From: Pseudeuparius sepicola
Lineage: Eukaryota > Arthropoda > Insecta > Coleoptera > Anthribidae
Direction: 5' to 3'
DNA length: 64,000 nucleotides
Assembly: GCA_963920635.1 (NCBI GenBank)
Contig: OY987298.1
Span: 130,519,735-130,583,734, forward strand
Below the pieces are notes generated by a model. The model searched no databases, was not told the origin of the DNA, and was given only the letters and a program-made list of their open reading frames with translations. Position 1 is the stretch's first letter; every line of letters begins with the position of its first letter. Of this stretch, positions 1 to 64,000 are shown piece after piece. The position numbers were made by a program, and so were the translations under genes.

Positions 1-209
1 GGTATAATAGCATTTGCCTTGGATATCCAAGCGTCGTGTTTGTTTACTCCAACGCTACAGTCGAAGCTGTCAATAAACTCGTTCAAAAGGAGTCTTTTTG
101 GAAATGTAAACATAGAAAAAAGTAATACACAAATTGTTAAATCGTATTCGTGAAATAATCTCGACAAATACCACTCGTGCCAGAAATTTTTCTAAATAAT
201 TTTATTCTC

Positions 210-350
210 AAGCGCTATTTTGCCCATTAGCAAAACCACTCGTACAAATTGGTCTTTTATTTTCAGAGATAAAATCCCTCGAGCTTCGTTCTCGGGATTT
301 TATCAGAAAACCAATTTATACTCGTGATCTTACTAGACAAAATAGCGCTT
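210..350. repeat. Short foldback (inverted repeat)
   Basis: The outer sequence AAGCGCTATTTTG at 210 returns as CAAAATAGCGCTT ending at 350. The inner parts (AAATTGGTCTTTTATTTTC against GAAAACCAATTT, and GATAAAATCCC against GGGATTTTATC) also pair around a centre near 280. It looks like a small non-autonomous foldback or MITE. No target duplication was identified. Confidence 0.6.
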
Positions 351-640
351 TAATTTAATTATCGATAAAATTTCCGGCACTTGTGATATTATATACGATA
401 ATCGAAATGTGTTCATAAATGAAGGGAATTGGAAAATATACTATATTTATACAGGCTCCTACATGCAGAAGTGATAGTGAAACTACCAAAAAGCGTTTCC
501 AGGAAACTACAGATGGGTACACCAGAAATGCAAAAAGAAGGATTATTTCTATTATAACAAAGAAATACAAGCCTTGGACAAGTTATGATCTAGGTACATG
601 CATTTTTTTTCTTTAGAACAAAATTAACAAATTAAAAAAG

Positions 641-960
641 TATAAAATAATATCAAATGGGCAAAACAGACAATGGACTATGCAGATTTTGCAACGAACG
701 GGATGAGACTAGCGAGCACATACTGTGTGAGTGTCCCCTCTTAATTCGAAACAGATTTAAATACTTCGAAAGGATCAATATAAATCCAAATGAAATTGGC
801 AACTTAGCCCCAAGGAAAATACTAAGCTTCGTCAAAAGCCTAGGTGACCTTGGAATTTATTAGAGCAGGGTCATTCACAAAAGATCTAATTAGGTCGCAG
901 TGAAGAAAGGCCGTAAGGGCAAAAAAAACGACCCCTAAGAAATCTACAATCTACAATAAA
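641..960 (+). mobile_element. 5'-truncated LINE fragment with 3' UTR
   Basis: The element holds the Cys-rich C-terminal coding piece (657-863), a short UTR with the text GACCCCTAAGAAATCTACAA, and an A/T-rich simple tail. 5' truncation is the usual outcome of target-primed reverse transcription. The left boundary is approximate because a similar ATAAAATAAT string lies at about 643-652. Confidence 0.5.
657..863 (+). pseudogene. C-terminal end of a non-LTR retrotransposon ORF2
   Basis: This 68-codon reading frame begins in the middle of what looks like the last part of a LINE polyprotein. It shows the Cys/His pattern C-x2-C-x7-ET-x2-HI-x2-C-x-CP (CRFCNERDETSEHILCECP), common near the C terminus of insect Jockey/R1/RTE-type elements, downstream of the reverse transcriptase. 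Endonuclease and reverse transcriptase are absent, so this is a 5'-truncated copy and the first Met is not a true start. About 90 bases of 3' UTR follow, ending in an ATAAAATAAT-like tail near 960. The clade cannot be set from such a short piece. Confidence 0.55.
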
Positions 961-1087
961 ATAATATCGCGAAACATGGCTGAAGGAAGGATATCTATAC
1001 AGTAGGTTAAATAAGGTAGGATAAAAATATTAAAAGTTTTCGACAAACTCGGTTAGAATTAATACACAATCTGGAAACGGCAATGTA

Positions 1088-1885
1088 CAGAATGATTTTT
1101 TTTAGGTCTACCACCGCGATTTTCTCGCTTATTTTGCGCCCTACAAAAAAACCGTAAGAAACAAAAATGTTGCAATTTTGGACAGCTAGGTGGTGCTGCA
1201 AAAGAAATCGGCATCCATGGCCAACTTGTCGCGCAATATTAAAAAAACCTCAAATTGGGCAAAACTATTAATGGCCGTGGAATGTTTATTTTAAGAGACA
1301 GAGAAAAACTTTTATATTGAAAATTGATGGCACTATGAAGCTTTATGCAAAAGGTTACTCAGATAGTTTCAGAAAATTACACAGGGTCTTCGGCTCTCTT
1401 GAAGCTATGAATTTTCTTATTAAGCGATTTTCTCGCTTATTTTAGGCCGCACAGAAAATACGTAAGAAAACAAAATATGGCAATTTTGGTCAGCGAGGCA
1501 ACTTTAAAAAAGGAATGGGCCTCCATGCCCAACTTTTCGCGGTGTACTAATAAAACTTTAAATCGACAAAAATTTTCATGGTCTCAAGAGAGCCGAAGAC
1601 CCTGTGTAATTTGTTGAAACTATCTGACTACGTGGATGGATAAAGCTTCTCAGTGCCATCAATTTTCAATATAAAAGTTTTCCTCTGTCTCTTAAAATAA
1701 ACATTCCACGGCTATTAATAGTTTTGCTCAATTTGAGGTTTTTTAAATATTGCGCCATGGATGCCGATTTCTTTTGCAGCACCACTTAGCTGTCCTAAAT
1801 TGCAACATTTTTGTTTCTTACGATTTTTTTGTAGTGCGCAAAATAAGCGAGAAAGTCGCGGTGGTAGACCTAAAAAATCATCCTG
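1088..1885. mobile_element. Foldback MITE, family A copy 1
   Basis: The element begins CAGAATGATTTTTTTTAGG and ends with the inverted version, CCTAAAAAATCATCCTG, with TA on each side (1086-1087 and 1886-1887). The two halves are reverse complements along most of their length: the GTCTACCACCGCG, AAATCGGCATCCATGG and CACAGGGTCTTCGGCTCTC blocks each occur in both orientations. A second copy lies at 11599-12410. The TA duplication suggests mobilisation by a Tc1/mariner-type transposase. No coding sequence was recognised. Confidence 0.75.
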
Positions 1886-2467
1886 TATATCATAACGCAT
1901 ATTATTGGAAGTTAAGATGGTTTTCTAGAGCAAGATCCGTTATAGTTTCGAACAAATCAGACAGGTGGCTACCATGAAGACAAGAATATGGAAGAATATT
2001 TTGTGCAAATTGTCTAATGTCTCAGAAATAGTATTGGAGAAAGCTATTGCTACCGCTCAAGAATGTAGGTGAGGAGTATGACTACGATTATTTACTTTTT
2101 ACATTAGGAGTAATTAATAGTAGGTAATAGTTTTGTCGCAACAGACCTAATGTCACTATTGTAACGGGTAAAAATGTAATTTTTATAAGGTTTGTTTTAT
2201 TTCTCAAATTGGGGATGCAAGCTACTTACATAAAGGCTCATGGCACCCTATTATATCTTATTATAAACTTTTAACAATGACGCAATCTCGAACGCAACGC
2301 CGCAGGCACAGCACAGGGAATTCCCTAATCGACTCAGATACAGCATGAATCCACCTGCTTTCGAGATAAATCCCATCTAAAAGGTTTACAGAAGATGATC
2401 ATTGAATTATAATGAATAGACCTGTATTATTGGAAAAATGAGGTTTTATTATACTATAGCATTTTGA
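1886..2467. other. Intergenic, no feature seen
   Basis: This A/T-rich stretch between two mobile elements holds no convincing reading frame, repeat or hairpin. Confidence 0.5.
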
Positions 2468-2523
2468 AATGAACTAAACTCTAATTATTCAAACTAAACG
2501 CAAGTGAAACATAAACACAAGTT

Positions 2524-3609
2524 ATATATGAGCCAAAACAAGGCAATAATGGTCGGGATTAGGTCAAAGAACTTATAGAGATTTTTATTATTTTTTTTTA
2601 ATTCATCGACGTTTCGACCTTTATAAGGTCATATTCAGGATGCTACAATGTTACAAAAATACATAATTAAGGTTGGAATATAAAATTGAACGATATAAAA
2701 GGGAGATAGTGAATAAATAACACATAAAACTCCAATTTCAAAAGGGAAAAAAAAACAAAATACAGGCAATACTCACATAAAAAATGTTGAAAAAACCTAA
2801 AATATAAAAGGACATTTAGATAAAATACACATAAACAAGACCATTTCCTCGTTTCGGAGGTTGACACAGAATTAAAATATAAATTAGAAGGTAATGGAAA
2901 AAATCGTGTACTGAGTTCAAATGTAGATAAGCAGAAGAATGAAAAAGTTCATAGGAATACAGGGAGAGACAGTAAAGAGCAACAGCTGTACTAATCATTG
3001 AATGCATTTACCTATTCAATTATAGTAAGCACTACTAAGGTGTTGGATATCTAAGTGCTTACTATAATTTAATAAATAAATGCATTCAATGATTAGTACA
3101 GCTGTTGCTCTTTACTGTCTCTCCCTGTATTCCTATGAACTTTTTCATTCTTCTGCTTATCTACATTTGAACTCAGTACACGGTTTTTTACATTAACTTC
3201 TAATTTATATTTTAATTCTGTGTCAACCTCCGAAACGAGGAAATGGTCTTGTTTATGTGTATTTTATCTAAATGTACTTTTATATTTTAAGTTTTTTGAC
3301 AATTGAGATCAACATTTTTTATGTGAGTATTGCCTGTAGTTTGTTATTTTTTTTCCTTTTGAAATTGGAGTTTTATGTGTTATTTATTCACTATCTCCCT
3401 TTCATATCGTTCAATTTTATATTCCAACCTTAATTATGTATTGTTGTAACATTGTAGCATCCTGAAGATGACCTTATAAAGGTCGAGACGTCGATGAATT
3501 AAAAAAAAAATGAAAATCTCTATAAGTTCTTTGACCTAATCCCGACCATTATTGCCTTGTTTTGGCTCATATATATCAAATTCAGGTAACCAACATCTAC
3601 GTAATAAAT
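2524..3609. mobile_element. 1.1-kb palindromic insertion (possibly Penelope-like inverted termini)
   Basis: Two arms of about 500 bp (near 2524-3025 and 3052-3576) are reverse complements around a small loop. The insertion is flanked by the 7-bp direct repeat ACAAGTT (2517-2523 and 3610-3616), and copy 2 of family F at 18801-19265 is the matching empty site. Both arms carry the string CTTATAAAGGTCGAAACGTC or a close variant, resembling the hammerhead-bearing terminal repeats of Penelope-like elements. A 33-bp tail (3577-3609) lies outside the palindrome. Confidence 0.65.
3466..3500 (+). other. Hammerhead-ribozyme-like core motif
   Basis: The sequence runs CTGAAGATGA, then a small stem ACC/GGT with loop TTATAAA, then TCGAGACGTCG. 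This resembles the CUGANGA / stem II / GAAA layout of hammerheads in Penelope-like elements, with GAGA for GAAA in this arm. The opposite arm (about 2603-2642, minus strand) keeps GAAA. Stems I and III and the cleavage nucleotide were not convincingly identified, so activity is not claimed. Confidence 0.3.
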
Positions 3610-3662
3610 ACAAGTTGTTGCATGGCTAGAGCGTGATACGCACGTGATCGGCTTGCTACTGG

Positions 3663-3700
3663 CACAGACCTATATAGCTAGCGAAGCTATATAGGTCTGT
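3663..3700. mobile_element. 38-bp palindromic insertion with 8-bp target duplication
   Basis: The insert is a near-perfect palindrome: CACAGACCTATATAGCT pairs with AGCTATATAGGTCTGT. It is flanked on both sides by GCTACTGG (3655-3662 and 3701-3708). The related copy at 18801-19265 has the uninterrupted site GCTATTGG in the corresponding place. An 8-bp duplication is what hAT or P transposases make, so this looks like a minimal pair of transposon ends. Confidence 0.75.
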
Positions 3701-4072
3701 GCTACTGGCTAGCCGGCAATAAAGTCTGACCCGGCGGGCGAGTGCAGCGAGTCGGTGTTTCTTACAGAGGTGTATTGAGTCGACCTTTAGTTTTTCCGAT
3801 ATAATTCTTTCACTGTTTATTAATTGTTGGAGCTACGATTTGTGTTATTTACAACATCAATTTACATTTTCAAGAAGTCTAGGTGTGCCATAAAAGTTTG
3901 TTTTAAAGTTCTTAATACTGGGGCATATTATTTTAATATTTTATATTATAAAATTCATAGAGATCGTCCTTAATGCGGCCCTGCCTCGTATTAGCCCTCA
4001 GAATTGTTCATGTGCTTGCATCGTGTAAATGTTTACGCGCCACTTGCATTCAGTTTGAATAGAGTGTATAAT

Positions 4073-4968
4073 TATTTAACTTTGAATCATTGACTGACCT
4101 CCCGAAATTTCCAATCAAGAATATGCTTTAAAGTTCTCGCTCTCGGGTTACCTCTTCCTCGAAAACTACACCCATAAACTTCCAACCGATTGCACGCCAC
4201 ATCATTCCCCGAAAAGGCACTACCCCTGGTATATGGAGTTTAGCGCTGCGCGAGCCGAACGTGTTCACTTGAACCGTTGAAAATTTATTCCCGTGTTTTA
4301 GAGTCGGCTCACGACAAACCGGCCGCGGGCAACATAAAAATTTATGCCCGCCCGTTCCGAGCGGCTGCATCCGAAAGTGGGATCCGTGAATCAATCCTGG
4401 AAAGTTTTCATCTAATATAGGACCTCGACTTCTCGATGTTTTCACTGTTTCAGTTGCGGGGGTAGATGGGAGATCTTAGCATCGCGCTCTTTTTAAATCT
4501 TTACAGTTATCGGGAGATAACTGAATTCGTTTGTGTAACTATCTCTGCTAGAAACTGTGTTACACTCTTATTAGAAAATGGGCTCTTTTAGAGATTTCGG
4601 AGTTCACATACATTTATTAATACAAATAGTTTCTCAAACCATTGATTTTTATAAGTATTGCATTTCCAGTAGTAATATATTTTCTCTTAAATTTAGAATA
4701 TAAAAAAAGCTAGGCAGAGGGGTGCAATTCGCAGGATTTTAAAGTAACGAGTGGTAAATGTCATTTGCTATGTTTTTGATGTAATCATTTTCAAAATATC
4801 TTGAAAGAGGTTTTAAGAATGCGGTTGCAAGAATTAAAGTCAAAAACGAATTGATAGATACCTAGTTCATTTCTACATTATATTATTGTTTTAGAATTTG
4901 ATATTCTAGTGTTTTTGTTTTCGTTCCAGCACTTATTACTGGGATACGTTAGCGAATCAAGTCTCTTC
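4073..4968. other. Unique DNA with a G+C-richer island
   Basis: The part around 4128-4445 is clearly richer in G+C than its surroundings and contains CGGCCGCGGGCAAC next to AAATTTATGCCCG. It looks like single-copy DNA, possibly a conserved non-coding or regulatory block. No protein homology is apparent. The rest is A/T-rich without features. Confidence 0.3.
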
Positions 4969-5017
4969 ATAGGCCAGGAGACGAAAACATGAATTCGGAA
5001 ATAAATAGTGCTCAACG

Positions 5018-6158
5018 CACGGGCGTAGCCAGGATTTAGTTTTTTGGGGGGGGGGGGGTTAGTTTGAGAAGTAAATAAAACAACAAAAATATACTTACAT
5101 GAAATTTAATATCTATATATTCATCCGAAAAACTACGACGCACATATTTATAAAGTTCTTAACTTTAAATGAAATAGATAAATTAATTTCGTTCCTCTGC
5201 GCTAAATCTAAAACCATTAAAGAAGAAATCTTCGGCTTTTTCTTTTAAATATATCCACTACTTCATCTACATGAATTTCTGTTCCATAGTGAATGTTCAT
5301 TAGAGCCAAACCATTAAGTCTGTTTTCACTTGTAGTGTTTCGTAAATAGTTTTTCAGTCTCCTTAGGCTCGAGAAAGACCTTTCTGGGGTAGCAGTGGAT
5401 ACAGGAATGGTAGCCAAGATTTGTAGTAATGTGTAAATATTAGGATAAAGGTTTTTAACGCACATATCTAGGCATTCCAAACTAGATTTCGGGGTAGGCA
5501 GTCTTCTTATCAGCATGCAAGGTAGCTGAAGCTTTGATAGCTAAATCCAAATTTGTTTCTTTATTAGAAACCCCTTGACCTTGACTACACCACTTTTTCC
5601 AGTAGTCCATACCTTTAAGTTTATCACCCTTCCTTTTTTTCCCCTCCAATTTTTCGACAGTAATAATGATTCACGTATCTATCCTTAACAAGGTCATCGA
5701 ATAACAGCGCACTAAAATTACTCACTTACACGGTACACTTAATTCTCTTCACTATTCGTTCACCACTTTTCACTTGTATTCGCTTCGAGTTCGCATGGAG
5801 CAATACTGCCGTAAGCGCGGTCACGCGCCGCGGCGCCGCTTATATAACAGCCCAGTAGCCGTCCAGAAACTTCCACGAATTTCCACAAAGTTCCGCTCAT
5901 TTCGACCGAGGGGCGTGGCGAATAATCGAGAAACAACGCAAAGTGTCCCTACAATACAAAATAGTTCGGCTGCAACTGCGTCTGCCTCTCGTCAAAGGAT
6001 GGCGCTAGGCGCTACTATTACTACATATATTCAAACGTAATAATAATTTAACTCTTCACTCCTCGTATTTTTTCGGTATAATATTAGGTAATATTTTGCT
6101 TATTTCGGGGGGGGGGGGGGGTTGAACCCCCGAAACCCCCCCCTTGGCTACGCCCGTG
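5018..6158 (-). mobile_element. Non-autonomous hAT element, copy 1
   Basis: The terminal inverted repeats CACGGGCGTAGCCAGG and CCTTGGCTACGCCCGTG are bounded by a perfect 8-bp target duplication, GCTCAACG (5010-5017 and 6159-6166), the hAT hallmark. Long G or C runs sit just inside both ends. A transposase dimerisation fragment is encoded on the minus strand (5217-5516), but the catalytic part is missing. A shorter copy lies at 61434-62209. Confidence 0.9.
5217..5516 (-). pseudogene. hAT transposase C-terminal dimerisation domain fragment
   Basis: About 99 residues with the hATC signature: the stretch LLQILATIPVSTATPERSFS is followed by LRRLKNYLR and ENRLNGLALMNIH. In hAT transposases this segment forms the C-terminal dimer interface and completes the catalytic core. 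Here the RNase-H-like core, BED finger and N terminus are absent. The sequence 5' of the fragment is frameshifted: a DYWKKWCSQGQG-like piece from the same gene lies just upstream in another frame. It is a remnant inside a non-autonomous copy and is not expected to act alone. The natural stop is at 5217-5219. Confidence 0.8.
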
Positions 6159-6474
6159 GCTCAACGGATTATTGTTTTAAGTGTAGGAGTAGCAGACCAA
6201 AAGTCCCCAGCCGTGGACCTTATGCGTTAAGCGCTATTATCTCGAAAACTAAGCGTCCTAGCGAAAAGATCTTTCTATACAAAATGAAAGTAAATTAAAT
6301 TGTCTACAATAAAAGTTGTATTCATTTTTTTTTGCTAAGAGCATTAGTTAAGGATGTACACGAGTTTGAAAATGCGAATAGCTGGAAAAAGTGTGTATTG
6401 TGGCTAACAATATTATTATTTACAAGGCAACGTCAAGTAATTAAATATCATATCAATATCATCATCGTCATCGT

Positions 6475-7115
6475 CGTCGATTGGAGGGCCATTGGTACAC
6501 GAAGCGCGGCAAGTGGTGCACACAAGCTAGCAGAGTATACCTGCTTTGTGGCACCCGCAGCGGCTGCTGCAACCAGTTTTGCACCAGGAAAATATGTTAG
6601 TTAGGACGGATTCTGCGGCAACTGGGTCCGTCCTTGTGACAGGGGTGAGAAATCCATCCGACCCCTTCATCCATCCCCAAGCAGTTGGCTCTTGCTAATA
6701 ATCTCCATATATATAGCCATTGCTGAAGCTGCAAACCATACCTAATTCGTCCTTTGTAGTTTAAAAAAATGTGATGAAATCTTGAATCAAAAATGCCAAT
6801 TGACTCTAAGGGAGTGTTAGCTGGCAGCTCCTCTGGTAGGTGGAAGTGTCGCAGAATCAGGCCTTGGCTTTGTTGAGGCTTTAACAAAGGCCTGGTGTCG
6901 TACCTACCCGGTTCAGGTCTGCTCCTTCTGGGGCCTGGTACAATGCCAACAAAAGGCGCTCTCCTGCATCAGCTAACATGTCCTGTATTGCTAAGGGATC
7001 ACCGAAGACTTTGTAAATGTCTCTGACCTGCTCCTGGGCCTTCAAAAATAATTTCACCACACCTCCCTTGCTCTTGAGTGAAGCTACAACTGCATGCTTA
7101 GCAATCTGTATTATC
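6475..7115 (-). pseudogene. Decayed transposon-borne protein with Cys-rich CxC tail
   Basis: Reading the minus strand from about 7110 gives a recognisable but frameshifted protein. It has an AKHAVVASLKSKGGVVKLFL segment, then ADAGERLLLALYQAPEGADL, then a stretch containing HFHLPEELPANTP, and finally a Cys-rich tail with CKTGCSSRCGCHKAGILC and CTTCRASCTN at about 6565-6475. Repetitive insect proteins of unknown function with this kind of tail are known to me as mobile-element genes. I cannot assign a catalytic function. Several frameshifts and stops show that this copy is dead. Confidence 0.45.
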
Positions 7116-7345
7116 TAACAATGGTCTAGTTAGCTTTTTCGCCGCAAGATGTCACTCACAATACAAACATTATTTGTCATTGAAATTAGGTGATATTATC
7201 CATTGACATGAACTTTGAAGGGCAAAACTATGGTTTTTCATACTTTTCGCATTTTCAAAGTATCATACAGCCTCAACTACTCCTCCTAGCAAAAAAATGA
7301 TTAGGACTTTTTTGTAGAAAATTTAATTTACTTTCATTTCGTATA

Positions 7346-8551
7346 GGGGAGAGTCGGGTAATATCGGACACATTTCGAAAAATTGAAATAATTTTTATCA
7401 AGAAAATGATATATTAACATATTTTTTGCTTAAAATAAACTATACTCTTTGCAGAATAGAATACATAATAAAATTAAACAAAAAAACTTAAACAAAAACT
7501 CCACTCGTTAAAAACAAAAGTGGGCCTCTTTTTGTAATATTCTGAAAACGTCGGGTAGTACCGGACATGAATTATTCCCCTTACAAATGCCGTATTTATA
7601 ATAAACCTGATGTTTTTCTGCCCCAGAACAATTTTTGTGGGTCCAACCATGGCACTAGATGCATTGTAGTGCAAGTGCAAGTGCAAGTTACACTATTATA
7701 AGTGCTACCGTTTCGGTTTGAGTCGTTCGGGAAGGTTATGGCTGCCTTGATGAACCTAATAAGGGGAAACAGCTGTCGTAGTCTACCTTCTCGAACGATT
7801 CAAATATGATAACACCGGCACATCCATTAGAACTTGGATGTTGGTATGATATTATCAGTTGCCAAAATTTATAGTCCCATAAAGCCGTTAACTTTCTTTC
7901 TGTAAAAATCTATTGGGGACGTGAAATTTTATCATCATTGTATCTAATTTGCGACGAAGTCTTCACCACAGATGATACACTCCGTTGCTTCTTGTTGCTG
8001 TTCAGAGCACATTATCTTTGCTATATTTTTTTGTCCTTTACATTTTTATTTTTTCCAATGTAATCCTCTAGTTGGTCAATTTTTCTTTTTCCTTTTGTGT
8101 TCTTAGGCATTTTTTAAAGTTAATATGAAAATAAGAATGTTCAGTTAAACTTTCAGTGTGTCCGATATCACCCGAAATATATGTGTCCGATACTACCCGA
8201 ACAGCACCGTTGGAAAAAAGTGGCCAACTTATTTTTTACGACCCTCCGATAATTTCTATAAAACCGTTTTTATATTCCAAAATGACCAACAAATGTTGTA
8301 TAATATGAACATTTAAAAAGAATAAAATATAGACTGGTAAATTTTATGTTCGGGAAATTTGTTTTGGGCAAAAAAATAAAAATAAAGCACACGACGTGTA
8401 CCGTTCAAAGCTCGGCGCATACTGAACATATGTGTCTACGGCAATTCTAATAAAGCATTTTCTGACAAATTCGGAACGCCATCTATTAGGGAAACTGAGA
8501 AAATGCTGTTGTCCGATACTACCCATTGTCCGATATTACCCGACTCTCCCC
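7346..8551. mobile_element. TA-flanked MITE with GGGTAATATCGGACA termini
   Basis: The terminal inverted repeat begins GGGGAGAGTCGGGTAATATC at 7346 and is mirrored at the right end (GATATTACCCGACTCTCCCC, ending 8551). TA lies on both sides (7344-7345 and 8552-8553). The motif GTCCGATA-C/T-TACCCGA recurs inside (near 7549-7568, 8159-8175, 8182-8200 and 8511-8525) like subterminal transposase-binding repeats. TA duplication fits Tc1/mariner or pogo mobilisation. No transposase is encoded. Confidence 0.8.
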
Positions 8552-8780
8552 TATATAGAATGATCTTTTGGCTAGGACGGTTAGTATTTGAGCAGGTAAT
8601 AGCAAAAACCTTAAAAACGGCCATTTCCACCCTCCTAACGCCTAAAGCATAAGGTCCAAGGCTGGGGACTTTTGATATGTTACTCCTAGGCGTCAACACT
8701 ATACAACTTAAAATAATAATTCATTGAACACTATTTATTTCCGAATTGGGGGATTTTTCGGTATTCGGTTCCTGGCCTAT

Positions 8781-9130
8781 CACTTTTTGTTACATTAAAA
8801 AGGTTATTTTGTTTCACTTAAAGAGGTTTATATTTAAAAGGTACAGACGTTCTTGTTCTAAACAATCTGGAATCGGGGTCAAAATACTTTCTAGTCTATT
8901 CTAGAAAAGAACATCGTCTTAGACAACAACTTGCGAAAACCTCAGGTAATTAAAATCAAAAGTCCCTAGCACAAGAATTTTGCTCCATGGATACCTATGC
9001 AGCAAACAATACATCAATATATTCTGCGTCACGACTTCTACGCTGCATTGAGTAGGTACACCACAGCTACAAAAACCTGTAGAAATATACCTACAATAAG
9101 TAAATACTTTTATTTAATAGGTACAGAGAA
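8781..9130. other. Intergenic, no feature seen
   Basis: A/T-rich spacer between two mobile elements. No reading frame or structured repeat is supported. Confidence 0.5.
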
Positions 9131-10694
9131 CAGTGGCCTGTAGGAGAACCAATTGAGAGAGAAATGTGTTTCAACAACTAAAATATTCTAAAAATGGAAG
9201 AGGTTCCATCGAAATTTTCAAAATATGGTATTGACCGATAACTATTTCAAAGACAATGACTTTTCAGAAAAATTAAAAAGTCGAGTTTAGGATGGCATGC
9301 GTCATCGAGTATACGAGCAATGTGGTGATTTCAGAATAAAGTACCACCTGTATATATTTTTTTCGAGACATCATGTAGGTGTATTTGGTGGTCTTTGTTC
9401 TTTGAAAAATTATAGATATAGGATTATATAATAATCGTTGTATTTTGGATTACTAGAGGAATACAAAGAAGATCAAATTCTCAAAAAATTAACAAGTGAT
9501 GTTTACTTCCGTCACAATCGGAAGTCCGATATGCTTAAAAACACCCGTACCGTACCCCAGGGACTCTTTAAAGTAAGGGGACCCAGCATTATACTTTCCA
9601 AAGTGAGGCCTATTCTTTCCTCATTCTAATGGTCTCAGTGATACCATGTATGCCATTTTATTGGAGAATCTAAGAATATAACAGGTAGGTACTTTGATTG
9701 TTAGTAAAAATTAATAATGGTTCCATGATTTCTAAAAATTATAGAATTGACAATTTTGTGTATACAACTACAGAATGTGGCAACTGTCAAATGAAAGAAA
9801 TTTATTTTATAGTTGAAATCGATTTCCAGCAATTATTTCCACGAATTTAAGTAATAAGTATGGTAGGTCAGTAGTGCTGATTTTGCTTATTTAAGAATTT
9901 ATCGCTATTGCACCTTACTACCAGGTTCCTCATTCCATTATTTGTAATATGTAGGTATACTTGAACTTTCTTCCCTTGTTGAATGTATCTACCCAAAGAA
10001 CTTTCACAGATTTCGGGATGGATCAATAAGATTAGGATTAGTAGTTTTTCTCGGTGTTCATTATAAAATTTTTGTAATTTTATTTCTCTCTCAAGGTAGG
10101 TACCTCACAAACTTAAAATAAACTTGTAGTCGTAGATAAAAACTCTTGACTGAAGCTACCGCTTATAGTAATTTAAAATTTTCGAAATACAATTTGTTTT
10201 GAACTACCTACTTATAGGTAATGCCCACGTAATGGGAATTGTAGGATTACTAAATGTGATACAGGAAAAATCTGGTTGCAATTATTGGGACTACTACTAC
10301 AGGCGGCCGCATTACCTTTAATTGGCACATCTGAGTATCTGGAAGTTAGGAAACTTAAAAATTGTGAATTATGATGGGAAATCTTTTGCCTCCTTTAGAA
10401 TCTATGGCACTGGCATGTCACATAAAACCTGATGGCGGTTTGACACTGACATATAACATAACCTTGTATCAGCCCCCTTGTGGTCTCCTTGGAGTCAACA
10501 GAAAACAAACTTCCCCTCATGGCTTCACTTTTCCTATGTGAAAGACTGTGACATGCTGGGTCCCCTTATTTTAAAGAGTCCCTGCCGTACCCCGTACAGA
10601 AGTTCTTAATTTCAATTAAACCGCTGAATTTTTTAGAATGTTTAAGTTCTTTGAAACAAATTTTTATTTCAATTGGTTCTCCCACAGGCTACTG
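9131..10694. mobile_element. TIR element hosting a nested hAT-like insertion
   Basis: The ends CAGTGGCCTGTAGGAGAACC (9131) and GGTTCTCCCACAGGCTACTG (ending 10694) are inverted repeats of about 26 bp with few mismatches. No clean target duplication is visible. The interior is A/T-rich, has no recognisable transposase and is split by the 1,027-bp element at 9558-10584. Confidence 0.55.
9558..10584. mobile_element. hAT-like non-autonomous element
   Basis: The inverted termini CAGGGACTCTTTAAAGTAAG (left) and CTTATTTTAAAGAGTCCCTG (right, with a 4-base offset) are flanked by the perfect 8-bp duplication CCGTACCC (9550-9557 and 10585-10592). This matches hAT end structure (CAGGG start, 8-bp duplication). 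The interior has no coding sequence that I can recognise. Confidence 0.8.
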
Positions 10695-11596
10695 CAACTA
10701 TTTGGTAATATTTTTCTATTTTTCACAAGTGAATTTTAACGAACTTTTGTGATTTTAGGAAATTCCAGTTTTGACGGTTTACGCAATTACTTTATTTTGG
10801 CTTTTAGTGTAATATTTTTACAGCATTGTATTTTACGGTTTCGGTTTACTGTTTACTCAAAAAATTCGGGTGCACCCAAAAATCCTTTTATTTATAATTG
10901 TCTGGTCGTGTTTGTGTTGTGCGGTCCCGTGGCTTGTATATTTTTGACATTTGTGCGTGCTTGTTTTGCCGAAATCAAAACAGACGACTCGACGCATAAT
11001 TCAGATAGGGCACATTACAAAATCGTGATGTGCGCTGAAAATAAGCACGCTATGCAAAATATCCGCCCACGTTCATGCACAGCTAATTTTGTAACGGACA
11101 GAGGAAGCAGTGGCAGCGCGTCGGTGTCGACCATTCGAGGTCAAGGGGACATCGATAATTATTTTGAGGCTTATTGGCCAATATTTAGTCTGTCGGTGAC
11201 TGATGATAATTCAAATACATTTTGTCGATTGACGGGTTGTCTTTGATTTTCCATTAAATAACGGAAAATAACTACTAGATACATACCTATATACCCACCT
11301 ACCCGATACACACAAGAATTAGTTCACGAAGGTCTATTTTCATATTATAAAATCCCCAACTTGGTTACATTAGATCGTTTATGTATAATAAAATCTATTT
11401 TGGATCCGGGGCCAGATGCGTTCCACTTTGATTTAGGTATTAAGGGGAAGATATATACCTACCTTGCATAACTTAAATTATTATACTTTGAAGAAGAAAA
11501 ATACGTAACTAGAATTAGTGCTCTCAAGTCAAAACCTACTTCAAGAGAATTTCATTCACATCTGAAGATATTGTTTGTTGTTAAGTTCCTCTACTA
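10695..11596. other. Unique DNA with an unassigned 165-codon reading frame
   Basis: A plus-strand frame at 10749-11246 could encode 165 residues with hydrophobic stretches in its first 75. It resembles no family I know, lacks conserved motifs and may be a chance frame. The rest of the stretch is A/T-rich and featureless. Confidence 0.2.
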
Positions 11597-11598
11597 TA

Positions 11599-12410
11599 CA
11601 GGATGATTTTTTTATGTCTACCACCGCGACTTTCTCGCTCATTTTGCGGCCTACAAAAAAAAACGTAAGAAAAAAAAATGTGGCAATTTTGGACAACTAA
11701 GTGGCGCTGCAAAAGGAATCGGCATCCATGGCCAACTTGTCGCGCAATATTAAAAAAACCTCAAATTGAGCAAAACTATGAATGACCGTGGAATGTTTAA
11801 GAGACAGAGGAAAACTTTTGTATTGAAAATTGATGGCACTGAGAAGCTTTAACCACCCAGGTGCTCAGATAGTTTCAACAAATTACACAGGGTCTTCGGC
11901 TCTCTTGAGACCATGAAAATTTTTGTCGATTTTAGGTTTTTTTAGTACACCGCGAAAAGTTGGGCATGGAGGATCATTCCTTTTTAATGTCGCCTCGCTG
12001 ACCAAAATTGCCATATCTTGTTTTCTTACATATTTTCTGTGCGGCTTAAAATAAGCGAGAAAATTGCTTAATAAAAAATAAACAAAAAAAATTCATAGCC
12101 TCAAGAGAGCCGAAGACCCTGTGTAATTTTCTGAAACTATCTGAGTACCCAGTCGCATAAAGCTTCTTAGTGCCATCAATTTTCAATATAAAAGTTTTTC
12201 TCTGTCTCTTAAAATAAACATTCCACGGCCATTAATAGTTTTGCTCAATTTGAGGTTTTTTTAAAATTGCGCGACAAGTTGGCCATGCATGCCGATTTCT
12301 TTTGTAGCACCACTTAGCTGTCCAAAATTGCCACATTTGTTTTCTTACGTTTTCTTGTAGGCCGCAAAATGAGCAAGAAAATCGTGGTGGTAGACCTAAA
12401 AAAATCATCC
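11599..12410. mobile_element. Foldback MITE, family A copy 2
   Basis: It has the same internal blocks as 1088-1885: GTCTACCACCGCG, AAATCGGCATCCATGG and the CACAGGGTCTTCGGCTCTC core in both orientations. The left end is CAGGATGATTTTTTTATG after TA; the right end is CTAAAAAAATCATCC with its last bases changed. No coding sequence. Confidence 0.75.
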
Positions 12411-14892
12411 CACTGCAGTTGACTTACGGTTTTTTGACTAAAATTTAACAACAAGCGATTATACATCATGGTGGTGTTTTCAGTTCCTGGCAGAAATATC
12501 TAGATTGGGCATTATAAAGTTTTCCAGTTGCTTACTGCTTTTTGAAGACCAGCTTAGCCACGTCTCGTTCCTGTATAGGCATGGTCTGTTGACGTCGAAA
12601 TAAAAGCTAGAAATAGTCGACTACTGTCTCGGAATAGCCATCTTTGAACGATTTAGCATGGAATCATGCAAACCATTAGATACTGGATATGGGTTCACTG
12701 TCAGATACCGAAAATTGTTTTCTCACATAAGGAACTAGACTGTTTTTGTCACTCCTAAAGTCTTTCGGTTTGTGGCAGTAGGGAGAGTTATGTTTCAAAT
12801 AGCAAAAGTTTCTTAGGATTTCAATCCTATGGAAATTAATCTCAAAACAATTTCGGCGTCTTGGTATCTATCTTGGCATATTAGATGTTATGCCTAGAGT
12901 CCCCGTATATATAGAGGAAAGAGTCAACCTGAGGAAAGTCATTCGGTTTTGAGCGAATAACCTGTCGTTTACTGTACTAACCATTGAAACGCTGCGAAAG
13001 TAGGATTTCTTGATTAGGAATGTATAACCTATTATGCCAGAATTGTTTTTTGGGTAAGAAAGTCGTCTCGAAACAACTACCATCAAATCATTCGATGGGT
13101 GCGTCAGTAAGTGGGGCGACCTTAAACGAATTTATTCAATTCAAACCGGCGAGTCCAGCAGAAGTGTGGAAATCTGAAAGTTTGAGAACAAAGCAAGTAG
13201 TTGTCTTACTAGATAGAACTTTTGTTTAATTATCTAAAACATCTCACAAATTTAGAATACTGAGTATAAGCTGTATTTCTTACGAAGAAATTTTGAGGTA
13301 TAATTTACATTGGCATTAACTAATAAAGCTGACTTGACGTTTTTTAGTAAATGGTGCGTACTCGCTATAAAATATACCGTAGGTACCATAAATATACTTT
13401 AGAAATATTGCCTGGGTGCACTGTGGGATTTTTAAAAGAGTATTTTATGCAGTATTTTATGCAGAAGCCTTATTGGCGTTTTTATAATTACCTCGCATAT
13501 ATTGTAGATTTACTATTAACTTTTCAATTCGTACCAGTTACGTAGATATACCTAAGTAATTCTATACTTTTATATGGTTTTTCACCAGATTTTCCCAACT
13601 CCCTAACTATTTGGCAATATTGTTATCTGCATTTTCGGCTATTCCTCCTAAATATCGTCACATCATCAAGGGTGATTTTTAATTCAAACTATGTTAGATG
13701 ACATTCTGAAGAGTTTCAGGCCGATTCTTTGCAAAACAAGTTAACTGGTCACATCAAATTAGTATTCAATAATGAAATACAGTTCTAAATCGTTCCATAT
13801 TCTAGATGTTTGTGTTACTGTCTACGAATTTCTTTAGAACTTCTTCAATTAATTGGTTGGTTTATTTGGTTCAGCCGCGTATAGACTGATTCAAGAAAAC
13901 CACAGCATTTTCTCGCAAATCGCTGATGTCAAAATCAACTTGCAACTGAAGGCTCCTATTTTTCCTATTCCCATTCGGCATAAAATTAATTACCCAGTAG
14001 TTATTATCTACAGGCATTGTTGCGCTGCCGCGATTTATAGGCAGACCGACCGGCGCGGCCGCGCAATTCCAATCGCCGGGCAATTGTTATGGAAATTTAT
14101 AATGGGAACAAAACGCTTTTGTTCCCGAATCGGAAAAATATGTATATTGCAGGCCCGGACGGGGATTTTTCCCGGCCTTCCCGTCCACTTTAATATATTA
14201 TTATAAATTGCCAACGCCGTAAATTTTCGCTTTGGTTGGATTTCCGTTAATTCCATAGAAATAAAACACAACCCGCTTGCCAGAGTTCGTGTTCTGGTAT
14301 TTCGAATCGCGTTCCATTGGTGGAACGTCGAAGAGGCTTTCCAGAAATTCAAAAAGCATTAACATGTATGAAATAAGCTCATATAATTTTAAATAAATGA
14401 ACATGAACTGGCAGCAGTCAAACAGATAACGACACCGCGTTATTTTTAAACTAATTTTTCCGATGGCACGCACCCCCGAAATATAGTGACCATCAGAATT
14501 TTCCCAATATTCTTTTTCACGTGCAAAGTCACGTCGCCATTCGGGAAGATAAAAATGCAATTCATTTCGCTGTTACAGAGAAAATTGTGTGATTTCTCAT
14601 CTTTAAAAGGTGATCAATCTTCGGGGCAGAGCTCATTTTAAAGGGCGTTAAAAAGCCAATACCAACGTGTTAAGGAACCAAGAGCTACCGCCTGGCCCAG
14701 CTGTATACGGCAGTCGATATGATTTATTCGTTTTGAATATTAGGCGGCGATATTCTTGTCAATATTATTGTCTATTTTCAGATTTTATGAGAATGGAAAA
14801 ATTATAAGTGGGACTGTTTTTCATTATTTATTTTAGAGGGAAATTATATTGACGTTTTCACGGGCATTCTTGAATAAGAAAGTCGGTCTATA
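12411..14892. other. Unique DNA, no gene recognised, with a G+C-richer island
   Basis: No reading frame here resembles a known protein. A G+C-richer block at roughly 14030-14340 contains CGGCGCGGCCGCG, ATTTATAG and TTTATAATGGG. It looks single-copy and could be a regulatory or conserved non-coding element. The overlapping frames on both strands in 13853-14560 are probably a by-product of its base composition. Confidence 0.3.
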
Positions 14893-15611
14893 CAGGGTAG
14901 GCCAAATTGGACACTTTTAAGATTAAACTCCTATTTTTATCGGAGGTACCTAGACGAAAACTGATATCGGTGTTTGAGGCTCATTTTCTATGGTAAACTT
15001 AATGGCGAAAATCGCAAAATGTGCGTTTTTCAAAAGTGGCCGTAACCTTTCTCATGTTGAAAATTTTGTGTTTCTGTAAATAAAAACATTTCTAAAGCAC
15101 CTTTTAACGTAAAATTCAATGTTGCTACTACATTTTTTCTAGTCAATGATTTAAGAGTTACCGATGAAAAAATATTTTTTAAACGGAATACCTTGTATAT
15201 TTTTGCATTTTTTACAGAGCAAAAAATTACCATTCCAAAAATATATAACACTTAATGATGTACTTAAGTAGTTATCAATATATAGTCTACTAATAGCTTT
15301 TATGATTTTTTTTCATCAGTAACTATTGAACCATTGACTTGAAAAAAAAAATGTAGTAGCAGCAATGGATTCTACGTAAAAAAGTGCTTTAGAAAAGTTT
15401 TTACAGAAACAGAAAATTTTCAACCTAAGTTACGGCCACTTTTCGAAAACGCACATTTTTGAAAAACGCCCTGTAACACAAGAATGGTGACAGATATCAA
15501 TTTGCGGTTTTCGCCATTAAGTTTACCATAACAAATGAGCTTCAGGTACCAATATCAGTTTTCGTCTATCTCCGTTAAAAATAGTAGAAGTGTCCAATTT
15601 GGCCCAACCTG
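14893..15611. mobile_element. Foldback MITE (CAGGGTAGGCCAAATTGG ends)
   Basis: The left end CAGGGTAGGCCAAATTGGAC is mirrored at the right by GTCCAATTTGGCCCAACCTG, with TA on each side. Inner blocks such as GTAAACTTAATGGCGAAAA and its complement TTTTCGCCATTAAGTTTAC also pair. The whole is a palindrome of about 720 bp without a gene. Confidence 0.75.
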
Positions 15612-16981
15612 TACCTTCTGGTACAAAGAAAGACAAAGTTTTAAAGACAAGACAAGACAAGATTTGTGTTGGTTGTTTATTATCTTCATTCTCATTTTCC
15701 TTTCGGTTAGAGAAATATATTTGCGGTGAGCTTCCTTATAGTATTTAAAAAAAAAAGAAGTTTGTAAAGGCAGTATTGCTCTGCCGTACACCCAGATAAT
15801 AAAATATCTTACAGTCAGAAAAAATAATTTCCCGAGTAAAGTAGTGGTGTAGTAAAGGGTAGAGGAGTAATACCAAACAAGCGAACCAAAACCAAAGGTT
15901 ACGAATACAGTAGGTATATTGAAACAACACAAAGTTTGAGAAATGGTTTCCTTATAGTACCAATTGATTAACCTGGTGTGTCTGAGCTTCGCCGTCTTTA
16001 AATAAGAAACAAGCATATAACAACTATTTATCAACGGTTCTAGTTGGTTTAGGTATTACTACAATGCAATAAATAATCCGGATGAATTGAAATCATACCG
16101 TCAAGGGGTAAGCAAACAAAAATATTCGGTTCGGATAACAACAAACGATTTATAAAACAGCAAGTAATGAGCAATTACTATTCGGTGCGGTACAGGCCTA
16201 ACTTTGGGAAAACTAACAGTCGCCTAAGACGGAGCTCGAACAAGGCTTACGCACTCCTCTAATGGCCAGAGGAGAGGTAAGGAAGATGGGAACAGTTTAT
16301 GCCAGGAATACTCACCTGGAACCATATCGATTTAAATGGAGAAACAATGGAGAGCACTGTTGCTCCAAACCAATCCCTATATCACGAAAACAAACTCACG
16401 AACAAAACTACACCTACCTAATGAATTGTAAAAAACGAAAAGTAATAATAAATAAATGGGAATTAAAGTACAAAAAGCCAGAGAACCATTGCGACTGACA
16501 CAAACGACAGGAGGAAACTAACGTCTAACGTACTGTCTACTTATAATGTGTTATATCTATAGTTTTGCCTTTTACCCTTAGAATAGGTATATATCCACAG
16601 GAAGGAGTCTGCAACGTAGTTTAGGTAACTGTAGTAAAGTACGCGACGGAAACCGCCATATTGTTCACGCAGATTCCACGTCATTATGACCTCGCTGTAG
16701 GCGATGATGGTTGATAGTTGTCGTTTGTAATTAACGTTTGGTTTTTGATGTTATTTTTGTTGAATTGTGATTTTAAACGTTTGGATCAGTGTTTATGTAT
16801 TTTTATTCATAGTACATAATAATTACTAAAGAACTTATAACTGTATTTATTAGTTTATCGCTTGTGAACACTGTGCGAGGCAAAAAAGACAATATGGTCA
16901 GCTGGGCGGCTTGTGCTGCTGTCAAACGATATTTTGGTATTTATAAGGGGTAAATGTAGAGTTAATATTTTAGCAGTTATA
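15612..16981. other. Unique A/T-rich DNA, no gene recognised
   Basis: It contains a short AGACA-type direct repeat near 15640-15660. Reading frames here (for example minus strand 15555-16034, which runs into the neighbouring MITE) have no recognisable motif. Confidence 0.35.
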
Positions 16982-18137
16982 CAGGGTGAGTCAGAATTTA
17001 TAGTAATTACTTTAAAGGGGTGTTAGGCAGGTGGTTTTAAGGGGGATCTTTCGTATAATTTTTTTCGATTTGGGCTTTCCTTGCCAAGTTATTCGGGTCT
17101 ACAAGGTGACCCAAAAGTATTTTTTTTATTTATATCTCAATAACGGCGCTACTTAAAAATTTGAAATTTGGTATGTATTATCTACTTACTGGAAGACGCC
17201 TTAGGGTAATTTATTCAATTACACAGTGCCCTAAAAAATGTTAAAAAATAACAACCCCTATTAATTTTTTTTGCTTAAACTTTTTTGAGGTTATCTTTTT
17301 AGTCTTGCAGGTCCATAATTTCAGTGTACCATTTCATTTTGCAACAAAAGTGTACTGTTGCTTCATAACGATATAAAATCAACCGTTTGCGTTGACATTG
17401 GCAAAACGTGCCCCAAAACACCTGTTTACTTCAACATTCGAAACATAATTTTTTTACCTACCGCTTTCAAACTTTACATATCGACTGTACCATTTACCAA
17501 TGTACCAACACTTATTAGCTTTCAAAATGGAAAGGATTGAATTTAACAAAATTTGAACACCCTATTTTTCAAGAAAACCAATGCTGCTTTGATCAATGTC
17601 TGATTGGTATTTTTTTCCTTATTTTGAATGTACCGTCGATCTGTAAGGTTTGAAAGCGGTAGGTAAAAATTTTATGTTTCGAATGTTGAAGGTAACTGGT
17701 GTTTTGGGGCACGTTTTGCCAATTTCAACGCAAACAGTTGATTTTATCGTTATGAAACAAGATGACACTTTTGTTGTAAAATGAAAAGATACACTGAAAT
17801 GATGGACCTGCAAGACCAAAAAGATAACCTCAAAAAAGTTTGAGCAAAAAATTTAATAGGGGTTGTTAGTTTTTACCATTTTTTAGGGCACTGTGTAAAT
17901 GAATAAATTACCCTAAGGCGTCTTCCAGTAAGCAGATAACACATACCAAATTTCAAAATTTTTAAGTAGCGCCGTTATTGAGATATAAATAAAAAATTAT
18001 AATTTTGGGTCACCCTGAAGACCCGAATAACTCGGCAAGGAAAGTCCAAATCGAAAAATTTTATATGAAAGTCCCCCCTTAAAACCACCTGCCGAACACT
18101 CCTTTGAAGTATTTACTATACATTCTGACTCAGCCTG
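16982..18137. mobile_element. Foldback MITE sharing a module with 57971-58918
   Basis: The ends CAGGGTGAGTCAGAATTTAT and ACATTCTGACTCAGCCTG are inverted and flanked by TA. The arms run about 550 bp and include paired blocks such as CGTGCCCCAAAACACC and GGTGTTTTGGGGCACG. The core containing these blocks also occurs in the element at 57971-58918, whose outer ends are different. No gene. Confidence 0.75.
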
Positions 18138-18800
18138 TATATGTGTGACAATAAAAATATAATCTCACAATTTTGGCGACATTTAAGTATGATGATTGAC
18201 GAGAATATGAATTTACATACATAGAAATTGCCATAGGAAATTGTTATGTGTAGAATTTATTGAAGATGTTTGGGTTCAAATTGGGAACATAACGTTTTGT
18301 TTGTTGTGTATGTGAATTGGTAAAACTGCTGGAATGTCCGATATGGCTTTTCCGTTACCGTTGTCTCTGCCACCCATTATAATAATAATCCTCCGTCCTG
18401 GCGGCGGCGGCGGCGATAACGCCGCCTCCGGCAATTCGCCGCCAAAAGAGGCGATTGCGTCAGTTGGCCGCAATTGTGTAGCAACGGCAATTTGCCAGGT
18501 TGCGACGGAGGTAATTTCCATACCCCAAAGGAAGACTGATAGAAGGGGGTCTTGTCGCCTTGGGCGTTTATGGATTTCACTGTTTCGTATTATCTATACT
18601 TGTCACGGCATTCTGTTAGATATACTCGTACTTAAAGAGTAAAAACACCACTTTTCCGGATAGTTTCTGACCTCTGGTAGGAAGTGGCTCACTTCCCAAC
18701 CGTTGTCGGCTAGCATTGTTACAGTATGTTTGTGAATAAAAGCTTTCTATATTATGCAAAAATAATACCTACAGTTTGACGTAACATGCCCGCAAAGCTT
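18138..18800. other. Unique DNA with a GGC-rich patch
   Basis: A G+C-rich patch at about 18390-18500 holds a (GGC)n run and CGCCGCCTCCGGCAATTCGC. It looks like single-copy sequence. No reading frame is convincing. Confidence 0.3.
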
Positions 18801-19265
18801 CACTACACTATATTCAAAACTAAATGCAAGTGGCGCGTAAACATTTACACGATGGAAGCACGTGAACAATTCTGAGGGCTAATATGAGGCAGGGCCGCAT
18901 TAAGGACGATCTCTATGAATTTTATAATATAAAATATTAAAATAATATGCCCCAGGATTAAGAACTTTAAAAACAAACTTTTATTGCACACCTAGTCATT
19001 CACTTACCTGCAAATTTCTACTATTAACACAAATCGTAGCTGCAACAATTAATAAACAGCGAAAGAATTCTATCGGAAAAAAATAAAGTTCCACTTGCAA
19101 CTCAATACACCTCTGTAAGAAACACCGACTCGCTGCACTCGCCCGTCGGGTCTGATTTTATTGCCGGCTAGCCAATAGCAAGCCGATCACGTGCGTATCA
19201 CGCTCTAGCCATGCAACAACTTGTGTTTATGTTTCACTTGCGTTTAGTTTGAATAGAGTATAGTG
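18801..19265 (-). mobile_element. TIR element, family F copy 2 (uninterrupted)
   Basis: Its ends are CACTACACTATATTCAAAAC and TAGTTTGAATAGAGTATAGTG (last 20 bases), inverted repeats of about 30 bp. It is the reverse complement of the element at 2468-4072 and keeps both target sites that are filled in that copy (TAGCCAATAGCAAGC and CATGCAACAACTTGTG). This makes it a useful empty-site reference. Target duplication unclear. Confidence 0.7.
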
Positions 19266-20049
19266 AACTTGCAGACTTACAGGCCTCATCTGCAGCTCTT
19301 CATTCAATCATCCCGCTTGTCCAGCCGTGACCTGCTTCGCGGACTATTATAGAGCGTTAGTCCAGGCTGGCATACCAAAAACCATTGCCACGAGTAGGTA
19401 CAATCACAGAATAGCCACAGTAAGGCTCTTCTGTGGTACAATTGATACGACTCCAGTAGCGAGTGGCCAGTCATTCCTTTCTTGCCGATAGTTGTGGCAT
19501 ACACCTCTAATAGTCCGGGAGGCAGCGACACTTTTGATGTAGTTATTCCCACAAAGCTGATTTTTTCTCATTTTGTAGCTTTGACATGGGAAGTAAACGG
19601 AATGGTAGTCTACCGCGCCAATATGGGGGCAAACATTAATAACAATTTTTTAAACCTGTAAATAAATAGGACTTTAATGACTTATTCCTACAAGCATAAA
19701 ACTTTTTTAGACTTATCAGTGATACCTAAAAATGCAATATAATGATAGTCTACCGCGCCTGAGGGGAGGCCATCATAGGTCTACCACCCACGCAAGATGT
19801 TCAGAAAAAATTTTTTTTACTTATTTCTACAAGGCTGAAAATTTTTTCTCAAATACTTCAGTTCATAAGAGAACTAAAAAAATTAGTCTACCGATCATAT
19901 AAGGGGGCAAAGCGTTGATAGACGCAATGGAATTCACGATCTCCCGAGCGCTGCCGCCGCACCGATCTGCTATAATATTGCATACCGGGATTAAATTAAT
20001 ATCTACAAAGCTGCTTTTTTATCTATATCCATTTTACAATTACTGTTGT

Positions 20050-20227
20050 CAGTGGCGTAACCAGAATGTAAGGTTGGGGGGGGGGTAATTATTTAAAAAA
20101 TATATTCGGTAATATTTACGGCAAAAATATTGTTTTAAAATAAATTTTATTTCGAAATAAATACCACGCGGCAAATCTTTGGAGGGGGGCTAAAGCCCCC
20201 AAAGCCCCCCTCCTGGTTACGCCTCTG
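20050..20227. mobile_element. Short hAT MITE in left arm of the palindrome
   Basis: CAGTGGCGTAACCAG and CTGGTTACGCCTCTG form the ends, flanked by the 8-bp duplication ACTGTTGT (20042-20049 and 20228-20235). G and C runs lie inside each end, as in the hAT copies at 5018 and 61434. The mirrored copy is at 21509-21699. Confidence 0.85.
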
Positions 20228-20587
20228 ACTGTTGTCAACTAAACGTGTTCTACCTTCGATATAACGTGGCTAAAGCTTCGGTAGACGTGGGTTGAACTTT
20301 TGCTCGGAAATTTGCAAAAACCGTAACAAGCAATACAATTCCCAATTTAAATGTTAATGATACTTGTTGGAGCTTCTTACACCATTATTAAAAAGTATGA
20401 TATAGTAATAACGAAAGTCGCTAGCGAGCGAGTTTTTACTAGTATAATATTAATATAATGAAAGTTGAAAATATATTCTTTTAAATAACTTAAATTTTGT
20501 TCTCTTTTAACGCTGAATAATTTATTTCAATTGAATATAATTGAGTAAAATGTATAAAAAAATAAATATATTATATGCAATATTTTT

Positions 20588-20809
20588 TTATTGTTCATTA
20601 TCACTGGCATTTAATTCCTTATCGCCTTCCTCATCGTAATCTGCTTCTTCATCATCTGCACATAGCAATAAATCATTAAATATATTATATCTAGCGGGTA
20701 TTTCAAAATTCAGTTCAAAGATTTTAAGGGCGTATTTTTCAGGCAAAAATGGGACTTTTTTTCTTATAAACATGTGTCCTAAAATGCACCCCCTCCGAGC
20801 TACAGCCAT
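20588..20809 (-). pseudogene. Acidic-tailed ORF remnant, left arm
   Basis: The 73-codon frame includes FIRKKVPFLPEKYALKIF and ends in an acidic tail (DDEEADYDEEGDKELNASDN). The mirror-image frame at 20966-21151 encodes the same protein with about ten differences. I recognise no family. It may be the C-terminal exon of the transposon protein that once served this element. Both copies keep the frame to the same stop. Confidence 0.35.
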
Positions 20810-20965
20810 CGTAAGTTGCGCGAAAAAATCGAATATTTTGAACTGTGCCTATATATTTTTATTCATCAAATCTCCTGAAAATTTTCAAATCCCTGTTTCT
20901 TCAGGCGCTCTATTCATTTTTTGCCTCAAAAATGACGTAAACCTAATTTTAGGAGGGGATTTAGG

Positions 20966-21151
20966 ATGTTTATCCGGAAAAAGGTCTTAATTTTGCCTCA
21001 AAAATACGCTCTTAAAATCTTTGCACTGAATTTTGAAATACCCTCTAGATATAATATATTTAATGATATATTGCTATTTGCAGATGATGAAGATGCAGAT
21101 TACGATGAGGAAGGCGATGAGGAATTAAATGCCAGTGATAATGAACAATAA
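20966..21151 (+). pseudogene. Acidic-tailed ORF remnant, right arm
   Basis: The 61-codon frame begins FIRKKVLILPQKYALKIF after Met and ends in DDEDADYDEEGDEELNASDN. It is homologous to the left-arm frame at 20588-20809 and lies at the mirrored position of the palindrome. No domain was recognised. The acidic tail is of the kind seen at the C termini of some transposon proteins, but that assignment is inference. Confidence 0.35.
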
Positions 21152-21508
21152 AAAATATTGCATATAATATATTTATTTTTTATACATTATACTCAATTAT
21201 ATTCAATACAAACAAATTACTCCGCGTTAAAAAAGAACAAAATTTAAGTTATTTGAAAAAATATATTTTCAACTTTCATATATATTAATATTATACTAGT
21301 AAAAAACTTGCTCGCTAGCGACTTTCGTTATTACTATATCATACTTTTTAATAATGGTGTACGGTCCAAAATGTATCATTAACATTTAAATTAGGAATTG
21401 TATTGCTTGTTACGGTTTTTGCAAATTTCCGCGCAAAAGTTTAACCCACGTCTACCGAAGCTTTAGCCACGTTATATCGAAGGTAGAACACGTTTATTTG
21501 ACAACAGT

Positions 21509-21699
21509 CAGAGGCGTAACCAGGGGGGGGCTTTGGGGGCTTTGGGGGCTTTAGCCCCCCCCCCCCCCAAAGATCTGCCGCGTGGTATTCATTTCTAAAT
21601 AAAATTTATTTTGAAACAATATTTTTGCCGTAAATATTACCGAATATATTTTTTAAATAATTAGCTCCCCCCCAACCTTACATTCTGGTTACGCCACTG
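21509..21699. mobile_element. Short hAT MITE in right arm of the palindrome
   Basis: It is the reverse complement of 20050-20227, with ends CAGAGGCGTAACCAG and CTGGTTACGCCACTG. The flanking 8-bp duplication ACAACAGT is at 21501-21508 and 21700-21707. It is slightly longer because of G/C-run and GGGCTTT differences. Confidence 0.85.
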
Positions 21700-22242
21700 A
21701 CAACAGTTATTGTAAAATGGATATAGATAAAAAAGCAGCTTTGTAGATATTAATTTAATCCCGGTATGCAATATTATAGAAGATCGGTGCGGCGGCAGCG
21801 CTCGGGAGATCGTGAATTCCATTGCGTCTATCAAGGCTTTGCCCCCTTATATGATCGGTAGACTTATTTTTTTAGTTCTCTTATGAACTGAAGTATTTGC
21901 GAAAAAATTTTCAGCCTTGTAGAAATAAGTAAAAAAATTTTTTCTGAACATCTTGCGTGGGTGGTAGACCTATGATGGCCTCCCTCAGGCGCGGTAGACT
22001 ATCATTATATTGCATTTTTAGGTTTCACTGACAAGTCTAAAAAAGTTTTATGCTTATAGGAATAAGTCATTAACGCCCTATTTATTTACAGGTTTAAAAA
22101 ATTGTTATTAATGTTTGCCCCCATATTGGCGTGGTAGACTGCCGTTCCGTTTACTTCCCATGTCAAAGCTACAAAATGAGAAAAAATCAGCTTTGTAGGA
22201 ATAACTACATCAAAAGTGTCGCTGCCTCCCGGACTATAATAT

Positions 22243-24959
22243 ATGTATCGTCCTTATTAGAGGTAAATGTCCCGGTAACATCCTAACTAACTATCCGAAT
22301 TTGTCTTCACTAGGAACATAAACGGTATCATGCATTATGCGTGCGTCGACGTCTCCGCCTGAGAGCAATTTGCGATTATGAGGCGGGGTAATCACCCCTT
22401 AACGCGGACGCATCCGATTTGGCCCCTCGTATAGGGGCGGGGGGGGGGGGGCTGCTCAATATTTCAACAGTTAATGAGTGCACTACTTGAGACGATAAAT
22501 TATTACTTACTAGAGTGAAAAGGAAAACAGCTAGTATGGAAAATACGTAACACTTCTTTTGAACAGTATGAGCTTAGTCATTGTTCAAAGGATACTTCAT
22601 TTAATTTCAACACGACCCGACTGCATAAAGTTAGCTAGATAATGCTGGTGATTGGGCAAACTAACGGAGGTGTAGTTACGGCACAAATTGAGTTAAGTTT
22701 TACAGCATCTGCAGGCTGCACTTCGGTACACCGTGAATTCTGAGGTCTCCTTGGATTTTTTGCAAATACACAACTACAATACAAGCATGTTGCAAATATC
22801 CAACATGAAACTTTGTATTTACCTAACCACTAGCTCTCAATACGAAATATAATTTATGTATACCTACCTAATATTTGACTAACGAAAGAGGTTACCTTTT
22901 TTGGCTATTTGAAGGATATATCTCTGTTAAAGTTACCTATACTTCTATTCGTTATACCTACCTATTGATTTGTATTCCTCTCTTTTTCTTGACTTTTAAC
23001 ACTTTCATCAATGTTAATATTAATAGTAATTGCCTTCCTCCCCCGAACAAGCATTCAGTTGCTTCTGGGGTACTCCCAATTTGGAGTATTATATTGTGAG
23101 GGTGAGAATAATTATTATTATTATTTATCGCTGCACTGTACTACCTACTTATTGGATTTTTGAATTTAAGGTAGTAGTAGATATTTATTATCTCAAAAAT
23201 TTTTCAATATTTTATTTTATGGTATAATAATAATAAAATTTAATTAATTTAATAATAAAATTAGCCATAATTTCTACGAATTCAGCTGAGAACATAAATA
23301 AAAAATTCCACACAGAAACATCTACGGTTTTGCAATAAACAACGGGATTTCACGTACCAAATTTTCCAGTTCGTGGAAATACACTATTCACTGTACTATC
23401 TATACATTAAAAAAACAAATTTACTCTTAAACTACCAGTTTTTTTGAATATTTTCAAAGAGGCGCCTACATGCGTCTACACTCGGCTGTATTGAAGCTAT
23501 AGGTACTGTTATAGTCTTTATATTTTACTTTTATTAATATTTACACATCTTTAAACAAGTTATTTTTGAACTTCACATGGTTGCCTCACTAGGTAAGGTT
23601 GTTTTCCTGTGTCAAGGAGCCTATTGTTTCCGCAACATTAGTGTACTTTATCAATGTATCCATGAGAAAGTCAGCTTATAGATTCTGATAAAACCAATAA
23701 AATAAGATTGTAGACTCATAGTATTAAACTCATACTTCCACTTCAGATGTATACGATGTCAACGGGATACGAAGGCGTTACTGCCACGTGCCGTTGATTC
23801 TGTCCTTTAATAGGTTAGTATAATTCGGCCGCCACTCTCAAACTTGCATAATGGACGTCGCCGAAAATTCACCAACGGACTTAATTTCGAGGATCAGGAC
23901 ATCTCGTTGTTAATGCCGCGGCATGATGAAGCGGGCTCTACAAAAATCCTGACGAACCTCTCCGGAATTAATATCCCAGGTTCAAGTTGTATAGTATAGA
24001 ACACGGTTTTTATAAATATATTAATTAACCAGCAGCCGAAAAAAGTCTATTTTCCTAAAGATCGTATATCTATATCTAAAAGTGTTCCTTTAATGTACAT
24101 ACAATAAGGATAATAATAATAAGATAATATCAAAATGATTGACGTGACATTAACTTTGAGAAAGGAGGAAGATTTATTCTCCGAGAGTTGAGAAAACAAA
24201 TTTATTGAAGTTATTTTTTGAGTTAAACGTTTAAAGTTTAAATTTTGATTGATTGATTGAAAACGTTTATTCACGAAAAAAACAATTAAAAATTGGTATT
24301 ATTATTTCTTTTCTGCTAATAAATGAAGATCTTTCCATGTGATAATAAATAGAACTAAGCTTCAGCTGTAGCTGTTGCCTGAAATTAGTAAAGGGGATCG
24401 GTGCACGGGATAGGTGCCATGACCTCCTAAAATAGGTATGTACTTACCTTCGCAAAAATTTGCACATTTACGTATACCCTTAATACATTACTTTGAACTT
24501 GCTGATAGAGAGCGCAAGTAACGCAATATATAGTATAAGTCACAATAGAAACGACATTTTTATATTCAATTTTTTTAGATAACCGGTGTTTATTTATAAA
24601 AATCAATTTTGATGGTGATATTAGCCAATGTAATAGAATATAATACCTAGTACCTAACAAAATGCAATGGATAACTCAAATTCTGCTCCCTGCAAAATTG
24701 TCAGGGAATTTATGGAAAATTGTTGAAAAGTTAGTTAATCAATGAAAAATTTAACAAAAATGTTTATCCAAAAATAAATGACTGTGCTGGTGCGAAGAAA
24801 CCAATAATAATTTATTTTGTTCGGCAAAACATAAAGAACATAATATTCAATTGCATAATATTGATACTGAGCAAACTTGGAAAAAACATATCTAAGGGTT
24901 CCGAAAATATTTTAATTACAAAAAAGTATTACGTTAATGGTACTTAGTAACGCCTTTCA
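22243..24959. other. Unique DNA, no gene recognised
   Basis: It contains a G14 run at about 22438-22451, several short TTA/ATT simple repeats (23105-23240), a GATT microsatellite near 24249-24262 and a G+C-richer block at about 23750-23990 (around CACGTGCCGTTGATTC and GCCGCGGCATGATG). No reading frame longer than about 75 codons shows homology. Confidence 0.35.
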
Positions 24960-25117
24960 AATGTAGATTTCGAATGGAGGGGAACGTGATAAGGACAAAG
25001 ATAACCATATCTGTTGTTCAGATTATGCCGACGTTTCGACGTTTATTTTTCGTCTTCCTCATCATCTGTATCCTACATCGCTTTCTGGAAAACTATTGAG
25101 CTCGTGTTTGTTTGTGT
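24960..25117 (-). mobile_element. Penelope-like element terminal region (left part of a split relic)
   Basis: On the minus strand this reads GACG-AAAAATAAA-CGTC followed by GAAACGTCGGCATAATCTG, the layout seen in terminal repeats of Penelope-like elements. A related sequence in the other orientation lies at about 39810-39880. The region abuts the minus-strand Gypsy insertion at 25118. Confidence 0.4.
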
Positions 25118-25293
25118 TGTGGTGGACGTGAAATTAAGATCGATGTTTTCTTGACGAATGTCGTTTATTGAATGCCTTGATTATAAAATGTGCTAGCCTA
25201 AAGTAGTTTGCTTATTCTACGAGGTGTGACAATTGCGGGAGCAATGTCCATTGATTTATTGACCTACTTATTATATTATGCTTATGCACTACA
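25118..25293 (-). repeat. 3' LTR of minus-strand Gypsy element
   Basis: 176 bp, plus-strand text TGTGGTGGACGTGAAATTAA to TATGCTTATGCACTACA. It matches 30202-30337 apart from a 40-bp segment (GTGACAATTGCGG onward) missing from the other LTR and a few substitutions. Confidence 0.85.
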
Positions 25294-25304
25294 CCTTCCC
25301 CCTG
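25294..25304 (-). other. Polypurine tract of minus-strand Gypsy element
   Basis: On the minus strand CAGGGGGAAGG directly precedes the LTR. It primes plus-strand DNA synthesis. The plus-strand element has nearly the same tract (GGGGGAAGG at 38681-38689). Confidence 0.8.
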
Positions 25305-25559
25305 AATGAGTTTTATCTAGCATAATTTTTTCTCGATTACTGTATTGATTAAATTAATTGTATTGATTTACGATAACTAAAAATTAATGATAGATACAAC
25401 TTTACATTATTTTAGGTAACTATGATAATGGTGAATAAAAATACTTAAATAATACATAGTTATGTTATGATATTACATGGAGTAAAATTATGTACTTACT
25501 TAGTCTTTTTAAGATTAACGTTTATCTAGGAAAATTGTAGAGAGGGTATAAAAAAAATT

Positions 25560-26670
25560 ATTGATATTTTTTAAATAGTGTCAATCTATTGTTATGAACG
25601 GTTTGCAATTTATTATTGATTAATATGGTTGAATTTACTCCTTTTTGGTCAATGACTTTAAATGGGCCAATATAAGGGCTGTCAAGTTTTTGTTGAAATC
25701 CTCTTTTTAACATGACTTAATCATTTATACGAATTTTGGATGGATTTATGTTTTTATCCCAATTAATTTTTGGTGCACTTTTTGACGAGTTAAGCAATTC
25801 TTGAACTCGGAGGTGAGCTTCTCTTAATTTAATTTTTAATTCCTTGGCGTAATTTTCTACGTCATAAATAGGGCTTGATTGATTGTATATATCGTTTGGT
25901 AAATTAGGAATTTTTTCAAAAACTAATTCGTATGGTGTGTAAGATAGACTTGTATGTGGAGTTGTGTTATAAGCAAAGATATAGTATGGTAAATATTCGT
26001 CCCAATTTGAGATGTTAGAGTGTGCGGTTAAATATTCATTAAAAACTCTATGGTTTCTTTCGATAGAACCTAAAGTTTCATGATGGAATGCTGTCGATTT
26101 TGAATGATTTATATGTAATGATTTATTAATGGAGTTTTGAAGTTCGTTTATAAATTCTGTACCTAGGTCGGTTTTAAGATTTTTCGGTATTCCAAATGTT
26201 AGCATGAAATTTTCAAATAGGGCTTTAGCTACAGATTTCGAATCTTTAGTTTTTAACGGTATGGCCTGTATAAATTTTGTTAAATCGCGGTTATCATTTT
26301 CTGTGATTCTTAAAGGTCCTACTGTATCTACCGAAATAGTTTCAAAGCTTGTCGAGGGTGTCTCTGTTATTACAAGTGGTTCTTTTGTGTGCCTAATAAT
26401 CTTACTTTTGTAACACGTTTCCCAATTTGAGATATATTTCTTTACCATTTTTGACATGTTTTTACAGACATATTTTTGTTTTAGTTTATTAACTGTTCGT
26501 TTTACACCGGTGTGTCCTCCTAGTAGGGAATCGTGATAGGTTTTTATGAGCTCATTTTGTTTTTGTTGTGATTCTATCCTTACTGGGGGTTCATATAGTA
26601 AAATTTTCAATTTTAGATTGGATTTTTTGTTTCTATAAATATTGTTATATATATTTTTTAAATTCTTCAA
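25560..26670 (-). pseudogene. Integrase region of minus-strand Gypsy element
   Basis: The zinc-binding part keeps both His residues (TYHDSLLGGHTGVKR), but the first Cys of the C-x2-C pair is Trp (NWETCYKSK), so zinc binding is probably lost. The three catalytic acids appear in the contexts ISVDTVGPL, KTDLGTEF and GSIERNHR. The segment between the first two looks shortened around NDNRDLTKF. An in-frame stop follows IRIND at 25717-25719. Downstream, in the same frame, a GPY/F-like module (SPYIGPFKVI) runs to about 25568. The intact enzyme would join element cDNA to chromosomal DNA. Confidence 0.85.
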
Positions 26671-26804
26671 TAGTTAAATAGAAAAATAATTTATCTTTCA
26701 TTGAAAGAGCTAGCTTATTGTGCTGTGTTATAAGTTTCTCCAAGACAAAACCTAAGTTATGAATTAGATTATCGCCTGATAACGTACATATACAATATTG
26801 TTTT

Positions 26805-27470
26805 TTAAAATCCCAATTTTATTTTCGTTGTCGTCAATGTCGTCAATGTCCTTCCTAATTGGTCTAAGATATCGTCAATTCTAGGTAATGGAAATTTGTC
26901 TGTCACAATTTTTTTGTTTAGTTGTCTATATTCAATTACAAGTCGAAATTTTTGCGTACCATCATTGCTTTTCTTTTTAACTAATAAAAGTGGTGAATTA
27001 TATTGGCTTACGGAAGGTTCAATAATTTCATTTTTTAATAAGTGAGATACCGGATTATTTATTTCTTGTTTTTGAGTGTGCGGCAGCCTGTAGTTTTTTA
27101 TGTAAGTTGGATTTTCGTCTGAAAGGGTAATTTTTTGTTTGTAAAAATTATTGGGTGTTAAAACGTCACCTTCTAGGTAAAATATATCATTAAAATTTGA
27201 ACAGATTTCTTGAATTGTCGCGTTCGTGTCGCTGTCTTCAGCTGAGAGTCGTATTTCGTTGAGTAATTTAGTTGATCTATTATTTGTACTTGTATTATTG
27301 TTCGCGTTCGCAGAGAGAATGCAAATCTCGTAATTTGAAATAGATTCTACTTGTAAGTGTAAGTTTGTCAAATCAATTTTTGCATCTTCGCACGTCGTAT
27401 TTATTATTTGAATGTGTGGTATGCCGTTTTTTGGAACTATCGCACTACCTAAAAATATGCCCTCTGCCAA
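26805..27470 (-). pseudogene. N-terminal reverse transcriptase fragment
   Basis: It encodes the pre-RT region and the first RT motifs: [20 protein letters not shown], then YRQLNKK and [14 protein letters not shown], as in the fingers of Gypsy reverse transcriptases. The reading then degenerates ([14 protein letters not shown]) and stops. The palm with its YxDD motif, the thumb and RNase H are missing before the integrase region, implying an internal deletion of well over 1 kb. No polymerase activity is possible. Confidence 0.85.
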
Positions 27471-27575
27471 TTGTTTGTTAAAAATTATACTGTCATCGGC
27501 AAACTGTTTATTTATAGGTTGTATTACTTGAGTTCGTGCCGGGATCGTAATTGTATTTATTTGTGGTAATTTTGT

Positions 27576-27990
27576 TTATATAGGAATTGTAATTGGATCT
27601 TTACTAGTATTTATGCTTAGAGTCCATGTGAGATAATCTATGAAACAAGCATAAGTTTTAATAAAACCTTTTCCTAGTATGCCGTCAGTTAGAATAGGAA
27701 AATCATTTCCAATTATGTGAAATTTTTGTGAAAAACTTTTGTTCTCAATTTTTAAATTTGTTGTAGTGGTGCCTAAAGTATTTATTTTGTGGTGTGTTAT
27801 TCCAACAATCTGACATTTTTCGTTAGGAAAGCAAGTTTGTGATTTAAATATTACTCCCAACTTTCACAAACTAACATCAGCGCCTGTATCTATTAAAAAG
27901 GTTGTTATTTTTCCAGTCAGCGCCTGTATCTATTAAAAAGGTTGTTATTTTTCCAGTCATATCACAAAATATTTCGACAAAATCGGTGGT
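27576..27990 (-). pseudogene. Aspartic protease region with duplicated active site
   Basis: On the minus strand a KITTFLIDTGAD stretch gives the retroviral-type DTGA catalytic motif of the Gag-Pol protease. A 40-bp tandem duplication (27878-27957) repeats exactly this stretch and shifts the frame. A stop follows shortly after DTGADVSL, and the remainder (FHIIGNDFPILTDGILGKGF) keeps the ILG-type flap and core region. The enzyme is inactive here. Confidence 0.75.
27878..27957 (-). repeat. 40-bp tandem duplication in the protease
   Basis: The plus-strand unit TCAGCGCCTGTATCTATTAA continuing to TTTTTCCAG occurs twice in direct succession with no visible difference. Forty bases is not a multiple of three, so the copy breaks the frame at the catalytic site. 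Confidence 0.9.
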
Positions 27991-28007
27991 ACATCCAGCA
28001 ATAAAAA

Positions 28008-29146
28008 TTAATTTAGGGCCAACTCCCCCACAGTGGACGACTGACTGTGTGAGAGTTGGTTCGTTCCGTTTCCCGAGGTTGTTTGAGCAATATTGATGTT
28101 CTGAAAATTTCCTCGGTAACCACGATATCCAAAATAACGTTGACCACGAACAAAATTTGAAGAACCTCTGTAGCTTTGTGTGTTTTGACTAAAACGACCA
28201 CGGGGGCCACGGTTCATGTTGAAATTGGAACCATTGCTACTATAACTATTATTATTTGTATTACTACTGTTTGCATAGAATCTCCCTCTACTATTGTTGC
28301 TACCTCGATAATGTCCTCTAAATGAGTATCTTCTGAGATTGTGTCCGCCTCTAGGATTCCTTTTGATATGGAAAACATTATTTTGCAATGCAGGATGGCT
28401 GTTTTTAAAGAAATTTCTGCATCTAACGCAATTTCTACAGGCTTCGCGAAATTGTCAATTCTGGAAGCTATGACAACAGATTTTATATATTTATTAAGAC
28501 CAGATTTAAAGGAATTGAGAGCCTGTTGATCATTCAAGTGAAGAATAGTTTTTCGCGCATTTTCATCTTCAGTAGTTATGCAAATCGCGTTCAGGTCGTT
28601 CACTAGAGATTCGATTTCTGAAGCAAAATTTGAAACTGTTTTTTCCGCTTGTCTGCAGTTTCCAAGTGCGTTTTGTATTGAAGCTAGCGTTCGTCTTTGT
28701 TTGAAACGATCTAATAAAATTGTTTTGAAATCTCCAATAGATTTTGTTGCAGAAATTATCGAGTTTTTAGCTTTTCCTTTTAATTTTCTTTTCAAAATAA
28801 AACTAAGTAGTAATGTTTTTTGAGCGTTATCCTTTAGAGAATCATTATAATATTCAACGGTGTCTACAAAATCGACAACTTTGTCTGTTTCACCATGAAA
28901 CTCTGGTATTAGTTGAGTAGCTATTTTGAGATCGAACTCCATAGTAGAATTATAAGAATCGAAATTGGAATCAGAATTGCTTAATTGTCTTTGACGTCTT
29001 TCCTCTAAAATCGTATAAATAGCTTCAAAATATTTATCTATTGATACACAGAATTATTTGGCTTCTGCCTTAAACTTAGGATCAAAATTACCTAAATTAA
29101 AGTTATTTCTAATCTCTACAAAATATTTTTTTCTTGAAATCGGCAT
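28008..29146 (-). pseudogene. gag of minus-strand Gypsy element
   Basis: The likely start is the ATG at 29144-29146 (MPISRKKYF). An in-frame TAA follows after about 30 codons, then the frame stays open through MEFDLKIATQLIPEFHGETD and the capsid-like helical region to about 28410. There a frameshift moves the reading to the frame ending at 28008. That C-terminal part is rich in Arg, Gly, Asn and Ser (RGxR and NSN repeats) and has no CCHC knuckle, as in several insect Gypsy Gags, where a basic tail binds RNA. Gag would build the particle; this copy is broken twice. Confidence 0.8.
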
Positions 29147-29548
29147 TAAAATGTCCCAAAATCGTCATTAAAAGCACAGAAATCGTACAATAATGTAGCC
29201 CATTATTGTACGATTTTTTCAATAAGTAGGCCTTGGCGAGATGTAAACATCAAACGTCAGACGCGGAGAAATCGCCCGTCAAAAGTGACCAAATATAGAA
29301 GCGCAATCCTTCAGTATGCATATTTTAGTAAATTTGAATATCAATAGATTTGTTGTGTAGGCTGCACAAGAAGCAGCAGTTTGGTTTTTCTGTCAGGAGG
29401 TGCCGTACGTCCTTATACTTGTCCTAGGTAGAGCGATCGGTAAAGTCAAGCAACGCCGCGCGTAGTCGGTTCGTGGACGGGTGATCCCTTATTATTATTT
29501 TCTTGCCTAATAAAACATTTTTTTTCGATTTCAAAAAAAATATAATAT

Positions 29549-29664
29549 GTACCTCGGCACTGAAGTTCTTTTTATGACTCATGTGGTTTATTTGCCTCGG
29601 CCAGAGGCCTCAGCAACTAAACTCCACATGAGTCATAAAAAGTTGAACTTCAGTGCCTTGGTAC
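29549..29664. repeat. Inverted repeat inside the Gypsy leader
   Basis: GTACCTCGGCACTGAAGTTC on the left pairs with GAACTTCAGTGCCTTGGTAC on the right, and TTTTTATGACTCATGTGG pairs with CCACATGAGTCATAAAAA. Arms of about 38 bp enclose a loop of about 37 bp. It may be a small foldback insertion or an RNA structure of the leader. Confidence 0.75.
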
Positions 29665-29940
29665 ATAAATAACTATTTTAGGCTTTCTACCTTTTTCTGT
29701 CGACGTTCTGTTGCCTCTGGGCCCCTCTTCGACGTCGCTTCTTTGACGAGGTTCCGGTGGAATACCTTCAGTTCTTCTAGGAGATGTCGGAAGTCGTCTG
29801 TGCTTGCACTTCCCATGGGAAAGTCCTATCCAGCGGTGCGGACTAGCTGCATTGCGCTTCACTAGGATCCGTTCCCGCGTTGCCAGCTGCCGGTAGTGGA
29901 CCAGCCAGTTGAAGCTTGATGGGGTAATTTTTTTCTTCGA

Positions 29941-30147
29941 TCAATCGGTAGTAGAATATGTTGAGGCTTTAGACGGTTTCTCTACTTTTTTTATTATAAG
30001 TGCTAGCACAAATACCAGACACGTCAGGATATCTTTTAAGTTCCAGCCTCGTGATGATACGTTTGGATTCGCAGATGCTCCTCCACTGTTTCCCGCCTGA
30101 GCTATTATAACTTCTTCTTTGATGTCCTTGGATTCAGTAATTCCCAT
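29941..30147 (-). CDS. Small putative myristoylated membrane protein in Gypsy leader
   Basis: Sixty-eight codons starting MGITES, which fits the N-myristoylation pattern (Gly2, Ser6). A polar segment (AQAGNSGGASANPN) follows, then one hydrophobic segment (ILTCLVFVLALII) and a basic/polar C terminus. Similar tiny proteins occur in some arthropod Gypsy-like elements to my knowledge, but their role is unknown to me. It lies upstream of gag on the same strand. In this decayed element the frame is uninterrupted, though it is short enough to be open by chance. Confidence 0.35.
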   Translation of the reverse strand: MGITESKDIKEEVIIAQAGNSGGASANPNVSSRGWNLKDILTCLVFVLALIIKKVEKPSKASTYSTTD

Positions 30148-30186
30148 TTTCTCGCATTTTCTTCTCTTACAGCATCAGGTTGTGTA

Positions 30187-30201
30187 GCGGCAGGGTCGCC
30201 A
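30187..30201 (-). other. Primer-binding site of minus-strand Gypsy element
   Basis: The minus strand reads TGGCGACCCTGCCGC immediately after the LTR. The first eight bases match the 3' end of insect tRNA-Arg (TGGCGACC), with weaker agreement beyond. Primer identity is therefore tentative. Confidence 0.6.
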
Positions 30202-30337
30202 TGTGGTGGACGTGAAATTAAGATCGATGTTTTCGTGACGAATGCCGTTTATTGGATGCCTTGATTATAAAATGTGCTATCCTAAAGTAGTTTGCTTATT
30301 CTACGAGGTACTTATTATATTATGCTTATGCACTACA
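30202..30337 (-). repeat. 5' LTR of minus-strand Gypsy element (internally deleted)
   Basis: 136 bp, homologous to 25118-25293 but lacking about 40 bp after CTACGAGGT. The two LTRs also differ at several single positions, so this insertion is older than the plus-strand element. Confidence 0.85.
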
Positions 30338-30423
30338 GTGTACTGAAATCAAATTAGGTAGTGCAAATATTACTAAGCCTTGCAACATCACTTGTGCAAT
30401 TATTCACCCCCTTATATTATACA
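30338..30423 (-). mobile_element. Short segment between the two Gypsy insertions
   Basis: These 86 bases separate the minus-strand element's right GTGT duplication from the plus-strand element's left TACA duplication (30420-30423). By position it should be the continuation of the Penelope-like relic at 39103-39700. Its short length gives no independent proof. Confidence 0.35.
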
Positions 30424-30836
30424 TGTTATATCCGACCTCAAGCATCACCTTGATCATAACCTTGTTTTTACCCTTGATTCTGTTTACTGTTGGATATTAT
30501 GTTCTCATTCTCTATTGTTCAAGATGCTTACTACACAGATATCATTTTCCATTGTATATTGTTCTAGAATGATTACTAGAACATATCATATTCCTTTTGA
30601 GTATTGTTAAAACTTGCTTACTGCAAGAATTGCAGAATTTGATCTTCCCTTTGTCTTTATATTCTTTTCCCATGAGAACCACAACACCTCAGCAGAACAG
30701 ATCTGTATAAATAGGACCTAGTAAAGTAAGAGTGTGAATTCTAGTCTTGTCTGTAGTCTAAGCCGAAACTCTGTAACTCGCGTTATTCAAATAAAAGTTT
30801 TTTAAAAAAGTCTTCGTCTTCACGTCGCCCGTAACA
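30424..30836 (+). repeat. 5' LTR
   Basis: Starts TGTTATATCCGACC and ends CACGTCGCCCGTAACA. By reading, it is the same as 38690-39102 at every position. It contains a TATA box (30706-30713) and AATAAA (30790-30795). Confidence 0.95.
30706..30713 (+). promoter_or_regulatory. TATA box of the LTR promoter
   Basis: TATAAATA precedes a plausible start region about 35-60 bases downstream (GTCTTGTCTGTAG). The same sequence in the 3' LTR could drive transcription into flanking DNA. Confidence 0.55.
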
Positions 30837-30839
30837 ATT

Positions 30840-30857
30840 TGGTGTCAGAAGTGGGAT
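30840..30857 (+). other. Primer-binding site, tRNA-Leu type
   Basis: TGGTGTCAGAAGTGGGAT lies 3 bases after the LTR and is complementary to the 3' end of eukaryotic tRNA-Leu (ATCCCACTTCTGACA plus CCA). It primes minus-strand cDNA synthesis. Confidence 0.85.
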
Positions 30858-30864
30858 CCTCGAT

Positions 30865-31003
30865 AAAAGGGTCTTCAACGAGGGAGATCCGGAGGCACTT
30901 AGAAGGACAGTCTCCTCGGGGGTCACCACACCACTACGATTGGAGCCAGCTGAAAAGGGTCTTCGACAGGAAGATCCGGAGGCACTAAGAAGGACAGTCT
31001 CCT
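30865..31003 (+). repeat. Direct repeat in the leader
   Basis: Two units of about 51 bp, 30865-30916 and 30953-31003, share AAAAGGGTCTTC, GATCCGGAGGCACT and AGAAGGACAGTCTCCT. They lie between the primer site and the env leader exon. Packaging or translational-control roles are possible but inferred. Confidence 0.85.
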
Positions 31004-31051
31004 GAGGCCAGCATCCAGCAACAACAGCAGCATCAACGACATCCAGCGAGC

Positions 31052-31068
31052 ATGAAGTTACTTCTATT
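31052..31068 (+). other. Candidate short leader exon for env with splice donor
   Basis: An ATG at 31052 opens a five-and-two-thirds-codon frame that ends at a strong splice donor (GTAAGT at 31069-31074). Spliced to the acceptor at 36768/36769, the phase matches the env reading frame and would give env an initiator Met and the start of a signal peptide. Env expression from spliced RNA is established for insect errantiviruses; this donor and acceptor pair is inferred from sequence. Confidence 0.65.
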
Positions 31069-31176
31069 GTAAGTGAAAAACTTGAAGTGAATTTTATTTG
31101 TGATTTTTTTTTGAACTTTCTACGTTGCTATTATTGAACTTTCTACGTTATAACGATATTACCTTTTCATTTCAAC

Positions 31177-32373
31177 ATGCCGAATAACGAAGCTATAAAC
31201 TCTAATGTAAACAATGAAGCAAACGCTTCAAATAACGACGAAGTACCATTTAAATTAAGCGAAATATTTTCTATCATCCCTGAATACGATGGGGATCAAA
31301 TCAATTTAAATACTTTTATCATTGCATGTGATAGGGCCATGCAAATGACTGTTGGCGACCAAGCCATTTTACTTGTTATAAAAATTAAAAATCAATTAAA
31401 GGGACGTGCAGCCCAACTCATTAATTCAAGAGATTTGAGTACCTGGCGCGAAATCAAACAATTACTTAACGTTCATTTCGGAGATCCTCGCGATCTAACT
31501 TCATTAATTCAAGATTTACAAAGAATGTGTCAATCCCAAAATGAAAATGCTTTGACTTTTGTAGGCAGAGTTCAAACTCACTGCTCGAAAATGTATGCCG
31601 CAATAGGAAAACAAAGCCTTCTCACTAGGGAACAAAAAGAATCGCAAGCTACATTAATCGATAGCATGTGTTTAAATACAGTTTTGACAGGTTTAGAACC
31701 AAGAATAGGGCAACTAATTCGTGCTAGCAATCCACCCAACATGATGGATGCTATAGCTTTAATTAAGAGAGAATTGCAACTTTCTTATTTTGAAAATCAA
31801 AAATTTCAGAGGCAAAATCGTGTACCAGTCTTCAATAATAATGTCAAAAGAACCAGTAATAATTTTCCAAAATTTTGTAATTATTGCAAAAGAAATGGAC
31901 ATACTATCAATGAATGTCGAACTAAAAATCAAAATAATTATTACAGAAATGGTCCAAATCCTTCTAGCTACTCTAACAATTTCCAAAATAACTCCCAAAG
32001 AAATAATTTCTCCCAAAATAGGTTCCATCAAAGACCATATTTTCCTCAGCAAAATAATTTTCAAACTCCTTCTTTCCAACCTAGGAATCACCCTCAAAAC
32101 TTCCAACCAAGAAATCAACCTCCTAGAAATTTTTCTAATAATATTCCTAGAAACAATTTCCCAAGAACTTTTAATAATAATTCAGGTCTCCAGCCTTCTA
32201 ATCAAAATTTTACTCCTAGATTCCCAAATTCAAATCCAATTAACCAAAATAGAACTCCCCAACAACATTATCTGGGCCAAAGCGAAAATTTTCAATTAAC
32301 AGCCTCGGACCAGAATCCTATTCCCAACTTCAAAAATCTTGGTATGACCAATACGGACCAAACGTTTGCATAA
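31177..32373 (+). CDS. gag: Gag polyprotein
   Basis: 398 residues. Gag assembles the intracellular particle and binds element RNA. An acidic and Asn-rich N terminus precedes a helical capsid region (about residues 25-215, with LSEIFSIIPEYDGDQINLNT near the start). A CCHC zinc knuckle follows (C234, C237, H242, C247; CNYCKRNGHTINEC). The long C-terminal tail is rich in Asn, Phe, Pro and Arg. The first ATG after the leader is used. The frame is intact. Pol is in the -1 frame and overlaps the last 30 codons. Length and layout are normal for Gypsy Gag, although env-bearing insect elements often lack the zinc knuckle. Confidence 0.95.
   Translation: MPNNEAINSNVNNEANASNNDEVPFKLSEIFSIIPEYDGDQINLNTFIIACDRAMQMTVGDQAILLVIKIKNQLKGRAAQLINSRDLSTWREIKQLLNVHFGDPRDLTSLIQDLQRMCQSQNENALTFVGRVQTHCSKMYAAIGKQSLLTREQKESQATLIDSMCLNTVLTGLEPRIGQLIRASNPPNMMDAIALIKRELQLSYFENQKFQRQNRVPVFNNNVKRTSNNFPKFCNYCKRNGHTINECRTKNQNNYYRNGPNPSSYSNNFQNNSQRNNFSQNRFHQRPYFPQQNNFQTPSFQPRNHPQNFQPRNQPPRNFSNNIPRNNFPRTFNNNSGLQPSNQNFTPRFPNSNPINQNRTPQQHYLGQSENFQLTASDQNPIPNFKNLGMTNTDQTFA
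32286..32292 (+). promoter_or_regulatory. Candidate -1 ribosomal frameshift site
   Basis: The heptamer A AAT TTT sits in the gag frame in the exact X XXY YYZ register. Slipping back one base enters a pol frame that stays open from here through the protease to 33413. It lies about 80 bases before the gag stop. A downstream stimulatory structure was not worked out. Confidence 0.65.
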
Positions 32374-33416
32374 ATACCGTTGACAATAGCAATCTATATT
32401 ATATTAAAGATAATACCGATAAGTACAAAATTTTAATTGACACAGGAGCTGGTATTTCAATTTTCAAACCAGAGACGGTTCAGCAATTTTTAAATCGATG
32501 TCCAGAAAATTTTCAAATTAAAGGTATTTCTGGCCAATCAATTCCTATTACTGAAGCGGTATTTGTTTCTTTTAAGGGTCCTCTTTCTCCCCATAAAGTT
32601 TATATTTGCGATCTAGATATAGGATTCGACGGAATTTTAGGCGCTGACTTTCTAGAAAGGTACGGTGCAATAGTAGATTTTAGGAATAAACAATTAATTA
32701 CGTACTATAAGGTACACGAATTACTTAAAGACGGAGATGAATTAAACGAGTTAACGAATAATAATGATAATAATAATCGAGTCGTTTATAAAAGACAAGT
32801 TAATGTCGACGAAAGATACGATAGCCTTCATATAAACGCTTATGAACGAAATAATAATAATAATAACGATTACACGGAAAATATAAATAATTTTGAAAGC
32901 GAAAATACGAGTTATAATATAAATCAGGTTACGATAGAACCGCGTTGCGAAAAAATATGCAAGTTTCATACGAATAAATATACGAATAAAGAAATGATTT
33001 TATGCGCACAACGAGTAGAAAAGGTATACGTGCCAAATGCTATAGTAAAAATAAACGAAGACGGTAATTTTTATACGACGATATTAAACGCTAATGCCAT
33101 AACAAAGGATATTTGTTTCGAAGAATTTGAATTTGAGCCTTACATTAAAGAAACGAACGCTAGTACTAATATTATTTGTAATTTTAATAAAACGAAAAGC
33201 AGAGTAGAAGAAATAAAAGAATCATTAAGGCTAGAACATTTAAACGAAGAAGAAAAAGAATTAATTACTAATTTATGCTTGAATTTTGAAGATATATTTT
33301 ACTTTGACGGAGATTTTTTAAGTTTTACTAATGAAATAAAACATACTATCGATACAGGCGACGCTAAGCCAATTTTTACTAAATCCTATCGATATCCACA
33401 AGTTCACAAGGAATAA
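32289..33416 (+). pseudogene. pol: Pol, N-terminal part: protease and pre-RT region, ending at a stop
   Basis: The -1 frame after the slippery site has no ATG near its start and would be made as a Gag-Pol fusion. It encodes a retroviral-type aspartic protease with the catalytic motif DTGAG (Asp codon at 32439) and a later ILGADF motif that closes the fold. An Asn-rich linker and the region preceding reverse transcriptase follow (IDTGDAKPIFTKSYRYP near the end). It stops at TAA 33414-33416. The next codon continues in the same frame directly into reverse transcriptase, so the stop is a point lesion, readthrough site or sequence error rather than a gene boundary. Confidence 0.85.
33414..33416 (+). 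other. In-frame stop codon splitting pol
   Basis: TAA interrupts a frame otherwise open from at least 32286 to 36746. The flanking sequence reads smoothly from the pre-RT region into the first RT motif, so a single substitution explains it. It is the only coding lesion I see in an element whose LTRs look identical. Confidence 0.9.
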
Positions 33417-36400
33417 GTAAAAACACAAATTAATAAAATGCTTTCTCAAGGAATAATTAGACCTTCTGTTTCACCATGGTCGTCCCCAGTATGGGTCGTT
33501 CCAAAAAAATTAGACGCTTCAGGCAAACAAAAATGGAGAATCGTAATTGATTATAGGAAATTAAATGAATTAACAGTTAATGACAGGTATCCACTGCCTA
33601 ATATTTCAGATATATTAGATCAGTTGGGTAATTGCCATTATTTTACTACTTTAGATTTGGCTTCTGGTTTTCAACAAATTGAAATGAATCCAGAAGACAT
33701 TTCGAAAACTGCTTTTTCCGTTGAAAATGGACATTTCGAATATTTACGTATGCCCTTTGGCCTTCGTAATGCGCCCTCAACCTTTCAGAGGGTTATGGAT
33801 AATATACTAATGGGGATACAAAACGAAAAGTGCTTAGTTTACATGGACGACATTATTATTTATTCTTCCACAATTAATGAACATATCTCTCGTATTACTG
33901 AAGTTTTTCAAAGATTAAGAAATTCAAATCTAAAAATACAGCCAGATAAGTGTGAATTCTTACGAAAAGAAGTAATTTATTTAGGACATGTTATTACACC
34001 TGAAGGGGTCAAACCAAATCCACAAAAAGTACAAGCTGTTATCGATTTTCCTCAACCTGCCAATACTAAACAAATTAAACAATTTTTGGGTCTTACTGGT
34101 TACTACAGGAAGTTTATTCCAAACTTCGCAAAAATGACAAAGCCTTTAACTCGACTTTTAAGAAAAGACGTACCATTTATTTTTGATAAAGATTGTCGTG
34201 AATCTTTCGAACAACTTAAAAATGCATTAATAACTTCACCAATTCTAATATATCCTAATTTTGAAAAGGAATTTGTTTTAACTACAGATGCAAGCGCTTT
34301 TGCTGTAGGCGCGGTACTTTCGCAAGGACCTGTTGGAAATGATCTTCCCATAGCATACTTTTCAAGAACCTTAAGTCCAGCAGAAATGAAATATAGCGTT
34401 ATAGAGAAAGAACTATTGGCAATAATTGCTGCCGTAAAAAACTATAGACCTTATCTTTTCGGACGAAAATTCTTATTGGTTACAGATCATAGACCTTTAA
34501 CCTGGCTTTTCTCAATAAAAGATCCCGGTAGTCGTTTAGCACGTTGGCGACTTAAATTAGAAGAATATAATTATCAAATAATTTATAAACCTGGAAAAAT
34601 TAATCGAAATGCCGACGCTTTATCTCGAATCAAAATCAATCATATAAAAGAAGCTGTTTCCTTTCATACTTCCCTAGACGAACCATCTACTTCCCATGAT
34701 AATCCTCAAGACATTGACCCGCCTATTGACAATAATGAGACTGACGAAATTGCTATAATCTGTAATGAATTTGACAGATTTTTTGATCTATACAAGACGA
34801 CTTCAATGATCGACTATTCTAAAATCCAATATACAAATAATCAACTTTTAGACAAAACACACAAGGACATTGTACTAATTTTTCAACAAGACAAATTAAC
34901 AGACCTTCACGAAAAAGTTATTGATGATTTACTTGAGCTAAATCCTGATTTTAACTATAATAAAGCAAATGTTCTTTCCAGTCAAACCGTAGCTAAAAGA
35001 AAATATTATATAATTCCTGTTCCTTTTAATTTTGAAACCGCAATACAAGTACTCTTCATATCTCTTTATTACAGTAAACATATATTCGAAGAAAATAAAA
35101 CTTATTACATTGAAAACAATCCAGATTTTCCAATTTTAGAAATGTTTAATTTTTTGTTCTCAGATAAAAATTTCCAACTAACAATTTGTCAGAACATTGT
35201 GACTATACCAGACGAAGACCAAATACCTATAATAATAGATCAATTTCATTCAGGCAAGACAAACTTACATCGAGGAATAAACGAAACAATTAGACGTATT
35301 AAACAAAAATATAATTGGACAGGACTAACTAAAGACGTTGAAACCTTTATTCGACAGTGCGAAATCTGCCAAAAGACAAAAATTTGTAGACAAAACTTGG
35401 ACAGTCCCTTAGTTATTACCGAAACTCCTAAAACTCCTTTCGAAAGAATAAATATCGACATCCTAGAAATCCCAGTAAAAAATAATATCCTTACCATAAG
35501 AGACGAACTAACAAAATTTACCCAAGCTTATGCACTTCCTAATAAAACAGCGAGATCTGTAGTAGACGCTCTTTTACTCTATTTTCAACATTTTGGAACT
35601 CCTTTAAGAATCCATTGCGATGTAGGTAAAGAATTTAATAATCAATTAATGAAAGATCTTTGTAAATTATACAATATAAAATTAACTTTCTCTAGTGTTA
35701 GTCATCCGCAATCAAATGGCTCCTTAGAAAGATTTCATGCCACCTTAACTGAAATGATACGCGCATGTAGTACAGAAAATCCTAACGAACACCCATTTCA
35801 AATGCTCCCTTACGCTTGTATAGCATATAACAATTCTATAAATAAAACACACGGCTTTACTCCTTACGAATTGCTATTCGGTCACACCTCGTCTCGACCT
35901 CCAGAAGTTTTGTATAATCAGCAAGAATTAATCTCTAAGTACGTTCGCGATTTAAACAATAAAATAAAGCATTATTATGAAGTGGCAAGAAAGCGTACGG
36001 ATATGCGCAAACAAAAGGCGAAACAGCGATTTGATACACACGTTTCGGAGCAGCGACAATTTCGCGTAGGAGAAAAGGTTTATGTCAAGGAGTCCCAAAT
36101 AAAAAATAAACTAGCTAACAAATTTAATGGACCCTATAAAATTAAAGAAATTTATACGAATTCAGCTTTGCTACATAACCCAATTACTAACCAAACTACA
36201 AAAATGAATTTTGATATGCTAAAGAAATGTCACGAATTACAGGAAGAAGAACTAACGGTTAAAGAATTCTTTTATACTCTAGATCGAAAAATCCCTATTG
36301 AAAATAATAACGTTTCCATTGAACTGGGCAACTTATTTGATGCCCCTGAAAATATTTCATTAGCTCACTGTGTATCTAAAGATTTAGAAATGAATGCAGG

Positions 36401-36749
36401 AATTGCAAAAGAATTTAAGAATAAATTTGGACACGTAGATGAACTAAAAAATCAAAATAAGTCAATTGGTGAAATAGCAGTACTTCAACTTCCGACAAGA
36501 AATATTTATTATTTAATAACTAAAGAATTTTTCTATTATAAACCAACTTATGCTAATTTATTTAATTGCTTGAAGGAATTACGAACAAATTGTCTCGAGA
36601 GCACTGATGAAAAAGATAAAATTATAGCTATACCCAAGTTAGCTTGTGGATTAGACAAATTAGATTGGGACACAGTTCTCCCTATGATCAAATATATTTT
36701 CAAAAATACTGATATTAAAATAATTTGTTATATCGAACCAAGTTCCTAA
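33417..36749 (+). CDS. pol: Pol: reverse transcriptase, RNase H, integrase and macrodomain
   Basis: Residues are counted from Met at 33438 (1,103 in all); the natural protein would be continuous with the protease. Reverse transcriptase: VIDYRKLN near 37-46 and the catalytic YMDD at 135-138. RNase H: TTDAS (D284) and TDHRPLTW (D350). A linker of about 200 residues follows. Integrase zinc domain: H604, H611, C641, C644. Catalytic triad D674, D728 and E764, the last two separated by exactly 35 residues; GPY motif at 898-900. A macrodomain then occupies about 958-1099 (separate entry). All polymerase, nuclease and integrase key residues are present. The end overlaps the env reading frame by 25 bases. 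Confidence 0.95.
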   Translation, partial: VKTQINKMLSQGIIRPSVSPWSSPVWVVPKKLDASGKQKWRIVIDYRKLNELTVNDRYPLPNISDILDQLGNCHYFTTLDLASGFQQIEMNPEDISKTAFSVENGHFEYLRMPFGLRNAPSTFQRVMDNILMGIQNEKCLVYMDDIIIYSSTINEHISRITEVFQRLRNSNLKIQPDKCEFLRKEVIYLGHVITPEGVKPNPQKVQAVIDFPQPANTKQIKQFLGLTGYYRKFIPNFAKMTKPLTRLLRKDVPFIFDKDCRESFEQLKNALITSPILIYPNFEKEFVLTTDASAFAVGAVLSQGPVGNDLPIAYFSRTLSPAEMKYSVIEKELLAIIAAVKNYRPYLFGRKFLLVTDHRPLTWLFSIKDPGSRLARWRLKLEEYNYQIIYKPGKINRNADALSRIKINHIKEAVSFHTSLDEPSTSHDNPQDIDPPIDNNETDEIAIICNEFDRFFDLYKTTSMIDYSKIQYTNNQLLDKTHKDIVLIFQQDKLTDLHEKVIDDLLELNPDFNYNKANVLSSQTVAKRKYYIIPVPFNFETAIQVLFISLYYSKHIFEENKTYYIENNPDFPILEMFNFLFSDKNFQLTICQNIVTIPDEDQIPIIIDQFHSGKTNLHRGINETIRRIKQKYNWTGLTKDVETFIRQCEICQKTKICRQNLDSPLVITETPKTPFERINIDILEIPVKNNILTIRDELTKFTQAYALPNKTARSVVDALLLYFQHFGTPLRIHCDVGKEFNNQLMKDLCKLYNIKLTFSSVSHPQSNGSLERFHATLTEMIRACSTENPNEHPFQMLPYACIAYNNSINKTHGFTPYELLFGHTSSRPPEVLYNQQELISKYVRDLNNKIKHYYEVARKRTDMRKQKAKQRFDTHVSEQRQFRVGEKVYVKESQIKNKLANKFNGPYKIKEIYTNSALLHNPITNQTTKMNFDMLKKCHELQEEELTVKEFFYTLDRKIPIENNNVSIELGNLFDAPENISLAHCVSKDLEMNAGIAKEFKNKFGHVDELKNQNKSIGEIAVLQLPTRNIYYLITKEFFYYKPTYANLFNCLKELRTNCLESTDEKDKIIAIPKLACGLDKLDWDTVLPMIKYIFKNTDIKIICYIEPSS
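36309..36746 (+). CDS. TARG1/OARD1-like macrodomain at the C terminus of pol
   Basis: Pol residues 958-1103, in frame after the integrase. It follows the TARG1 (OARD1, C6orf130) pattern closely: GNLFDAPENISLAHCVSKD, MNAGIAKEFKNKFG, the IGEIAVLQL strand, IYYLITK, KPTYANLFNCLKELR, IPKLACGLDKLDW and TDIKIICYI. TARG1 removes ADP-ribose from Glu/Asp of proteins, and from DNA, using a Lys (human K84) and an Asp (human D125). The matching residues here are K1029 and D1073, both kept. The GD of the first loop is GN. Activity is therefore plausible. A role against host PARP-type defence, or in acting on ADP-ribosylated chromatin at integration, is inference. The frame shows no decay. Confidence 0.85.
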
Positions 36750-38641
36750 TTCTGAAACTTCGTTACAGATTTTCTTTGTTCGCTACCGCTATGGCACAAT
36801 ATACACTGCGACCAATTAATAACACCATAGGCGTGTTCTATCAAGAGCAATCCGGACTCAAAATTTCTAATGACAAGTGGAGTTTATTGGTATATAAAGA
36901 CATTTCATCTCTAAAAACAACATTCGAAAATAATAATAAAATTTTAGAAAATATGCAATTTATAATTCAACCAAAAGACGTACGAATGGCCGCCTTTCTA
37001 AGCGAAGTTAAGTCACATCTCACTTTACTAAATCAACTTTCCGAAAACATTGCGCTCAAATTTGAAGAATTAGCTATTGATGTAAGAAGATATAAAAGAG
37101 GTTTAATTAATGGTTTAGGGTCAGTTTGGAAATTTATTACCGGAAATTTAGACGCTTCAGACGGACAGTATTATAACGATTGTATCGACAAAATTAACAG
37201 AGACGAACACGAATTAGAAAAATTAATGAAAAAACAAATTTTAGTAACTACTTCAGTTATCAAAAACTTTAACGACTCTATCAACAAATTACAAATTGAT
37301 GAAATTACTTTTAATAATGACATAAAACAAATCGAAAATTACATTTATAACATTTCTGATAATTTTAATTATTACACTGCAAAATTACAAGTTTTAGAGA
37401 TGGCCGAAAGACTCCTAGAATCCTATACCTTTATCGAAAGCAATTTAAATGACATTCTAAACTCTATTACTTTTGCAAAGTTACATATCATTCACACGTC
37501 AGTTATAACTCCTGAAGACCTGGTTCATCATTTGCAAATAATCGCTCAAACTTTAAACAAAAATAATTTGCCCTTAACTCCTCAACTTCTAAATGTTGCA
37601 ACTTATCTTGATTTTATAGAACTAAAGGTTTTTCAAACAGAAAATAGACTTGTTTTTATATTAGACATTCCTTTAGTAGAACCTCAATGGTATACTCTTT
37701 ATAGAATTTATCCTATTCCAATTTTCGACAATAAAACTGGATTTTATCACATGGTATCCACTGATACTAAATTTGTAGCAAAAAGCGATGACCCAACTCT
37801 CTATGTAATTCTCTATGATATAAAAAACTGTAAAGAACTAGCATTTGATTTAATAATGTGCAAAGATTTATATCCTACTCCTATTGACTCACATTCAAGA
37901 TGTGAAGCTCAATTATTAGAGGTAAAAACCCATTTACCTAATACTTGTGACATAGTCACAATTTCAATTGAAAGTTACAATGTACAATTGATTCAAGAGA
38001 ATCAATGGTTAATAATTTTAAGTGAAATATTTCCTATAACTATTAAGTGCAAAAATCAAAATCCTTTGACTATAATGCTAGACAAAACTTCAATTTTAAC
38101 GTTAAAATCTGAATGCATTGCTTATATTGGAAGTACTAAAATTCAAACGAAAAATTTAAATAAATCTAATCAAACCTATAAATTTCACCCAATTAATATA
38201 CCATTTGAATGTTGCAAAGAAACTCCAAATAAACTAAAATATCCTGACTTAAAACCTTTACAACTAAATAAATTTAATTATGACGATTTAAATGTCGCAA
38301 AGCATAAATTAGACGAATATGCAAAGGATCTTGATAATATTATTAACGAACCAACTGTAAATAAGTATACGCCAATATTGACATATCTATCCATTGCTTT
38401 AATCATACTTTTAATTATTGTGTACTTTTATTTTAAATGTAAAAAGTCTAGGAACATTAAAATAGGCATTATTACTACTAATAACGGAGACGATCCTCCA
38501 CAACCTCCTAGAACACGAAATCGCGTTTTTCAAAATTTAAGAAAATTTGTTACTGTCAAAAGAAGACCTTCGTATAGATTGGACGAACCTCGCGAAGAAG
38601 AAGAAATTGAACTAAATTCTAATACTAAAACATATGCCTAA
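36725..38641 (+). CDS. env: Env-like fusion glycoprotein of the baculovirus F / errantivirus type
   Basis: 638 codons from the first in-frame ATG; the mature N terminus is likely near residue 24, after a signal-peptide-like stretch (FSLFATAMA). A furin-type site RRYKR at residues 121-125 is followed by a Gly-rich hydrophobic segment (GLINGLGSVWKFITG), placed as the fusion peptide is in insect Env/F proteins. Long helical repeats come next (about 140-230), then a Cys-bearing ectodomain. A transmembrane helix lies near 550-572 (LSIALIILLIIVYFYF), with a 65-residue basic and acidic cytoplasmic tail. Translation probably uses a spliced message with the acceptor at 36768/36769. The frame is intact. 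Membrane fusion is inferred from family resemblance. Confidence 0.85.
   Translation: MLYRTKFLILKLRYRFSLFATAMAQYTLRPINNTIGVFYQEQSGLKISNDKWSLLVYKDISSLKTTFENNNKILENMQFIIQPKDVRMAAFLSEVKSHLTLLNQLSENIALKFEELAIDVRRYKRGLINGLGSVWKFITGNLDASDGQYYNDCIDKINRDEHELEKLMKKQILVTTSVIKNFNDSINKLQIDEITFNNDIKQIENYIYNISDNFNYYTAKLQVLEMAERLLESYTFIESNLNDILNSITFAKLHIIHTSVITPEDLVHHLQIIAQTLNKNNLPLTPQLLNVATYLDFIELKVFQTENRLVFILDIPLVEPQWYTLYRIYPIPIFDNKTGFYHMVSTDTKFVAKSDDPTLYVILYDIKNCKELAFDLIMCKDLYPTPIDSHSRCEAQLLEVKTHLPNTCDIVTISIESYNVQLIQENQWLIILSEIFPITIKCKNQNPLTIMLDKTSILTLKSECIAYIGSTKIQTKNLNKSNQTYKFHPINIPFECCKETPNKLKYPDLKPLQLNKFNYDDLNVAKHKLDEYAKDLDNIINEPTVNKYTPILTYLSIALIILLIIVYFYFKCKKSRNIKIGIITTNNGDDPPQPPRTRNRVFQNLRKFVTVKRRPSYRLDEPREEEEIELNSNTKTYA
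36759..36768 (+). other. Candidate env splice acceptor
   Basis: TTCGTTACAG immediately downstream of the pol stop. Joining at 36768/36769 keeps the env frame when paired with the donor at 31068/31069. The upstream tract is only moderately pyrimidine-rich. Confidence 0.55.
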
Positions 38642-38678
38642 TTTAATGTCAAAATTTGTTAACACAAATTTTTAATAT

Positions 38679-38689
38679 AAGGGGGAAGG
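38679..38689 (+). other. Polypurine tract
   Basis: AAGGGGGAAGG directly abuts the 3' LTR at 38690 and would prime plus-strand synthesis. Confidence 0.9.
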
Positions 38690-39102
38690 TGTTATATCCG
38701 ACCTCAAGCATCACCTTGATCATAACCTTGTTTTTACCCTTGATTCTGTTTACTGTTGGATATTATGTTCTCATTCTCTATTGTTCAAGATGCTTACTAC
38801 ACAGATATCATTTTCCATTGTATATTGTTCTAGAATGATTACTAGAACATATCATATTCCTTTTGAGTATTGTTAAAACTTGCTTACTGCAAGAATTGCA
38901 GAATTTGATCTTCCCTTTGTCTTTATATTCTTTTCCCATGAGAACCACAACACCTCAGCAGAACAGATCTGTATAAATAGGACCTAGTAAAGTAAGAGTG
39001 TGAATTCTAGTCTTGTCTGTAGTCTAAGCCGAAACTCTGTAACTCGCGTTATTCAAATAAAAGTTTTTTAAAAAAGTCTTCGTCTTCACGTCGCCCGTAA
39101 CA
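38690..39102 (+). repeat. 3' LTR
   Basis: 413 bp, same sequence as 30424-30836 by reading. The target duplication TACA follows at 39103-39106. AATAAA in the same position as in the 5' LTR would serve polyadenylation. Confidence 0.95.
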
Positions 39103-39700
39103 TACATACTAATGTAAATCATCTCACTATGTACGTTTATAGTAATGTTGTTTTTACCTAAGATTTTTACATTTTCAAAAACGAAATTATGATGTTCGGG
39201 AAAGTGATGCTGAGTTAGGGCAGTCTTTTCTGTTATGTTTTTTTTTTAATTCTCGGCAATCGTACTTGTGTTGATATACACGTTGTTTAAGATATTGTTT
39301 AGTGATTCCGATGTAACACTGGTAAAAATCTTTACAATTGGTCCGATCAAATATGACGGTTGAATAAACTACATTTGACTTTAAGATGAGTGGTGTTTTG
39401 TCTTTTAGAGTTGTCGGACAGAATATAATATGTAAATTTGAAGTAAATGGGTTTATTTTTAGTAGTATCTTCCTTATTGACACATTTTGTTTGCTCGTTT
39501 TGATATATTCTGTTGATTAGGTTTGTAGGATACCTAGTTATTCAATTTCAGAGCAGATTTTATATAAAGAATAATTGCGAACTGCTAAAAGCTGTCGATC
39601 TATATGTATTAAATTTGTGATGCCTATTTTTTTGGACTTCTGAATGGTTTGACAAATAATGCAACACTTTCCCCGAATTCGTATAGGTCTATTATATCAG
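39103..39700 (-). mobile_element. Penelope-like element coding relic (right part)
   Basis: The minus strand carries the end of a Penelope-like polyprotein, including the GIY-YIG endonuclease region (39187-39483). The frameshifted continuation (SQHHFPEHHNFVFENVKIL) runs up to the Gypsy insertion at 39102. The relic therefore predates both LTR insertions. Confidence 0.6.
39187..39483 (-). pseudogene. GIY-YIG endonuclease domain of a Penelope-like element
   Basis: The frame contains LILKSNVVYSTVIF followed by FYQCYIGITKQYLKQRVYQH and KHNRK, matching the linker and GIY-YIG core of Penelope-like retroelements (normally VVYxIxC ... YIGxTxxxLxxRxxxH). In these elements the domain nicks target DNA. 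The first Tyr motif is altered (VYS) and the Cys before it is missing. A frameshift near 39200 separates this piece from the downstream HHNFVFENVKIL motif. No reverse transcriptase was recognised further upstream. Confidence 0.6.
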
Positions 39701-39998
39701 TTTGTGGACAACGCCCCATCGGAATCTCTAATTGACAGATATTTATATTTGTCTGATTTTGATCTGTTCGGACATTACAGCGTCATGTATAATTTAGCTC
39801 TGGAAAGACAACAAATAAACGTCGAAAGGTCGAAAGGTCGGCATAATCTGAACAACACATATTGTTATTTTTGTCCTTATCCTGCTAATACCCTCCATTC
39901 AATATCTCATCAATTTAAGTAAAAAATCGGGTTTCGCTGTTTCTAAAAATGCAGATATGTTGAATATTAGAAATTGTTTGTTGTCAATTTTCTAATGT
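39701..39998. mobile_element. Probable Penelope-like terminal repeat in opposite orientation
   Basis: AATAAACGTCGAAAGGTC and GGTCGGCATAATCTGAACAA around 39811-39865 match, in opposite orientation, the minus-strand text at 24960-25060. The GAAAGGTC string is duplicated in tandem. Inverted terminal copies are known for Penelope-like elements. Confidence 0.4.
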
Positions 39999-41277
39999 TT
40001 TACACAGATAGAAATACAATTCTTCATAGAAAAATATTTGTTGTTTGATCACGAATTATTTGTCAGAAATAATATTTATTTCGGTAGAAAGTATATTATT
40101 TAAATGAAGATTTATTTTTTTCAATTAAAAAATAAGAGCTTTTTGGGTGAAGTATTTGATTCTTTTGACACATTATTGTTTAGTAGAAGCATTTATTATT
40201 TTCCTGAAATAAGGTATTACTTGGTGCAAACAAGAATAATTTTTATTTATAGTATTAGCTTTCGTTGTTTGGGTCAACCACATTGTTATTTGGTTTAAAT
40301 GTGACCAAAGATCATAATATTCGATTATGATTATTATGATCTTTGATGTGACCTTATTTGAGTTAAATAATACTACCTATCATTTTTATTGCTGTCTCGC
40401 TCCAGAGAATGAAAGATAGAAAGAGAGAGAAAATATGGGAGAACGAGAACGCACTCTAGTGTCGGCGTTCAGAGCTATTCCGTGTCCGTGTAAGTAGGTA
40501 CGCGTCTGCAGCCTTCCTAGAGGTTTTGTGCGAGCAGTTTTATTATTATTTATAGCCGCCGATTAGCCGTCTGTAGTGTGGTGTATTATGTGTATTGCGT
40601 GTTTTCAGATTCTTCTGTAAGTAGGATACGCATAAACAATAATGGATACAAATCTCAAAGAACTACTTGAAATGTATCAAATAGGCCACCTGTATGAGGC
40701 GCTTTCCTTGGTGAGTTTTGTATAGTTTTTTTATACCAAATATTGTTTTTTAATTGTATTTAAATAAATATTTTTATAGCATTACAAATTATCGTGTTTT
40801 TCTAATCCAATTTCCGTTCCATTCGACAGAACATCTTTATGAATTGAACAAACTTATTGTTTTTTATTCGAATCGACAAAAAACGTTTGTGAATAATGAT
40901 AAACACAAAGGTTGCTTTACTTTAAATAAATAATATTTTATTTCAGTGAATACCCTGAATGGGTAATTCAACCCATCACAGTTGTTTGACGCAACTGTCT
41001 TAATTTTTTAAATAGAATAAATGTTTTTAAACATCATAGATTTGTTCCTTCGAAATATATCATTTATTTAATTCAAATCGTTAGTATTTTCTTGGGAATA
41101 AAAATTAATTTCTTCCAAATAATATTTAAATTGTCTCAAATTAAATGTTGCTTTTAAATTGAAACAAACCAAGTGTTTTATTCAAAGTTAATCTAGGGTT
41201 CGCCATATACAAGAATCAAATTTGTTTGAGTTAAATAAATTTTATTTGATTCAAGTATCTCTTCCTATCTGTGTACC
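39999..41277. mobile_element. Possible TIR element containing an exon-like segment
   Basis: TACACAGATAGAAAT near 39999 is mirrored by CTTCCTATCTGTGTA ending at about 41277. Near-repeats of AATAATATTTATTTCGGT (40063 and 40932) and TTTGAGTTAAATAA (40357 and 41224) lie subterminally. A hairpin (GTGACCAAAGATCATAATA / TATTATGATCTTTGATGTGAC) occupies about 40303-40358. The boundaries are tentative. Confidence 0.35.
40642..40710 (+). CDS. Candidate first coding exon (23 codons)
   Basis: ATG in good context (AATAATGG) opens a 69-base exon encoding MDTNLKELLEMYQIGHLYEA plus LSL, ending in phase at a consensus donor (TTG/GTGAGT, donor at 40711). The upstream 200 bases are G+C-richer and resemble a 5' UTR with its own donor-like GTAAGT sites (about 40491 and 40619). 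The helix-like peptide suits the start of an amphipathic or SAM-like domain, but no family can be named. It may be the first exon of a transposon gene inside 39999-41277 or of a host gene running to the right. No downstream exon was identified. Confidence 0.3.
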
Positions 41278-42631
41278 CAGATCGAACCCGCAATCGTTAC
41301 TCCCCGAATTTCCCCAGAATAAAGCCTCGAAAGCATCTACGCGCGAGATTCGGTTAATTTTCCGTAACAATTAAGAAGAAATCTCCTGGAAATTGATTGC
41401 CCGTGGTGCCTCGGCCCGACGAACTGTTGTAAAGCGACCGCCGACGATTGCGACGTCATGAATATTCGCCCTCCCGGGCGCTCTTTGCACCCGTCGCAAA
41501 TATTTGCCCGAAATCCGCGGCCGGGCCTTGAACGGGGTTTCTTTGTGCGGGCAAACAGCGACATTTGTCACAGTCGACCCATTTACGTCACTAGGGGGGG
41601 TTGGGCGGGAGAACGGTGGAGGAATGGGGGAGCCATGGGCGGGGTTGTGAACCGCGTTAGTGTTGTGCGTGTTATAATACAAATAAGTGGGTGTCTTAAC
41701 GTAGCAAATTAATATAGACAATAACTAGAATACATCATATTTACAACAACGAGCCGACAAACAAGACAAAGCAAGGACTCTCCCGACCGGAGTTGAGTGT
41801 TTACTCTATTATTTGACACTTTTCCTACTGCTTCCTCTATAAGAATCTCATTTATTCTAAAATTGTTTTCATCATTGCTATTTATAAATTAGAATCTTCT
41901 AAAATTTCTTCTTTCTCCTCTGACCTCAACATTACCTGTATCTTGCTTTCTACAATATCCCTTCTTTGTAATCATAGATGATGTATATTCTTTCTTCACA
42001 TTTCAGTATAGTTATTAAATCCTGCTTATTTTCATCGACAAGATATTTAATTGATACCTACTGAATTTATTTAAGCAAATCTTGAATATCAGATGGATTA
42101 TCAGATTGATTTTATCTGTCCAATATATATAATAACTTATGACTTCTGTAATAGTGCTTAACTATAGAGCCGTCTTTGTATCTGTGAGATATAGCTTGAT
42201 TCTACTTAAAGGCATCATTCTAATGAGAAACCTCATGATGAAACGTTATTTCCATTCATCCCATCTAAAATCTTTCTTCACGATATCTTCATATTATTTG
42301 ACCATCCAAGTAGCTGTGCATTGGAAATATGTTTTCAGTGTCGCCTCTCCATACATATTTGCTAAGCAAATAAATTCAAACGATTTTATGGATGAAATAT
42401 AATATGATCTTCATTTCTTCTTCTGCTAAATATAGATAGATTAAGTTTAATTCCTTTGCTTGGCTGATCTCTTGCCACTTCCCATCAGATGGACGATGGA
42501 CGAGTTCTCCTTCCCCCAAATTCAGTTGAGAAGAGAACTAGCTCGAACGTTGTAGCAAAATTTTTTTCTCCTGTACACAAAATAGTTATGTGCAAAAGTG
42601 CACTTTTTTGGCCAAGGAGGTTATTTAAAAA
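41278..42631. other. Unique DNA with the strongest G+C island of the window
   Basis: 41290-41660 is G+C-rich with many CpGs, a CRE-like GACGTCAT at 41452 and palindromic CCGCGGCC. No protein is convincing in any frame, so a promoter, enhancer or conserved non-coding block is the best reading. 41700-42630 returns to ordinary A/T-rich DNA without features. Confidence 0.35.
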
Positions 42632-42657
42632 CCGAGGCAACGCAGGCGTTGCCTCGG
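42632..42657. repeat. Perfect short hairpin
   Basis: CCGAGGCAACGC pairs with GCGTTGCCTCGG across a 2-base loop. It stands out as a G+C-rich 12-bp stem in A/T-rich DNA at the edge of the next repeat cluster. Confidence 0.7.
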
Positions 42658-42659
42658 TC

Positions 42660-43935
42660 TAGGTACCTACCTACTCTGAATTAAACTGTAAATATACTAT
42701 GGAGTAGATTTTGAGTAATAATCTGCATAATAACCTTTGTTCAATTACTAAAAATGCAGAATGCAGCGATAATAAAAAATATATAAAACAGTTGGGCTTT
42801 TTGTAGTATTTGAACCCGGGACCTACAAATTACTAGTCGCTTGGTTTGCGACGCCAAGGAAACATTGATATTATTATTTTTTGTTTAATTGTTTTTTTTT
42901 TTGTTTAATTGATGTTCTTTCAGTTTGTAAAACGAGCGTTGTGAAACCTATTAAAATTGACACAATTTCGCGTTGCTACCTAAATATTTCTCCTGCTCCC
43001 TTCCCCGTAAATTAACTTTACATGCTCGCCAACAGGTCCGAAAGCGAAAGTGAAATGTTCGAGGTGCCCTGTTGCTAGATACAAAAGGTGGTTGCTAGGT
43101 ACAGAAAGTATTGCCTAGCAACGATGCAACGATTATGCAGCAAAGACCTTAAAACCATTAATAAAATATATGTAGCAACTTGAAACTGGCGTCAAATTTC
43201 ATATAATTCACAACGATTGTTTTATAAATTGGTTTTCATGGAAATGAACACGAATTATGGCAAAAAAATTAGGAATATAGATATATTTTCCAGTGCCAAA
43301 TAATGTGGCTAATCTCAAAGTCAAGCAGCAAATGAATGTAGCGTTGGGTTAAAAGCATCCGGATAGTAAACCTAAGCCACACTTATAAATAGTATTAAGT
43401 AATAAGATATATTAAGTTGGAAATTGGAATTGGATAGTAAACTGTAGGTCACGGGTTCGAGTCCCACCCAAAACCCAAGTTTTTTCTTATTATCGCTGTA
43501 TTTTACTTCTTATATTTATTACTGATTTTAATTTTTAGTAATTGAGCAATTGTTATTTTGAATATTATTATTATTATAACTCACAATCTACTCCACAGCG
43601 TTTAATTAAAATTACCTATACCCTATAATACCTAAGAGGAACTTGTCGGAAGCAGGAAAAATATAATAGATTGCACGATGCGTAAGCTCTTTTTTGGTGT
43701 GGACTTACACGCATCTTGCAATGTAAATAACTATTCTTAATGGTTTTAATAAGGTCCTTGCCTCGTAAGGGTTGCCAAGCAATACTTTTTGTACCTAACC
43801 ACCACTTTCGCAGCTAGCAACCGAAGTAACAGGGCACGTCGAACATATTATTTGACTTTCGCTTTCGGGTTTGTCGGCGAGTATGTAAAGTGTACTTACT
43901 GGGGAGGGAGCAGGAAAAATATTTTTAATGCTGTG
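42660..43935. repeat. Interleaved inverted repeats with tRNA-like B boxes (SINE-like)
   Basis: Two repeat types alternate. Type S (42680-42850 minus, about 43400-43620 plus) contains a Pol III B-box-like string: GGTTCGAGTCCCACCC at about 43455, and GGTTCAAATAC in the other copy on the minus strand. Type X (42985-43160 plus, 43735-43935 minus) contains CGCCAACAGGTCCGAAAGCG and GTTGCTAGGTAC or close variants. The order S-, X+, S+, X- is not a simple palindrome. Type S may be a tRNA-derived SINE; no clear A box or intact cloverleaf was found. Confidence 0.5.
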
Positions 43936-45546
43936 GCATTAACGACGTTTCAATATTTCGTTAGGTACCTATGGCCATTGTGCTAGAAGTAAGTACTAGT
44001 GCGCCTATGCCAGAGAGAAACTAAATGGCAAGTAAAATGTATCGAACTTTTTGTAAACATCAAACATCCTCGTCTCTGTGTGTATGCGGTGGAGAGAGCT
44101 TAGTCTGCCCGAACTTTTGTTGGCAACTACCAAACGGTCGGATACGTCATATTGCATGTTTTGCGACCAAGGAAGTTTAAGTGGTCTAGTAATCCCCGCA
44201 GGTTTGTTTGTAGTTTGTACATATTTTAGTGGGTTTACTAAAATGTAAATAGGCGCATTTTATGATTAATATTTTACACGGTGTTTCATAAATCCACACA
44301 AAATGGTGAATTGTGACACATGATTCCTCAACATTTTTTAATAATTTATAAATTTCTGTTTTTGATTTCTAATGTAGTTGGGAGAAAATTTCCTCAAGTT
44401 GAAAACAATATACATACGTAATGTAAATTATATATTCCTTTGCAAAAAATTCGTGAAGAGCAATGAAAAATATTCAAATGGCAACGGCCAACATTTTTTA
44501 TTTTTACAGTAAAAACTCATATAACTCAGCGTCATCAAAATATGTAAATACCTCTGCCCGTCTCTCCGACATAATAATATTCTCGAATAGTTGTAGCGTC
44601 AAAACACTGCTTTGAGCCCGTAAAATATTCATGCCAACCCGACGTATCTTTTTATTTTCGTATCAAATGGCCAAGCGACGCGGCACATTCTAAACTTTAT
44701 TGTGTTGTGTGTTGACTCATTTTGAATGACGCCAGAGGCGAATTTCAACAGATAATTTTTTTGTGTTGTGCCATGAGCGTCGTTGCTCCAAAGTTTCATC
44801 ACTCCCTATAAAGGACGACACTTGACGAGAAAAGAAGAATATACGCAGGCAAATTTGGTCAACTCTATTAGCCATACCTTATACATTTCCGTGATCGACT
44901 GGAGAACCCACATACGGAGAAAATGTTCTATTAACATCAGCATTACTTGAGAACTTTTTCGCGGTTTCCATATACTTGATTATTAGATTCAACCATATAC
45001 ATATAGGAATATATACATTACCAAAGGTAACTTTCATGATAAAAAGAAGTCTTCTAACATTTGTCCTAAGCCTAATTTTTTTTTTCAAATTGTTTAAGCC
45101 CCTCAAAAAACGCCGCCTATGGGCGCCCGCGTGACGTGTCTTAAAATTTCGCCTATGTCAATGGTAGTGGCAGGTAGTGAAATAGCGCCGCATTGCCACG
45201 TCTATGAGGATTCACCACAAAATTTCGATTTCGTTTTGAAAACGAGTACTTTCTAAGGAACATGTAGAATGCCTACGAAACACCTACCTTAATGATATTT
45301 CCAGGATTGAATAATGCACCATTTTCTGTTTTCTTGCTTTTTTACATTAAAAGTCACACAACACACTACACAACATTCATCACATTTTCTAGAGCTGTTG
45401 GGGACCTCTTGTTTCACTCCGCCATTTCTTTTGTTTGAAGCGAGGTACTCAGCCTGACGACCACGGAGGAGGATCCCCTCCGCCAGGAAAACCCCGAAGG
45501 GTAAAAAAAACACAACTGAACTAGCACACATTACATATGCAAAGCA
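43936..45546. other. Unique DNA, no gene recognised
   Basis: A minus-strand frame at 45289-45531 (80 codons) begins with a signal-peptide-like stretch (MCASSVVFFLPFGVFLAEG) and has Cys clusters, but I know no family and it may be chance. The rest is A/T-rich without repeats that I could resolve. Confidence 0.25.
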
Positions 45547-45732
45547 CTACAGTAGTTGTTCAAAGAGGCCGCCGTTAACCTCGATGCATAAATTCACTCG
45601 GTTAATAATTAAATTAATAATTTTTCCATTTTTTGCTTCAGCATCTTCTATTCTACTTATTCTGCATCTAAAAACATATAATCCATTTACTAACAAATAA
45701 GAACTATCAAATAAAAACATTACTTTGACCAA
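45547..45732 (-). pseudogene. C-terminal tail of a Tc1/mariner-like transposase
   Basis: The frame ends NRVNLCIEVNGGLFEQLL followed by stop, resembling the last residues of insect mariner-like transposases (RVxxCIxxxGGxFExLL). The residues before it (RISRIEDAEAKNGKIINLI) fit less well and the start is not genuine. The catalytic DDE/D core is absent. It may belong to the same family as the fragment at 52672-53091. Confidence 0.4.
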
Positions 45733-46157
45733 GCGAGGGTGCTTCGCAACTTAGCCGTTTAAGTGTGCCTGGTCGATTCCACAAAGTACATAATCCTAAG
45801 GAACTTCTTTTCTTCATCAATATCCTCACCCTCAGTGGGAAAATGTTGGTCGCACGCCTAAAAACATGTTTCACTATTTCACATACCTACTTTCAAAACT
45901 AAATTAATTTTAACACTTCTAACCTGTAGGTAATGTTGCGGTCCTAGTGCACTAGTAAAAAGCCCGGCGTTCAATTAATTGCAAAATAGCTTTAAAACGC
46001 ACCAAAATACACAAATACAGGAAAATATCTCCGAAAATTCAGAGGGACGATAGATTTTCAATAAGTTTTCTTTTCTTTTAAGACGCAATAAACTAATCTA
46101 ACATTGACATTGATATCAATAATTATTACGCACCACTTCAACCTCTACTGTTTTGTG
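45733..46157. other. Intergenic, no feature seen
   Basis: A/T-rich spacer before the paired THAP-bearing elements. Confidence 0.5.
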
Positions 46158-46164
46158 CGTATTG

Positions 46165-46377
46165 TCACGATAAACTTACCCACGGTATGTCATTGCGCAT
46201 CTTGTGACGCGTCAGTTGCGAGTCAGAATTTAAATTGCTCCATATGTCTTGTCTGCGGCATGCAGCAATCGAGTTTTTGGCAAGATTATTGTCCTTGGGA
46301 AATCTATAGTACTTAATTTCCGTTCCCTTACTGTTTCTGTTATTATTTGGGCAAACGCTGACTGCACATCCCGGCAT
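46165..46377 (-). CDS. Truncated THAP-domain reading frame
   Basis: Seventy codons starting MPGCAVSVCPNN, which gives the first zinc pair of a THAP finger (C4, C9) right after the start, as in real THAP proteins. The FPKD-type motif (YYRFPKDNNLAKNSI) and ACRRQD follow. The second half, with C-x2-H-F and the AVPTxF-type end, is missing: after about residue 50 the frame runs into the terminal repeat and stops at its edge. THAP fingers bind DNA and, in P-type transposases, recognise transposon ends. This fragment probably cannot fold normally. Confidence 0.6.
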   Translation of the reverse strand: MPGCAVSVCPNNNRNSKGTEIKYYRFPKDNNLAKNSIAACRRQDIWSNLNSDSQLTRHKMRNDIPWVSLS

Positions 46378-46573
46378 TTCTGGCCTATTTTAAAGCACTG
46401 TCGAGTTGGACTGGCAGTTGTTTACACTTTTTTCTTGACACATTAAACTGTAAACTACAAAAAATCGTAAAACACAACCGTATTTTGAATTCGTGACTCG
46501 CAACTGACGTAGATACGCAGATTTGCCTTGTTTTCGGATTCGTTACTGACATACCGTGGGTAAGTCTATCGTG
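46166..46573 (-). mobile_element. Miniature TIR element encoding half a THAP finger
   Basis: The ends CACGATAAACTTACCCACGG and CCGTGGGTAAGTCTATCGTG are inverted repeats. They are bounded by the perfect 8-bp duplication CGTATTGT (46158-46165 and 46574-46581). A subterminal pair (CAGTTGCGAGTCA / TGACTCGCAACTG) also occurs. The 8-bp duplication plus a THAP domain suits the P superfamily, although some hAT transposases also carry THAP. Confidence 0.8.
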
Positions 46574-46822
46574 CGTATTGTGCCCAGTTGCCTTTGTCAG
46601 TTGCCAGTGTCAGTTATCAGTCCCCCATCCTAGAGGCCCTGTATGACACGAAAACTGACAGTTATTCGTTTTAACAGAGGTTGGACAACAGATTTTGGCA
46701 GATCTAGTAACATTGTTTTTATTATATTCTTATCTTGGCGGGTGCCAGTTTGTCAACAAACTGTCGACAAATTATTGAGCGTGCTCAATTTCTTTTGCAA
46801 AAAGGAATGTTAACAGTTAAAA

Positions 46823-46971
46823 ATAACATCTTGTGTAATAAGAAACTGCAAGAATTCTGAGCAAGATGAATTTTTCTTAACACCATTTCCAAAAAGCGCA
46901 GAAGCACGAGCACGATGGTGCAAATGAAATACCCTAACATGAGAGTTGGAAATGATACGAAAATTTGCGAG
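46823..46971 (+). pseudogene. THAP domain, exon 1
   Basis: The frame reads TSCVIRNCKNSE (first zinc pair, C-x4-C) and LTPFPKSAEARARWC, then shifts by one base to KYPNMRVGNDTKICE, ending at a GAG/GTAAGT donor (46971/46972). The usual initiator Met is replaced by ATA at 46823. The frameshift near 46925 and the lost start show decay, but the zinc-ligand spacing remains recognisable. Confidence 0.65.
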
Positions 46972-47854
46972 GTAAGTAAATTTAATTACATAAGTATCTC
47001 TAGTTCGTTTTTATACCTATTTGTTTTCAAGTCCATAAGGTTATACAAACCCCTTATTAGAATTCTTATGAAAATTTCCCAATGTTAAAGAGATAAAATT
47101 TAAATTTTTGCCCTTATTTAAGGAGGTAAAACCTGTTAGGTACATTTACTGGACCGGGATAGGCATTTTTCGTTTCATGGAATAATAAAAATGTAAGTAT
47201 ATGTATATGGATATATTAGATAAGTTGTGCGTGACAACTTTGGATTGGTTTATAAGTAATATTTTGTTACTGCGTAAAGGAAATTTTTCTACTACAAAAT
47301 TCTCATAACGAAGAGGCGTATTACAGAAAACTATACAGGATCTTCCTCATCAAAACTTCCACCTCCATAATTTTTTGACCTATTTTGTTATTTTTTTTTT
47401 AATTTTCGTTGCTTCTCGAAAGGAGAAAACTAAAAAATACAAAAAAGTTGTTTGCAATTAGAAAATTCTTCCTATCGTGAAATTTGGAAAGAGAGTGTAA
47501 TATGTAATTCGTAAATACTTGTTCTAATACATTTTTTCGAAACCTCCTGTAGGAAAAAACGCCACGAATAAATAGCAATAAAATAGTTACAAAATCTTAC
47601 TTCTAAAGATATTTTAGAATTTATAATAACTGTTAGAGAGAGGCAGTTTTGAAGGAGCTTTATTTTACACCAGGACCAACAAAATCGGACAAAAAAGAAG
47701 TTAACACGGGTGGGAATATAAAGAACCCTTTTTGTGTAGTCGGTTAAATGTGTGAGCTTATATTCCATTACAAATTTCTTGCTGATAAAAAAATAGCATT
47801 TGATGGCAGCGTTTTATTATGTAGCTTAAATTTATAGTTCTTTAACTTTCACAG

Positions 47855-48019
47855 GTTCACTTCTCCGACATGGATTTTGAGTGTCAGGTTGTGCTGAAGA
47901 AAGGATCATCTCCTGCAACGTTTGATGAACGTGACTTTAGCAAGAAAGAACCATTATTAAATATGTATAAATTTGTGAGAACTTGTACAAGTTTGATTTT
48001 TCCTATTTACTTGCAATAA
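47855..48019 (+). pseudogene. THAP domain, exon 2
   Basis: After a TTTCACAG acceptor (47854) the frame continues from exon 1 in phase: the Cys at the end of exon 1 and VHFSDMDFE here complete the C-x2-H of the THAP finger. LKKGSSPATFDE, the conserved end of the domain, follows. The frame then stops at 48017-48019 after about 54 codons, so any downstream transposase region is lost or in another frame. The intron is 883 bases. Confidence 0.65.
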
Positions 48020-48899
48020 TATATCTTTGAAAACAAAAATACTGTTGTCTTCTTTATTGAAATGTAGATGATCTCTCTTGCATTAAAAAGTTATTAACTT
48101 TTATTTTACAAAAAAAAAGAATGAGAGACTAATATATCGATATTAAATACCTAGGTACTCATTTTTTTATTCAGCCTAATTCCTATTATTAGTGGTTGAT
48201 TCATATTACCAAAACAAACTTTCCAACTTTTTCTTATGTGCAAATTTTAGTATTAATTGTCTTAAAATTATGATGGTAGGTATAAGAAGAGAGTTTGAAG
48301 AAACGAAACCATATAGTAAAACCATTTAAAAGACCTTTTTTATTTTTAAATAAAAGTAATAAAAAATACTATTGCAGCTACGATTCCTATTGAAGAAATA
48401 TTCGAATGTTTGGTTAGTTGGTATGCTAGAGCCTTGTTTAATTTTATGTACATACCTATCTACATTACCTACCACCTTCCTACAAAAATTTAATAAATGT
48501 TTTTATCCTGATATTTTGGAACAAATTATATGTTTCTTCACTCTTCCATTCAAACTTCAATAATTATTATTAGTGAAGCTTTGCAAATAACATACTACTA
48601 CCTACCTTATTTACCTATTTATTGGTTTTATCTATATTTTTATACATTTTAAACTGTGCCCTCATCTACCTACGCTTATGGCAGTTAACTGTCGTTAGCT
48701 TAACCTTAAAATCAAATTTTGATACATCATGCTGATAGGGGAATGCTAGAAAGAGCGAAAAAATATATTTCTGTTGCACAAAATGAATTTGATAGGGAAA
48801 ATAAGACCCTCCCCAGAGAGAGAGATCCGATCGTTGTCCAACCTCTGTTAAAACGAATCACTGTCACTTTTTGTGTCATACAGGGCCTCTACCCCATCC

Positions 48900-49560
48900 C
48901 TACGATATAGCGCGGTATGTCGAGTGAATTTGATTGTACACCAGTCCCGTAATCGTGGTTTTGCTAAAAATGTGTATGTAGTTTTGTATTTACTTAGTGC
49001 TTCTATGTGAAAATGCAACAACAAAAAAAATCGCGTAGGGCTTTAGGATTACCTAGCCTCGGGACTCCGGATTCATATCCTGTTTTCTGTTTTCAAATTT
49101 CAAACTAAGGTAAGGTGAATCCATGCCAACCTCGGATAAATCTAGCAGCGCTGCGGCTGTACAGATTCAAATCGATTGTTATTTATGTATTTTTTTAATT
49201 TGTTGGAGGAAAAATGTATTTTCATCCTTCCTGTAACAACGGCAACACCGCGAAAATAACTTCAAGCTGACAGTACGTTCCGAGGCCATATTGGATGACG
49301 TAATTAGAGGCGGAGATTTACAGGGGAAATTGGGGTTTTTTACCCTTTTTTTAAAGATAGTAAAAAAAACTAAAAATATTTTTCTATGTTTTCTTAAGCC
49401 ACCCTGCGCACGTGGTAAAATTTTTGTACTAAGTGATAGTTAACCCTGTAGTATACATACAGATTTCTAATAAATGTGTGGATCCACGATAAGATACTTC
49501 CTTGAGATTTTTGTTTCGCGATAATAAAATCTTTATAACAGATAAATTTCGGAGTGGAAA
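48900..49560. other. Unique DNA, no gene recognised
   Basis: Contains a G+C-richer patch near 49050-49320 without a reading frame of interest. It forms the left flank of the tandem array. Confidence 0.4.
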
Positions 49561-49567
49561 CGCTATC

Positions 49568-49726
49568 ATGTCAAAGTGCAAACTATATTTCGCTGTAGTT
49601 ATTTGTCTATTATTTGCTTTAACTGAGATTTTTCACTTACAAAACAAAAATCTGATATCTCATTGTGGATTTATACGCTACAAGTATATGGGGCTTATAA
49701 CAAATTTCTTATTATACGGTACCTAA
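49568..49726 (+). CDS. Small secreted-type ORF, array copy 1
   Basis: Fifty-two codons from the shared ATG: MSKCKLYFAVVICLLFALTE opens a hydrophobic, signal-peptide-like stretch. A short polar segment (IFHLQNKNLISHCGF) and RYKYMGLITNFLLYGT follow. It differs from copies 2 and 3 by Cys for Gly at residue 4, Phe for Leu at 8, loss of two residues and a few further changes, most of them amino-acid-changing. I know no homologue. Conservation of the frame among copies may simply reflect recent duplication. Confidence 0.3.
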   Translation: MSKCKLYFAVVICLLFALTEIFHLQNKNLISHCGFIRYKYMGLITNFLLYGT

Positions 49727-50546
49727 TAATCTGACGACACCTCCAGATAAATATCACTGATTACACTCACTCACGAACATAATTATTATATTAACTTGTA
49801 TATTCAAGTTGATGGTGGTATTTTCGAACAGCTCCTCTAAATATAGTAATACTTAATGCGATTACCCATTTCTGTAGTTGTTGTTCCAAGACTCCCGCGC
49901 GCCCTTATGGTAGCCCAGATTCTACTAAAAAGCGTAATGGGCAATCCTGAAATTCTAGACAATATAAACCCTTTTTAATATTGTAGGTATGTATACTTTT
50001 ACAACGCTGTAAAACCTCGCAAAGGCAGGGTCCAGACATACCATACAAATATAATATGTAAATAAGTTGTGCTCTCCTCTATGGCATATTCCCCAATACT
50101 TTTTATATAATATTCGTGCTCCGTGGTGAGTCCCGCCTTTTTTTATTGTGGCACAACCTATACTTTATTGTTGTCGTTTTTTTTTTAAATATCGCCAGAG
50201 GCCATGGTTTTTTCATGACCCACAAGTATCTATAGACATAATTTTGAAAGTAATTAATTTAGTGATACGGGAAAAAATAAAAATACGAAAAATCAAAAAA
50301 CAGGGCTATTATTTAAAGACTTACCACCCATTAACTTTTTAAATTTTGGACCTAGAAAAAAATGATAAACTCGAATGTTGTAGGAAATTTTCTTGAGACC
50401 TCCAATGCACTGATCAGAAAAACAGTTGAAAGTCGCATTTTTTAGATATAGGCGAAAGCTCAGAGAAATAACCAAGGTTGTTTCTCTGAGGGCGAAACAT
50501 AAACACCATGTATATTATTAGATACTTAAAACTTAGATACGCTATC

Positions 50547-50711
50547 ATGTCAAAGGGCAAACTATATCTCGCTGTAGTTATTTGTCTATTATTTGCTTTA
50601 ACTGAGATTTTTCACTTACAAAACAAAAATCTGATGGAAATATCTGATTGTGGATTTATACGCTACAAGTATATGGGGCTTATATCAAATTTCTTATTAT
50701 ACGGTACCTAA
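50547..50711 (+). CDS. Small secreted-type ORF, array copy 2
   Basis: Fifty-four codons, MSKGKLYLAVVICLLFALTE onward, then IFHLQNKNLMEISDCGF and a tail ending FLLYGT. Same protein as copy 3. The N terminus has the charge and hydrophobic pattern of a signal peptide, which would leave a mature peptide of about 30 residues with one Cys. The frame extends upstream to an ATG at 50508, but that part is not shared with unit 1. It could be the first exon of a small secreted protein gene; no second exon was recognised. Confidence 0.35.
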   Translation: MSKGKLYLAVVICLLFALTEIFHLQNKNLMEISDCGFIRYKYMGLISNFLLYGT

Positions 50712-51531
50712 TAATCTGACGACACCTCCAGATAAATATCACTGATTACACTCACTCACGAACATAATTATTATATTAACTTGTATATTCAAGTTGATGG
50801 TGGTATTTTCGAACAGCTCCTCTAAATATAGTAATACTTAATGCGATAACCCATTTCTGTAGTTGTTGTTCCAAGACTCCCGCGCGCCCTTATGGTAGCC
50901 CAGATTCTACTAAAAAGCGTAATGGGCAATCCTGAAATTCTAGACAATATAAACCCTTTTTAATATTGTAGGTATGTATACTTTTACAACGCTGTAAAAC
51001 CTCGCAAAGGCAGGGTCCAGACATACCATACAAATATAATATGTAAATAAGTTGTGCTCTCCTCTATGGCATATTCCCCAATACTTTTTATATAATATTC
51101 GTGCTCCGTGGTGAGTCCCGCCTTTTTTTATTGTGGCACAACCTATACTTTATTGTTGTCGTTTTTTTTTTAAATATCGCCAGAGGCCATGGTTTTTTCA
51201 TGACCCACAAGTATCTATAGACATAATTTTGAAAGTAATTAATTTTAGTTATACGGGAAAAAATAAAAATATGAAAAATAAAAAACAGGGCTATTATTTA
51301 AAGACTGACCACCCCTTAACTTTTTAAATTTTGGACCTAGAAAAAAATGATAAACTCGAATGTTGTAGGAAATTTTCTTGAGACCTCCAATGCACTGATC
51401 AGAAAAACAGTTGAAAGTCGCATTTTTTAGATATAGGCGAAAGCTCAGAGAAATAACCAAGGTTGTTTCTCTGAGGGCGAAACATAAACACCATGTATAT
51501 TATTAGATACTTAAAACTTAGATACGCTATC

Positions 51532-51696
51532 ATGTCAAAGGGCAAACTATATCTCGCTGTAGTTATTTGTCTATTATTTGCTTTAACTGAGATTTTTCAC
51601 TTACAAAACAAAAATCTGATGGAAATATCTGATTGTGGATTTATACGCTACAAGTATATGGGGCTTATATCAAATTTCTTATTATACGGTACCTAA
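51532..51696 (+). CDS. Small secreted-type ORF, array copy 3
   Basis: Identical in translation to copy 2 (54 codons). The surrounding unit is nearly identical as well, so the duplication making copies 2 and 3 is the more recent step. Confidence 0.35.
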   Translation: MSKGKLYLAVVICLLFALTEIFHLQNKNLMEISDCGFIRYKYMGLISNFLLYGT

Positions 51697-52671
51697 TAAT
51701 CTGACGACACCTCCAGATAAATATCACTGATTACACTCACTCACGAACATAATTATTATATTAACTTGTATATTCAAGTTGATGGTGGTATTTTAGAACA
51801 GCTCCTCTAAATATAAGTAATACTTAATGCGATAACCCATTTCTGTAGTTGTTGTTCCAAGACTCCCGCGCGCCCTTATGGTAGCTCAGATTCTACTAAA
51901 AAGCGTAATGGGCAATCCTGAAATTCTAGACAATATAAACCCTTTTTAATATTGTAGGTATGTATACTTTTACAACGCTGTAAAACCTCGCAAAGGCAGG
52001 GTCCAGACATACCATACAAATATAATATGTAAATAAGTTGTGCTCTCCTCTATGGCATATTCCCCAATACTTTTTATATAATATTCGTGCTCCGTGGTGA
52101 GTCCCGCCTTTTTTTATTGTGGCACAACCTATACTTTATTGTTGTTTTTTTTTAAATATCGCCAGAGGCCATGGTTTTTTCATGACCCACAAGTATCTAT
52201 AGACATAATTTTGAAAGTAATTAATTTTAGTGATACGGGAAAAAATAAAAATACGAAAAATCAAAAAACAGGGCTATTATTTAAAGACTGACCACCCATT
52301 AACTTTTTAAATTTTGGACCTAGAAAAAAATGATAAACTCGAATGTTGTAGGAAATTTTCTTGAGAGCTCCAATGCACTGATCAGAAAAACAATTGAAAG
52401 TCGCATTTTTTAGATATAGGCGAAAGCTCAGAGAAGTAACCCTGTATATTATTAGATACTTAAAATCTAATGAAATTGAGAGTCCAATAATTTATATAAT
52501 GTTATCTATAGATTTACTCTAACCGTTTGTCAGTTTAGAGCCATATTTAAGGTTTTCTTTAAATCAAGATTGCTATGAAAAGCATAAAATCAGTTGTTTG
52601 CATTTTATGTTCCTCTAAAAATCCAAATGACACACTGATTCGAGAACAAAAGTTTTAATTATTATTGTAAC

Positions 52672-53091
52672 TTACGAGTATATAGTAATTTGTAATGTTT
52701 TTAAACTTACATCCATTTTGTTCAACGCACAAGGCGTAGGTTTTAAAGAATCAACGTTTAATGATTCATTTATAAACGTATTTCTCGGGATATATTTTTT
52801 TAATTCGTCTACATTGTGGTTTCTTTCTCGATATGCTCGATCTAATATTTCCCATAAAAAGAAGTCCCAAGGGGTAAGGTCTGGACTTCGCGTAGGCCGT
52901 AGGATCGTACCTACCGTTTTTCCCAATCCATTCTGGATAATTATTATCCAAGAAAATTTTTGATGGCGATAATTTATCGTGTTTATTAAATAAAAAATAT
53001 CGCCCTGTAACAAGTACAAATATGTTCTTCTGTTTAAAGCATGGTCAAAAAATAATGGCCCGACAATTAGTTTTTTTTCTATACCACACAA
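52672..53091 (-). pseudogene. Tc1/mariner-like transposase C-terminal fragment
   Basis: The frame reads KKLIVGPLFFDHALN, RRTYLYLLQGDI, then RPTRSPDLTPWDFFLWEILD and NVDELKKYI. This matches the C-terminal half of insect mariner-like transposases (IxGPxFFDGxLNGxxYLxFLQ ... RSPDLTPLDFFLWGYL ... VEELKxxI). SPDLTPLDFFLW carries the last catalytic acid. The middle, where DGAPAH would be, is shortened to IIIIQNGLGKTV, removing the second catalytic Asp. The N-terminal helix-turn-helix part is absent. Inactive relic. Confidence 0.75.
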
Positions 53092-53230
53092 TACATTTAC
53101 TGAATTTCGGCCCTGCCTTTGAACTGGATAGAACTTTTTGGGATTTTCGGAAGTCTAATAGAGTGTATTGTATGCGTATTAAAAATGCCACTGGTGGTAA
53201 AATTAGCAACATCAGTCCATAAAATACCAT

Positions 53231-54227
53231 GATACTATAACTAATAAGGTATGATAAAAAAGTTTAAACGATTGTCGTGATCCAAAATTGCGCAGCAGGC
53301 GAATAGCGAATTAAACAGAATTTTATACGAGCCTAAAAAACCATCACCTAAATTGTGTCTGTATGGCCTGGGAATCTCCAAATTTTGGGAACAATCTTTG
53401 ATAGAATGTCCTGGGTTGTCGTCAAAATATAAACGTTTTCCTGCACACTTTCATTTAGTTTTTGGGGCATATTGTTTGTTCTCTGAGTAGTTAGTAAACT
53501 CTTACTCCTTCTAAATTTGTTTTTAGGTACCTAAAGTAGGATTGTTTGGGGTCGTGCCTTTCAGGCAATAGGTTCATAGAGGCAAGGTTCATAGGTTGCC
53601 CATCATTATGTTTTATCCCGTTGGTTTATATGGTTTATATATTACATATTTACCTTGTAAGGGCGTTTCGCCAAGGAAATGAGACATCATTCCTGAAATC
53701 TGATCCTGTTTGTAGTAAGTCTTGATTTTAACAATAGATATATAAAAATATACAGGATACAGGATGAAATAATATTGTTTCTCGGTAAGGGAACTCTTTA
53801 ATTATCGCTTGTTCTCGTTGATTACATGTCTTCATTAATAAATTTAATGTATTAGTCTACCTATTCCCCTTATTGATAAAAGCAACACTGTTGAAGAAGT
53901 AGGTTAATACTTACGACTACAATGATATTAGAATAATAATAAAAATAATTACCTACCTTGCTACAAGGGAACAAGAGGGCAATATGCAAAAGAATTAAAA
54001 ATTCGAAGAAAATACATTCTTCGTATAATCTACACCTATTCCATGACAAAAGTTTCACAAAGCAAAACTGATTTTGATCTTCCTATAAAATTCAATCTGT
54101 ATTTAGTACATTTTTCCAACGCTATGCTGAAGTTAAACGCTAATAAATATGTTATTTGAAATAATAATTAAAGGTGTATCTTGATTTCAAAAATAGATCT
54201 TCTTTAATAATGGCTGTACTTAGATAT
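53231..54227. other. Unique A/T-rich DNA, no gene recognised
   Basis: No reading frame with homology and no resolved repeat. Confidence 0.45.
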
Positions 54228-54560
54228 AAATGAAATAAAATAAGGGGTATTTCAGCCAAAATCATGTGTTCTTTATTCTTCACAATAAACCAAGCTTTCG
54301 GCCATATCTTTGGCCTTCGTCAGGGCTAAAATAGTGTTAGGTACAATATATTATTAAGTAAGATTTATTTATACATATATTTATTTATCTATATACTTTT
54401 CAATAGTAAGAATATAAATAAATCTTACTTCATAATATATTTTACCTAACACTATTTCAGCCCTGATGAAGGCCAAAAATATGGCCGAAAGCTTGGTTTA
54501 TTGTAAAGAATGAATAACACAACATGATTTTGGATGAAATACCCGTTATTTTATTTCATT
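54228..54560. mobile_element. Foldback with hammerhead-like arms
   Basis: AATGAAATAAAATAAGGGGT on the left mirrors CCCGTTATTTTATTTCATT on the right. The inner blocks CACAATAAACCAAGCTTTCG and its complement (54285 and 54490) pair as well. Each arm contains CTGA-C/T-GA, AGGCC/GGCC and GAAAGC in hammerhead order (plus strand 54465-54491, minus strand in the left arm). It is probably a pair of inverted terminal repeats from a Penelope-like element. Confidence 0.65.
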
Positions 54561-55154
54561 AGCATCTTGATTTTATTACCATGCTATTATGCATGGCTTT
54601 TCAAATAAAACTGTAAAATATCTGTAGAGCAAGTAAAGTGTCATATGAAATCATATTTTCATTTTAATAATAATGGCAACTACAGTCATATTGGCTTCAC
54701 GCAGCTGTCCTCTTGGTAATTTTATTCTTTTATTCGATTCATAAAATCATTTAGTGTAATAAATCCTGTCTTGATTGATAATATTTTCAAGCTTATCGCA
54801 AATCTTTCATTTAAATGACAAATTTAGGCAATAATTGTGTATTGCTCTTTTCATTAGTTCAACCACATATCAATTTGAACGGGCACACGTGTGACGTATT
54901 TGCCGCGGTTGAATGTTGAATGCAGTGTGCTGATTGGTCGGAAGTTACCAGGCAACCTAATCTGGACCGACACTATATTAAAGGCCCCGAGCATGACGTC
55001 ATATTTTGTTGTTTACGGACTGAGGTTATATATTTTTTTAAATGGAAATCATAGTTTATATCTCAAAAACTATTAATGCTACCAAAAAACTAATTATTCC
55101 ATTCGATTTTACGCCAAAAAATCTATAAAAATAGTTGATTAAATTTGTCGATAT
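54561..55154. other. Unique A/T-rich DNA, no gene recognised
   Basis: No convincing reading frame. A G+C-richer stretch lies near 54880-55000. Confidence 0.45.
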
Positions 55155-55155
55155 A

Positions 55156-56354
55156 CAGGGTGTCCAACTTTAAAACTGTACAAATCCGTAATATCTTCAT
55201 TTTTGGAGATAATCGCCTAAACTTTTTTTTGTTTGAAATGCCTTCAAAAGCCGCTTCTTTTGACCTTCCTGCCATTTTCAAAATGCAAATCCAGGGCCGG
55301 CTGCGATTTTTTTATACCACCGATTTTCACGAAAACCATTTAGCGATTTTTTTATTTAAAATCTGACCCCACAGTGTTAATCAGAACACCCCAAAACACC
55401 CATATAACAAATTTGAACAAAAAAATATATAGGGAGTACCATTCTGTAGGGTGTCAAAATTGAGCAAAATAGGAATTTTAAAGACATCTGGGGAGTCAAG
55501 TGTGCCATGGAATCCCTTCAAAACAGTTGCATGGTCAACAGGACCATCTACTACAAAAATATACAGGGTATTTTTCTGTGAGCCATCTCAAAATTCTGAA
55601 ATTTTATGAGACTAAAGAGTGCTCTAGAATCATTGAATAAATATTGATAAACACAAAAGTAATGCATTTCTGTACAAAATGCCAACTAACAAATAAAAAC
55701 AATTTAAATTATTGGACCTTTCTCAACAAAGTCACTGTTTAAGATGATATATTTTTTGTGCGTTTCCTGTTGCGACACACCAATCACCTTAACTATTATG
55801 GACTCACTGACTGGCAGGCTTCTGTATTTTTTAGATTTAGTTCGTTTATAGTGTGTAGAGCGGTTTTGATATACTCGATTTTTGACCCGTATAAAGTTCC
55901 AAAAATTTAGTAATTTGAGATGGCACAGATAATAACACTCTGTATATTTTATGTTGGACCTTTGCACACCAACACCTTGAGTCGTCCTATTGACCATTCA
56001 ACTGTTTTGAAGGGATTCCATGGCACACTTGACTTGGCAGATGCCTTTAAAATTCCTATTTTTCACAACTTTGACTCCCTGCAGAATGGAACTCCCTCTA
56101 TATTTTTTATTCAAATTTGGTATATAGGGGTTTTGGGGTGTTCTGATTAAAGCTGTGGGGTCAGATTTTAAATAAAAAAATTGCTAAACGGTTTTCGTGA
56201 AAATCGGGGGTATAAAGAAATCGCAGCCGGCCCTGGATTTGACTTTTAAAAATGGCAGGAAGGTCAAAAGAAGCGGTTTTTGAAGGCCTTTCAAACAAAA
56301 AAAAGTTTAGGCGATTATCTCCAAAAATGAAGGTTTTTACAGTTGGACACCCTG
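55156..56354. mobile_element. Foldback MITE (CAGGGTGTCCAACT ends)
   Basis: CAGGGTGTCCAACTTTAAAA on the left is mirrored by AGTTGGACACCCTG on the right, with TA on both sides. Paired inner blocks include GCCTAAACTTTTTTTTGTTT and its complement, TCCAGGGCCGGCTGCGATTT, and CCATGGAATCCCTTCAAAAC. Arms of about 550 bp. No coding sequence. Confidence 0.8.
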
Positions 56355-56356
56355 TA

Positions 56357-56816
56357 TATAAGTTGTAGCCAGGAGAGAGGTATCCAAAAAATCGAAAATT
56401 TCAGTCCTGCTCCAATGCGCGGAAACTATAAAACTTATCTAAAATCTGATTGGTCCACCAAATTCCTCTGAAAAAATAATACAGTGACGTGAAAACCGCA
56501 ACCCTCTAGCTTTAATAATAACCGAGATTTTTGAGAAAAAGACCCAAAAGCATCCAAAATGGGACACCCTGTACATATTCGCGACAAGCACGTGCAAAAT
56601 TCAAAAAGTTAAAGGGTCGGTAATCTTTAATTAATAACCATGTTTGAACACAGAATAGAGCTGCCAGTCTACACTGCTGGGACCTTAGTTATTGATATAA
56701 AATGGATTGGAGGGGTAAAATACCTATCTCTGCTCGAGCTTTAACAAAATCACATTTGTAGCTCAAGCCGCAAAGGAATTCTAACATCGACACGTGCACT
56801 CTCACCCATAGACGAA
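56357..56816. other. Spacer with a solitary MITE-like end
   Basis: GGGACACCCTGTACATATTC at about 56562-56581 resembles the right end of the CAGGGTG foldbacks, without a partner except the neighbouring element. Otherwise featureless. Confidence 0.3.
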
Positions 56817-57609
56817 ACTAGGTCGTATTTTTAGGGGGGGGGCTGATCAGGACCGGCTCAAGATTTTGCGGGGCCGGGTGCCGCATGAAAATGCGGGGCC
56901 CCGACAAGGAATTATTTAATGCATTAAGAAGAAATTTTTGAAAGTCGGTACGCTACTTACAAAGGTATATTTTTTACATGTCATTCTGTAAAATGGTAGG
57001 CCGGGGCTACGAGTTTGGATCACTTCTGTGACGTATATAGGAATTAATTCGAGTGGTGGAGGGAAAATTTTTTTGTCTTTTTTTAAACGAGGGCATTTAA
57101 AATAATTAAAAAAAATGCGCCGCAGGCGAAATTTTTTAAAAATTTGAAGAAAAATTACATATCTATAGAAATTAATTTCCAGTGGTTCAGGGAAAATTTT
57201 TGTGTCTTTTTTTAAACAAGGGCATTTAAAATAATTTTAAAAAATGCGCCGCAGGACAATTTTTCAAAAATTTGAAGAAAAATTACATAAAATTAGTCTT
57301 GGGAAATCCCAATATCTTCAAATTTAGAAGCTGGAGTGAATATTTTCAAATTCCGAAATGGGGTTCGGTCCCGCCCTTCTAAATAGGTTACTGATTGGAT
57401 CACCCTTGAGGTGCCACACCCAAAAACGTTAATTTTAAGGCTTCAAAAAATAATGTATAGGTCTATCTACTGGTAATTTTGAATCATCTTTAATTCATTT
57501 AAAAAAAAAACATTATGAAAAAGTACGAGAAGCATATCTTCGCACATCCTTTACATTTTAGGGAGGGCTAATAGAAATGTAGCCCCCCCCCCCCCTAGTT
57601 ACGTCTATG
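56817..57609. mobile_element. hAT-like non-autonomous element
   Basis: The ends CATAGACGAAACTAGG and CTAGTTACGTCTATG are inverted repeats, with G and C runs just inside. The 8-bp flanks CTCTCACC (56809-56816) and CTCTCGCC (57610-57617) agree at 7 of 8 positions. The interior has a tandem duplication (57037-57290) but no gene. Confidence 0.7.
57037..57290 (+). repeat. Tandem duplication of ~125 bp
   Basis: Two units share GGGAAAATTTTT, GTCTTTTTTTAAAC, GGGCATTTAAAATAATT, AATGCGCCGCAGG and AATTTGAAGAAAAATTACAT, with several substitutions and small indels. Confidence 0.8.
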
Positions 57610-57969
57610 CTCTCGCCCCAAACGTGACGAATGGGACTTGCGTACATTATATAAACAAATTAGATTGGGCGCACTGCGTCGCCTCTTCTCTACGCCCGCG
57701 TCACCTGCCGCGTGGAAAAAAGCCGGAACGACACGGGAAAGTCATTAACTTCACCGGAGTAAACTGATCGCGTTAGAGCCGACAAACGCCAGGGCCAGGG
57801 ATTGCTCGAATAGAGTGTAACTATAGAAACCCGGCATACGCAGAATCCCCCCTTTGCATATCGGCTTGCGCGTTCGCGTATATAGTTAGGGGGTGGATGG
57901 AGAATCTCGTTAGAGCTCATTCGGAATGGAATAAACTTTTGAGAATGTTAGTAGACACCGCTTTAGTAT
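57610..57969. other. G+C-richer unique block
   Basis: 57650-57910 contains CACCTGCCGCG, GCCAGGGCCAGGG and TTTGCATATCGG. It has the look of a conserved non-coding block. No supported protein. Confidence 0.3.
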
Positions 57970-57970
57970 A

Positions 57971-58918
57971 CAGGGTGTCCCGTTAATAATAGTCCATAGA
58001 GCAACTGCACATATTAATGGGGCCAAAATATGACGATTGAGGCTAATATGCCTTATGGAAATGTTGTTGGTTTAAGAGATTGATGTTGCAAGTCCATCAT
58101 TTTAAGGCATCTTTTCATTCTGCAACAAAAAGGTACTCTTGTTTCATAACGATCAAATCAACCGTTTGCCTTGAAATTGCCAAAACGTGCCCCAAAACAC
58201 CTGTTGACTTCAATATTCGAAACATAAAATTTTCACCTACCGCTTTCAAATGTTACAAATCGACTGTACATTCAAAATGAGGAAAAAAAATGCCAGATGG
58301 GCATTGGTCGAAACACCATTCGTGTTCTTGAAATAGAGTGTCCAAATTTCAATCCGTTCCATTTTGAAAACAAAACATTTTTGGTACATTGTTCATAGCA
58401 ATTTTTTTCTCACTTTAAATGGTACAGTGAATCTGTAACATTTGAAAGTAGCAGGTAAACATTTTATTTTTCGAATGTTGGAGTCTACAAGTGTTTCGGG
58501 GCATATTTTGCCAATTTCAACGCAAACGGTTGATTTGATCGTTATGAAACAAGAGTACCTTTTTGTTGCAGAATGAAAAGATGCCTTAAAATGATGGACC
58601 TGAAACATCAAAAAGATATCCTCAAAAAAGTTGGGAGTAAAAACACGATCCAAAAATAGCGCAAGTGAGATACAGCAAAATTGATATTTTTAGCTTATTC
58701 TCCATCCCCGAAAACACAGCAGTACCAAATTTCAGTTCAGCAGCTTCATTAATTATTTTGGGAGATGTAGCCATAATTCAATTTCAAAAAGTGAACTTCA
58801 ACGCCCTGTATCTCTTAAACAAACAACATTTCTATAAGACTCAATAAGCCTCAATCGTTATATTTTGGCCCCAAATATGTGCAGTTGCTCTATGGACCAT
58901 TATTAGCGGGACACCCTG
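57971..58918. mobile_element. Foldback MITE sharing a module with 16982-18137
   Basis: CAGGGTGTCCCGTTAATAAT is mirrored by TTATTAGCGGGACACCCTG with TA flanks. GAGCAACTGCACATATT and ATGTGCAGTTGCTC also pair. The core with GCCAAAACGTGCCCCAAAAC and CGAAACATAAAATTTTCACC also occurs in the element at 16982-18137, whose termini differ. No gene. Confidence 0.8.
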
Positions 58919-58920
58919 TA

Positions 58921-60192
58921 TATAATTACATGTAAAGATTATGCTCATAAAAACTAAAGTCCCTGTATAACTATAGAGAAAGGAATCGATCCGAGAAACT
59001 TCAACGACTTCAACATGCCATCTACCATAGTTTGAAGTAAAAGTCATCCTTGATGAAAGTTCACAAAAGTTTAAAATAGGATAGATTATCTTAAAAATTA
59101 CTTTCAAGTATATCCACAATAATTATTACCTTCAGGTTGAAAACGTTTAGTACCTATGTACAGCCAAGAACGGTAAAAGAAAAAGCAAACACATTAGCAA
59201 AGTATTCTTTAAAAAATTTAGTGAAAAACTATAAAAAAAATAGTAATAGTAGATAGATACACGGCGAGTAAAAAGTATGGAAATGTGCTTATATTTCTTG
59301 AAATGTTCATTCGTTCGTTCGTTTAAAAAACCTTTTAATAAACAAATTTAAGTATAATTTTGTACCATAAACTACTGGCGACATTATTTTTTCTTGACAT
59401 AAACGATTTCGTTATTATATGGTAACCAACTGGTTTTAATGGCATGATATCATTTTCTTTGGATATGTTAGTTTAAAATTTTTGTGGGTTCCATATAAGA
59501 AAAATATCGAGAAAAAATTAAATTAAATTTTTTAAAAACCGCTTCTAGCGGTTTCGACATTTATGGCATTCACAGGTCTGATTTCTGATTTTCTTAAGAA
59601 CAATATCCGTTGAAGTAGGTGGTGCTATTCTGAATGTAATTAAATTATTATAGGTATTTAATTTAAGTCGTCACGAGTTTGTATGCTATATTAACGATGT
59701 GCAATGTTGTCTTGTAATTGAATTAGAATAGTCTTTGACTATAGACTTCGCCACAGAGACATGCATTGGTATATCGAATAGTTATTCTTGCGATTTATTT
59801 TTGTAGCCGTTATGATGTTAATATTTTAAACTACACTAAACTAAAGTGTTATTATTATAAAATATTTCACCCTAAGAGTTGATTTTGCGTGATTTTCGCT
59901 AAAAACCAAAAAGATATCCCGAAAACCCGATAGTGCAATGCCTTTTGACATAAAAATCGACAGTTTGGAGTCTATTACGTGAGAAAAATTGAAACGAGCA
60001 AAAAAATTCCAACCTAGGATTTGGTGGGCTGTTGATTTTGCGTGTTTTTCGTCGCTTGTTTTTCGTCGCGTGTTTTTCGTCGCGTTTTTCGTCGCGTTTT
60101 TCGTAGCGTGTTTTTCGTCGCTTCATCCATGGCCGAGTTGTAGTTACCGCAGTGACTTCTATAATCACTGGCTAGTTATGTAGTATCACTAT
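58921..60192. other. Unique A/T-rich DNA with a minisatellite
   Basis: No gene recognised. A TTCG-type simple repeat lies near 59308-59320, and a TTTTTCGTCGCG minisatellite at about 60040-60121. Confidence 0.4.
60040..60121. repeat. TTTTTCGTCGCG-type minisatellite
   Basis: About six units of 12-15 bases of the form (TG)TTTTTCGTCGCG in tandem, with small length changes and one GTAGCG variant. Confidence 0.85.
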
Positions 60193-62714
60193 TACCCAAC
60201 TAACAATTTTCTGTTTTATAAAAGCTGTAAGAACGTTTATAGAGCATAACCTTATAAAACATCTGAATTCCGATAAACGTTTTTACAGCGTTCTTAGAAC
60301 CCTTATAGAGCTTGAATAGGCACAAATTTATACAACTTTTTCGCTCTATAACCAGTTCTATAAAAACTGCAAACACATTTATATAACCATTTTACAGATG
60401 TTTACAGAAGCTTTACACAACAGAAATAAATGTTGTACCAAACAACCTCTGTAAATTTTCATGAAAGCTCTCTGACTTGTTAAGCGTTTTTGAAAAAACG
60501 GTTTTGCTGTGCTTTACTACATTAAAAAGACTATAAAACAACTCTTTAGACTATTCAATACCATACATGCACCTCTTAAGCTGCTTCTTGGTCAAATAAG
60601 GACGACGCAATAAGAATGGCGGAGTATTGTGCCAAAGTGCAACGAATAATAAATTTTACTTATTACATAGTGGGGTGACATAATTTTTAGTGAAAATTAA
60701 GATTTATTGTGAAATGTATACTATTTACATGGTAAAATTTTTAAGCGCCTCTTTTAAACATCGATTTCTATGATTTTTTTTATTAGGTAAATATTAAAAT
60801 AAATGTTTTTCTTTTATTTTCTTTTGATATTATTGTTTCGGATGGAATTTTAACTAATGCAGTATAATTTTTTTGTTATAAAATGCATTTTTTACATTTT
60901 ATGAAAATGAGACGCTGACCACACCAAACATGGCGTAAATTCTTATAAAACATTTTAGTCACACAAACAGCACTTACCTATATGATCTTTTAGTTGGGCT
61001 TTCGATGGTTATAAAACAATAAGCTATCTTAATGTGTAAAATTTCATTTTCTACGTATGTAGGTACCTATAATAATTAATCTATATTATAGAAAACATAT
61101 TTTTATTTTATTTTAGGATGTTTAAGATAGTTCAGACGTTCACGTAACTGTATTTTCTCTGTTTCATTGAACGTTGAAGACTTTTGGTGAAAATTACAAT
61201 CATCAGCAGAATATGCAACACAGCTGAAAGAGTTGCCGGTATTTGATTTTAAATCTTCGTTAGGTGGAAGTGATTTGATCATTCGCATTACCGGCAATGC
61301 TCTTATATTTTATTATCCGAATAAATATTTTTCTGAATTAAATGATAATTCTTCTTTAATTTTCTGCGAAATGCACCAATTCTTTTTATTTTCTCTTGAA
61401 AACGACATCGTAGATTAAGTGTTGGGAACACACCACGGGCGTAGCCAGGATTTAGTTTTGGGGGGGGTTAGTTTGATTAGTTTGATTAGCCAAGATTTGT
61501 AGTAATGTGTAAATATTAGGATAAAGGTTTTTATCGCACATATCTAGGCATTCCAAACTAGATTTCGGGGTAGGCAGTCTTCTTATCAGCATGCAAGGTA
61601 GCTGAAGCTTTGATAGCTAAATCCAAATTTGTTTTTTTTATTAGAAACCCCTTGACCTTGACTACACCACTTTTTCCAGTAGTCCATACCTTTAGGCTTA
61701 TCACCCTTCCTTTTTTTCCCCTCCATTTTTCGACAGTAATAATGATTCACGTATCTATCTTTAACAAGGTCATCGAATAACAGTGCACTAAAATTACTCC
61801 CTTACACGGTACACTTAATTCTCTTCACTATTCGTTCACCACTTTTCACTTTTATTCGCTTCGAGTTCGCATGGAACAATACTGCCGTATATATAGCAGC
61901 CCAGTAGCCGTCCAGAAACTTCCACGAACTTCCACAAAGTTCCGCTCATTTCGACCGAGGGACGTGGCGAATAATCGAGAAACAACGCAAAGTATCCCTA
62001 CAATACAAAATAGTTCGGCTGCAACTGCGTCTGCCTCTCGTCAAAAGATGGCGCTAGGCGCTACTATTACTACATATATTCAAACGTAATAATAATTTAA
62101 CTCTTCACTCCTCGTATTTTTTCGGTATAATATTAGGTAATATTTTGCTTATTTCGGGGGGGGGGGGGGGGGTTTGAACCCCCGAAACCCCCCCTTGGCT
62201 ACGCCCGTGGAACACACCTAAACAACAACTGTTCTGTAATGATTGCAATGCACGCTTTTTGGTACCTTGCTTGCTTAAATGATGTTAATTTAAATACTTG
62301 GTAATTACTTCTATAAAGTAATTTTTTAAAAGCATCTTTGGGAGTAAAAATATATTGGAAGAAACTGAACTGCCAAACTTTTACAAAGCTGATTTATTAG
62401 AGTGCTTAACTAAGTTCTTATAAAACAGTTATATGCGCAAAACTAACAGAACCATTTAGTTCTACGCACTAAACCGACGTGTAGCAGTCGTATACGTTGT
62501 ACTATAAACGTTTATAGAACAATAATTAAAAAAATATTTTATATACGTTCTATAATTTAGCTGAAAGAACGTTCTAAGAGTACAGAGCAAATTAGTTGCA
62601 CACAGCAAAATGGTAATACTCGAGATGATATCACAGCAAATTAACTATTCTTAAGCACTTATAAAACATTAATAAAACTTTTCCGTTCGGTAAGAAAAAA
62701 TTAATACAGCTACT
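60193..62714. mobile_element. Possible TIR element with TATAAAAC-rich interior
   Basis: ACCCAACTAACAA at 60194 is mirrored by TTTGCTAGTTGGGT ending near 62708. Near both ends are many variants of CTTATAAAAC and AACGTTTATAGA in both orientations (for example 60225, 60251, 62417 and 62510). The interior contains hAT copy 2 (61434-62209). Short TIRs and no clear target duplication keep this tentative. Confidence 0.4.
61434..62209 (-). mobile_element. Non-autonomous hAT element, copy 2
   Basis: Same ends as 5018-6158 (CACGGGCGTAGCCAGG / CCTTGGCTACGCCCGTG), with a perfect 8-bp duplication GAACACAC (61426-61433 and 62210-62217). It is 776 bp and lacks the dimerisation-domain segment through an internal deletion just after the left end. 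The remaining parts are very similar to copy 1. Confidence 0.9.
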
Positions 62715-63658
62715 TTGCTAGTTGGGTAGGTATAGAGACAGAAGCTATGCAAGCACTACTAGAGTTTTACTCTCACAGACCTTTCCACTAGGTTGTCATT
62801 AAAAAAAAAACACAACATTCATCCATAAAACACCTGGGCCAAAGCAATGATTGTGAGCTTCATCTACTCGTTTCAAAAGTAATATATTTGGCCTGAGGGT
62901 TGGGTATTGATTTTGTGAAGAAGTTATAGTGGAAAGAGAAGAAGTTATAGTGGAAAGAGAAGAAGTTCTAATCTTAAACCCGACCCCATAGGTACATGAG
63001 AAACTCATCTACCATGATCGCAAACTATTCAAGCAAGGCCCTGTTCCAACCGAGTGTAACCCGATTAACCCTTTTGCATCTCCTCTTACATTTGCATGCC
63101 TAGAGGAAAGTGGAGAGCTTGTTATCCGGCAGAGTGTGCTTGATTTTTGCTACCGTAAACCCAGGGAGGCTATTAGTAGCTTCTTTTGGTTTTATTTCTA
63201 ATTGAATTTGAGTCGTGAACTTTGAACGGCTTGGGCTCGTTGGGGATTAGGCGAGAAAAGGAACATCACACTTTGCTTATCAATAGAGAATAAGTTTAAT
63301 ACTGCAACTTTTATGGTTACATATCGCCATTATAATATTTTTTTATCAACATGTTTTGGTCTACATCATCAGACTTTCATTGGAATACAAGTACAGTTAA
63401 GTAGAATTGAAGAAACACGTAGAAGCTATCTGCAGATATAGATATAGTGTGACCGACTTAAAACCGGAACACCCCCATAAAACTTGAAAAAGTAATTGTC
63501 ATCGGATCGGATCGGTTTTTTAAACGATAGGGCATCAAAACTAGAAAACTAGAAAAGAAAAATTAAAATCATATTAGCGTTTTTTTTTATAAAATATCTG
63601 ACTACGCCACTGGATTGGGCATCCCTTATGTAGAATATAATGAAAAATAAAAATTCTA
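62715..63658. other. Unique DNA with a short tandem repeat
   Basis: A 21-bp unit (GAAGAAGTTATAGTGGAAAGA) occurs about 2.5 times at 62918-62967. On the minus strand near 63350-63385 the text CTGATGATGTAGACCAAAAC resembles Penelope-type terminal sequences. No gene recognised. Confidence 0.35.
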
Positions 63659-63660
63659 TA

Positions 63661-63975
63661 CTAAAATCGAGCAACTCTTACGCTTGGCGTAAACAAAAGC
63701 ACGTGCGTTAAGGTATTCGCCAGGGCCGCACTGAGGCACGACTTTTATTTAATCAAAATATTTCGGAAAAAATTATTGGCTTAATTAAAACATCGACAAA
63801 AATTATTTGTGGCAGTGTCTAAATAGCTGAAAACAACAAGATAAAACCGCATAACTACACTTTTGCGATCGAGTACGTCCCTGTTGTTATATGTTATAGC
63901 TATACCGACCAATCGCGGAACGTCTTTGAACACGTGGATTTATTTACGCCAGGCGTAAGGACTGCTCGATTTTAG
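63661..63975. mobile_element. TA-flanked MITE
   Basis: CTAAAATCGAGCAACTCTTA on the left mirrors TAAGGACTGCTCGATTTTAG on the right. GGCGTAAA/TTTACGCC and CACGTG also pair further in, and TA flanks both ends (63659-63660 and 63976-63977). About 315 bp, no gene. Confidence 0.7.
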
Positions 63976-64000
63976 TACAGTTTAACGTAGGTACTTTTTT

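Follow-up and report, generated by a model that had tools for sequence, protein, structure and literature searches.

Organization of the retroelement

The window, that is, the whole 64,000-nt stretch of DNA analyzed here, contains a Ty3/Gypsy LTR retroelement with an env gene (Table 1). In its parts, the element is errantivirus-like. The LTRs, primer binding site (presumably of the tRNA-Leu type), polypurine tract, and short target duplication are all present. The domain order is PR-RT-RNase H-IN, with the protease recognized by motif only, and an env of the Baculovirus F-like type lies downstream of pol. The sequence-only reading had described an in-frame fusion of a macrodomain to the integrase, and this holds: the ORF at 33438–36749 (+) is free of stops from RT across RNase H and integrase and on into the macrodomain. 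Its placement of the catalytic residues K1029 and D1073 was also correct, but its choice of ATG 33438 as the pol start was not. The frame opens upstream with the protease, and the earlier residue numbers therefore count from an internal Met. At many other places in the genome, the frame around the macrodomain stays open for about 1498 residues.

Table 1. Features of the macrodomain-bearing Gypsy element (positions within the window).
Feature	Position	Strand	Remarks
Target duplication	30420-30423 + 39103-39106		TACA, 4 bp; flanks both LTRs
5' LTR	30424..30836	+	413 bp, identical to 3' LTR
Primer binding site	30840..30859	+	TGGTGTCAGAAGTGGGATCC
gag ORF	31177..32373	+	398 aa; Retrotrans_gag below cut-off, E 0.0049
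Protease motif	32430..32453	+	ILIDTGAG, by eye; pol frame, -1 relative to gag
Single in-frame stop in RT of window copy	33414..33416	+	shortly before ATG 33438
Reverse transcriptase (RVT_1)	33501..33995	+	Pfam
RNase H (RT_RNaseH)	34257..34568	+	Pfam
RNase H/integrase spacer	34812..35195	+	predicted decayed TARG1-like macrodomain
Integrase H2C2 zinc domain and rve core	35214..35708	+	Pfam
Integrase C-terminal GPY module and linker to macrodomain	36126..36308	+	
TARG1/OARD1-type macrodomain	36309..36746	+	K1029 36522-36524, D1073 36654-36656
env ORF	36725..38641	+	Baculo_F type, E 2.4e-39; overlaps pol end
Polypurine tract	38679..38689	+	AAGGGGGAAGG
3' LTR	38690..39102	+	413 bp

Identity of the C-terminal domain

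The proposal that pol ends in a TARG1-type macrodomain with catalytic Lys and Asp was confirmed. The domain matches Pfam Macro (E = 8.1e-6; 26.2 bits, with a cut-off of 22) and aligns with residues 6–141 of human OARD1/TARG1 (E = 7.8e-37). At E ≤ 0.001, the only chains matched in the PDB set were those of OARD1/C6orf130 (five distinct sequences). A profile built from stand-alone and viral TARG1-like sequences scored the window domain at 139.9 bits, compared with 7.3 for the best of 500 residue shuffles of the same domain. The closest fold is likewise that of TARG1/OARD1/C6orf130 (4j5r, 4j5s), which is shared over 138 residues with an rmsd of 1.2 Å and 46% identity. The solved human TARG1 chains are single-domain constructs of about 146–160 residues, whereas the window domain forms the C-terminal end of a multidomain retroelement Pol.

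The catalytic Lys and Asp of cellular TARG1/OARD1, K84 and D125 in the human protein, are both present in the window domain. This pair is invariant in all 11 rows of alignment A2 (six of them Gypsy) and is also kept in P0046, P0095, P0106, P0122, P0123, and P0093. A cellular ancestry of the window macrodomain is plausible. The host OARD1 was not found among the best 150 of 841 candidates with the query P0002, or among the best 150 of 1841 with the beetle protein P0003, because element copies occupied all 150 scored places. Elsewhere in the window, tblastn detected no second macrodomain of the fresh type.

Copies of the family in the genome

All sampled family copies share the fusion, which is thus not confined to a lone copy. 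When places were picked by integrase, the domain was found at the expected offset in 40/40 (including that of the window itself); when copies were picked by macrodomain, the 146 macrodomain codons and the 41-codon linker were free of gaps in 40/40. A one-off chimera or an assembly join can be dismissed for this assembly, since the domain is present in both sets and no point in favor of such an artifact was found. The sampled copies are young and near-identical: among 907 candidates picked by macrodomain, the best 150 all have at least 99% identity, and one has an internal stop.

Macrodomains in other Gypsy elements

The 28 nearest database relatives, with pol sequences 65–71% identical, end shortly after the integrase and lack a macrodomain tail, but other Gypsy pols have TARG1-type domains elsewhere, located either ahead of RT, after the protease, or ahead of the integrase, after RNase H. 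Related macrodomains are found at three Gypsy Pol positions. The genome that contains the window has at least two further Gypsy macrodomain lineages, in one of which the macrodomain copies have no RT and integrase nearby.

In a 43-row tree of RT and integrase, the extra macrodomain requires six state changes. A clade uniting the window's macrodomain with five "extra" macrodomains was not rejected (AU p = 0.133), nor was a grouping of every Gypsy macrodomain in the set used for this test (12 in number; AU p = 0.41). Because a single origin is not rejected, the six changes may include exchange between elements. Among viral contigs, the window domain alone as a query retrieved no macrodomain-bearing retroelement. 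An alignment query retrieved 107 relatives, of which 80 were kept, and tblastn with queries for RT, integrase, and env gave no match in any of these 80.

Signs of selection

The dN/dS ratio is 0.06–0.23 in seven macrodomain pairs with dS of 0.08–0.31. For the window family, a low ratio comes from one pair only; for the family without RT and integrase, the ratios are 0.15–0.21 against L139. The copies were chosen by protein similarity, which lowers dN, and with this reservation the sequences show signs of purifying selection on the macrodomains of the window lineage and of two others in the genome.

These data bear on whether the domain is a functionless passenger, captured by chance and spread by the burst of a successful element. 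The youth and near-identity of the sampled copies agree with such a history, so intactness within the window family alone proves little, and the choice of copies by similarity also works in its favor. Nevertheless, we consider a passenger very unlikely in light of the recurrent capture, the retention of catalytic residues, and the low dN/dS ratios that three lineages show when diverged copies are compared.

The spacer between RNase H and integrase

In the window element, the Pol segment that separates RNase H from integrase has no match in Pfam. Structure modeling predicts that it is a decayed TARG1-like macrodomain. The model, built from an alignment of two intact-macrodomain rows (P0106 and P0122) and decayed relatives, has a macrodomain fold, and its TARG1 ranking comes from VIA-align among the top 1000 chains of Foldseek. 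Foldseek itself placed designed hydrolases first (E = 8e-4), with Poa1p at 0.025 and viral macrodomains at about 0.03. A direct profile comparison between the spacer and TARG1 gave a weak match (E = 0.0056), and the comparison through intermediates gave E = 5e-6 with a score of 42.2, the best of 60 column shuffles being 22.7. Other profile matches were weak or failed, namely TARG1 against the 20-row "mid" spacer set (E = 0.52), TARG1 against the 58-row "rest" set (0.06), and "mid" against "rest" (0.18). The catalytic pair is lost in 20/20 "mid" rows; the window spacer was judged by eye only. If the older domain persisted without catalytic residues, then the enzyme is not indispensable, a point against the hydrolase reading given below.

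A tentative scenario, to which we give slightly less than even odds, is that the common ancestor of a large Gypsy clade gained a TARG1 macrodomain in Pol, between RNase H and integrase. It would have remained catalytic in some lineages, and in most it would survive as a relic with a structural or binding function. Several later acquisitions would have placed such a domain elsewhere in Pol, as seen in the window, and the handling of ADP-ribose would be a recurring core trait of the clade. If true, animal retroelements would have been in prolonged conflict with host ADP-ribosylation, and many Gypsy elements would have a hidden domain in Pol. The predicted relic would give a name to a Pol region for which Pfam gave no match in the window element.

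Possible role of the macrodomain

Our main reading, with a probability of roughly 0.6, is that pol ends in a mono-ADP-ribosyl hydrolase of the TARG1 type, which a Gypsy element recently acquired as its last Pol domain and which relieves ADP-ribosylation-based restriction or silencing. The macrodomain would be synthesized together with Pol or, in the family lacking RT and integrase, together with Gag-protease, and may reside in or near particles. There it could free Glu/Asp residues of proteins, whether of the element or of the host, from ADP-ribose, and possibly nucleic-acid ends as well, which would lift the restriction or silencing. The older RNase H-integrase capture would have decayed in most of the clade, and the fresh captures, including that of the window, would be of later date.

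Chromodomains steer the integrase in chromoviruses, and the macrodomain might similarly act as a reader that binds ADP-ribose on chromatin or DNA breaks and steers the integrase. Its location at the integrase C-terminus in the window family fits this idea, as does the persistence of the older domain beside the integrase, in many relatives without the catalytic pair, which suits a binding or structural role. However, the domain precedes RT in other families, one family has no integrase found nearby, and most fresh captures keep the catalytic Lys and Asp, beyond what binding alone is expected to need. We thus regard a tether as unlikely, and with it the earlier suggestion that the macrodomain is brought to the integration site. 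The positions in related elements (before RT, between RNase H and integrase, or with no integrase found nearby) favor a hydrolase that works in trans over an integrase tether, and such a hydrolase, directed against ADP-ribosylation, appears to be the most likely role.

TARG1 is active on ADP-ribosylated DNA, and this activity would suit a housekeeping enzyme that clears ADP-ribose adducts from cDNA ends or Pol during reverse transcription or end repair. The varied Pol positions of the macrodomain resemble those of dUTPase in LTR elements and retroviruses (PMC6431247). Against this, the family without RT or integrase retains the domain, even if the cDNA of other elements might serve as its target in trans; a housekeeping function is quite improbable in our view.

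Macrodomains have been described in RNA viruses that counteract PARPs in vertebrates. The occurrence of a TARG1 domain in insect-type Pol, in several lineages and with signs of selection, would point to ADP-ribosylation as a defense against, or a regulator of, invertebrate retroelements, and the window macrodomain is a defined protein with which this could be tested. The supposed pressure, PARP-based restriction of retroelements in insects, is plausible. In parp-1 null flies, mobile elements are mostly up-regulated, but the effect may be indirect and most gypsy-superfamily cases are not significant by FDR (PMC7712786). L1 is silenced via SIRT6 mono-ADP-ribosylation of KAP1 (PMC4695847). Chikungunya viruses with both catalytic and compensatory macrodomain mutations are reported to show normal replication in mosquito cells and mixed effects in mosquitoes; ADP-ribose binding there seemingly outweighs catalysis, which counts against an eraser role.

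Comparison with known systems

The sequence-only reading knew of no described LTR element with this fusion, and this needs qualification. Fish epsilon-like endogenous retroviruses have macrodomain ORFs (Basta et al., 2009, as cited in PMC4977317) and are alike in being retroelements that carry a macrodomain gene. These are vertebrate retroviruses with additional ORFs, described with no macrodomain subfamily given, whereas the window element is a Ty3/Gypsy element with a Pol fusion of the TARG1 type. A literature search for a TARG1-type domain fused in Gypsy Pol returned no report among the matches listed. The macrodomains of alphaviruses and coronaviruses are virus-encoded ADP-ribose hydrolases and similar in that respect.

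The dUTPase fold is unrelated to the macrodomain. As accessory enzyme domains of varied position, the dUTPases of LTR elements and retroviruses (PMC6431247; for rotifers, PMC5408684) are comparable, but they are nucleotide enzymes. Retrotransposons with a captured DNMT (PMC5890265) and an orchid Gypsy element with an m6A demethylase-like 2-ODD as an additional ORF (PMC9289625) have also been described; these share the capture of a host modifying enzyme and differ in enzymes and hosts.

Two further observations are points against the hydrolase reading. One copy with the domain between protease and RT (L140) has Gly at the position of the catalytic Asp, and four young copy pairs have dN/dS ratios of 0.30–0.73.

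Structure of the window element

The macrodomain lies in an LTR element that has TACA on both flanks, a primer binding site and a polypurine tract. Pfam recognizes RT, RNase H, H2C2 and rve in pieces of its pol, and the next ORF after pol encodes an env of the Baculo_F type. The LTRs of this copy are identical, yet its RT carries one in-frame stop. The pol delimited in the sequence-only reading is an open frame as described, but its start does not hold: because of the upstream stop in the pol frame, it begins at an internal Met. At many other places in the genome, the frame is open for about 1498 residues around the macrodomain.

Features of the window element and of neighboring sequence
Feature	Position	Remarks
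Remains of another Gypsy element	25717-28942	minus strand; gag-like and integrase zinc-domain ORFs
LTR element	30424-39102	LTRs of 413 bp each
gag	31177-32373	
Protease motif	32430-32453	in the pol frame, -1 relative to gag
In-frame stop	33414-33416	single; in RT
pol of the sequence-only reading	33438-36749	
RNase H-integrase spacer	34812-35195	blank in Pfam
Integrase DNA used for picking	35400-36000	
Macrodomain	36309-36746	in frame behind the integrase

The spacer between RNase H and integrase is predicted to hold a decayed TARG1-like macrodomain; such a hidden relic, if true, would be a more surprising part than the fusion itself. No macrodomain was found in the neighboring Gypsy remains.

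The macrodomain as a family trait

A macrodomain search of the 769-Mb genome gave 907 candidate places; all 150 that were scored had 99-100% identity, and one contained an internal stop. Because this list had been picked by the macrodomain, places were picked a second time by integrase DNA, which gave 492 candidates. The best 40, including the window's own place, were scored and were all about 100% identical. A macrodomain match was located at the expected offset in 36 of these (determined by hand; one was off by 1 base), and inspection of the sequences at the other four found the macrodomain in each, with 98-99% DNA identity and, in one, three gap positions. With the domain present in 40 of 40 integrase-picked places (best 40 of 492), the fusion is not a one-off confined to the window copy. 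In addition, 40 other macrodomain-picked copies (20 each from the 100% rows and the lower end of the 150-row list) have no gaps in the 146 macrodomain codons and the 41-codon linker.

Macrodomains in other Gypsy Pol proteins

Relatives with a named source come from Harmonia axyridis, Diabrotica virgifera, Anthonomus grandis, a Wolbachia entry for Psylliodes, and, more distantly, Cordylochernes; the first four are indicative of beetles and make a beetle host likely. Among the nearest Pol proteins (best 120 of 6056 matches), the top 28 (P0012-P0039; 65-71% identity to the window Pol) end 0-22 residues past the aligned integrase C-terminus, and none of these 28 matches the macrodomain HMM. In a 43-row RT plus integrase tree, the window element is nested among macrodomain-less relatives (P0012, P0013, P0017, and P0025; 100/98).

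Eight of the 120 proteins match the macrodomain HMM, two of them (P0089 and P0108) with clearly lower scores, and the catalytic Lys and Asp are conserved in six of the eight. Five further macrodomain Pols were found directly (P0007 from H. axyridis and P0008-P0011). The domain is located between RNase H and integrase in P0007-P0011, P0046, P0095, P0106, P0122, and P0123, and between protease and RT in P0093. Among those compared, the integrase C-terminal position is limited to the window family. Aligned with its macrodomain-less sister P0124 (100/100), P0123 has an insertion directly after the end of RNase H.

Gain or loss of the extra macrodomain requires six state changes on the 43-row tree. 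A single origin is nevertheless compatible with AU tests, both for a clade uniting the window's macrodomain with the five extra ones (p 0.133) and for a clade of all 12 Gypsy macrodomains of that set (p 0.41). In two macrodomain trees, the window family groups with P0007 and the beetle OARD1-like protein P0003 (87/82 in one and 98/85 in the other). P0003, from Molorchus minor, is a protein model interrupted by a stretch with weak similarity to a reverse-transcriptase zinc domain.

Further macrodomain families in the same genome

A genome search with a second macrodomain query (P0002) gave 841 candidates, of which 150 were scored, and further families appeared. Of the places listed, 19 were retrieved and sorted into the window family A (L148, L149, and L151) and families B (L133-L137, L143, L144, L146, and L150), C (L138-L140), and D (L141, L142, L145, and L147). 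In eight of the nine B members, the macrodomain precedes an RT 39-47% identical to that of the window; L144 has no RT within 3 kb. In L137, gag, protease, macrodomain, and RVT_1 share a single ORF (scanned as three pieces). In family C, L138 and L140 carry the macrodomain upstream of an RT with 76-78% identity to that of the window, and L139 carries it upstream of RNase H and integrase pieces with 74-75% identity. The active-site region is altered in two of these macrodomains: L140 has Gly where the catalytic Asp is expected; in L138, Ser replaces the Gly after GC and Arg the Gly before IA.

Family D has no RT, RNase H, or integrase matches within 3 kb on each side. In L145, the only D member scanned with Pfam, the macrodomain ORF adjoins a Baculo_F/Gypsy env ORF and a protease-like ORF (a weak Ty3-type match, below the cut-off). 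L142 and L147 have ORFs resembling these by eye, so that env-like ORFs lie beside the macrodomain in three of four members; L141 has no env ORF of at least 90 residues, and its macrodomain has a stop. Family D looks like a deletion derivative, given that its macrodomain and that of L139 lie close together in the tree (100/99). The A, B, and C/D macrodomains form separate groups, with weak deep branching.

Selection on the macrodomain

dN/dS (NG86) was calculated for macrodomains of 14 copy pairs; choosing copies by protein similarity, as was done here, lowers dN. Seven pairs with dS of 0.08-0.31 gave 0.06-0.23: L139-L145 and L139-L142 (both 0.15), L139-L147 (0.21), L142-L145 (0.23; six synonymous and six other changes), L133-L136 (0.14), L133-L135 (0.19), and window-L149 (0.06), the sole diverged pair of the window family. 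Four pairs with dS of 0.05 or less gave 0.50, 0.73, 0.55, and 0.30; of three saturated pairs, two gave 0.11-0.14 and one no value. In the 40 macrodomain-picked copies without gaps, distinct changes relative to the window copy amount to a pN/pS of 0.31 in the macrodomain (19 N, 15 S; a value subject to bias from the copy picking), 0.19 in the integrase (35 N, 49 S), 0.28 in the linker (5 N, 4 S), and 0.38 in RNase H and spacer together (38 N, 25 S).

Possible mode of action and known captures

A TARG1-type domain with the catalytic pair occurs at several Pol positions. Diverged macrodomain copies have low dN/dS, and in one family the domain is present without RT and integrase nearby. The macrodomain may hydrolyze ADP-ribose on element or host proteins. 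In parp-1 null flies, mobile elements are reported to be mostly up (five of the eight significant cases); of ten additional cases that were not FDR-significant, nine belong to the gypsy superfamily, and the rise is possibly indirect (PMC7712786). In mammals, L1 is silenced via SIRT6 mono-ADP-ribosylation of KAP1 (PMC4695847). Findings reported for chikungunya virus speak against a simple picture: mutants with catalytic plus compensatory macrodomain mutations showed normal replication in mosquito cells, and the effects seen in mosquitoes were mixed (PMC12632316).

Among the matches listed in the literature searched, there was no report of a Ty3/Gypsy element with a macrodomain. The earlier supposition of novelty stands to that extent but does not extend to LTR elements at large, as ORFs for macrodomain proteins are occasionally present in fish epsilon-like ERVs, at least as summarized in PMC4977317 (citing Basta et al., 2009). 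Retrotransposons have also captured a DNMT (PMC5890265) and an m6A-demethylase-like 2-ODD domain (PMC9289625), which are other modifying enzymes. Given these ERV ORFs and enzyme captures, the fusion is a variation on a known theme. Many viral contigs of IMG/VR also encode TARG1-like macrodomains (107 relatives, of which 80 were kept).
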